The position numbers were made by a program, and so were the translations under genes. DNA of 46,777 bases. Origin: Desulfovibrio sp. Its GTDB lineage: Bacteria > Desulfobacterota > Desulfovibrionia > Desulfovibrionales > Desulfovibrionaceae. The stretch covers positions 1 to 46,777 of the forward strand of contig JAITNF010000062.1 of assembly GCA_031290615.1 (NCBI GenBank), written 5' to 3'. Numbering within the stretch: position 1 is the stretch's first letter; each line of letters opens with the position of its first letter. The notes under the pieces are model-generated. The model had not been told where the DNA came from, made no database searches, and saw only the letters and a program-made list of their open reading frames with translations. Below are positions 1 to 46,777 of this stretch, piece by piece.

Positions 1-462
1 TTTAGGCGTACCGCTACCAGGTATGACAAGTCAAACATAATGTTTTGGTTGTGGTGTTTATTTTGATTGTGACAGAACTGAGAAATATGTGATGATAACT
101 ATTGAAATTTTTGGATAAAGGATATTTACCATGACTATATACAATATACAATTATGTTTATTTTGTACGATTTAGATAATCTTGATCAAGATTATCTGAT
201 TTTGCTTAATAAGATATATAAAATAAGCAAGGTTCCGCTATATTCTATCATGTTCTATATTTAAATCCAAATCCGCATTGTGTATTCCCGCCGCGCGGAA
301 ATAGTATAGCCCATATTAATAATTTGTGCAATTAATGAGTCCTAAGCCCAGGCCCTGTGAGCGGTTACGATTTCTGGAGGAAAATCACTCAAAGCTGCGA
401 TGAATTTATTCCAAACCTCCTCCGTAGTGTTGAACTTCTTGGATCATTCTAATTGCCGTCAT

Positions 463-1830
463 GCTACTCCGCATACAGCATAGTTTGAAGTTGTTCCACT
501 CTGCGAGAGTTCATCCGCGCCGCCGAATTTGTCAATAATATCATTTACGTTGCTGTGTTGAGAAATGGGAGGAAATTTCAGCACATCCGGCAAGGTGAAG
601 TTCGCCGCTTGCGGCGTATTTTTCCAGCAGGGCGTCCAGAATTTCGCGAACCTCCGGGCCATACGCGCTGAAGAATGCGGCCCGTTCTTTTTTCACACGG
701 TCGGCGCGCTGGCGGCTGGTGAACCAGGCGCGTTGAAGGCTAGAGGACAGAGCAGGTCAAAGGGAGCGGCTTCCGCCCTACCCGCCACGCCTGTTCGGCA
801 ACGATTGAGAATTCAATGCCGCGCTCGGCAAGCTGCCGGATAATACCTACACGCTGGCGCAGGTCATACGGACCGATGCAAAGCGTACGCACTTTTTCGG
901 CTATATAGTCGGTGAGCTTGACGACTCAGAGTTCGTCGGCATCAAGCTCGTGGTTGAGTTTCGGCGACAATTTCCACTTCCACCTGTCCGCCGTCAAAGT
1001 AATATTTTCGTGGAAGCCGGGGGGCACAATGTCGGAAGATGGGAAAGAATCGCCGTAGGGCGCGGAGGGATTCACACAGCACGGCAACGGATTCTGTATT
1101 CTGTTCATCGTATGCGTCCACGGTCAATGTCTCGGTCTGCGCGGCAAAGGCGGGAGCTCCGTCAAAGTCCCGAATCGGCAAAGTTACGCGTACCCGTGCC
1201 TGTGTAATTGAGTATATGGAGCGGCAGCCGTAATTGCGGCAGCCGTAATTGGGGTATTATCGGACAAGATCGGTGTTCAGATTGCCGAGCGTTGTGCGCA
1301 TTTCCGAGGCATGTTCCTGAGCAACACAAACAACACAAAAGACTATAGTCTTGTCGAACTGGTTGGTCTTTTTCAAAAAATCGGTAAGGTTCCGGGGCCG
1401 GCTTGCGGTGGCTTATTGCGTGATGATGCGATACACGCGATAGGAATCAAGAAATCCGTCCTCAATTCCCTGACGAGAGGCTGTACTGACGAGATTGCCA
1501 AAATACTAGTAAGTATCGCGGTTTTCGTCGCGCAAGTGGCGGTCATGCCAAGTTGGTTATGCGGGAGAGAAGTATTCGAAGATTTCGGCGTAATCCCTGG
1601 CCTGTTGCAAACAGTCGGCGGTGGGGTGAGCTTCTGACTTGGCCTCGACAACGGCAATGGGAACATCGCGGGATAACACAGAATATAGTTGCGCGGCTGC
1701 CGTGTACGATGGATGCGACCCATCCGTGATGGATGGATTGGATGGATGTTGACCGATCTACCAGCCGGCGGCCTGTAAAGCGAATCTGTGTTCGGCAGGT
1801 GTCGACTTCGGTCGGAATGGGTCAATTCTT
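463..1830 (-). pseudogene. hsdR: Type I restriction-modification HsdR (R subunit) remnant, frameshifted and internally deleted
   Basis: Minus-strand fragments in several frames: N-terminal 'VPIAVVEAKSEAHPTADCLQQARDYAEIFEY'; 'FLKKTNQFDKTIVFCVVCVAQEHASEMRTTLGNLNTDLVR'; 'DFDGAPAFAAQTETL'; 'KYYFDGGQVEVE'; 'LRVVKLTDYIAEKVRTL'; C-terminal 'TLPDVLKFPPISQHSNVNDIIDKFGGADEL' and 'RRVEQLQTMLYAE*' in another frame. Most of the helicase core is missing. Confidence 0.85.
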
Positions 1831-2174
1831 AAGTCTCACAGCCATATTTGTCATGGCGCAAGCTGTGCTGTATGGAAGCCTGCATTGGCCATATACGGCA
1901 GAGATTATCATTCTCGACCTTCGGGACGATCTTGTGTTATTTGACGGCGAGATTATGCCCATAAAAAACCTCACCGGGGAAGAGTTGGAAAAATTCCGCG
2001 ACGAAGGGGAGACTGCATTTCGGAACTGACGCATATCCTTAGACTATGTACATTACGACGTGCAGAACTACCTGAATTCATGACAATGTGGTGAAAAATG
2101 CGTTGCGCAGCTCGCGCAAGCGCGAGAATTACTACTTGACCGCACGCCGGTGTGGATGTATATTATCTTTTCAG

Positions 2175-2250
2175 GGGCCCATAGCTCAATTGGCAGAGCT
2201 TCCGGCTCATAACCGGCTGGTTCCAGGTTCAAGTCCTGGTGGGCCTACCA
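2175..2250 (+). tRNA. tRNA-Met (anticodon CAT)
   Basis: Cloverleaf GGGCCCATAGCTCAATTGGCAGAGCTTCCGGCTCATAACCGGCTGGTTCCAGGTTCAAGTCCTGGTGGGCCTACCA with encoded CCA. CAT could also be Ile2, but Met is preferred. Confidence 0.93.
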
Positions 2251-2738
2251 AATATCTTTCCTTTATGGCACGACACACACAAGACAAAATGGACAAGCAG
2301 AGCTCTTGCGCCTGTGGTCACAAAGCATGTGTCCTGCATCAAGGAGCCTAAGGCCTTAGCCTCTCTTTTACGGACATAGACGATTATTCCGGGCGCGGCT
2401 TTGCGCATAGATCCCTATGTTTTTGTTCGCCCGAAAGAATTACGTTTCGCTGAATGGGCAGAATTGGACGGAGAACAGTGCCATGAATATCACCAATCAG
2501 GTCACGGAAGCGGGGGACGAGTCTAGCTGCACAAGTCGGAAGGCCGAACGATGAGCATGCATATCGCGCACCGCCGCAAGATGGCAGACCACGATTGCTG
2601 AGAACTACGCCGTCTCAGTTCATCAGTTTATGTACTGCTCTAAATGTTTATTTCCGATATTAAGCTATACCTTCAGTGGGTTATCCTCAAGTACAGCCAA
2701 CATTTTCTTTACCTAGCAGCTAAATTCATCTTTAATTT

Positions 2739-2764
2739 AAAAAATAGAGGTACCTCTATTTTTT
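2739..2764. promoter_or_regulatory. Perfect 26-bp palindrome, candidate MarR operator
   Basis: AAAAAATAGAGGTACCTCTATTTTTT, directly upstream of a -35 box (TTGACT 2766-2771; -10 TATATC 2789-2794; 17-bp spacer). Confidence 0.75.
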
Positions 2765-2801
2765 CTTGACTCCACCGAGATTGCCCCTTATATCTCAATT
2801 C

Positions 2802-2815
2802 AAGAGGTACATCTT
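2802..2815. promoter_or_regulatory. Second, imperfect copy of the operator motif
   Basis: AAGAGGTACATCTT shares AGAGGTAC with the upstream palindrome; lies near the predicted transcription start. Confidence 0.6.
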
Positions 2816-2836
2816 ATTAATCACGAAGAGAATCAT

Positions 2837-3109
2837 ATGTTTGATTTTTTAACAAAAAATCACCGTTCAGGGCATCATCATTTTGGACATCGCCACTCAT
2901 CGGAGCATGATCACGGCTTCGGAGTATCAAGGCTACACCAATGGCTGCATCGGCATGCCGACGGCATACGGCATGTTCAGACTCTGGAAATGAATCCAGC
3001 CCAATGCCCTCACTGCGACAGGCACTGCCCTTTGTCCGCTCCCAAGTGCGGCCAGGGAAAAGCATTTGCTTTACAATATTATACAGAACAAATTAAGGAA
3101 TTAATATGA
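2837..3109 (+). CDS. Small His-rich/Cys-containing protein, putative metal-binding
   Basis: MFDFLTKNHRSGHHHFGHRHSSEHDHGFG...CPHCDRHCPLSAPKCG; stop overlaps the next start (ATGA); RBS-like GAAGAGA upstream. Confidence 0.75.
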   Translation: MFDFLTKNHRSGHHHFGHRHSSEHDHGFGVSRLHQWLHRHADGIRHVQTLEMNPAQCPHCDRHCPLSAPKCGQGKAFALQYYTEQIKELI

Positions 3110-3654
3110 ACGAAAACAATGCCACACCTGATACAACGGTGCATAATGAAACGCTGACGGTGCTTTTTCATCACGCTGTCAAAATCATGGTTCGCATATA
3201 CCATCACCAGGGACATGCCGAGCATGCGCAGACGCATATCCTTGCCATATTGAAAGCCCATGGGTCTATAAATCAACGGGAGTTGTTGGAAATGCTCAAT
3301 GTCCGCTCAACTTCTTTAAGTGAGCTTTTAGACAAACTTGAACACCGGGGTTTCATCACGCGCGCGCGCGACGAGCGGGACAAACGTAACTTTATCATTA
3401 CGGCCACGGAACAAGGCAAGGCCACTACGGAAGGTCATGAGGACGCACGGCAAAAAAACGCGGATGCCCTCTTTGCCTCTCTCTCTGACGAAGACCGACA
3501 AAAATTAGGAGAACTTCTGGGCAAGCTTGTCAACGCTTGGAGGAAAAAATTCTCTGGGCATGATTCAAAACATGAATGCGGCCACAATCACCACAGGCCC
3601 TGGCATGAACATGAATGCGGGCATGAACATCATATCAGTGCGTTCCGCCCTTGA
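3106..3654 (+). CDS. MarR-family transcriptional regulator with His/Cys-rich C-terminal tail
   Basis: wHTH core 'HAQTHILAILKAHGSINQRELLEMLNVRSTSLSELLDKLEHRGFITRARDERDKRNFIITATEQGK'; tail 'HDSKHECGHNHHRPWHEHECGHEHH'. Confidence 0.9.
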   Translation: MNENNATPDTTVHNETLTVLFHHAVKIMVRIYHHQGHAEHAQTHILAILKAHGSINQRELLEMLNVRSTSLSELLDKLEHRGFITRARDERDKRNFIITATEQGKATTEGHEDARQKNADALFASLSDEDRQKLGELLGKLVNAWRKKFSGHDSKHECGHNHHRPWHEHECGHEHHISAFRP

Positions 3655-3678
3655 CTAAGATGAAGTAAACCGCCAACC

Positions 3679-3702
3679 AGCGCCCGTAGCAATGCGGGCG
3701 CT
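3679..3702. terminator. Hairpin downstream of marR, possible terminator
   Basis: AGCGCCCG-TAGCAATG-CGGGCGCT, perfect 8-bp stem 3' of the MarR stop; no immediate U-run. Confidence 0.45.
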
Positions 3703-4695
3703 ATCGCTCCTTACACTATTTTCTTCAACTTTCCATTTTACCCGGAGCAGCCCAATGTTGCTTGCCAAAAATTGTAACCCCATTCCTCAAGTTTTGGAGA
3801 ATGAGAATTACAAGGTGCATGATTTTTTCCTGAAAATCCCCATTGCGAAAATGGTTAATACCTAATTATCCAACAGAAGAGGCGATAGCAATCTCCACTC
3901 CCTTAAATTTTCCCCCTCCCCATATCACGTCCAAAGATGCGCAAAATCACCTAACGATATCCAGAAATATTTGGGATATCTCTTGGGGTATTTTTTCTTT
4001 AATTAAAAATTCATTATAAATTTAAAATATATATTAATATTAATCTAGCTCTGGCACGGCATTGACTTTGTCGTAAGCCGCCAGAATACGTCCAACGGAC
4101 TCAAGGCCGCGCTTCTGTTCCTGAGCCTTTTACACTTCAAGACGCGCAACCTTTGCGGCCAATTTCCGGACTTCGGCTTGCAGATTTTCCTTTTGCGCGG
4201 CCACATGATTTTTAACCGCCAACGCCTTGGTCTGCTGTGCAATAATGTACCGCGCCTGCTTCAAGGCATCTTTGTTAGTTGAACATGGAAGCTGCGGGCA
4301 GCATAGGCTGTTCAGCCAGTTCCTTTTTCGCCTCCTGAGCCCTGACGCTCATAAGACAGCACACATTCACGCATGGCCACTTCTGTCCTGTTCCAGCACG
4401 GCGTTCATACCCTACTCCTCCAGGTGCATGGAACTGATCATTTCTTGCTGCTGTTTGAACTCATTGCGGCAATTCCGTTTGCAGTTTTTTCAGGTTTTCC
4501 CTCGGATATCTTTAAAATTCGTTGACGGGTACGCTAGATCACATCGCAGTCATTTCATAATGGAGACGCTACTTCGCCGTTGATAAATTTGTGCCAGAAG
4601 ACGTGGATGTTTCCACGTGCCAAAAAATTCATTGAAATATTATTTAGATTCGCGTCCGATTATTCACTCAGAATATAAGGGAAAAAATAAATTTT

Positions 4696-5169
4696 ATGAA
4701 AAAGATCCAATTTGGTGCTTCAAATTTGTTGGAACTATCAAGAAAGAAAGTTCCAAAATTTTGCAATAGCATTATTATATTTTATGGCAATCAATTAAGA
4801 AGACGCATATCTAAAATTTTTTGTGTATTGCCAGGTAATGGATTGTCTTCTAAAAAAATGTTCTTTCGTTTCCTTAAGTCATTACCTGATGAAGACAAAT
4901 TTGGGGGTCAGGCATTAGGTACTTATAATAAACAAATCTGCTTTGAAAATTATTCTTCTGAACCAATTTTCCGTGATTATTTTAAAAAATGGTTTAACTC
5001 TCAGGAACTATATTGGGAAAATAACTGTAATAGATTGATTAAACGCTGGATAAAAGATCATGCTGAGCTAGTAAAAATTTTTCAAAAAGATTTTAAGGAC
5101 GTTTTTGGGCATGTTCAAAAAAAGCTAAGTAATTCTTGTTGCATTGTCAGCGTAACAATTACTATGTAA
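4696..5169 (+). CDS. Hypothetical protein (157 aa, AT-rich)
   Basis: Uninterrupted ORF starting MKKIQFGASNLLELSRKK; no recognised domain. Confidence 0.4.
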   Translation: MKKIQFGASNLLELSRKKVPKFCNSIIIFYGNQLRRRISKIFCVLPGNGLSSKKMFFRFLKSLPDEDKFGGQALGTYNKQICFENYSSEPIFRDYFKKWFNSQELYWENNCNRLIKRWIKDHAELVKIFQKDFKDVFGHVQKKLSNSCCIVSVTITM

Positions 5170-5326
5170 TAATTTGTAATTTAGAGTTTTAATGATTTTG
5201 GCGCTACTTTTGCATTTCTCTTAACTCCTGCTCTTATTGGCTTCCAGCAGCAGCTTCGGCAACGCGATGCCGGAGCTACTTTTATTTTTGTCACTGTCAA
5301 CCGGTCTATTCTGTAGTGGGAAGCAG

Positions 5327-5706
5327 ATGATGCAAAAACTCAAAATGCACTCCCCGGACATAACCTAGGACAATATCGCCCGCATCCGCGAACTGTTCCC
5401 CAACTGCGTTACCGAAGCTCGTGACGCAGAAAAAATAAGGCTTGCTGTAGATTTTGACCTATTACGACAAAATCTTTCCGCCTCACTGGTAGAAGGCCCT
5501 CAGAAACGCTACCGCCTTGACTGACCGGGAAAGAAGGAGACTTTTCTCACGGCCAACGCACCCATTGCCAAAATCTTGCGCCCCTGCCGGGAAGAAAGCG
5601 TAGATGTTGGCACTATCGAGAACTTGTACATTGAGGGAGACAACCTTGACGCGCTCAAGCTGCTTCAGGAGTCTTACCTCGGCAAGATCAAGATGATTTA
5701 TTATGA
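5327..5706 (+). pseudogene. Type III R-M methyltransferase (Mod) N-terminal remnant
   Basis: One frame: MMQKLKMHSPDIT*DNIARIRELFPNCVTEARDAEKIRLAVDFDLLRQNLSASLVEGPQKRYRLD*PGKKETFLTANAPIAKILRPCREESVDVGTIENLYIEGDNLDALKLLQESYLGKIKMIYY; in-frame TAG (5366) and TGA (5522); truncated just before the DPPY catalytic motif. Confidence 0.9.
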
Positions 5707-5861
5707 GTTCTATTTGATTATGATCATCTCTTCCTACTTGCGCTGCGTCAAAAAAATGCGTACCAGACTGACAGAACAAACTGTCGACAAATTTTTCAAC
5801 GCGCCCTGTGAGCTTACCGGAACTTTCCGGACAAAACGCCGCATTCTCCACGGAGGCTGTC

Positions 5862-6659
5862 ATGCAAGACACTTTTGACAAGACGCCTGTTCTGCCGGGT
5901 GTAAAACCTGTGCTGGAGCTGCTTTCGCGCGATCCCGGACGCATAGACCTTGTTTACTGCAAAAAAGGTCTACGCAGTCACGAGGCGCTGGAGGCTCAAA
6001 AGCTGTGTCGTCAGAACGGCCTGCGCTTCACCCTGGTGGAGCAGGCGGTTCTGGACCATATGTGCCGCGACGCCCGGCGAGGAAAAACTGCCGTAGCTCA
6101 TCAGGGTCTTGTGGCGCGTCTGACTCCGAGCGCCTATTGCAGACTTGACGAAATGCTCTCCTCCGTCACAGACGCGCCGCTGCCCCTGGCACTGGCTCTT
6201 GATCAAGTGCAGGACCCCGGCAATGTCGGATCCCTTGCCCGCACTCTCTACGCCCTAGGCGGTGCGGGCATCATTCTGCCCCTACACAACAGCGCCCATC
6301 TTGGCCCGGCTGCGCATAAAGCCGCAGCTGGAGCCTTGGAACATATGCCACTAGCGCGGGTGGCAAACCTCGGGCACGCCCTGGACAAGGCCGAGGAAAG
6401 GGGCTTTGTCATTTACGGAACCGGCTGCGGAGAAAAATCCGTTGGCCAGTTCACGCGTAACGCCTTTGCCGAACATCTGCGCCTGCCCGCTGTGCTGGCA
6501 TTCGGCAATGAGCAGAAAGGTTTGCGTCCCGGTGTTGCGAAACGTTGCACCTGCCTGTTGCACATTCCAACGGCGCGAGACTTTGACTCTTTCAATGTTG
6601 CCCAAGCCGGAGCCATACTGCTTGGCCTTGCCGCCGCACGACACGCGAACCGCACATAG
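5862..6659 (+). CDS. rlmB: TrmH/SpoU-family RNA 2'-O-methyltransferase (RlmB-like)
   Basis: SPOUT motifs 'LALDQVQDPGNVGSLARTLYALGGAGIILP', 'AVLAFGNEQKGLRPGVAKRCTCLLHIPTARDFDSFNVAQAGAILL'; start chosen after GGAGG. Confidence 0.88.
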   Translation: MQDTFDKTPVLPGVKPVLELLSRDPGRIDLVYCKKGLRSHEALEAQKLCRQNGLRFTLVEQAVLDHMCRDARRGKTAVAHQGLVARLTPSAYCRLDEMLSSVTDAPLPLALALDQVQDPGNVGSLARTLYALGGAGIILPLHNSAHLGPAAHKAAAGALEHMPLARVANLGHALDKAEERGFVIYGTGCGEKSVGQFTRNAFAEHLRLPAVLAFGNEQKGLRPGVAKRCTCLLHIPTARDFDSFNVAQAGAILLGLAAARHANRT

Positions 6660-6852
6660 ACCTCTTGTTGTCTCTTTCGACAGTACCCAAAAACAATAGG
6701 GCATTGCGGTTCCCGTTGTTGTTCAGACTTTTCATACTATTGTCCTGGAAAGAAGATCAGTCATGATTGACCCTTGACGGCACTTGACGTATTTTTGCCC
6801 AAGCGGAAACATTATTTGCAAAAAAAAACAGACAGGCAACACGGAGCACCGC

Positions 6853-8586
6853 ATGGCAGCAAACAGTGAAGACAAGACCACTCAGACCTCCACGGAGAAC
6901 ATCAGGGAAATCCCGGGCGTTAATTTTATCCGCGCGCAAATCCGGCTCGACAACGACCGCGGAACCTACGATGGGCGGGTATGCACGCGATTTCCCCCGG
7001 AACCCAACGGCTATCTGCACCTCGGGCATACAAAGTCCGTCTGCCTCAATTTCGGAGTGGCTGCAGAATTTGGTGGGCAGTGCAATCTGCGCTTTGACGA
7101 CACCAATCCCACTAGAGAAGAAACCGAGTATGTGGATTCCATTCGGGAAGACGTACGCTGGCTTGGCGGCGACTGGCAGGATCGGGAATTCTACGCCTCG
7201 GACTATTTTGAACAGCTCTATGCCCATGCCGAAGAACTGATCAAAATGGGCAAGGCCTATGTGGATGACCTCTCCGCCGACGACATTCGGAAATATCGCG
7301 GAACCCTGACGGAACCCGGCAGAGAGAGCCCCTGGCGTGACCGCGGCGTGGAAGAAAACCTCGGACTGTTCCGCCGTATGCGCGCCGGAGAATTTCCTGA
7401 CGGCACGCGGGTGCTGCGGGCCAAAATTGACATGGCCGCGTCCAACCTTGTCATGCGCGACCCCACGCTCTACCGCATCCGCCATGCCGGGCATCACCGC
7501 ACCGGCAACAAATGGTGCATCTATCCTCTATATGACTACACCCACTGCCTTTCCGATTCGCTGGAAGGTATCACGCATTCGCTCTGCACCCTGGAATTCG
7601 TGAACAACAAGGAACTGTACGACTGGGTACTGGACACGCTCAACGTCTACCATCCGCGCCAGTACGAATTTGCTCGTCTCAACGTCACCTGTACCATACT
7701 CTCCAAGCGCAAGCTCATTCAGCTTGTAGAGGGCGGACATGTGAACGGCTGGAACGACCCCCGCATGCCCACCCTGTGTGGCCTGCGCCGCCGGGGCGTC
7801 CCCCCCGGAGCACTGCGTGAGTTCTGCGCGCTGGTGGGCATGGCGCGGGTCAATTCCACAGTGGAATACGCCATGCTGGAGTTCTGCATCCGCGAATATC
7901 TCAACGGACATACCCCGCGCTTCATGGCCGTGCTTGATCCCATAAAGGTGGTCATAGAAAACTACCCCGAGGACCGGGTGGAGGAATTCGACATGCCTCT
8001 CCACCCCGAGGACGACTCCTACGGCAGCCGCAAGGTGCCCTTTTCCCGCGAACTCTGGATTGAGCGGGATGATTTTCGCTTTGTTCCGCCAAAAAAATAC
8101 TACAGGCTGACCCTCGGCTCTGAAGTACGCCTGCGCTACGCCTATTTTATCACCTGCCGGGAAGCAATTGTGGATTCCGATGGCAAAGTGACGGAACTGC
8201 GTTGCGTCTATGATCCGCAAAGCCGCAGCGGGCAAAGCCCGGACGGCCGTCGCGTGAAAGGCACCATCCACTGGGTGAGCGCCGTCCATGCCAACTCCGC
8301 CGAAATTCGCCTGTATGATCAGCTTTTCACGGTGAAAAACCCCGACAACGCGCCGGGGGGAGGGACATTTCTGGACAATCTCAACCCGAACTCGCTGCAG
8401 ACCGTACGCGGCTGGCTGGAGCCAGCGCTGGCGGCCTTGGATCCCGGCGCACGCGTCCAGTTCGAGCGTGTGGGCTACTTCTGCAAGGACAGGGATAGCA
8501 CGCCGGAGAAGCCGGTTTTCAACCGCACTGTCACCCTGCGCGATACCTGGGCAAAAATGGAAAAAAAGGATCAAAATCATGAATGA
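6853..8586 (+). CDS. glnS: Glutaminyl-tRNA synthetase
   Basis: '[24 protein letters not shown]', '[26 protein letters not shown]', 'LSKRKL' KMSKS-like motif. Confidence 0.95.
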
Positions 8587-10255
8587 CGAACGCAGTCGCA
8601 ACATGAAGAGCGGCCTGGAAAAAGCCCCACACAGATCTTTGCTTTACGCCCTAGGTCTGACCAGAGAGGAAATGAACCGCCCCCTCGTCGGTGTCGTAAA
8701 TGCCGCCAATGAAGTCGTGCCTGGGCATATCCATCTGAGCACGCTGGCGCTGGCCGTCAAGGCTGGCGTGCGCCTGTCCGGCGGCACGCCCCTGGAATTT
8801 CCCGCCATCGCCGTGTGCGACGGCATTGCCATGAACCACGAAGGCATGCGCTTTTCCCTGCCCTCGCGGGAATATATCGCAGATTCTATCGAAATCATGG
8901 CCCGCGCCCACGCTTTTGACGCCATGGTTTTCATCCCCAACTGCGACAAATGCGTGCCCGGCATGCTTATGGCTATGCTGCGCCTCAACCTGCCATCGGT
9001 GATGATTTCCGGCGGCCCCATGCTTCCCGGTCATCTGTCCCCGCAGGCTAAGGGCGACCTCATAACAGTGTTTGAAGCCGTGGGCCGTGTGCGCGCAGGC
9101 AAAATGACGGAAGAAGACCTCGAAAAAATGGCGGAAAAAGCCTGTCCCGGCTGCGGCTCCTGCGCTGGCATGTTCACTGCCAATTCCATGAACTGCCTGT
9201 CGGAAACCATCGGCGTAGCCCTGCCCGGCAACGGCGTCGCGCCCGCCGCGTGCGCGGCCCGCGTACGCCTTGCCAAGACGGCGGGCATGAAGGCTATGGA
9301 AATGCTGGAGAGCAATATCCGCCCGCGAGACATAGTGACGGACAAGGCCGTGGCCAACGCCGTTGCCGTGGACATGGCGTTGGGCTGTTCCACAAATACC
9401 GTCCTGCACCTGACCGCCGTCTTCGGCGAGGCGGACCTCAATATTTCCTTGGATATTTTTGACGACATCAGCCGCAAAAGCCCCAACCTCTGCAAGCTCT
9501 CGCCGGCGGGCAAGCATTTTATGGTCGATCTGGACAATGCTGGCGGCATCCCGGCGGTGATGAAGGAACTGGACAAACTCGGCCTTATTCACAAGGAATG
9601 TCTGACCGTCACCGGCAAAACCGTGGGTGAAAACATCGCCCATGCCGACATTCTGGACACAGACGTCATTCGCACCGTTGAAAACGCCTATTCCAGACAG
9701 GGCGGCATCGCCATCCTGCGCGGCAATCTGGCCCCCGACGGGGCGGTGGTGAAGCAGTCCGCCGTTACGCTCGGGATGATGCACCGCAACGTGCGCGCCC
9801 GCGTTTTCGACTCGGAAGAAGACGCCATGCGCGCCATTTTGGACGACAAAATTCAGCCCGGCGACGGTGTGGTGATACGCTATGAAGGCCCGCGCGGCGG
9901 ACCCGGCATGCGGGAAATGCTTTCCCCCACAGCCGCCATCACCGGCATGGGGCTCGGCAAAGATGTGGCACTGCTCACGGACGGACGTTTTTCCGGCGGC
10001 ACCAACGGAGCGGCCATAGGCCACATTTCACCAGAAGCGGCCGATGGCGGGGTCATTGCGCTGGTGCGCGAGGGGGACGTTATCCATATTGACATTCCCG
10101 GCCGCAAACTCGATCTGCTTGTGGACGAGGCGGAACTGGCCCGCCGCAGGGCGGAGTTTGTCATTCCGAGCAAGGACTGCCCCTATCCCGTGCTACGGCG
10201 CTATGCAAAGCTGGTCAGTTCCGCGGCCACCGGCGCGCGGTACAGCTCAGACTGA
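8579..10255 (+). CDS. ilvD: Dihydroxy-acid dehydratase
   Basis: '[20 protein letters not shown]', '[24 protein letters not shown]', '[18 protein letters not shown]', '[24 protein letters not shown]'; start overlaps glnS stop. Confidence 0.96.
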
Positions 10256-10261
10256 CGCAGT

Positions 10262-11611
10262 TTACCGCGCCCCCCTGGGGAAGAGAACAACGCCGACCGT
10301 TTTGAAAATAATTTGCACATCCAGCAGAATGGACATATTCTTGATGTAATAGAGGTCGTATTCCAGTTTACGGCGGGCGTCTTCTTCCGAAGCGCCGTAG
10401 GGATAACAAACCTGCGCCCAGCCGGTCAGGCCCGGTTTTACGGCATGACGCAGGCTGTAATAGGGAATGGACTGTTTGAGCTTCCGTACAAAGGCCATGT
10501 GCTCCGGCCTCGGTCCGATAAAGCTCATGTCGCCCTTGATGATGTTCCATATCTGCGGCAGTTCGTCCATGCGCACCTTGCGGATAAATCTGCCGAAGCG
10601 CGTCACCCGGCTGTCGTTGGCCCCGGCCCATACTGCGCCGTTTTTCTCCGCATCTGAGCACATTGAGCGGAATTTGTAGACCGTAAATTCCTTTTCATAC
10701 AGGCCCACGCGAGCCTGACGGTAAATGACCGGCCCCAGCGACTCCAGACGCACGATAATAGCCGTGATCAGCATGATGGGCGCGGCTGGAACAAGAAGCA
10801 CGAACGAAATAAGCACGTCCAGCGCCCGCTTTAGACGCCGGAGCGAATCGTGCGTGTTGAGCGAAAAGCCCTCTGTCTGCAGCAGCCATTCGTCGTTAAT
10901 TTGGGAAAGGGGCAAGCGCTGGGCGACATGCTCGTAAAACGTGCGTATATCCACCACCATCCTGCCGTACAGCTTGGCTTCCAGCAATTCGTGGGCAATG
11001 TCGTCGTTAATGGGAGCATTTGGCAGAAGCACGATCATAGTGACCTCGCGGGCCTTGGCAATATCCAGCACATTGAAGGGCGCGCCCAGGCAGGGGCCGG
11101 CCTGTGGTCCCTGGCCCGGCTCACCCACATAACCGATGATGTTCGCCTTGGGCAAACCCTCGGATAAGAGGCTGTGCACCTTGCCGTTGTGGTCCACACC
11201 GACCAGCAACGCTCGCAACGGGTGCATGAACCTGTCGGCATTGCGGTAATACAGGCAACGCCAGCCGAGATTGAAACAAAAGGTGAAAGTGAAAAGGGCA
11301 ACAAGCGTTTCACGGTCAAAACGCCAGTGTTCAAAGGAATAGGAGGCCGTGCTTGAGGAGATGATGCCGAGCACGCAGGCCAGCACCACACGCCCCGCAG
11401 TTTCCCTGAAATCTTCCTGACCAACTCTGTAGGCGTCCAGAATGTAGAAAAAGAGCATGTAGAAAAACACCGTGAACAACGAGGCGCCGGTGTAATCGTG
11501 AAAAACGCTCAAACTGGGCTCAATGGTGTTCTGCCCCGTCACAAAAAGCGCCAGCAGTAGGCAGAAGATATCAATTGCCTGCAACAGCGCCTTGCGGTAT
11601 ACGCTTATCAT
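10262..11611 (-). CDS. Exopolysaccharide polyprenyl glycosylphosphotransferase (WbaP/bacterial sugar transferase family)
   Basis: C-terminal 'RLKRALDVLISFVLL...GPVIYRQARVGLYEKEFTVYKFRSMCSDAEKNGAVWA...RVTRFGRFIRKVRMDELPQIWNIIKGDMSFIGPRPE'. Confidence 0.93.
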   Translation of the reverse strand: MISVYRKALLQAIDIFCLLLALFVTGQNTIEPSLSVFHDYTGASLFTVFFYMLFFYILDAYRVGQEDFRETAGRVVLACVLGIISSSTASYSFEHWRFDRETLVALFTFTFCFNLGWRCLYYRNADRFMHPLRALLVGVDHNGKVHSLLSEGLPKANIIGYVGEPGQGPQAGPCLGAPFNVLDIAKAREVTMIVLLPNAPINDDIAHELLEAKLYGRMVVDIRTFYEHVAQRLPLSQINDEWLLQTEGFSLNTHDSLRRLKRALDVLISFVLLVPAAPIMLITAIIVRLESLGPVIYRQARVGLYEKEFTVYKFRSMCSDAEKNGAVWAGANDSRVTRFGRFIRKVRMDELPQIWNIIKGDMSFIGPRPEHMAFVRKLKQSIPYYSLRHAVKPGLTGWAQVCYPYGASEEDARRKLEYDLYYIKNMSILLDVQIIFKTVGVVLFPRGAR

Positions 11612-12735
11612 GGCGTAACTCCATAAATTTTCATAACCCGCAGCATTTGCGCGGCCACATGCTCCGCGTCACATTCCATTACAGCGATTTCACGCCCGGC
11701 AGCCCCCATGCGGGCTATGCTCTCCGGCTCACGGATAAAGTTTTCCATGGCGGCGGCCAGAGCGCGTGAGTCCCGCACGGGCACAAGATAGCCGTTTACG
11801 CCCTCACGCACAACCTCACGGCAGCCGGCAGTGTCCGTCACCACGGCCGGCCGGCCCATGCTCATGCCCTCCATGATAGAGGTGGGCGTGCCCTCACGCC
11901 AGGACGGCAGCACCAGCACATGCGCGGCCGCCAGATAGGGACGCACGTCATCTGTCCGGCCCAGGTACTCGATATCGCCTTGAGCCTCCCAGCCCCGCAC
12001 AATATCAAGACTCACTCTACCGAGCCCCTGTTCCGGCGGTCCCAGCACCTGAAAACGCGCCTGCGGACAAGAGGCTTTCAGCATACGGGCGGCGGCGGCG
12101 TATTCCGCCAGACCCTTGGCTTCCAGGAGTCGCCCCACAAGCAGAAAAACCGGCGGCAGTGGCGGCAGATGCGCCGGAGCAAAACGCGTGGTGTCCACTC
12201 CCACCCCACGCGTGAGTAGAACGCGCATATCCGGGGCTAGGATGCCATGTTGACGAAATACGTCCATGTCGTCCTGATTCTGGAAAAAAATTCCCTCCGC
12301 CTTGCGCAACGCGAGGCGGTACAGGCCCACCCCGAGAAGATTGACGCATTTCTTGAAAAACGTGTCGGCCTCAAAGGCATAGCCAAGGCCGGTAATGGCG
12401 GCGTAAACGCGCGGAATCCGCGCAAGGCGTGCGGCAAGACATCCGTAAATAACTGGCTTGATGGTGGAGGTGAAAAGCAGATCTGGCGCTTCGGCTTTAA
12501 GCAGGCGCGTCAGATCCAGAAGAGTTTGCGTGTCGCGCAGGGGGTTCAGCCCCTTGCGGTCCAGCCGGTAGTGGACAAGGCGTACGCCCGGACGCGCCAG
12601 AACCGCGTTAGCCTGGGCGTCGTCGCCCGGCACGCAGCAGACGACTTCGTGCCCGCCTTCAAGGAAACGGCGTAACAGGACCGTCCAGAAATTGACAAAA
12701 TCCCTAGCCTGATTGCCCAAGACAACTATTTTCAT
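11608..12735 (-). CDS. Family 1-like glycosyltransferase
   Basis: MKIVVLGNQARDFVNF...; 'VLVLPSWREGTPTSIMEGMSMGRPAVVTDTAGCREVVREGVNGYLVP'; overlaps sugar transferase start. Confidence 0.92.
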   Translation of the reverse strand: MKIVVLGNQARDFVNFWTVLLRRFLEGGHEVVCCVPGDDAQANAVLARPGVRLVHYRLDRKGLNPLRDTQTLLDLTRLLKAEAPDLLFTSTIKPVIYGCLAARLARIPRVYAAITGLGYAFEADTFFKKCVNLLGVGLYRLALRKAEGIFFQNQDDMDVFRQHGILAPDMRVLLTRGVGVDTTRFAPAHLPPLPPVFLLVGRLLEAKGLAEYAAAARMLKASCPQARFQVLGPPEQGLGRVSLDIVRGWEAQGDIEYLGRTDDVRPYLAAAHVLVLPSWREGTPTSIMEGMSMGRPAVVTDTAGCREVVREGVNGYLVPVRDSRALAAAMENFIREPESIARMGAAGREIAVMECDAEHVAAQMLRVMKIYGVTP

Positions 12736-12912
12736 GGAATACCCACTGAATAAAAATTTTACTGCGCGGGTGCAGAATGCTCCGACCGCACTATACAACA
12801 AGGCCTTTCCGCTGAAAAGACCCGTGCTCGCCTAATTTTAACCAATAATTCCGGTAGGATTGACGTATAATTTGTATTTGTGGTAGTTATATCAAAAAAA
12901 ATTGAGGGAAAA

Positions 12913-13665
12913 ATGCATTACTTACAAAATTTGTTTTCTTGGACGGCAATTCTGATATGCCTGACAATCGCCTCTCCCATCTACGCGGATACCGCTCCCG
13001 ACAAAAACTCAAAAGGCAAAAACTCCAAAACCACCCTTGACTCAAAACAATTCTCACCGCGCAAGTCCGCCTCCAAAAATAAAAACCTTGCAAAAGGCAA
13101 AGAATCTCCCAAGCGTTCCAAACACAAAAAAAGCCAAGACGACAAAAAGCTTTCCACAAGCGTGGACGACAGCAAAATCTGGCGGAAACGCGCCAAGGAC
13201 AGCAAGATGTTTTCGGGCACGGCCTCGTGGTATGGCCTCAGTGCCCACGGCAGTGCCACGGCGAGTGGCCTCAGCTACAACATGTACACCTTTACCGCAG
13301 CGCACCGTACCCTGCCAATCGGCACTGTCGTCAAGGTCACTGATCAAGACAACGGCCGTAGCGTGATGGTGTGTATAACCGACCGCGGACCGTACATCCG
13401 CGGCCGCATTATTGACCTTTCGTACGCGGCTGCAAACCAGATTCATCTGAGTTCCCGCGGCATAGGCAAGGTAGATCTGGAAGTGGTCAGTGACGAGAAC
13501 GGCACACCGCTCAATACGAATAAAGCATGGTATGTTAACTACAGCGCCCCAAAGGGCAAGGAAAATGTGGGACCGTTCCGCGACTTCGCCGACGCTGCGG
13601 CCATGCATGAAGCCCTGCGCCAAACCCATCCCGAGGCGGAAGTTGTCATGGAGCGCGCGAAATAA
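12913..13665 (+). CDS. rlpA: RlpA-like septal ring lytic transglycosylase/lipoprotein family protein
   Basis: Signal peptide MHYLQNLFSWTAILICLTIASPIYA; DPBB 'FSGTASWYGLSAHGSATASGLSYNMYTFTAAHRTLPIGTVVKVTDQDNGRSVMVCITDRGPYIRGRIIDLSYAAANQI'. Confidence 0.9.
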   Translation: MHYLQNLFSWTAILICLTIASPIYADTAPDKNSKGKNSKTTLDSKQFSPRKSASKNKNLAKGKESPKRSKHKKSQDDKKLSTSVDDSKIWRKRAKDSKMFSGTASWYGLSAHGSATASGLSYNMYTFTAAHRTLPIGTVVKVTDQDNGRSVMVCITDRGPYIRGRIIDLSYAAANQIHLSSRGIGKVDLEVVSDENGTPLNTNKAWYVNYSAPKGKENVGPFRDFADAAAMHEALRQTHPEAEVVMERAK

Positions 13666-13732
13666 CGGCCAGTTAAAAAACCGAGAGTTTTCATTTATAG
13701 ATTAATGATATTGTCTGTATTTTTCAAAAACC

Positions 13733-13990
13733 TTAGACAGAGTCATCAACAGGCTTGAGAATTGAGTGGGAATCATGTAATTTTCCTGAAACGCAAGGGA
13801 TTTTGCATGGTATCAGCACGTGGACCTCATGACATCTCCGCCAAAGTCCTGGAACTTTCAGAGCCGCATTTCCCCGGACGGAAAGGAACCTGGGGGAGTC
13901 AGCCGCGGAATAATCTCGATTTGTCAATGCTGTGTTCCGGATCTTGCGTACAGGAGCATCTTGGCGCGACGTGGAGACCGACGATCCCCG
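13733..13990 (+). mobile_element. IS5-family-like transposase N-terminal remnant
   Basis: Left end TTAGACAGAGTCATCAACAGGCTTGAGAATTGAGTG; 'HDISAKVLELSEPHFPGRKGTWGSQPRNN' plus 'CSGSC..LGATWR'; related copies at 29.3-29.65 and 31.65-31.85 kb. Confidence 0.7.
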
Positions 13991-14029
13991 TCGTTTTTGT
14001 CGCCGGCGGCCCCAATGCGAGCTATGCTA

Positions 14030-14090
14030 TGCTCTCCGGCCATGCTCTTACCCTCCATGATGGAGGTTAGCATGCCTTACGCCAGGACGC
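14030..14090 (-). pseudogene. Glycosyltransferase fragment
   Basis: Minus strand reads 'TSIMEGKSMAGE'; DNA resembles the matching segment of the intact glycosyltransferase at ~11850-11910. Confidence 0.5.
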
Positions 14091-14334
14091 ATATTGTAAA
14101 CAGGGCTGTTGAGTTCCCTTCCCTTCCGAGAACAAGTACTGCAAAAATCAGCAGAAAACTGAAAAAAATCGCGTAATTATTGTTCTTGTAAAGCCCGATA
14201 GGCATACTGCCAGCGCTTGTCTTCTCAAACCAGCTCGGCTATCCGTTTCAGCATTTATCATACTCCTTAAATTTAATCCGCCGCAATCTGTGCAAATCGT
14301 GCCACCGTACCATAAAAACCAAAGCTATTTTTAC

Positions 14335-14362
14335 TTGACTCTAGGGCAGGGCCATATATCAT
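14335..14362 (+). promoter_or_regulatory. Putative sigma70-type promoter upstream of htpX
   Basis: TTGACT (14335-14340) - 16 bp - TATCAT (14357-14362). Confidence 0.5.
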
Positions 14363-14467
14363 AGGGACTGCCATGTATTAATGGTCTTTCGCGTATTGCG
14401 CGTAATCGGGAATTTTTTTTCAAATTCTCGCCTTGCGCGCGCGAAGAATGCTTATAAGGAACGATGC

Positions 14468-15322
14468 ATGACAAGTCAAATAAAAACCATGTTTCTGCTG
14501 GCTCTACTTTCAGCCATCATCATTCTGCTGGGCGGCATGATAGGCGGGCGCGCTGGCGTCATCATCGCCTTCGGTCTCGCCTTGCTCATGAATGCGGGCG
14601 GCTACTGGTATTCGGACAGGATTGTGCTTTCCATGTACCACGCGCGGGAAGTCAGCCCGGAAGAAGCGCCCTGCCTGCACCGCGTCGTGGAAGAATTGGC
14701 CGCCATGGCGGGCATACACAAACCACGCGTCTGCCTTGTGCCGGAAGACGCCCCCAACGCCTTCGCCACGGGCCGCGATCCGGAACATGCCGTGATTGCT
14801 GCGACGGAAGGTATTTTGCGCCTGCTGACGCCGGAACAGTTGCGCGGGGTCATCGCGCACGAAATCGGCCACATCGCCAACCGCGATATTCTCATTCAGA
14901 CTATAGCCGGCGTGATGGGATCAGCCATCGTGACGCTGGCCAACATTTTTCAGTTTACGGCCATTTTCAGCGGAAACAGGAATGAAGAAGGCGGCTCCAA
15001 CTCTATAGCCGCTCTGGTTCTGGCCTTTCTAGCCCCGGTCGCGACTGGACTCATCCAGATAGCCCTCTCCCGCTCGCGGGAATACCTAGCGGACGACACC
15101 GGAGCGAAACTGTGCGGACACCCGCGGGATCTTGCCACCGCCCTTGCCAAGCTGGGAGAGTACTCCGGGCGCATACCAATGCGCGCGGGCAACCCCTGCA
15201 CAGAGCAGATGTTCATTGTCACGCCGGCCTTTCTGTCTGGAGGCATAGCAAGCCTTTTCAGCACTCACCCGCCGCTGGAAGAACGCATCGCGCGCCTTGA
15301 GCGCATGGGGGCCCAGCGCTGA
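14468..15322 (+). CDS. htpX: Protease HtpX homolog (M48 metalloprotease)
   Basis: N-terminal TM segments, 'GVIAHEIGHIANRDILIQT' HExxH motif, 'THPPLEERIARLERMG'. Confidence 0.95.
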   Translation: MTSQIKTMFLLALLSAIIILLGGMIGGRAGVIIAFGLALLMNAGGYWYSDRIVLSMYHAREVSPEEAPCLHRVVEELAAMAGIHKPRVCLVPEDAPNAFATGRDPEHAVIAATEGILRLLTPEQLRGVIAHEIGHIANRDILIQTIAGVMGSAIVTLANIFQFTAIFSGNRNEEGGSNSIAALVLAFLAPVATGLIQIALSRSREYLADDTGAKLCGHPRDLATALAKLGEYSGRIPMRAGNPCTEQMFIVTPAFLSGGIASLFSTHPPLEERIARLERMGAQR

Positions 15323-15620
15323 AAAACCACGCCAACCCTTGGGAAAACATACGCTGTCTGTCGTCGCTTTTGCTTATTTTGCTGTTAACCTCGTGCGCCG
15401 ACGTGGTGCTGGACCCTAGCGTGCAGGACTTTCCCCCCTTTTCTGCAGCAAGCGCGAAGCGCGTGAGCGCGCAAGCAGGGAAGTGGCGGCGGGCCGCCTT
15501 GACTGGAGAGACTGGCGCATCTACCGCTTGGACGGAACCTTTGAGGATCTAATCCGAAAAACGGATGGGGATTACGCCCTGAAGTGCATGGCCTTAGCTG
15601 TGGACTGGGTCACGGAGTAA
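15319..15620 (+). pseudogene. Small lipoprotein gene, frameshifted
   Basis: Lipobox 'SLLLILLLTSCADVVLDPSVQDFPPFS' then, in another frame, 'AAGRLDWRDWRIYRLDGTFEDLIRKTDGDYALKCMALAVDWVTE*'. Confidence 0.55.
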
Positions 15621-15959
15621 CGTAAAGGTTGTTAGACTCCACATCGTACTCATAACTGTCCAAGACGGTACACCGCACCCCAGTACTTATAACCACGATT
15701 ATCTGCAACCAAAACGTCGCCGTCTCCCCATGCTAAAACCTCATTCGGTACACATACACGGAAGATAAATTCGTGACCCGCAAGTTAACAGATATAATTT
15801 CAATATGTTTGGGACTGAACACATCATGAAAGGACAGTTGCCAAGCCGGAGCGCAGCAAAATGGATCCGCCTGATTCATACTGATAGCGCCTTTGCCCAT
15901 AGCCTTTTGGGAAATGTTCATGGTATGGTATGAAGTTGAGGAAACAACTGGCCGGACTC

Positions 15960-16209
15960 ACAATCCAGGTAGTCTCAGTAAGCGTCATTCCAAGCGGCGC
16001 TCTCTGACGCAGGTCAGCCTCGCAAGCCAATTCAACGGCCGACAGGCCCAGCCAGGGGACTGGATGCGCCAGGCGATGCGCTTGCGCAGATAGGCGGCAT
16101 TGCCTGAATTGCTCTGTTCACCGAATACTTCAGCATAGCGCTGCCGGAACGCGTTAGCCTTCATATCAGCCAACCGGGCAATCTCCCGGTATGCCTGTTC
16201 ATTCATCGG
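15960..16209 (-). pseudogene. DUF2924-like phage/recombinase-associated protein remnant
   Basis: 'MNEQAYREIARLADMKANAFRQRYAEVFGEQSNSGNAAYLRKRIAWRIQ' then frameshift to '..ACEADLRQRAPL'. Confidence 0.6.
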
Positions 16210-16518
16210 AATTCCTCCTTTTTCCATGTGATTGTCTGTGAACATATGGCTGGGTATTCCGTGAATTATCAAGTTGTTTCAGACTATTATCTCGCTGAAA
16301 ACCCTTGTTTTTCCAGTAACGGCAAACTCCGCGGGCAAGCAGCGCCGCAATTAACAGTCTTTTTGTCGTCAGTATGCTCAACCATGGTTCCATCCATAGG
16401 GGATACATACCGGGAAGGAGATAAAAATTACGGAAATAATTTCAAGGCGCATCCGCCTTGATTTACCTTGGGCGGACGCCTATAAATATGACTGTGGAAA
16501 TTGGCTGGAGGGAGAGCG

Positions 16519-17266
16519 CATGTCGACGAAATGGAACACTTGGCACGGCTGCCGCAAATTTAGCCCCGGCTGCCTGAACTGCTATGTGTACCGCATGGAT
16601 GTCAAGTTCGGGCACGATCCTTCGTTTTTTCCCTGAATGACTCGCATCTCTTGCCGCTCGCCACATACCGGCCGGGGCGGAAAAAACAGGGGCGAATACA
16701 AGCTCCAGCCGGACGGCGGCGTCTATACCTGCTTTACATTATCCGGCAATACCTGCGCTTCTTCATCCCGACCAAGAGAATCCATCGCTTTCAGGAGTGC
16801 GCGCCCGCCGACTGGGGTGGCCAATGTGACGATGGCCTGCACGACGAAAAATCAGGCTATGGCCGATAAACGGCTTCCGATTTTACCGCCTTCTTGCCTA
16901 TCGCCTATCCATCATCGCGTGGTCATTGTGGAGCCGATACTGGGGGCGCATGGACATCAGTCGCTATTTGCCGGGCATTGAAGAGGTTATTGTCGGCGGC
17001 GAATCAGGCGATGACGCCAGGGTTTACGATTTCCGCTGGGCTCTGAATTTGCACCGCCAATGTCGGAAAGCGCATACGCCGTTCCACTTCAAAAAGGCAT
17101 TGGCCATTGCGGGATGGTGGAACCGCCATCAAAACGGTTTTATGACATTATGTTGCGGCGGCTTTCCGTTTCCAGGCAGGGAAGAGTCATTTTTGCCAGA
17201 CACGAAGAGGAGGATATAGGGTTCATCTTTGTTCGTCCCGATGTTTATATACGCAAATCAAACTGA
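16519..17266 (+). pseudogene. Phage Gp37/Gp68 (DUF5131) family remnant, multiple frameshifts
   Basis: 'MSTKWNTWHGCRKFSPGCLNCYVYRMDVKFGHDPSFF*'; 'VVIVEPILG'; 'ISRYLPGIEEVIVGGESGDDARVYDFRWALNLHRQCRKAHTPFHFKKAL'. Confidence 0.75.
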
Positions 17267-17552
17267 GAATACTGAGATTCAAGTATGTTATATTTCAAAT
17301 TTTTTTAACGAAGATTGATTGGTTAACACCTGTTAAGCCGCAAGTCGGCTCTTTGGGCTTCCTTTTAAACAGTTTAACAGCCCCACTGTGAGAATGGGAG
17401 AAAAGGACGGAGTTTGCCCTGGGGTTCGTGACGGACGGGGCGGTTTGATTTGAGGGCGCATTTTTTCGGAACGGAAGTGAGAATGAGGGAAAAGCGGGAA
17501 GGCTTGCGGGGCAGTAGGTGTGGACGAGCGGGATTTCAGAGGCCAGTTAAGT

Positions 17553-17579
17553 AAAAAAGCCTGATTTCTACAGGCTTTT
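17553..17579 (-). terminator. Rho-independent terminator of tRNA-Asn
   Basis: AAAAGCCTG-TAGAAAT-CAGGCTTTTTT on the minus strand, just 3' of the tRNA. Confidence 0.8.
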
Positions 17580-17585
17580 AAATTT

Positions 17586-17661
17586 TGGCTCCCCGAGACG
17601 GACTTGAACCGCCAACCTAGTGATTAACAGTCACCCGCTCTGCCGATTGAGCTATCGGGGA
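17586..17661 (-). tRNA. tRNA-Asn (anticodon GTT)
   Basis: Reverse complement TCCCCGATAGCTCAATCGGCAGAGCGGGTGACTGTTAATCACTAGGTTGGCGGTTCAAGTCCGTCTCGGGGAGCCA. Confidence 0.96.
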
Positions 17662-17736
17662 ATGTTCTCTGGTAGAGGGTCTTTTACGTAAAAACGGGGT
17701 GAAGGTCAAGCAAAAAGTGAGAAAAATGACCATGCC

Positions 17737-18366
17737 CTATCGAAAATTGGTTTTGACCTGTCCGGCAAGACGCTTTGCGTAACTCTCGGCCTTGCTGTAA
17801 ACACATCCGCAATAGGTCTGACGGTAAAGCCCCATTTGTCTGGAACGGTCGATCCCAGTCTGCCAGTCCAGACGAAAATCCCGGTACACAAAATCGGAAC
17901 TGCGGCCTTGCCGCGCGAGTCTCCGGCCTGCCGCCGCGATGATTTCGTGCTGCTGATAGCGGGAATACAGGAGTGAGCTGCTAAAAAAAGGGAAGCCCAT
18001 TTCCCTGGCCTTGGCAAAAACTGCGTTGACGCGGTTTTCGCAGCAAAAAACGCAACGCGCCGGCTTTGTGTCCCGTCCGGCCGCAGCGCGCCGCCAAGCC
18101 GTGACGTCACAGCTTTCGTCAGCGCGCAAAAATTCCACACCCAGCTTGACGCAGGCTTCCTGTGCCGCTTCGCGGCGTCGCAGATATTCCGTCAATGGAT
18201 GGATGTTAGGATTTATGAACCACGTCGTTACGATAAAGCCTTCGTCCTGAAGGCGCAGTATGGGCATGACCGCGCACGGCCCACAACAGACATGCAGAAG
18301 CAGGCGGCTTGCCTGATGCCGGTCTTCCGGAAGCGGACAATTTCCTGCGGAGGACGGTGCAAACAC
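17737..18366 (-). CDS. queH: Epoxyqueuosine reductase QueH (DUF208)
   Basis: 'LLLHVCCGPCAVMPILRLQDEGFIVTTWFINPNIHPLTEYLRRREA', 'CVFCCENRV', 'FFSSSLLYSRYQQHEII', 'YRQTYCGCVYSKAE'. Confidence 0.93.
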   Translation of the reverse strand: MFAPSSAGNCPLPEDRHQASRLLLHVCCGPCAVMPILRLQDEGFIVTTWFINPNIHPLTEYLRRREAAQEACVKLGVEFLRADESCDVTAWRRAAAGRDTKPARCVFCCENRVNAVFAKAREMGFPFFSSSLLYSRYQQHEIIAAAGRRLARQGRSSDFVYRDFRLDWQTGIDRSRQMGLYRQTYCGCVYSKAESYAKRLAGQVKTNFR

Positions 18367-18977
18367 TAGTGTTACGTCCTGTAAAGGAAAGGTTTCATTA
18401 TAGGTTAGGTAAAGATATAGTCCCGCATTTTTTCAAATGTCGAGCACCAAGGCCACAGTTCTCCGTGTGCCACGGTAACTTGCCCTGATGAGCCAAAGGG
18501 TTCTTTTTTTGTGCCGATAAGATACCACATTTCATCAAATTCCATTTGTCCTGTCTCATCAGACACACCGTTTTCCGAAAGTTTGGCTCCAGTTTCCATC
18601 GAAAATATGGGCGAGCATATTGAAAGAAGTCTTGCCCAAAGATATAGAGGACGCACATGCCCTTTTTGGCGGCAATTTTTTTATTTGCGTGGGCGTCACT
18701 TTCAATAAAGTCAAGCCCGTAATCTGTGCGATGGAAACGCTGCTTCCCCCGGATAAAGCCGTTTTTAACCACCAGTTCCGACTTGTAGATTTTGCATATC
18801 ACCATACTTTCCTCCGCCGGAATATTATTGGGAAAGCATACTATAAATCTGTCTAAAAATAAATCCTCTCAAAATTTTTAGAGCGCATTGCTTTTGAAAC
18901 GCTCCATTCGGCATGACCGGCGAAAGTGAATTTAGCCTGTGTCTCATGGGCTGTCGGCTATACGTCCGTTCTGCTGC

Positions 18978-19007
18978 CTAGAGCAATTTCAATGTGAATT
19001 GTTCTAG
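18978..19007. repeat. REP-like imperfect palindrome
   Basis: CTAGAGCAATTTCAATGTGAATTGTTCTAG (10/11 arm pairs). Confidence 0.5.
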
Positions 19008-19464
19008 GACCTGCCGTTGGCCGCATGGTCAGGCGCATGTTAAAACAAGCGCATGATTATTCCGAACAGCTGGCCTGCGGAGTGTTAGGAGTCAACCGGC
19101 GCACCTTGCCGCCACCGCGTCCCATGAAATAAAGATACTGCATTACGGAAGAGCATATGGCCTGCATTCCAGGCAAGTAACTGTTCTTCATACTTTGCAC
19201 AAATACGGCCATATCTACATCTTTATTATCTACCATCTGATCAAAATTATCTCTCTCTGATATGTAGTTAATTTGTATATTTCTTGCTGTACTATGTGTA
19301 TATGTATGATTATTTGCAACAGGAGAATAAGTTATTGTACATCCAGTCAGTTAATAAAAAATAATTAAATGTACTATAATAGTTGACTTTATAGTGTTAT
19401 TATTGAACTACCATAAATTTGTAATTAATTAACAAAATAAAAAAATATTTAACAAACCATCAAA

Positions 19465-19860
19465 TTATTTACCAGTTATTATGTTGTCCCATGCTTTCAT
19501 AATTTCCTTATATAGCCTCATATCCTCTTTGAGTTGTTTTTTCAATGTGGTGCATTGTTTTTTCATCAATGTGTTAAATAATTCCTTCTGGGGAAATAAT
19601 AACTGAGGTTTGAAAGCATTTGTAAGTATAAGATTCAAATAAACCATTCGCAAATTTTTCGGTACGCCTTCGCCGTTAGAATACATTATGGCCAGATAAT
19701 ATATTGCCTCAATATTTTCTTTTCAGCAGCTTTTTGAAAGTTTTCTAATGCATTTGGATAATCTTGTTTATCATAATATAACTTACCGTTTTTGACACGA
19801 TTTTCTGTCGAGGTATAAATATCGCTAAAATCAAAGGCAAATGCATTTGATTAAGGAATA
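19465..19860 (-). pseudogene. Sel1-repeat-like protein fragment, frameshifted
   Basis: 'RVKNGKLYYDKQDYPNALENFQKAAEK' in one frame, 'NIEAIYYLAIMYSNGEGVPKNLRMVYLN' in another. Confidence 0.55.
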
Positions 19861-20036
19861 AATCATTTCTCCAGAAAATTCTTCATCATCATAAAATTAT
19901 TATTTACAGAATCAATACATAGTAAATCATAAATTTTCGTCTTATACTTGTTTGCAATGTCTCTGGATTTTTGAATCATAATTTTGCTTTATACAAAAGT
20001 TACATCGAGTCAAGAATTTTTCCCAACCTATGGCGT

Positions 20037-20264
20037 TCAATTAGTGTCTTTCCTGCATTTTAGCCAGTGCTTCTTTGACCGCTTTTTTCTGTTGTGAAAT
20101 GAAATTAGCCCATTTGCAACCAGTGAGATGAAGATTGCGAAGAAGGCAATTCCAGCAGCCTTTGCCCATTTTCCTCTACCGAACGCAAGATGAAATATGC
20201 CATAAATCACAATTAAAATTGGAAGATAGTAGCCAAGTAATAAAGGCAAGTTCCTTTTCAGCAT
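20037..20264 (-). CDS. Small membrane protein, hypothetical
   Basis: 75-aa ORF with two hydrophobic segments, in an AT-rich tract. Confidence 0.35.
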   Translation of the reverse strand: MLKRNLPLLLGYYLPILIVIYGIFHLAFGRGKWAKAAGIAFFAIFISLVANGLISFHNRKKRSKKHWLKCRKDTN

Positions 20265-20628
20265 TACTAGGGTAAAAATATCCGTGTGCCAAGATATCTA
20301 CGCAGGTAAGTGCTGAGGCGTATCGACAGATATTGTTAATCAAAGTATTCTCTATTTATTTAACTTATCAAAGGCTTTTTTCAGCATATTAGAGAACCTT
20401 TCATCATCATATTCACCATTATACTCCGACGTATGCCTCATGGCTCAATCAAGTGGAGATATAGTTCAACATTTTCACTCGTGATGTTTTGCTAGGTGGC
20501 ATCTGGCGGAGCAAAAGGCTCTCATGGAGTACGATTATGAGTTACATCTGCAATTCAACCGACTTTGGGCAAAACTGTTTCAGTGGACTTACACCGGTAA
20601 ACCTTTGGCCGTCTAATAATCTTTAAAT

Positions 20629-22494
20629 TTAATAAGATGCTACACTAGATGCGCGTACCGCTATTTCGAAACCCTTACCGTATTCCTGTTCCAATTCACG
20701 CAGACTGTCCCGCTTGTGGTTGAGCAGGTACATGGCCACGTCCCGACAAATTTCAAAACGGCGCTTAGCGCCGTTTTCCGCACGAAGCAGACGGCGCAAA
20801 TCGCGCAGAGCCTGAAGCGCCTGCCATTCAAGATTGCGGCGCTGCCCTGTTCCGGCGCAGACTGGGCAGGATTCCATGGTTATGGCCAGAGCCGAGGATC
20901 CCGTGCGTTGTCGCACCAGTTCCAGCAGGCCAAAAGAACTTATGCGTCCCACATCGTGCCGCGCCCGGTCGTTTTTCATAGTCTGGCGCAGAGTTTTTTC
21001 AACTTCTTGAATGTGCTTTGCCTCACGCATTTCAATGAAGTCAACCACCACCTGACCGCCCACATCCCTGAGCTTGAGTTGTCGCGCCACGGTTTCGGCG
21101 GCTTCAAGATTGGTTTTGTGCGCCATGGCTTCAAAATTGGCCTTGCCAGAAATTTTGCCGGAGTTGACATCCACGGCCATCAAGGCTTCCGTCTGGTCAA
21201 AAACAAGTCTGCCACCCGAGGGAAGCGTCACTTCGCGCGAGTATATCTGATCAAGTTGATGCCGCAGGTTGAAACGTTCCCACAATGGCTGACGCATGTC
21301 CGTATGGATGTGGATGAGATTTTTTTTGCGTGGAAAGAGCAGGTTCGCAGTATCACGCACACGTTCGGCAACTTCTTCGTTGTCAAGCCAGATTTCCGTG
21401 ACGTCGTCCGTAAGATAATCCCGCACGGCACGCTCGGAAAGCCCCGGCTCCTGGTAGACAAGGGCGGGAGACGTGACTTCCGTGGCCTTTTTGCGGATAT
21501 CGCGCCACAAGCGCTTGAGGTACTGCAAATCGCTCCTGAGGGTTGTCTTGGTGATCCCCGCGCTCACAGTGCGCACGATCACGCCAAGAGCTGAGCCAGA
21601 ATCAACGTCGCCCACAAGTTCGCGCAAACGCTCTCGCTCTTCCTCATCTTCCACCTTGCGGGAAACTCCGGTCTGCTCCTGCCCCGGCGTGAGCACTAGA
21701 AAACGCCCTGCCAGGGAAAGCCAAGTTGTTAAAAAAGCGCCCTTGTTGCCCGTGGGTTCCTTGACCACCTGAGCAAGCACGTCTTGACCGATTTTGAGAA
21801 CTTTCTGTATGAGCGGAAATTTTCTGCCATTAGCGGAATCATGGTGAGCCTGCCAGTATTCTGGATGAATTTCATCCATCTGCAGAAAACCGTTCTTGCC
21901 CGCGCCGAAATTGACAAAGGCGGCCTGCAGATTGGTATCGATGTTCTGGACAATGCCCTTGTAGATATTGCCCTTGATTTTGCGCTGATGGAGCATGTCC
22001 AGATAATATTCCTGCACAATGCCGTCTTCAGTAAGGGCCACCTCCACCTGTTCGCCCGGAAGAACGCTGATAAACATGCGCAACCTGCCGCCGGGGCTTG
22101 CCGCCGTGGCTGCTTCGACGTCCGGAGACTCTCGGACGGTCTCTGGCGGAAGAAAGTTTTGTTTTGCTGAATTGTTGGGGGGAACAGTATCCCGCAGCGT
22201 TGCAACTAAAGGACTCTCCGAGGAAGAATCCTCCGCAGGGGCGGGAGAGTGTTGGGTGCCACTGTCTTTGAGTGCCGACTTGTTTGATGCCGATGACCGC
22301 CTTGTGCGGGAATATTTTTTCGGCGGAGGAATTGCCGTTGCTGACGACACGACGCTGGATTCCTGCGGCGTCGCGGGCAAAAAATTTTGAGGTTTCTTTG
22401 CATGACAGCGCGATTTTTTTGCGGGGACCGAGGCCGTGTTAGCCTGTTCGCTGCTCGCGACTGTGGCTGTGGCGACATCCTGATCAGTTGTCAT
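20629..22494 (-). CDS. rne: Rne/Rng-family ribonuclease
   Basis: 'RMFISVLPGEQVEVALTEDGIVQEYYLDMLHQRKIKGNIYKGIVQNIDTNLQAAFVNFGAGKNGFLQMDEIHPEYW', 'LVFDQTEALMAVDVNSGK', 'GGQVVVDFIEMR', 'CPVCAGTGQ'. Confidence 0.95.
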   Translation of the reverse strand: MTTDQDVATATVASSEQANTASVPAKKSRCHAKKPQNFLPATPQESSVVSSATAIPPPKKYSRTRRSSASNKSALKDSGTQHSPAPAEDSSSESPLVATLRDTVPPNNSAKQNFLPPETVRESPDVEAATAASPGGRLRMFISVLPGEQVEVALTEDGIVQEYYLDMLHQRKIKGNIYKGIVQNIDTNLQAAFVNFGAGKNGFLQMDEIHPEYWQAHHDSANGRKFPLIQKVLKIGQDVLAQVVKEPTGNKGAFLTTWLSLAGRFLVLTPGQEQTGVSRKVEDEEERERLRELVGDVDSGSALGVIVRTVSAGITKTTLRSDLQYLKRLWRDIRKKATEVTSPALVYQEPGLSERAVRDYLTDDVTEIWLDNEEVAERVRDTANLLFPRKKNLIHIHTDMRQPLWERFNLRHQLDQIYSREVTLPSGGRLVFDQTEALMAVDVNSGKISGKANFEAMAHKTNLEAAETVARQLKLRDVGGQVVVDFIEMREAKHIQEVEKTLRQTMKNDRARHDVGRISSFGLLELVRQRTGSSALAITMESCPVCAGTGQRRNLEWQALQALRDLRRLLRAENGAKRRFEICRDVAMYLLNHKRDSLRELEQEYGKGFEIAVRASSVASY

Positions 22495-22710
22495 GAATAT
22501 CCTTAAAAAATAGGCTGCTGCTGAAAAGTCGCAGCGCAACAAAAAAATTTTCCGCCTATCCGCCGAAAAAAAAGAAAAACAGCAAGCCAACACTGGACAC
22601 TTAAAATAAAAAATATCGTCCGCACCGACATGACAGGCAAGTGAACACAGAGTACGTTTTTTTGAAAAATATGCAAGTAGCGGCGCGAAACAAATCACAA
22701 AAAATCATGC

Positions 22711-22739
22711 TTGCATCTTGACTTTACAAGGAGTATATA
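22711..22739 (+). promoter_or_regulatory. Putative promoter of yajC-secD-secF
   Basis: TTGCAT - 17 bp - TATATA. Confidence 0.4.
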
Positions 22740-22789
22740 AACAAGATTGCATATTGTCCCTAAATTTCCACAGTTTCTGGAGGTAGCCC

Positions 22790-23314
22790 TTGTTTAAATC
22801 CACAGCTTTCGCCATGGGGGCGGTTCCGCAGAACGGAACCGCCACTGGCGGCATGGATATGCTGATGCAGTTTTTGCCGCTGATTCTGATGTTTGTCATT
22901 TTCTGGTTTTTGCTCATCCGTCCGCAGCAAAAACGCGCAAAAAAACACAAACAGATGCTCAGCGAACTCAAACGCGGGGATCGTGTGCAGACAAGCAGCG
23001 GACTCATGGGCCGCATCCGAAAAATTGACGACGAAATGGTGCTTCTGGAATGCGGAGACGCCAAACTGCGCCTTGTCAGAGGGTCCATAGCTGGTCTTTT
23101 GCCGGACTCCAGGGGAGGCAGAGTGGACAAGAGCGAAAACCCCGTCAAGCCTGAAAAGGTATCCAAAACCGAAAAAACTGATAAGGTCGAGCTGATTGAA
23201 AATGTCGAGCCGGCAAAACAAGATGACAAGGTCGACAAAGCGTCTGCCGATGCCGCCGTGGACACTGAGAAGGACAAGAACACGGTCCCGGTTGAAGAAA
23301 AAAATCCACAATAA
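22790..23314 (+). CDS. yajC: Preprotein translocase subunit YajC (TTG start)
   Basis: 'MDMLMQFLPLILMFVIFWFLLIRPQQKRAKKHKQMLSELKRGDRVQTSSGLMGRIRKIDDEMVLLE'; upstream GGAGG; followed by secD, secF. Confidence 0.95.
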   Translation: MFKSTAFAMGAVPQNGTATGGMDMLMQFLPLILMFVIFWFLLIRPQQKRAKKHKQMLSELKRGDRVQTSSGLMGRIRKIDDEMVLLECGDAKLRLVRGSIAGLLPDSRGGRVDKSENPVKPEKVSKTEKTDKVELIENVEPAKQDDKVDKASADAAVDTEKDKNTVPVEEKNPQ

Positions 23315-23326
23315 CTGGACAGAACT

Positions 23327-24913
23327 ATGGCTGTGCGTTGGCGTTTTGGCATATCTCTGCTTGTTTTTGTCGTGTGTTCCATTTACGCCCTGCCGAATGC
23401 GCCGGGAATTTCCGACATTCCGGCGGGCTTTTTGCCTTCCGGCAAAATCGCCCTCGGTCTTGACCTCAAGGGTGGCATTCACCTCACCATCGGCGTGGAG
23501 ACAGACAAGGCCGTCACCAACTCTCTAGTCATTGCCGGGCAGGATTTGCGGCGCATGGGCCAAGAAGAAAAAATTGTGATTTTGCGGCCACGCGTCGTGC
23601 GCGGCGACAGCCTGGAATTTATGCTTCCACGCACGGACGACGAGCAAAAACTCAGGTATATGCTCTCCGAATATTTTCCGCAGCTTGTTGTGGGAGACCC
23701 CCAGCGTGGAGAAGCCGGTCAGTTGCGCTACGTTGCTCGCTTTACGCCCGATGAAGTCACCAGGCTGGAAACCATGGCTCTGGATCAGGTGTTGCGCACC
23801 ATCCGCAACCGCATAGACCAGTTCGGCGTCGCGGAACCGGACATACGTAAGGACGCCGGCAACCACATTCAGGTACAACTTCCCGGCATTTCTGACCCAC
23901 GCCGTGCTGTGGAGCTGCTCAAACAGACCGCGCAACTAGAGTTCCATCTCGTGCGCGACGACGTTGACCCCAATAAACCTGTTCCACCCACGGGCGTCAT
24001 CATCCTGCCACTGCTGGAAAAACCCACAGTTTCCGGCCGGGAAAACGCGGAAAAACGCATTGCCCTGGAAAAGGACATCATGCTCACCGGGGAGGATGTG
24101 GCTGATGCACGTCCGAGCTTTGACAAAATGAATCAGGCCTATATAATGTTGAACTTTAACAGTCGCGGAGGCCGCGTTTTCGAGCAAATTACGGACGAGA
24201 ATGTGGGCAAGCGCATGGCCATAGTCTTGGACGGCAAGGTCTGCTCAGCGCCAATCATCCGGGAACGCATCGGCGGCGGGCGCGCCAGCATTTCCGGCAG
24301 TTTCACCACAGCCGAAGCCCAGGATCTCGCCATAGTGCTGCGCGCCGGTTCACTACCGGCCCCGGTTACGGTGCTGGAAGAGCGTAGCGTCGGCCCGTCA
24401 CTGGGACAGGAATCCATTGACAGCGGCGTTCGGGCGATACTGGTGGGCGCTGTGGGCGTGGTGCTGTTCATGGCAATCTATTACGGCCTGTCCGGAGTCA
24501 TCGCCGTAGTGATGCTCTGTTTTACCATGCTTATGATTGTCGCGGGGCTTACGGCCTTTGGCGCCACACTTACCCTGCCAGGCATTGCCGGCATAGTGCT
24601 GACCATAGGCATGGCCGTGGACGCCAACGTGTTGATCTACGAGCGCATCCGAGAGGAACTCCGCTTGGGGCTCACGCCTTTTGCCGCTGTGAAGGCTGGT
24701 TTTGAGCGGGCCGTCATTTCCATTACGGATTCCAACATTACCACCATTATTGCCGCGATTATTTTATACCAGTTCGGCACTGGCCCCATCCGCGGCTTCG
24801 CGGTAACCCTGTCACTGGGCATAGTAGCGTCCATGTTTACCGCCACCTTTGTTTCGCGCACGATTTTCGAAGAATGGGCGCGCCGTTGCGGCGTGCGGGG
24901 ATTAAGCATCTAG
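23327..24913 (+). CDS. secD: Protein translocase subunit SecD
   Basis: 'GLDLKGGIHLTIGVE', 'RIDQFGVAEPDIRK..IQVQLPGISDP', 'AVDANVLIYERIREELR'. Confidence 0.96.
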   Translation: MAVRWRFGISLLVFVVCSIYALPNAPGISDIPAGFLPSGKIALGLDLKGGIHLTIGVETDKAVTNSLVIAGQDLRRMGQEEKIVILRPRVVRGDSLEFMLPRTDDEQKLRYMLSEYFPQLVVGDPQRGEAGQLRYVARFTPDEVTRLETMALDQVLRTIRNRIDQFGVAEPDIRKDAGNHIQVQLPGISDPRRAVELLKQTAQLEFHLVRDDVDPNKPVPPTGVIILPLLEKPTVSGRENAEKRIALEKDIMLTGEDVADARPSFDKMNQAYIMLNFNSRGGRVFEQITDENVGKRMAIVLDGKVCSAPIIRERIGGGRASISGSFTTAEAQDLAIVLRAGSLPAPVTVLEERSVGPSLGQESIDSGVRAILVGAVGVVLFMAIYYGLSGVIAVVMLCFTMLMIVAGLTAFGATLTLPGIAGIVLTIGMAVDANVLIYERIREELRLGLTPFAAVKAGFERAVISITDSNITTIIAAIILYQFGTGPIRGFAVTLSLGIVASMFTATFVSRTIFEEWARRCGVRGLSI

Positions 24914-24950
24914 GGCCAATTGCCCCTATCATTCAGCTTCAGGATACGCC

Positions 24951-26051
24951 ATGGCTTTCACGTTTATCAAACCCAACATCAATCTGGATTTTATCGGCAA
25001 GCGTAATATTGCGTACGCCATTTCTGCTCTTCTGCTTCTGGTCGGTCTTGTTTCCGCCCTGACGGGCGGCGTCAGTCTGGGCATTGACTTTGCCGGCGGC
25101 CTTGTCATGCAGGTGCAGTTTCAAAAACCGGTGGGCGACGAAGCCCTGAAAAAAGGTTTGGACAGCGCGAAGTTGCCGGACATCGTCATCCAGCGTTTCG
25201 GCGAGGATGGCCGTGAGCACCTGCTGCGTTTTTCCACGCTTGACGCCGATGCCTCCGGACTGCGCGCGCAGGTTACAGACACGCTCGGCAGCGTCTTTCC
25301 GGACAACCCCGCCGAGATTCAGCGCCTGGAAGTAGTGGGGCCGAAAATCGGCGCTGATCTGATCAACAAGGCACTTGCCGCCCTCTACTATGCCGTGTTA
25401 CTGATGGCCGTATATATTTCTGGTCGTTTTGAGCAGCGCTGGATGGCCGCCGCCGCCATGGCGGCGGTGCTATGGGGCGGCATGTACCTGCTAGGTCTCA
25501 CCGGCCTAGGCATGGGTGACTTGGTTATGCTTGCCCTCGGCATTACTCTGGCGGTCTGTTTTTTCCTCAAGCTCAATTTTGCTTTTGGGGCCGTGGTTGG
25601 TCTGCTGCATGACGTTCTCGTCACCGTCGGTCTGCTCTCCGTCATGAAGGTGGAAATCGACCTCAATGTTTTGGCGGCCATCATGACGCTCATAGGCTAT
25701 TCCATAAACGACACCATCATCGTCTACGACCGTCTGCGCGAAAATCTGCGTTCCGCCGTCAAACTTCCTTTTGACGCGCTCGTCAACAAAAGCGTCAATC
25801 AAACCCTCTCGCGCACCATCCTGACGAGCGGCACAACCCTGCTCGCTACCTTGGCCATTTTTGTCTTCGGCGGTGGCGTGATCCATAATTTTGCGCTCAC
25901 CATGCTCATCGGCGTCTTTGTGGGGACGGCATCCTCCGTCTATATTTCCTCCTCCATTCTGCTGGTCTTGGGCGACACGGAATTTTACCGCAGGCAGCAG
26001 GAAAAATTTCAGCAGAAATACGAACGCCCCGGAGAACACGGTATGGTGTAA
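24951..26051 (+). CDS. secF: Protein translocase subunit SecF
   Basis: 'SLGIDFAGGLVMQVQFQKP', 'IGYSINDTIIVYDRLREN', 'NQTLSRTILTSGTTLLATLAIFVFGGGVIHNFA'. Confidence 0.96.
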   Translation: MAFTFIKPNINLDFIGKRNIAYAISALLLLVGLVSALTGGVSLGIDFAGGLVMQVQFQKPVGDEALKKGLDSAKLPDIVIQRFGEDGREHLLRFSTLDADASGLRAQVTDTLGSVFPDNPAEIQRLEVVGPKIGADLINKALAALYYAVLLMAVYISGRFEQRWMAAAAMAAVLWGGMYLLGLTGLGMGDLVMLALGITLAVCFFLKLNFAFGAVVGLLHDVLVTVGLLSVMKVEIDLNVLAAIMTLIGYSINDTIIVYDRLRENLRSAVKLPFDALVNKSVNQTLSRTILTSGTTLLATLAIFVFGGGVIHNFALTMLIGVFVGTASSVYISSSILLVLGDTEFYRRQQEKFQQKYERPGEHGMV

Positions 26052-26054
26052 GCG

Positions 26055-26960
26055 AAACTTCTCATTTGTCTCCGACAGCCTCAAGGGACAGCGCGTCATT
26101 GATGCCGTCTCCAACCTGGCCACCTTCTTGCGCCCCGCCCACCACCCGGCGGATTTCACGCTCCTTGTCCCCTGCGGCCGTACAGGTGTTGACGTTGTCG
26201 CCGGCGAGCATGACAACGTCGATATTCATGGTTCCAGTTCAGTCACGACCTGACGGCTGGTCTTTCTGACCACGGCGGACACGGCGATCGGCGATGTAGA
26301 TGACGACAGGCCTGTCCTCGGTAATAGGTTCCGGTTTTATCCATAACGACCGTATCCACGGCTTGGGCGGTCTCAATGGCTTTTAGAGTATTTAATGCTT
26401 AAGATGCTTGCTTTACGGCAGGCAAAGCCCGCCTGCAAGTGTCTCGCGGCAAATGCAACTCCTTGCAGAGCGGAGTAACTTTTTCAAAGTTGATCTGCTC
26501 TAAACGCCTTGATCAGGATGTCGTTGAAGGCTCCCCGGCCAGTACCGACTAATAGCCGTGGGTGTTGCAAGACCCAAAACGCAGGGGCAGGAAATCATCA
26601 ATACCGAGATGCCTGCTGACAGGACAAATTCCGGCTTATAACTGAGCAAAAGCCAGATGCCTGTCACAGTCACAGCCCGACGCAATGAGGATGACTCCGG
26701 TAGAATATGCCACTGATGGTGTCCGCCAATCTGACGACAGTAGCTTTTAAGGATGTTACAACATCCACCAGCCTGACGATTTTGGCTACGTGGTGTTCTC
26801 CCACTCGCGCGTCCTGCATGAGGAAATATCCAGATTTGTTGACGGCGGCACCGGTGACCCGGCCCACTTTTTCGCAAGTCCGCTCTCGCCGGTGATTACG
26901 GATTCGTCCACAAAAAATTTACCCTCAATCATCACGCCGTCCACGGGAATATTACTTGGA
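26055..26960 (-). pseudogene. Heavy-metal P1B-type ATPase (CopA/ZntA-like), multiply frameshifted
   Basis: Minus fragments: 'PVDGVMIEGKFFVDESVITGES'; 'TGAAVNKSGYFLMQDARVGEHHVAKIVRLV'; 'ISVLMISCPCVLGLATPTAI' (CPC motif); 'AIETAQAVDTVVMDKTGT' (phosphorylation motif); 'NIDVVMLAGDNVNT..GDGINDA..'. Confidence 0.88.
26363..26502. repeat. ~140-bp insertion within the copA remnant
   Basis: Separates 'NDILIK' from 'AIETAQ'; bounded by TTTAGAG/CTCTAAA; contains a 35-bp hairpin at 26467-26501 (AGAGCGGAGTAACTTTTTCAAAGTTGATCTGCTCT). Confidence 0.5.
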
Positions 26961-27012
26961 GCAGAAAATATTTGTAATTTATTAGGCTCTAGACCATCAT
27001 GTTAAGCTCTGA

Positions 27013-27240
27013 CAGGCTAGATAGAGTCGTCAATAGATTTGCATAATATTAGCAATTCGTGTAAACTTCTTGCAAATACAGGGGGAAAGAATTGCTAGAA
27101 AAACTGATGGATGATCCGGACGTTGAATGGCTGATGATTGATGCAATCCATATAAAAGTTCACCCGCATGCTGCTGGAGCAGAGGAGGTAATCAAGACAT
27201 AGCCCGCACAAAAGGGGGCCCAACTCCAAACGTGGAGACC
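27013..27240 (+). mobile_element. IS5-family-like transposase fragment
   Basis: CTAGATAGAGTCGTCAATAG end-like sequence; 'LLEKLMDDPDVEWLMIDAIHIKVHPHAAGAEEVIKT*'. Confidence 0.7.
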
Positions 27241-27289
27241 ATGGGCTGGTTACGATAAACATTTTCGTATCAACAAAACCGGAATGTTA

Positions 27290-27484
27290 CGCAACACTCC
27301 GTTCATATTACATGGAATTGAGACATTTTGGAGCTTTACAAAACGCCGTCTTTAAAAATTTAATGTCGTGAAGCGCAATTTTGAATTTCACCTGAAAGAA
27401 TGTGAATGGCGCTACAATCAACTGTTACCTCAACTTCTCGCCAGCCTTAAACTGATATCTTAATTAATGAGTCCTGAGCCTAGG
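27290..27484 (+). mobile_element. IS1595-family-like transposase C-terminal remnant
   Basis: 'HGIETFWSFTKRRL*KFNVVKRNFEFHLKECEWRYNQLLPQLL'; end AATTAATGAGTCCTGAGCCTAGG also at 330-352. Confidence 0.7.
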
Positions 27485-27501
27485 TTTTTTATCAAAAATT
27501 C

Positions 27502-27617
27502 TTGAGAGCTTTGCTTTAAGAATGTTTTTTTTGAAAAATATACCGATATATCTAGATGATATTACAAAGATTAGCAGTGCTCTCCTTAAGTTAAAACATT
27601 CTTTATGCAAAACTATC
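27502..27617. repeat. ~115-bp AT-rich dispersed repeat, copy 1 (upstream of glpX)
   Basis: Colinear with 30218-30332; shares exact AAAACATTCTTTATGCAAAACTATC and ACAAAGATTAGCAGTGC. Confidence 0.85.
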
Positions 27618-27779
27618 AAATTATTTTATGGTCTGCCCCACCTTCAGGGGAAAAATGATTTGACAAACGGCAAAACCGAGAAAAATTTTGACAGACTCTG
27701 TGGATTGAAACCTTGAATCTTGCCACGTAGTAGGATAAAATACTCCGCAAATCAAATTTGTTTTATCAGGGAGTTAATT

Positions 27780-28763
27780 ATGCTTGAAGCACCGGAAAAA
27801 AATCTGGCTCTTGACATTGTCCGCATTACGGAAGCGGCCGCTCTGGCATCCGCCCGGTGGCTCGGCCGCGGGGACAGGGATGCTGGGGACAATGCCGCTG
27901 TGCAAGCTATGCGTATCTGTTTTTCCACCCTGAATATTGACGGTACGGTCATAATCGGTGAAGGGAAGAAAGACAATGCCCCCATGCTCGCCAACGGCGA
28001 AAAAGTGGGCAAGGGCGGAGAGCTTTCCTTGGATGTGGCCGTGGATCCCGTTGAGGGAACAAGTCTGCTGGCCTACGGACGTCCCAACGCCATTTCCGTT
28101 GTGGCGGTATCTCCAAAGGGCAGCATGTTCAATCTCGGCCCGAGTTATTACATGCAGAAGCTTGTAGTCGGCAGTGAAGCCCGCGACGTTATTGACCTTG
28201 ACGCGCCGATCAGCATGAATCTGAAAAATGTAGCCAAAGCGCTCGGCAAAACCGTGCAGGATCTCGTGGTTTTTGTGCTGGACAAGCCGCGCCATAAGCG
28301 CCTGATTGAAGAAATCCGCCAAGCCGGAGCGCGTATCCAGCTTCAGACGGACGGCGATGTCATAGGCGCTCTCATGGCGGTGGATCCTCATTCTGAGGTG
28401 GACATCATGACGGGTACCGGCGGCACCCCAGAAGGCGTCCTTTCCGCTTGCGCCATCAAGGGTCTTGGCGGGCAAATATTGGCACGGCTCGACCCGCAGT
28501 CCTATGTGGAAAAAGAAACCATCAACGAAGCCGGCATTGATTTGCGTGAAGTGCTATCGGTGAACGACCTGATACGCGGTAAAGACTGTTTTTTTGCCGC
28601 CACGGGCATTTCCGGCGGCGACTTTCTGCGCGGTGTGCGCTATAGTTCGCGCTACGCTGTGACGCATTCCCTTGTCCTGCGCGGAAAAACAGGCACCTTG
28701 CGCTATGTGGAATCCTTCCACAATATGGACAGACTGTCCAAATTCAGCGCGGTGCAGTATTAA
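27780..28763 (+). CDS. glpX: Fructose-1,6-bisphosphatase class II
   Basis: 'NLALDIVRITEAAALASARWLGRGDRDAGDNAAVQAMR', 'VIIGEGKKDNAPML', 'LDVAVDPVEGTSLLAYG', 'TGTGGTPEGVLSACAIKGLGGQ'. Confidence 0.95.
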   Translation: MLEAPEKNLALDIVRITEAAALASARWLGRGDRDAGDNAAVQAMRICFSTLNIDGTVIIGEGKKDNAPMLANGEKVGKGGELSLDVAVDPVEGTSLLAYGRPNAISVVAVSPKGSMFNLGPSYYMQKLVVGSEARDVIDLDAPISMNLKNVAKALGKTVQDLVVFVLDKPRHKRLIEEIRQAGARIQLQTDGDVIGALMAVDPHSEVDIMTGTGGTPEGVLSACAIKGLGGQILARLDPQSYVEKETINEAGIDLREVLSVNDLIRGKDCFFAATGISGGDFLRGVRYSSRYAVTHSLVLRGKTGTLRYVESFHNMDRLSKFSAVQY

Positions 28764-29262
28764 ATTAAAACGTACGGGGGTTGACGATACGACCTGTTTT
28801 GCGGCTGTTTTACGCCGTACTTGCGGTCTGTGGCGGTCTGCGCTACGACCGGCAAGACGCAGAAGAAGTCGGAGAAGAAGGGTTCGGTGTACGAAACGCC
28901 GCTTGGCGTCACGAATAAATAACTTACGCGCTTTCTAAAAATTCTACCGCAATTCCGCAACTGGTGCCGGGAAAACAACGATAAGCCGCAGCCCGTAGCA
29001 CTCAACGGAAAGACGAATTTTGCCTATTCAAAACAGGTGGCGGCCTGGGTGAACGGCAAGGGTTGGCAGCCAGATCATTTTTTGCGTTTTGGGACGCATG
29101 GCGACAAATCTTGTCCTTATTGAGGAAGACAACGACCTGTGCGGCGGAGCGCCCGCGGCGATGTGCCACTTGTTCGATGAAGAGGTTGAACTCACGCGCC
29201 CAGCGCATCTGGGATGCATATTGAAAGCCCTAGACAAGAGCAAAGACAAAACGCCGCCGCTT

Positions 29263-29652
29263 TAGACAGCGTCGTCAATAGATGTTTACCAAAATGGCAA
29301 CACATCTTGTGCACGCTACTGCCAAGAACGATGCGGTATTTTTGGCATATCCCAGGTCAATGCCATGCCACCACTTCAAACGGAGAAAAACATTTCAGCC
29401 AACTGCCTGAGACGGCGAAGATATTGTCATACACGCGTTGGGGCTTGCTGTTTTTTCGGGGCAAAATCACCTACCCACAATCCCCAGCGCATACCCCCCC
29501 CCACGTTCTTTTCCGTCCAGGGAAATAGGGAAATGCGGCTCTGAAAGCTCCCGGACTTTGTCGAATATGTCATGAGGTCCATGTGCTGAACCATGCAAAA
29601 ACCCTCATGGTTTCCACTCAATTTTCAAACCTGCTGACAGCACTATCTAGTA
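29263..29652 (-). mobile_element. Internally deleted IS5-family-like element (~390 bp) with both ends
   Basis: N-terminal 'HDIFDKVRELSEPHFP' and C-terminal 'LRLKWWHGIDLGYAKNTASFLAVACTRCVAILVNIY*'; ends TAGATAGTGCTGTCAGCAG / TAGACAGCGTCGTCAATAG. Confidence 0.72.
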
Positions 29653-29692
29653 TGTTGAAAAATCTTTTCAGACTCTTTCAAAGAGTCAGTTC

Positions 29693-30121
29693 TCAGACTT
29701 CTTTTATTTTTTTGGACTTCACGGCGGTTTTATTTTGAGAACGCTTTTCCCAAAGGCGCATATCCAGCATTTTCTTTTTACGCATGCGTTGCAGTAATTT
29801 TGCAACAAGGGCTGTTTTCGGCTTCAGACCGTATTTTTCCTTGTATTCCTCGGGAGACAAACTATGAGTCGCCAAATGCCGCGACGAAAGAATTTTGAAC
29901 ACGCTACCACATACAAGGCAGGTAATTGACTTTTCCTTGATGCTGTTCTTGGCTGTAGCGGAATCTATCTGGGGTTCATCCGCCACTTCCTCGCTGCCCC
30001 CAATACTGCGAAGGCTCGTCGCCAAAGTTTTTACCATTGACGAAATTTCATCCTCAGTCATTGCGCGTACTGATGCCTGCGCTTTTACAATCTGCAGCGC
30101 TTCCACCAAATAATCATCCAT
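29693..30121 (-). CDS. mucR: Ros/MucR-family zinc-finger transcriptional regulator
   Basis: 'ITCLVCGSVFKILSSRHLATHSLSPEEYKEKYGLKPKTALVAKLL'. Confidence 0.93.
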   Translation of the reverse strand: MDDYLVEALQIVKAQASVRAMTEDEISSMVKTLATSLRSIGGSEEVADEPQIDSATAKNSIKEKSITCLVCGSVFKILSSRHLATHSLSPEEYKEKYGLKPKTALVAKLLQRMRKKKMLDMRLWEKRSQNKTAVKSKKIKEV

Positions 30122-30217
30122 ACCATCGCCTCCAAAAAAATATTTTGGAATTACAAAGTACCAACTCCTATATTAGCCAATCGACAGATTTTTTTCAAGC
30201 ACAAATACACATAAAAA

Positions 30218-30332
30218 TTGAGAGTTTTTTATTTAAGAATATTTTTTTGAAAAAATATACCTATATATAGCTAAAAATACAAAGATTAGCAGTGCCGTCA
30301 TCAGGTAAAAACATTCTTTATGCAAAACTATC
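30218..30332. repeat. ~115-bp AT-rich dispersed repeat, copy 2 (mucR-PNPOx intergenic region)
   Basis: See copy at 27502-27617. Confidence 0.85.
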
Positions 30333-30461
30333 TTGTTTTTTCTTCTTCGTACTTGAAAGAAAGGAGAACTTGCGACATAATGTTTTCAACCTCGTTGGTA
30401 ATAGTTCGTTTGTACAAATTCATTTTATCAGTTTGTTTTTACAAACAGAACGATTTTTTTC

Positions 30462-30890
30462 ATGGTGAATCAAAGTATGCGTAGAAAAGAACGCGAAACG
30501 ACAGATCCTACCTTCATGCAAGGTGTGCTGGCCGACGCCAGGGAAATGTTCCTCGCACTCAACTATATTGCGCGCCGTCACCATTGCGCGATGGATACGC
30601 GCGTGGGGTTTTTCACCGCCGTAGACATTGCCTGGGACGGCACAACCACCCTCTACCGTAGTGTATGCGGCACGAGCAGGGCCAAAATAACGGACGACGC
30701 GACCCTCAAAAACGAAGTGCTCAAGGTGATTGACGAGCGTTTTCAAGCTTCGTGCCGCTTTCCCGTTCCCGAGGAAAGACTGGAGGAGGCCACTGTTGTG
30801 CGTGTGGAGATCGATTCCCTTACGGGCAAATATTCCCGGCGTGGCGAAGGACCCAACTCGGCAATCTCAAGCGTCAAGTGCGATAAATGA
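30462..30890 (+). CDS. Pyridoxamine 5'-phosphate oxidase-like (FMN-binding) protein, probably internally deleted
   Basis: 'MRRKERETTDPTFMQGVLADAREMFLALN' and 'HCAMDTRVGFFTAVDIAWDGTTTLYRSVCGTSRAKI'; the usual intervening strand region appears absent. Confidence 0.6.
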   Translation: MVNQSMRRKERETTDPTFMQGVLADAREMFLALNYIARRHHCAMDTRVGFFTAVDIAWDGTTTLYRSVCGTSRAKITDDATLKNEVLKVIDERFQASCRFPVPEERLEEATVVRVEIDSLTGKYSRRGEGPNSAISSVKCDK

Positions 30891-30891
30891 A

Positions 30892-31410
30892 ATGACAATC
30901 TTTCTCGTCGGTCCGCGCGCTTGCGGCAAAAGCACCATCGGAGAGCTTCTGGCCCGCCGACTAGGTCTGCCCTTCGAAGACATAGACGCATATCTGCGGA
31001 GGAGCCTCGGAATGACTGTGGCGCAAATGGTGGCGACCGCCGGCTGGGAATATTTCAGGAACTGTGAAAATGACGCCCTACGCGAGACGGCGGAGCTTCT
31101 TGCTGACGGTGGGGTGATAGCCACGGGCGGGGGTATGGTGCTCAGGGCGGAAAACCGGACCTTCATGCGCGCCGCGGGCAGGGTATTTTTTCTCTTTGCC
31201 CCAGCGGAGTTGCTTGCCGCGCGCTTGGCGGCAGACCCGCAAAGCGATCTGCGGCCGCCACTAGCCGACGAAGCGGCCACAGATTCGTCCGCACGGGAGA
31301 CCCTGTACAGGGAGGCGGCACACCATACACTGGATGCCGTCTGTCAGCCGGAAAAAATTTGCCGGAAAATTTCAAGTATTATATCGAATTACAATAAGTT
31401 ACAGCCTTAG
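30892..31410 (+). CDS. aroK: Shikimate kinase
   Basis: 'IFLVGPRACGKSTIGELLARRLGLPFEDIDAYL', 'GWEYFRNCENDALRE', 'GGVIATGGGMVLR'. Confidence 0.9.
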   Translation: MTIFLVGPRACGKSTIGELLARRLGLPFEDIDAYLRRSLGMTVAQMVATAGWEYFRNCENDALRETAELLADGGVIATGGGMVLRAENRTFMRAAGRVFFLFAPAELLAARLAADPQSDLRPPLADEAATDSSARETLYREAAHHTLDAVCQPEKICRKISSIISNYNKLQP

Positions 31411-31429
31411 ATAAAAAATATGAAAGTTT

Positions 31430-31640
31430 TCATTTATAGACAGATAAAGCTATAGTCCACATTTTTTAAAAATCTGAAGCATTGTTAAAGCGTGCCAAAT
31501 CCGTAACGTAGCTTCAACAACCTTGTCTGATTTGGAGACAACCTTTGCTCGCCGGGTAATTCTGGTCAAATGATGGCAGATATCGCTGTTGTCTCTTTCA
31601 ATACAATGCTCCGGTTAGATGTATTTTTGAGTTGAGTCAC
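31430..31640 (-). mobile_element. IS1-like transposase C-terminal remnant
   Basis: Minus frame 'EHCIERDNSDICHHLTRITRRAKVVSKSDKVVEATLRIWHALTMLQIF'. Confidence 0.55.
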
Positions 31641-31855
31641 TTTGGTCCATACCTCAGTCCGGCGGCAAGTCGCGCTATGGAGCTTCTGTCCGCAAGATCC
31701 GGAACACTGCGTTGACTCCACACGTTCCTTAAGCTCTCGGATTTTATAGGGGATGTCATGAAATCTATGTGCTGATACCATGCAAAAAACCTTGTGATTA
31801 AGGAAGAGTACATGCTTATCACTCAATTCTCAAACCTGTTAGCGACACTGTTTAC
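31640..31855 (-). mobile_element. IS5-family-like transposase N-terminal remnant
   Basis: 'FCMVSAHRFHDIPYKIRELKERVESTQCSGSCGQKLHSATCRRT'; end ACAGTGTCGCTAACAGGTTTGAGAATTGAGTG matches the 13.73 kb copy. Confidence 0.65.
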
Positions 31856-31886
31856 GGAAAAAAACAGCGGCTGGATTCACGGCCCC

Positions 31887-31914
31887 TTGACGTTGGCGGG
31901 ATTTGTCGTATCTT
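31887..31914 (+). promoter_or_regulatory. Putative topA promoter
   Basis: TTGACG - 16 bp - TATCTT. Confidence 0.45.
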
Positions 31915-31947
31915 GCCCCTGCAACATTATTTACACAGGAAACATGC

Positions 31948-34233
31948 ATGGGCAAAAATCTTATTATCGTGGAATCCCCTGCCAAGGTTAAGACCATTAA
32001 AAAATTTCTTGGCCCGCAGTATGCTGTGCACGCCAGTGTAGGCCATGTGCGCGATCTGCCCTCCAACACGCTGGGGGTGGACGAAAGCAATGATTTTGCG
32101 CCGCAGTATCAAGTGATTGACAATAAAAAAAAGGTGGTCTCGGAGCTGCGTGCAGCAGCAGCCAAGGCAGAAACAGTCTTTCTGGCACCTGACCCGGATC
32201 GCGAGGGGGAGGCCATTGCCTGGCATGTGGCGGAGCTCATCCGCGACAAGGCAAAAAACATCAAGCGCATCCAGTTTAACGAGATCACAGCTAGGGCTGT
32301 CCTCGAGGCGCTGGAGAGTCCACGCGAACTCAACGCAAGCCTTTTTGATGCCCAACAGGCACGACGCGTGCTGGATCGGCTGGTGGGATACAAAATTTCC
32401 CCCCTTCTCTGGAAAACCGTCAAGCGGGGCACTTCTGCGGGACGGGTGCAATCCGTAGCGCTCAAACTGGTTGTAGAGCGCGAGATGAAGCGCGAAACCT
32501 TTGTGCCTGAAGAATACTGGCTTAACAAAGTCCATCTTTCCGCCGCCGTCTTGCCACCCTTTGTGGCGGATCTCGTCAAAATCAGGGGGAAAAAAGCCCG
32601 TGTGGCCAATGCGGAGGAAGCCACCGCCCTGGAAAGCTCTATAAAGGGCGTGCTTTTTCAGGTGAGCGCCGTGGAGGAAAAAGAGCGTCGGCGCGCACCG
32701 CAGCCGCCGTTCATCACGTCCTCCCTCCAGCAGGCGGCCAACCAGCGTCTCAACTATTCCACCAAACGCACCATGAACATCACCCAGCGTCTCTACGAAG
32801 GGGTGGAACTGGGCGAGTTGGGGCTCACCGCCCTCATAACCTACATGCGTACGGACTCCACCCGAATAGCGACGGAAGCGCAAAGCGCGGCCTGTGATTT
32901 TATCGCCAGCCGTTTCGGGCAGGACTATCTGCCTCCCAAACCCCACATTTACAAATCCAAGACCGGGGCGCAGGACGCGCACGAGGCCATCCGTCCCGTG
33001 GACGTGACCATTGTTCCTGATGAAACAAAGGCCTTTCTGCCGCCGGACCAATATGCCGTCTACAGACTCGTATGGTCACGATTCGTGGCTTCCCAAATGG
33101 CCGCCGCGCGTTTTCATGACACCACGTCTCGCATTATCTGCGGCGAAAGCGAGTGGAAAGCCAAAGGGGAACGCCTGCTTTTTCCGGGTTTTCTCGCGGT
33201 GATGCCCGCTGGTAGGGAAGAAACGACTGCGGAATTGCCACCCCTCGCGGCCGGACAGATACTCACTCTCGACAAGCTGGAGCAGACGCAGAAATTAACC
33301 CAGCCACCAGCGCGCTATACGGAGGCTAGCCTTGTACGGGAATTGGAAGAGCGCGGCATCGGCCGTCCTTCCACCTACGCGGCCATAATTTCCACCCTAC
33401 AGGATCGCGAATACGCCTGCATTGATGAAAAATACCTTGTGCCCACAGATTTGGGTCGTATTGTCTGCCGCCAGCTTTCGGAACATTTCGTCCGCCTGAT
33501 GGATGTTGGCTTCACCGCCCAGATGGAGGAGAATCTTGACAAGGTGGCGGAAGGTAGCCAGCAGCGGGTGGATCTTCTTCGTTCTTTCGCGGCGGAGTTC
33601 AATCCGAACCTCAATGCGGCCGCCGAAAACATGCGGAGCGTCAAGGGCGGGGTTGACGCGAATCTGCCCTGTCCGTTGTGCGGCAAGTCTCTTGTGATAA
33701 AATTCGGTAAGGCCGGAGATTTTCTGGCCTGTTCCGGCTATCCCGAATGCCGCTATACCAGCAACTTCATGCGGGACGAAAACGGAGACGTGAAAGCCAT
33801 GACCCCGAAAAGACAAGAATTGACAAAGGTTGGCGTGTGCCCCGAATGCGGCAAGGATCTTGTGGTCAAGAAGTCACGCATGGGCAGCCGTTTCATCGCA
33901 TGTACGGGATATCCCGACTGCCGGCGTGCCGCGCCTCTTTCCACTGGCGTGGACTGTCCGCGTTGCGGCGATGGAGAACTGGTGGAAAAAAGCACCAGAC
34001 GCGGCAAAATTTTTTACTCGTGCAACCAGTACCCCAAGTGTGACTTTGCCACATGGGACAAGCCTGTGCCTGGAGTCTGTCCGCAGTGCGATTCGCTCTA
34101 TCTGGTGGAGAAAGCGCGTAGAGACGGGGTAAAAATCGTCTGTCCCACAAAATGGTGCGGATATGTTCAGGAGCATGTCGCGGGGCTGGCTATTCCGCCG
34201 CAAGCTGTATGCGCGCAAACCCCGTCACTGTGA
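31948..34233 (+). CDS. topA: DNA topoisomerase I with C-terminal C4 zinc fingers
   Basis: 'MGKNLIIVESPAKVKTIKKFLG', 'DPDREGEAIAWH', 'ALITYMRTDSTR', 'GIGRPSTYAAIISTLQDREY', repeated CPxCG fingers. Confidence 0.97.
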   Translation: MGKNLIIVESPAKVKTIKKFLGPQYAVHASVGHVRDLPSNTLGVDESNDFAPQYQVIDNKKKVVSELRAAAAKAETVFLAPDPDREGEAIAWHVAELIRDKAKNIKRIQFNEITARAVLEALESPRELNASLFDAQQARRVLDRLVGYKISPLLWKTVKRGTSAGRVQSVALKLVVEREMKRETFVPEEYWLNKVHLSAAVLPPFVADLVKIRGKKARVANAEEATALESSIKGVLFQVSAVEEKERRRAPQPPFITSSLQQAANQRLNYSTKRTMNITQRLYEGVELGELGLTALITYMRTDSTRIATEAQSAACDFIASRFGQDYLPPKPHIYKSKTGAQDAHEAIRPVDVTIVPDETKAFLPPDQYAVYRLVWSRFVASQMAAARFHDTTSRIICGESEWKAKGERLLFPGFLAVMPAGREETTAELPPLAAGQILTLDKLEQTQKLTQPPARYTEASLVRELEERGIGRPSTYAAIISTLQDREYACIDEKYLVPTDLGRIVCRQLSEHFVRLMDVGFTAQMEENLDKVAEGSQQRVDLLRSFAAEFNPNLNAAAENMRSVKGGVDANLPCPLCGKSLVIKFGKAGDFLACSGYPECRYTSNFMRDENGDVKAMTPKRQELTKVGVCPECGKDLVVKKSRMGSRFIACTGYPDCRRAAPLSTGVDCPRCGDGELVEKSTRRGKIFYSCNQYPKCDFATWDKPVPGVCPQCDSLYLVEKARRDGVKIVCPTKWCGYVQEHVAGLAIPPQAVCAQTPSL

Positions 34234-35047
34234 CGGCGTCACCGACAGCCTTGACCGTTTCGCGCACGATATCGCTCACGCTTTTTTTGTCGTCACGTAT
34301 GAAGGGCTGCTCCAGCAGACAGACTTTTTTCTGGAATTTCTTCACGGCGCCGTCGGCGATCTTGTCCACAATGGCGTCGGGCTTGCCTTCTTCAATGGCC
34401 TTCTGGCGATAAATCTCGCGCTCGCGCGCCACGGCCGCCGAGTCAAGGCCGGCGGCGTCCAGCGACATGGGGCTGGCGGCAGCCACCTGCATGGCAAGAT
34501 TTTTGGCCAGTTCCTGAACCTCGGCCCTGTCAGCATTTTCAGCCTTACCTACGGCAAGATACACAAGAACGCCGATCTTGCGGTTGGAGTGAATATAGGA
34601 ACCCACAAGGTCGTTTTCCGTCCGGATGGAGTGGCGGACAAATTTGCCGAGCTGTATGTTTTCGCCCACAGCGGCGATAAGCTGGGTCAGCTCACAACCC
34701 ACAAGTGCCTCCAAGGCGGCGTGGTCAGCTGGATTGCTGTTGAGCACCGTCTGCGCCACGCGATTCGCCATGGCTTGGAACTGGTCACTGCGTGCCACGA
34801 AATCCGTTTCGCACAAAAACGCGGACAGAGCAGTGTGCTTGCCGTCAGCGCTTGTCGCCATGACCACAAGCCCCTCAGAAGTGGAGCGACCGGATTTTTT
34901 GGTGGCCTTGGCCATGCCTTTCTGGCGTAGCCAATCCACAGCCTTTTCCATGTCGCCCCCGACTTCCACAAGGGCTTTTTTGCAGTCCATCATGCCTGAG
35001 CCGGTTTTTTCGCGCAATTCCTTAACTGTCTGAGCGGTGATTGTCAT
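34190..35047 (-). CDS. tsf: Elongation factor Ts
   Basis: 'MTITAQTVKELREKTGSGMMDCKKALVEVGGDMEKAVDWLRQKG'. Confidence 0.97.
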   Translation of the reverse strand: MTITAQTVKELREKTGSGMMDCKKALVEVGGDMEKAVDWLRQKGMAKATKKSGRSTSEGLVVMATSADGKHTALSAFLCETDFVARSDQFQAMANRVAQTVLNSNPADHAALEALVGCELTQLIAAVGENIQLGKFVRHSIRTENDLVGSYIHSNRKIGVLVYLAVGKAENADRAEVQELAKNLAMQVAAASPMSLDAAGLDSAAVAREREIYRQKAIEEGKPDAIVDKIADGAVKKFQKKVCLLEQPFIRDDKKSVSDIVRETVKAVGDAVTVTGFARIQLAAE

Positions 35048-35069
35048 TCTAAGCTTTCCTCCACGGGAG

Positions 35070-35843
35070 TTATTCGCCGGCTTCCGCTTCAGCAGCTTCC
35101 TGAGCGGCGTCCACGGCCTTGATCATGGATTCCTCGGCGTCGGTAGCCAGACCGTCCTCGGCCATTGCGGAGCCGTCGAGGCAGGCTTCGGCAAAGGAGG
35201 CAACAAAAAGTTTGATGGCGCGGATGGCGTCGTCGTTGCCGGGAATGACGAAGTCAATCGTGTCCGGGTCACAGTTGGTATCAGTAATAGCCGCGATGGG
35301 GATGCCGAGTTTGCGGCATTCCTTTACGGCAATTTCTTCGCGGCAAGGGTCAATTATAACGGCCATCTGCGGCAGGCGATCCATGTTTTTGATGCCGCCG
35401 AGGGCATCTTCGAGCTTGCGCATTTCGCGCTGCAGAAGCAGGATTTCCTTTTTCTGGTAAAGGTTGATGGAGCCGTCGGCAAACATGGAGTCAAGTTTTT
35501 TCAGGCGATCGACACTTTTCTGAATGGTAACAAAGTTTGTCAGCGTGCCGCCCATCCAGCGGTTGGTCACATGGTACTGTCCGGCGCGGACCGCCTCCGT
35601 GGCCACGGATTCCTGCGCCTGACGCTTGGTGCCGATGAAAAGCACCTTGCCGCCACTGGCGACGGTTTGGACCATGGCGTCGTACGCCACACGGAATAGT
35701 TTAACGGTCTGCTGCAGGTCGATAATGTGAATATTGTTGCGGGCGCCGAAAATGTAGGGCCGCATTTTGGGATTCCAGCGCCGGGTCTGATGCCCGAAGT
35801 GTACGCCAGTTTCCAGCATCTGCTTCATGGTGACATAAGCCAT
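35070..35843 (-). CDS. rpsB: 30S ribosomal protein S2
   Basis: 'MAYVTMKQMLETGVHFGHQTRRWNPKMRPYIFGARNNIHIIDLQQTV'. Confidence 0.98.
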   Translation of the reverse strand: MAYVTMKQMLETGVHFGHQTRRWNPKMRPYIFGARNNIHIIDLQQTVKLFRVAYDAMVQTVASGGKVLFIGTKRQAQESVATEAVRAGQYHVTNRWMGGTLTNFVTIQKSVDRLKKLDSMFADGSINLYQKKEILLLQREMRKLEDALGGIKNMDRLPQMAVIIDPCREEIAVKECRKLGIPIAAITDTNCDPDTIDFVIPGNDDAIRAIKLFVASFAEACLDGSAMAEDGLATDAEESMIKAVDAAQEAAEAEAGE

Positions 35844-35949
35844 TTTTCAATTCCTCCCGGGGTTGTTGCCTCCAACCCGGCACTGACTGGATCTCACCGG
35901 CTCGTGCCGGACCCCGGATCCGGCCGGGATGTGTGTAATAGGAACGGAT

Positions 35950-35978
35950 TCTATAGCTCAACACCCCGACAATGGCAA
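35950..35978 (-). promoter_or_regulatory. Putative rpsB-tsf promoter
   Basis: Minus strand TTGCCA - 17 bp - TATAGA, ~100 nt upstream of rpsB with GC-rich inverted repeats in the leader. Confidence 0.6.
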
Positions 35979-36156
35979 GAAAAATATGACGGGAAAAACG
36001 CGGGGGGAGCGCCGGCCTTTCGGCATGTTCCGTGAAAAATGCCTTGACAAACGGTAAAGCTGAAGACATCGTCAACGAATACTCCCTTCCTTCTCAATTC
36101 CAAACAAAAAGTGTGGCATCCACAATGAAACTGCACTCTAAGTAGTGAGGTAATCC

Positions 36157-36620
36157 ATGAAGAGTTTTGCCATGCTTGGTATCGGCAAAACTGGCTGGAT
36201 TGAAAAAGACACGCCAAAATGTGGGCAGATGGACGGACGTTGTGCGTCCCATCGCGCTCGCTCCCTGGTCAGAGATTTCAAAAAGGATGGCGCGTCATCA
36301 TTCCGGATATCACCCCGGACTGGAGCGCCGTGGAATTCCAGGCCGGGTTTTCCATGCACTCCGGTAGCCTTTTGAACGGCTGGAAATTTCCAATTCATAA
36401 GGATAGGCTTTTCGCCGAGTTCTTCCACGTGAACGAGACTGACGGCAATATGGCCCTGCTGCCCAAGGACATGGAACCGGCCACCGCACCAAAAAGTACG
36501 GAGCCACGAATATCGTCAATTACCGCGAGAGTAACATTGTTGACCAGATTCTGGAAATGACCGACAAAAAGGGCGTGGACCGGGTTATCGTTACCGATTG
36601 TGGTGCTGGACAAGTAAAGT
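36157..36620 (+). pseudogene. Zinc-dependent (NADP) alcohol dehydrogenase remnant
   Basis: 'MKSFAMLGIGKTGWIEKDTPKCGQMD', 'VIIPDITPDWSAVEFQAGFSMHSGSLLNGWKFPIHKDRLFAEFFHVNETDGNMALLPKDME', then 'KKGVDRVIVTDCGAGQ' in another frame; internal deletions. Confidence 0.85.
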
Positions 36621-37313
36621 TTACGCAAAACGCACGCGGAAACCCGCAGATTCTATGACTTCGACGCTCACCGCGCCCGCACGCACAAGACGCAGGCAGG
36701 GTTTGCCCTGTTCCGTGGACAGGAGCGGTTCCACCAGTGTGGATGGCAGGCCGCCGGCGGGCGCAATGTCGCCTTCAAACACACCGGCTTCTCCGCCGTT
36801 TTGCTCACCTCGTTCATTTTGCTCATCTTGCTCGTCTTGTTCAAGAGCGAGCAAGAGTTGCGGGTCTATGTCCAACAAGCGACAAGCAGGCGGCCTGCCG
36901 TGTTGGTTGGCGCTGCTGGCCGTCAAAACGCCCCCGGCAAGACGCGCCAGCTCCGCAGCCTGCCTGTACGGGCTCACCCGTACGGCCGCCTTGCCCTCAT
37001 TGTTAACAAGTGGCGCGGGAAGAGCCGGCAAGGCCGGCAGCAGAACTGTGAGCGGGCCGGGCCAGAATTGTTCGAACAGGCCTTGCGGGACTATCTCCAG
37101 ATACGCCGCCTGTGCCGCCTGCTCCTTGTTAGCCGCCAAGAGCGGCAGAGGCTGCATCGGAGAACGCCTCTTGATGCGGTAGATGCGGGCGACGGTCGTT
37201 GCGTCCAGGGCGAGACAGCCCAAGGCGTAAAATGTTTCGGTGGGAAATATGAGTGCGCCACCGCGGCGAAGACATCGGGCGGCGTCGGCAACAGTGTTGT
37301 AGAGACGGGGCAT
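36621..37313 (-). CDS. Sua5/YciO/YrdC-family protein (L-threonylcarbamoyladenylate synthase)
   Basis: 'MPRLYNTVADAARCLRRGGALIFPTETFYALGCLALDATTVARIYRIKRRSPMQPLPLLAA', 'FWPGPLTVLLPA', 'AVRVSPY', 'GGVLTASSAN'. Confidence 0.9.
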   Translation of the reverse strand: MPRLYNTVADAARCLRRGGALIFPTETFYALGCLALDATTVARIYRIKRRSPMQPLPLLAANKEQAAQAAYLEIVPQGLFEQFWPGPLTVLLPALPALPAPLVNNEGKAAVRVSPYRQAAELARLAGGVLTASSANQHGRPPACRLLDIDPQLLLALEQDEQDEQNERGEQNGGEAGVFEGDIAPAGGLPSTLVEPLLSTEQGKPCLRLVRAGAVSVEVIESAGFRVRFA

Positions 37314-37803
37314 GGCTGGAAAACCCTTGGGACTGATCAGCGTGGGCAAGCTGAAAAAACAGTTTTCGGAGGGGGGGGGGAGACACCGCCGCCCACTACG
37401 AGGCGCAACTCGGACGCTGGCGGCGTCTGGACTGCATACAGGACAAGCGCGGGAGGCGGATGGGGTCCTCCAGACGCGCAACAAGTTGGAAGGGCAAAAA
37501 ATTCTAGAAGCCCTGCCTTCGGGGGACATTCTCCTTGTTCTGGACGAACAGGACGAACGGATATCCTTCGGCTGGTCGGCATCCTGCAAAAGTCCGGCCT
37601 GGAAAATCTCTGGCCTCTATGCTTTATTGTCGGTAGCACCTATGACCTTGACGATGCAGTGCGCACCGCGCGCCCGCCGTTTTTTGCGACTTGCCGACAT
37701 GACGCTGCCCCACGAACTGGCCCGCGTTTTCCTGCTGGAACAAATTTACAGGGCCGAGTGCATTTCTGCGGAATATGCCGTATCACAATTAAAATCAGAG
37801 CAT
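37312..37803 (+). pseudogene. rlmH: RlmH (23S rRNA pseudouridine-1915 N3-methyltransferase), multiply frameshifted
   Basis: Pieces in three frames: 'LGLISVGKLKKQFSE', 'HYEAQLGRWRRLDCIQ', 'NKLEGQKILEALPSGDILLVLDE', 'LVGILQKSGLENLWPLCFIVGSTYDLDDAVRT', 'RRFLRLADMTLPHELARVFLLEQIYRAEC', 'LRNMPYHN*'. Confidence 0.88.
37371..37380 (+). repeat. G10 homopolymer inside rlmH
   Basis: TTCGGAGGGGGGGGGGAGACACC. Confidence 0.95.
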
Positions 37804-37858
37804 TTACTACTTGAGATGTTTACTTTACGGCAGACAAAGCCCGCCTGCAAGCATCTTT

Positions 37859-40141
37859 CTAGATCACTTCGTATATCCGAGCGAAAACATTGTCGTACAC
37901 CAGTCTGAAATACGGAGAGAATCGTGAATCCTGCGGGTTGCCCGTCAGCAGTCGCACCATGAGCGAATTGTACAAGATTTCGTCCATAACCAGTTTTTCA
38001 TCCGTAACCCGGTTGAAAAAAAAATGCACGTTGCGCCGACCGGAGAGGAATATTTTCTGCTCCTCCGGCGTAGCCCCCGGGTGGGCGTCAAACCATTCCT
38101 GCACATAGTTGCGGCGGGTTAACCCTGTTTCTTCAAACACGCTGATGGACGCCGCCTCAACGGCGTTGGCGCTGTCCGCCAGGCGCACGGTTCCCGTATC
38201 CAGCTTGTAGGCAAGGCCTTGGGGCATGATGGAAAGCGCCCCGCCTTCGCCTTGGTGCGTGACAAAATTCCAGTTGCCGAAATTGCTGATCCAGAAGCCG
38301 AGGCGTAACATTTCAAAACTCACCACGATGAATTGGCGTCCCTTAGACGCGATCAGCGGAGTTTTCGGCGAATGCAGATTCTCCATCAACTCTTGGGACG
38401 CCACGGCGTCCAGACCTTCAAAAACATTGCCGGGATCGTTGCCCGCCTGTGACATATAACAGATAAGCTGGCGGGCAAAACGCGCGTTGTCCGTGGCAAG
38501 AACCGCCGCCGGGAGATAGAGGGACGGCCCGGCATGCTGCGCTCCGTCGGCTATTGTGGCGCGCCGCGCGAAGTGATGCGCCGCGTAGCCCCAGTCCCAC
38601 CACAGCCAGAGCAGACTGCCCGGAGGCGTGATGTTTCCGGCGCGGGTGAGGGCTTCGGCGTGTCGGCGGTTGATCATCGGCCCCTGCGACATACCCCGGA
38701 TCATGTCCACAAAGGGCGCCACCAGCAGCATGACCAAAATTGCGGACGTCAGCGCCCCGATGCCCACGCTCATGGGCGGTCTGCGCAGCAGAATGCGTAA
38801 TAGCCAATACATCGGCAAAGTCAGCCCTATGGCTACAATCGGAGTGCCGAACATGACCATACGACCGCCGAGCTTTACGCTGAGGATGCCCAAAATGCCT
38901 AGGGGCAGCAGAAAGAGAGCGCCAGGACGCCGTATGATGACAATGCAGAAACCCAGGAGCCCCAGCGCCGAGGCCCATTTCCAAGGATGAAAATAAGTGA
39001 AGATGGCGGCAAATCCCAAATCTTGGACCTCAATGATAGACTGGGCGACGGAGGGGTAGACGAGATTGATCCCCTCTCCGGTGCTCTTCACGTCTCCGGC
39101 GTGTTTGAGATAGGCGTTGGCGTGTTTGAGTATGGTTGTCAGTACGTCGCCATGTACCAACAGCGCACCGGTGACGAGCCACAACAAGACGAGGACGATC
39201 GGGCGGCACAAGGCAACTCGTAGTTTTCGACCGCGTTTCACGCTGGCTAAGAAGACAACTAGGCTTGCCGCAAGGCCCGGCGCCCCCGCGAGAATGGGCA
39301 GCGCGTAAGCTAGGGTACCAAGCAGCAGCAGCGCCCGGCGGCCGCGGGGGGCCATGATAAGGCTCATAAAAATGAGCAGCACGATATTGTAGCGGATGAG
39401 ATACGGAAAAACGGAATGCCACTCCTGCATCCACCAAGAAAGAACTCCAGAAAAGCCAAGCAGAACCACCCACTTCGGATGCAGGGGATTGCCCAAGTGA
39501 TCCAGCGGGAGGACAGGGGAGAATTTTCCGGCGTGAACTTCCTGCCCCAAGGGGGTCAGAGCTGATGTCAGGCCGGAGTTGGCGGCGAGGCGTTTAAGTA
39601 CAATCTGCGGCAGCAGCATGTGGTGCATGGCCCAGCAGGCGGGCGCAAAACTCATGAGCATGGGGAAAAACAGCGTCACTAGGTCGGTATCGTAATAGCC
39701 GAGGAGTGTTCTGCCCAGAAAACCCGGAGCGAGGGTTGTCAGCAAACCAGCGGCAAGACCGGCCTCCATGCTGCCGAAGGCCCAGACCCAAGCAAAAACA
39801 ACGCCAGCCATCAGGCTTGCCAGTACCGCCGGAAACCAGAACGCCACCGCAGCTGGATAGCTATGCAACAATTTCGCCATGCTCAAAAGCATGATTGCCA
39901 TGGGATGCCCCACAGCCATCCCGAAACCCTCCGCGCCGGCGACCCAGTGGTATGCGTCGTGCGTAGCCAGCAGCCATTCACGTCCCAAACGGTATTCGGG
40001 ATTCTGCCAACAGGGCCATTCCGTCATACGCAGGGCGAAGGCAATTCCCAAGGTCGTTAGGGCACACACTATGCCGCGCTGCCAGACGCGCAGGGAATTG
40101 GTCCTGGGCTTTGTCTGGATGTCAGGGGATACGGCGGACAT
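37859..40141 (-). CDS. STT3/PglB/AglB-type oligosaccharyltransferase
   Basis: N-terminal multi-TM 'DAYHWVAGAEGF', 'LGYYDTDLVTLFFPM', catalytic-region motif 'WLWWDWGYAAHHFARRATIADG' (WWDWG at 38588-38602). Confidence 0.9.
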   Translation of the reverse strand: MSAVSPDIQTKPRTNSLRVWQRGIVCALTTLGIAFALRMTEWPCWQNPEYRLGREWLLATHDAYHWVAGAEGFGMAVGHPMAIMLLSMAKLLHSYPAAVAFWFPAVLASLMAGVVFAWVWAFGSMEAGLAAGLLTTLAPGFLGRTLLGYYDTDLVTLFFPMLMSFAPACWAMHHMLLPQIVLKRLAANSGLTSALTPLGQEVHAGKFSPVLPLDHLGNPLHPKWVVLLGFSGVLSWWMQEWHSVFPYLIRYNIVLLIFMSLIMAPRGRRALLLLGTLAYALPILAGAPGLAASLVVFLASVKRGRKLRVALCRPIVLVLLWLVTGALLVHGDVLTTILKHANAYLKHAGDVKSTGEGINLVYPSVAQSIIEVQDLGFAAIFTYFHPWKWASALGLLGFCIVIIRRPGALFLLPLGILGILSVKLGGRMVMFGTPIVAIGLTLPMYWLLRILLRRPPMSVGIGALTSAILVMLLVAPFVDMIRGMSQGPMINRRHAEALTRAGNITPPGSLLWLWWDWGYAAHHFARRATIADGAQHAGPSLYLPAAVLATDNARFARQLICYMSQAGNDPGNVFEGLDAVASQELMENLHSPKTPLIASKGRQFIVVSFEMLRLGFWISNFGNWNFVTHQGEGGALSIMPQGLAYKLDTGTVRLADSANAVEAASISVFEETGLTRRNYVQEWFDAHPGATPEEQKIFLSGRRNVHFFFNRVTDEKLVMDEILYNSLMVRLLTGNPQDSRFSPYFRLVYDNVFARIYEVI

Positions 40142-40143
40142 TG

Positions 40144-40830
40144 TCAGTCTCTTGATGGGGAAAGCGCCCAGAAACAACGTTTTTTGTCCGCAACGACATA
40201 ATAGGTGCAGGCGTCTGTCAATGTCCAAGGGGCTGGCAGTTCTTCCGGCGGGTCTTCCGAGGCGAAGATAATCAGGGTTCCTCTAGAATTCAAATGTGGT
40301 TGCGCCAGGTCAAGCAGGTCGCGCCAAGGCAGGAAGGCGCGGCTCACGATGCCGTCCGTTCTGCCGTGCGGAGTCTTGCGACTTTCAAAAAAACTTTCCG
40401 CAGAACCGCGAAAAACGTGGGTATTCTTTAGCGAAAGGTGCGCCAGGACGGTGGAAAGAAAGATCGCCCGTTTTTCCCGGCGTTCCACCATATAGTATTC
40501 CCCTTGTGTCCAGACAAGGCGCAGGGGAATGCCCGGCAGACCGGCGCCGGCGCCGAGGTCCCACATTTGCGGATTGTCTGGCAGGGGCAGGCACCTCAAA
40601 AAATCGGCCAGATAAATGCTGTCTGTCACGAGGCTCGTAAAAATGTTCCGCCAGTCGTCCGGCCCCACGAGATTGAAGGCGACATTCCACCGCGCAAGCA
40701 GCTCCAGGTACGCGGCAAGCCCCTCAAGTGCCACGGCGGACAGAGCCGTCGCCCGCGCGCGGGCTGTCACGGCCGCCGCAAGATGCGCCAGTTCCCGGCG
40801 GTCAACAGAGGTTTGTGTTTTTCGCGGCAT
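40144..40830 (-). CDS. rsmG: 16S rRNA (guanine527-N7)-methyltransferase
   Basis: 'LLARWNVAFNLVGPDDWRNIFTSLVTDSIYLADFL', 'MWDLGAGAGLPGIPLRL', 'VSRAFLPWRDLLDLAQPHL'. Confidence 0.9.
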   Translation of the reverse strand: MPRKTQTSVDRRELAHLAAAVTARARATALSAVALEGLAAYLELLARWNVAFNLVGPDDWRNIFTSLVTDSIYLADFLRCLPLPDNPQMWDLGAGAGLPGIPLRLVWTQGEYYMVERREKRAIFLSTVLAHLSLKNTHVFRGSAESFFESRKTPHGRTDGIVSRAFLPWRDLLDLAQPHLNSRGTLIIFASEDPPEELPAPWTLTDACTYYVVADKKRCFWALSPSRD

Positions 40831-41159
40831 GGGATTCCTGAAATCAATGCATGCCAATTCATACTCTTGGACGGCGGTACTTGCAAGAAAAACATAAAAG
40901 TCGGCGTCGGGCAAAAAATATTTCACCGGAATCTTGTCATGGCTTGCGGAGAGTGTTCACTTAAAGCTAAACAGGAAACATGTCTAGTATCGGGAAAAAA
41001 CAGACGGAGTTGTGAGCGCCATCCATGTCTAGACTCGCCCTACGAGTCAAAGTTTTTCTGAGTATAAGGTTGAATTCTTCGGGCGGCTTCGCCGACCTTG
41101 ACAAAGCCGCCGTTGCTTCCGGCAAAATGCTTTGCGGGTGATGGACGTGAATATCTCCG

Positions 41160-41591
41160 ATGACTGTCGTCATCAACGCCGCCGCCAGAACCAAAACCAG
41201 CACAGCGAATTACGGCGACATCATGAAAGGCGCTTTGCTGGAAATGCAGCGGGAGTGGGTTATCAACAGATACCGCGACTCACTTGAACTTTTGCATTCG
41301 TTTCAGCAGTCGTTTCCAGACGTGGCCACTCATGTATGCCGCAATCTGTACTTTGGCGAACTTGAACGTTTTGACCTTTACAACAACTCCAAAGCAAAAG
41401 AAACGGTTGAAAAGACCGGCAGGACGCTGGATTTTCCGGCAGTGGCGAACCGCGTTGTTGACTAACTCTACTCCAAAAGAATGTCCATTCGCGCCGCCCA
41501 TACTGAAATGCCCTTCGGCACACGAGCGGAATTACAACACTGGCGAGTGCGTTGCGCGGAAATGTTCACTTCTGTTTTTGGGAAAAAATCA
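41160..41591 (+). pseudogene. Hypothetical accessory protein interrupted by one in-frame stop
   Basis: 'MTVVINAAARTKTSTANYGDIMKGALLEMQREW...PAVANRVVD*LYSKRMSIRAAHTEMPFGTRAELQHWRVRCAEMFTSVFGKKS*' in a single frame. Confidence 0.6.
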
Positions 41592-41800
41592 TGAGCATGG
41601 ACGCCATCGCCCGCATTGAAAAACTGCGGGGGCGGAAATTGTCGGCAGAGGAAGCCGTGAGTCTGCGCGAAACCGAAAACATGCTGAACCTTCGCGCCGA
41701 TGACGCCGTATGGGACATTCTGACGGCACTGGAGTATCAGCGCGTCTTTTACCAAGAATTGCCGGAGCTTACACGGAAATTTTGCAGGGGCTTTCCATGA
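41591..41800 (+). CDS. Hypothetical small helical protein
   Basis: 'MSMDAIARIEKLRGRKLSAEEAVSLRETENMLNLRADDAVWDILTALEYQRVFYQELPEL'; directly follows the preceding gene. Confidence 0.45.
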   Translation: MSMDAIARIEKLRGRKLSAEEAVSLRETENMLNLRADDAVWDILTALEYQRVFYQELPELTRKFCRGFP

Positions 41801-41879
41801 AAATCAATTATGCATCGCGGGCTTCCGCATCGGCTCAGGACAGGCGCACCCTTATCCAATGTCCCAACTTACCAACCTT

Positions 41880-44226
41880 TCAGCAATTCCCGCGCCGCGT
41901 CAGTTTGTCCAGTACAACGGCGCATTTTTCCCAATCCCCCAAGTACGGTATAGCATCCTCATATTTCAAAATAAACGGATTCTTCTGCGGCAACTTGCTG
42001 ATTGCCATTTCCGCCCGTGCTTCGTCCTTTTGGGCTATAGCGATCCACACGTCTTCCAGCACGTCGGGAATTTGCCCAAACATGGCATAGATGCCCTGCA
42101 ACTTGCCGGACAGCTTGCTATGCACTTTGTCCTCAACAGAGTCCTTATAGCGCATATTATAAATATAGATTTTATCAGACAACTGACCAATGCGTTGAAT
42201 GCGACCTTTGCGCTGTTCCAGCCTTGTCGGATTCCAAGGCAGGTCAATATTTATGAGCGTTCCCAATGCTTGCAGGTTCAGCCCCTCCGAAACCGCGTCT
42301 GTGCCTACCAAAATCTTCAGTTCCCGCGCTTTCACCAGCCGCTTGATCTCGTCTCTGGTTTCTCTTTTGAAATGACCACACCGGTAGATGCCGGTTTTAT
42401 CACCGCCAGCGTATAAACACACAGGGACATCGACAAATTCTCCAGATAGCCCGTTCAGCTACATAGAACGCGCTGTCGTAGCATTGCGTAAAGAGGATAC
42501 ACCCCTTGTCCTTCCATGGCCCTTTCCCTTCAACGCCATTTGTCAGTATTTCCCTGACGCGGTTATATTTAGGGTCGGTATCGGTATTGGACTTCAAGAC
42601 GCTGACGAGTTTTTCCAAACTCTCAACTGCGGTGTTCTCGCCCGCGAACATTGTGCTGCCTATACGTTTCAGAAGCAGCGTGGACATAAAACCACCGCCT
42701 TTTACCCTTGAGGCCAGCATATTGCAGAAATCCTCGGCCATACTATATGCCTGTGCCAGATAGCCGGAGAGTTCAGGGCTTCATGGTCTTTTTCGACGAG
42801 CAGGATTGCCGCGATCCTCTTCAAGTACGGTTCGCCTGTTTCCGGGTTGACGGTGTTTTCCAAAAAATCGCGGGTACGCCGGACAATCGTGCGAATATAG
42901 GGATTATGGTTTTTGATGAAATCGTCGTCTTGGTAAAGGAGCCTGACTCTTTCCTTTTGTGGACGCGACAGGCCTTCATAACGACTTTGCAGAACGACAT
43001 GGACATCATCGAGAATGTCAAGTTGCGCCCGCAGAGTTCCGATACGCCCATTCTTCTCGTTTTTCGGCGGAAACGGATTACGGATAATCTCCCACATTTC
43101 CGCTTCGGCGACAGGATATGGCGCATCCCCTTGAATATACTTGAGGCTTAGTCCAGGCGTATGCCATCAAACACTGTACTTGTCACCCAAAATCCAGCAG
43201 GTTGTTCGATTGCGCTTTGTGCGCATCGGGATCCTGATTGAGGTTCTTGCGTCTGGTGCGGTGCGCTTCATCCAAGAGAATGCAAGAAAAACGCATGGTT
43301 TTCAGCACTTCCACGGACTCGGACTTGCTCGTGATCAAACCCTGTGAAATAATGCCGATTTTGCGCGAGCATTTCACAATCGCTTTTACGCTGTCGGCTG
43401 GGTATTCGTAGCCGTTTTCATCAACCCAGAAGCGTCCTGTCCATACGGCTGACGGAAGTTTTTAATTCGTCCTGCCATTGGTACAACAGAGTTTTGGGCA
43501 CAATAATCAGGACAGGCTTCTCGTCATACAAGGCAATCAGCTTCGCGGACATGGCCAGCTGTACCGTCTTGCCCAGGCCAACCTGATCGGCGAGCAGCAA
43601 TCTCGCGCCGCCGCGCAGCTTATGCTCATTGAAAGCGCGAGCGACGAAATATTTCTGATGCGCCCACAATCCCAACTGCTCACGACGGCATATGAATTGT
43701 TCCAGAAGAAATCAAATTCCGCTTGCACCCAAACGATGGAAGCGGGATCACCATCCTCCCAGGGAATTTCGTAATTGGTAGTGAATGCGCTTTTGGTTTC
43801 GTTGATACTGCCGAGAAATGAAGTTTTGCCCCCACCGGGGTATATTATCACGCCCGCTTTGCCGTGCATGAGCCCGTAAACTTCATCTGGAAGCACCCGG
43901 ACTTCGAGCTTGCCGGACTTCAAAAGTTCGTACAGCTTGCGGAGTCGGGCCATTGCACACGGCGTCGCGTACACTTCCTCTGGCTTGAACTCGTTCCATT
44001 CCACGCGCTGCCCGAGTTTGGCCACAGCTACATCCGAAGGGGCAAGGCTGGAATTGCAGACCACTCTGACCTTGCCCGCAATCGCTTCTATCGTTTCCCC
44101 GACGACTTCCAAAATGGATGAGCAGAAATACCCGGCAATGCGATCATAACTGACAGCCCCTTTTAATTTGGCGTTCAGAAATTGTTCGCCCAGATTATTT
44201 ATGCGGGAGGAGTAGTAAGTTATCAT
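41880..44226 (-). pseudogene. PLD-domain + SNF2/DEAH helicase (antiphage-type), frameshifted at several places
   Basis: N-terminal PLD-like 'MITYYSSRINNLGEQFLNAKLKGAVSYDRIAGYFCSSILEVVGE...LMHGKAGVIIYPGGGKTSFLGSINETKSAFTTNYE'; Walker A 'LLLADQVGLGKTVQLA'; 'ILLDEAHRTRRKN'; C-terminal 'VGTDAVSEGLNLQALGTLINIDLPWNPTRLEQRKGRIQRIGQ'. Confidence 0.92.
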
Positions 44227-44339
44227 TGATTATTCATCATTATGAAGCTCTCCTCGCAATTCAGGGCTAAACCACACATCAAACTCGTTTTTGGTATCAC
44301 ATTGGGTAGAAATATTTTCGGTATTAGGCATGCCGAATG

Positions 44340-44696
44340 TCAACCTGCCATCGGAAATACTTTTCTTTGCGTTGGAATAGTCTCGTTATATCGCAATGCT
44401 AACTCATAATAGCTATTAGCTGCCATCATTATGCATTCTAGCTGAATACTGCCGATTATATGTCCATGATAAATAGTTACAATCAAGCTCAAACAAAGAA
44501 TAACACGCCCTAAAGCCCTAATCAATTCGCACAAAAATTCAGTTAACTCAGCTTAAGAAACAGCAAGGAGACAAATGCCGCCGATTAAGAATCAACCATA
44601 CTTGCTGAACCAGCGTTCTGAAGCGCATATATGGCATTGCTCAGACCACTTACAGCGGACATATTCATCTTTAAGTTGCCACCACAATGCATTCAT
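44340..44696 (-). pseudogene. Small two-TM protein (SLATT/S-2TM effector-like candidate) with two in-frame stops
   Basis: One frame: MNALWWQLKDEYVRCKWSEQCHICASERWFSKYG*FLIGGICLLAVS*AELTEFLCELIRALGRVILCLSLIVTIYHGHIIGSIQLECIMMAANSYYELALRYNETIPTQRKVFPMAG*; ATGA overlap with the upstream CD-NTase. Confidence 0.6.
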
Positions 44697-45223
44697 TCGA
44701 CAATATACCTGATAATTTTTTCTAAACAGATAATACTGTTATTTTTCTGTCGCATAGCAACCTGTTCCGCTTTTGGATCAGTTGCTTTCCAATTTTCATC
44801 CATATTTGTGTCAGGGTATTGATATGAACTATCTAATTGTTTGAATGCCGGTAATATTTCAAACTGCATATCGTCACTAAAAGCGATTTTTACGACTTGC
44901 CCGTCAGCTTTAACATCGCTTCGAGGATAAGCAGTTTGTATCGCGCTTTTCACTGCTTGTAAGAGGCGCGACTGCCCATTCCCTATTTGTATAATCGTAC
45001 CGAGTGTATTCGCTTTCCGGCAGCTCAACCAGAATATCAATGTCGCTCTCGTCGATAGCTGTCTCACTCCCGTAAGAGCCGACATACAAACTATTTTACG
45101 TTCGCTCTGAATATTCCAGAATTCTCGGTTCATCGCCCTCGTCACAGTACGATAACGCTGTGAAATATTGCTTCTTGTGCCTTGAAGGATGGCTTCACCA
45201 TGTTTTTGTATCAGTAAACTCAT
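44693..45223 (-). pseudogene. CD-NTase / SMODS-type nucleotidyltransferase (CBASS-like), compensating frameshifts
   Basis: 'ISQRYRTVTRAMNREFWN'; shifted frame 'NSLYVGSYGSETAIDESDIDILVELPESEYTRYDYT' (GSYG 45069-45080; DIDILVEL 45021-45044); back in frame 'NGQSRLLQAVKSAIQTAYPRSDVKADGQVVKIAFSDDMQFEILPAFKQ...YQYPDTNMDENWKATDPKAEQ'. Confidence 0.82.
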
Positions 45224-45237
45224 AATCTTCTACCTTA

Positions 45238-46777
45238 TCAAATATGATCGTTATCCACCAAAACGTACAAATGTTCCGCCATTTGCGCCGCCTTTTTCCA
45301 GTGCGGCATATTCGTAATGTCCCGCGTGTCTTTAAGAAAGTCAAAAATCTGTTTCAACATATCGCGGTTGTCCCAATAGTCGGGCAGCTTGTTCTTAATA
45401 TGCCACAGCCACTTGCCCGGCTGTTCGTCCTCTGCGATGGCCACATGAATGGCTGCAAGGATAAGCCGTAGCGTTACTCCTCAAAACCCGGCACGTCGCT
45501 GACCGTCCGCATGGCGAATTCTGTGGGCGTTTTCAGGCGGCAGGTATTCGCCCGCTCATTGGACATAAGCTGGCTGTAGCTTGTTATGGCAAATCCGTGC
45601 GCGTACTCCTGATAGGTCGAAATCTGATAGCCGCCGTTTTTTTCGTTCTCCAAACCCTTGATGTAGAAACGCTCGGCGGGGGAAAGCTCTTTCCACAAAA
45701 AATTGTCAAATTCGGCGGGGATAATACAATCATAGGCCTGTTTTTTGGCCCGCTCTATCAAAGCGACAACTTTGGAAGTTTTCGGGTTGTTGATAGCCTT
45801 GTCAAGCTCGTAGTCCAGGTCGAGTTCGCCTATACTGCTGTAACTTATCAGCACTTTCAGGCTGGCAGCATAGGCGGCAAGCACATAGTCCGGATCGTTG
45901 AAATTCGGGTCTTCCCTGTCGTCGAGCGTCTGCATACTCTCAATCTGACTGACGACCTCGGCCTTGATGTCCGCGTTGATTTCATCAAGGAATGCCTCAT
46001 TCGTCCCTGTGCGCTTGCGCAGGACAAGTAATACCGTACCCTTGCGTAGTCCGTCTTTCAGGCCACCGGCGTCCGTTCCCGTAGCGATGTTCCAGGCCTC
46101 CGTTACCTTGAGACCCGCTCCACATGATCAGGGCAAGCTGCGCCCAAACGGCGGGGTCGGTGTGCGTGCACATCACTACCTGTATACCATCATCGCGCAT
46201 GTGCCGTATAAGGTTCGAGTAAATCTCAATCATACTTTGCGCAAACCCCTCGCCACCGCGCACTGCCAAAACGCGCTTACTGTCGGCGTACCATTCGGGG
46301 AACGCCTCTTTCAGCAGCCTGTTGTTCCAAACAAGAAAAAACTCAGAAAGTTCGTGATAATTCACTGTGTCAACGTAAGGCTGGTCAGTGAACCATATGT
46401 GGGAGGAATGAGTTGAAGTAATTGAGCGCGCATCATTCAGTTCGCATATAGCATTTTTATTTGTTTCAAAATTGTTTACATCATAGAACCAAGATGTTTC
46501 TGCAGCAATTAAACTCCTTGTTCCCCAATTTATCATGATGTTCAGTGCCTGATTGTAGTAAGTCTGTCCTGAGTTTTCATGTTCGATGTTCCAAAGGCAT
46601 AAACGCGAATTCCAATTAATACACTTATTAAGACCAAGTATACCAACTATTTTTAATGTTATATTCTCAATATTATTTATTTTATTGACAAATTTACTCA
46701 ACAGATACAACTGCCTTGCATTAAATAAATGATTCCAGTGCGCCCAGCCGCGATTACGAATAAGCTCGGTCGTCTTA
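45238..46777 (-). pseudogene. DUF1156-type adenine-specific DNA methylase, C-terminal part, two frameshifts, runs off window
   Basis: 'SSHIWFTDQPYVDTVNYHELSEFFLVWNNRLLKEAFPEWYADSKRVLAVRGGEGFAQSMIEIYSNLIRHMRDDGIQVVMCTHTDPAVWAQLALIMW' / 'LKVTEAWNIATGTDAGGLKDGLRKGTVLLVLRKR...DYVLAAYAASLKVLISYSSIGELDLDYEL...' / 'LRLILAAIHVAIAEDEQPGKWLWHIKNKLPDYWDNRDMLKQIFDFL...HWKKAAQMAEHLYVLVDNDHI*'. Confidence 0.88.

Follow-up and report, generated by a model that had tools for sequence, protein, structure and literature searches.

Autorepression is typical of MarR, SlyA and MexR, and the operon described here shares with the MarR family a winged-helix regulator whose predicted palindromic operators overlap its own promoter. 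It differs from typical autorepressors of the family in the low-complexity Gly/Arg/His tail of the regulator, in a second operator at a nearly fixed distance, in having an undescribed four-cysteine (Cys4) protein as operon partner, and in having nearly no other genomic targets. The operon lies in a 46,777-nucleotide stretch of Desulfovibrio sp. DNA (contig JAITNF010000062.1; hereafter the window), and its regulator belongs to PF01047 (62.8 bits against a gathering cut-off of 24.6, E 2.8e-17).

The AdcR/ZitR zinc regulators (NF038251) are similar in combining a MarR fold with a proposed metal response, but the window protein reaches only 28.4 bits against their cut-off of 175 and the module is without adc-like uptake genes; in an approximate comparison, positions aligned to the AdcR zinc ligands appear to vary in the family. 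OhrR-type thiol sensors likewise combine an autoregulated MarR with a small neighboring gene, but here the score is 33.4 bits against a cut-off of 200 and the core is without the reactive cysteine: the cysteines of the window MarR are all in its tail. Outside the phylum, a MarR on the Sporomusa termitida plasmid pSPTER (about 30% identity) has a His-containing tail and a AGGTTCCT palindrome after the -10 box. Its gene precedes two ABC exporter genes, not metal genes, and, unlike the present module, such exporter-linked MarR genes of the Bacillota have no small Cys4 gene. In Enterococcus gilvus, a MarR whose tail is rich in Gly, Arg and Pro has AGGTACC sites in its own promoter. These two proteins may be leads to a broader subfamily with exporters, rather than metals, as output. 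The literature library searched contained nothing on this MarR, its operator or the small protein, and our verdict from the sequence comparisons is that the locus represents a conserved, uncharacterised and apparently self-regulating MarR module.

The operon and its surroundings

A first-pass annotation of the window had described a perfect 26-bp palindrome and a second operator site around a TTGACT-17-TATATC promoter, followed by a 90-aa His- and Cys-containing protein coupled through ATGA to a MarR. All of these are present:

2739 to 2764: operator O1, the perfect 26-bp palindrome AAAAAATAGAGGTACCTCTATTTTTT with core GAGGTACCTC, directly 5' of the -35 box (from the sequence and the family motif)
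2766 to 2771, forward strand: -35 box TTGACT; TTGAC is kept here in nearly all relatives
2789 to 2794, forward strand: -10 box TATATC after a 17-bp spacer, aligning with TATATT/TATAAC of relatives
2803 to 2814: operator O2, AGAGGTACATCT, just 3' of the -10 box and 57 bp from O1 center to center (the family mode)
2837 to 3109, forward strand: small-protein ORF, 90 aa, His-rich in its N-terminal half
3005 to 3058, forward strand: Cys4 module CPHCDRHCPLSAPKCGQG (C-x2-C-x3-C-x6-C) of the small protein, its four cysteines invariant in 21 aligned relatives
3106 to 3654, forward strand: predicted MarR-family repressor, 182 aa, overlapping the small gene via ATGA, its core conserved in the family
3547 to 3651, forward strand: C-terminal MarR tail, rich in His and carrying two ECGHxHH repeats; most relatives have a Gly/Arg-rich tail instead
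3679 to 3702, forward strand: 8-bp perfect stem with an 8-base loop 3' of the MarR gene, read from the sequence, possibly a weak terminator

The His-rich MarR tail of the earlier description is also there, except that the protein does not end in ECGHEHH as had been read: ISAFRP follows. The stem at 3679 to 3702 has no strong T run, and a consensus scan did not detect it. O1 is the longest perfect palindrome of the window, none of 60 first-order Markov simulations of the window exceeding 22 bp. Among all reading frames of the window, His is densest over 30 residues in the small protein and the MarR (10 of 30 residues in each).

Upstream, positions 1 to 2700 hold no long convincing genes, many short overlapping frames and a tRNA (2175 to 2247), and look like degraded genes; a further long palindrome, 24 bp and perfect (AGATAATCTTGATCAAGATTATCT), is at 174 to 197. 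The genome as a whole (1.59 Mb) is reduced. Among termite-protist ectosymbionts, “Ca. Desulfovibrio trichonymphae” Rs-N31 has a complete genome of 1.4 Mb, and ZnDsv-02 an assembly of 1,611,038 bp in 43 contigs (PMC7608387).

Within the MarR core, R30, Q42 and, in the recognition region, R67, S68, S70, S72 and E73 are invariant in 31 family members. H33 and H40 are kept in 28 of the 31 and could form a conserved site, separate from the tail, for an inducer or a metal.

Distribution and the paired operator

The small gene and MarR occur as a pair in about 30 Desulfovibrionaceae genomes and in two genomes from other families of the phylum. A profile search for the small protein in the 348 genomes of the order matched 39 of them at E <=0.01, about 28 of these convincingly, and a MarR adjoins the small gene in nearly all of the convincing loci, as read from their neighborhoods; the match in G026 (L004) is a chance one inside other genes. 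No relative was found in the viral contigs searched, nor a Gly/Arg-tailed MarR in the plasmids searched, and a genome-contig search with the window MarR retrieved only two MarRs, both unrelated. At one locus (L086 of G192, 3088 to 4296), a small Cys4 gene and both perfect operators stand without a MarR beside them and are followed by a flavin reductase-like gene (PF01613).

Within the genus, a close MarR is present in only four of 79 genomes (that of the window, G087, G035 and G102), each of which retains the two operators on either side of the promoter. The gene order is small gene, MarR, Fur in G087, with a CDF gene following in G035. In the sister symbiont G102 (L008/L013) only a stub of the small gene is left and an in-frame TAG lies within the MarR, so that this copy is probably a pseudogene, with both operators remaining. 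In the MarR tree, the genus-mates G035 and G000/G087 fall into different subclades, each mixed with the genera g32 and g55, a split that points to horizontal transfer or to an ancient duplication.

The conservation of the non-coding operator across genera is the strongest result of these sequence comparisons. In 30 loci the promoter sits between two AAGGTACCTT-like palindromes, O1 lying 5' of the -35 box (its end 5-11 bases before it) and O2 shortly 3' of the -10; the GG of the half-site is invariant, and the two are 57 bp apart in 17 of the 30 and 50-60 bp apart in the others. Exceptions to the double arrangement are G342 (O1 lost), G180 (contig end) and G185, where the operator call (L075) was spurious and was left out of the count. 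Phylogenetic footprinting over the 30 loci thus strongly supports the autoregulation through a duplicated palindromic operator that the first-pass annotation had proposed, and the MarR very probably shuts off its own operon through these two matching sites around the promoter.

Outside its own operon the operator is nearly absent, by genome-wide pattern searches. With up to one mismatch, the 12-mer core AGAGGTACCTCT occurs only at O1 and O2 in the window's genome. AAGGTACCTW hardly occurs elsewhere than at this operon in eight genomes measuring 3.5-4.2 Mb (no site outside it in G283, G285, G301 and G309, about 4 Mb each), and a reversed control motif occurs 7-38 times per strand across the same eight; general avoidance of GGTACC may also contribute to this scarcity. 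When the 348 genomes were searched for the operator beside -35 boxes, many returned this operon, and the other hits were isolated and scattered. Further members of a regulon do not recur beside -35 boxes in those genomes, and there are almost none in the eight. Because the motif is found almost only at its own operon in the eight large genomes, the switch looks strictly self-regulating, and the best reading of these patterns is that the module regulates only itself.

The small protein, the tails and metal-gene neighbors

The region common to the small proteins is limited to the C-terminal end, CPLCDxHCPLxAPxCxKG, in which all four cysteines are invariant in the 21 aligned rows; G176, outside those rows, has Tyr in place of the third. 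The window protein has no Pfam or NCBIfam family match. DUF3079 (PF11278), also a small Cys protein of unknown function, is matched weakly over the Cys module by one relative (E 0.002), but this best relative reaches 18.4 bits against a gathering cut-off of 27 and the window protein has no match to it. PDB matches of the small protein to SAKe designs were taken as spurious, since no reported stretch passes alone. On its conservation, the Cys4 module is a better candidate for general metal binding than the His tails.

Three loci carry small protein and MarR in one uninterrupted frame: L078:1265-2236 (G190), L075:634-1545 (G185) and L011:7698-8546 (G035), the last accompanied by a frame change inside the Cys motif. 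In L123 (G229), the small gene between the operators and the MarR is short and His-rich and lacks the Cys4 module.

The first-pass annotation proposed a metal switch in which both proteins bind metal, and this idea survives in part. In its favor, the window's clade has His-rich tails, with Fur and/or CDF genes in half of its operons; against it, both the MarR tail and the N-terminus of the small protein are Gly/Arg-rich and almost His-free in most relatives, with the same operators. Since most orthologous pairs are of this Gly/Arg kind, metal binding by His tails cannot be the central mechanism. The tree built from MarR cores groups the window protein with 11 others in one clade (support 100/98), nested among Gly/Arg-tailed proteins and holding nearly all His-tailed members. 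Fur and/or CDF genes lie beside the MarR in six of the 12 members of this clade (G035, G087, G186, G190, G229 and G341) versus one of the 19 others (L097, in a Gly/Arg genome; Fisher p 0.01, calculated for groups of 6/13 and 1/19 and ignoring phylogeny). The CDF matches PF01545 (E 7.5e-41) and the Fur PF01475 (E 2.9e-31). With His tails mainly in one clade and Fur and CDF genes there as well, metal handling is a plausible specialisation of the window's clade rather than the function that defines the family.

The window operon itself has neither a transporter nor a Fur gene. The window's genome gave no CDF match at E 1e-10, so this operon may be a trimmed version. G035 has two CDF copies (L159, L163), each 58% identical to the G186 CDF, one in the operon and the other on another contig.

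Possible roles of the module

The reading we favor, at a probability of about 0.5, is that this is an autoregulated two-gene module which, in the His clade, works in transition-metal homeostasis, with metal relieving repression. A MarR dimer would bind the two palindromes of AAGGTACCTT type, next to the -35 box and just past the -10, and so block its own promoter; repression by the MarR is likely. On losing affinity for DNA, it would allow the operon to make more MarR and more of its main product, the small protein, seen here as a low-complexity Gly/Arg/His arm joined to a Cys4 knuckle that does not vary. The arms of both proteins have turned His-rich in the window's clade, where many operons have also gained genes for Fur-family proteins and CDF efflux and the module most likely serves to keep transition metals in balance: once the His/Cys sites were loaded with metal, repression would be relieved, and the small protein would buffer metal. 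Sequence comparison itself shows the gene pair, the two operators, their near-exclusive place at this operon, the invariant Cys4 and the His tails and metal-gene neighbors of the clade; repression, inducer and metal binding are what we infer. Speaking against the metal reading are the nearly His-free tails of most relatives, the lack of transporter and Fur genes in the window operon and of a CDF match in its genome, the low AdcR score, the exporter genes behind the Sporomusa MarR and the weaker His correlation at one value per genus.

Another possibility is that the MarR responds to organic or membrane-active toxicants, or to some other stress, the tails being interchangeable low-complexity arms for nucleic-acid binding or self-association and the His enrichment of this clade a matter of compositional drift. 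This is supported by the predominance of Gly/Arg tails, the fall of His content with GC (rho -0.54 to -0.59), the two ABC exporter genes behind the Sporomusa MarR, and the AGGTACC promoter sites of the Gly/Arg/Pro-tailed Enterococcus protein. However, the His fractions of the two proteins are correlated (rho 0.76), and the correlation survives ranking out GC (partial rho 0.66), though it weakens with one value per genus (rho 0.56, p 0.075); Fur and CDF neighbors are concentrated in the His clade, and the Desulfovibrionaceae operons have no recurrent exporter gene. We consider a toxicant switch possible, on balance doubtful.

Less probable is that the small protein is a dedicated partner of the MarR, an anti-repressor or sensing subunit whose Cys4 knuckle senses zinc or redox state and whose arm, matched to that of the MarR, unites the two. 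The genes are nearly always adjacent and often overlapping, their arms match in composition (in Gly+Arg, rho 0.87, as well as in His), G185 and G190 encode both in a single frame, and almost no other target is visible in the searched genomes; but the MarR and operators persist without the small gene in G341 and with one that has no Cys4 part in G229, the fused frames retain plausible internal starts, and the G035 fusion coincides with the changed frame in the Cys motif. That the operon is a decaying remnant, now of little or no use to a symbiont whose genome is reduced, as the degraded surroundings, the state of the G102 copy and the missing Fur and CDF genes might suggest, is very improbable given that its ORFs, Cys4 module, MarR core and both operators are intact, O1 as a perfect palindrome.

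A bolder reading, which we think improbable, is a new class of self-contained switch: a MarR and a Cys4 protein with matched, swappable Gly/Arg or His arms for partner recognition or co-assembly at two fixed operators, the His version having become a metal sensor-buffer in gut symbionts.

Since the operon appears to regulate almost nothing else, the system probably exists for the sake of its unnamed small protein. That nature offers a series of Gly/Arg- and His-tailed proteins on the same operators makes the role of low-complexity tails on a bacterial repressor directly testable, and would also allow the conversion of such tails into a metal sensor to be tested. For the sulfate reducers, an uncharacterised but widespread regulator now has a defined operator, namely two copies of AAGGTACCTT that are usually 57 bp apart.
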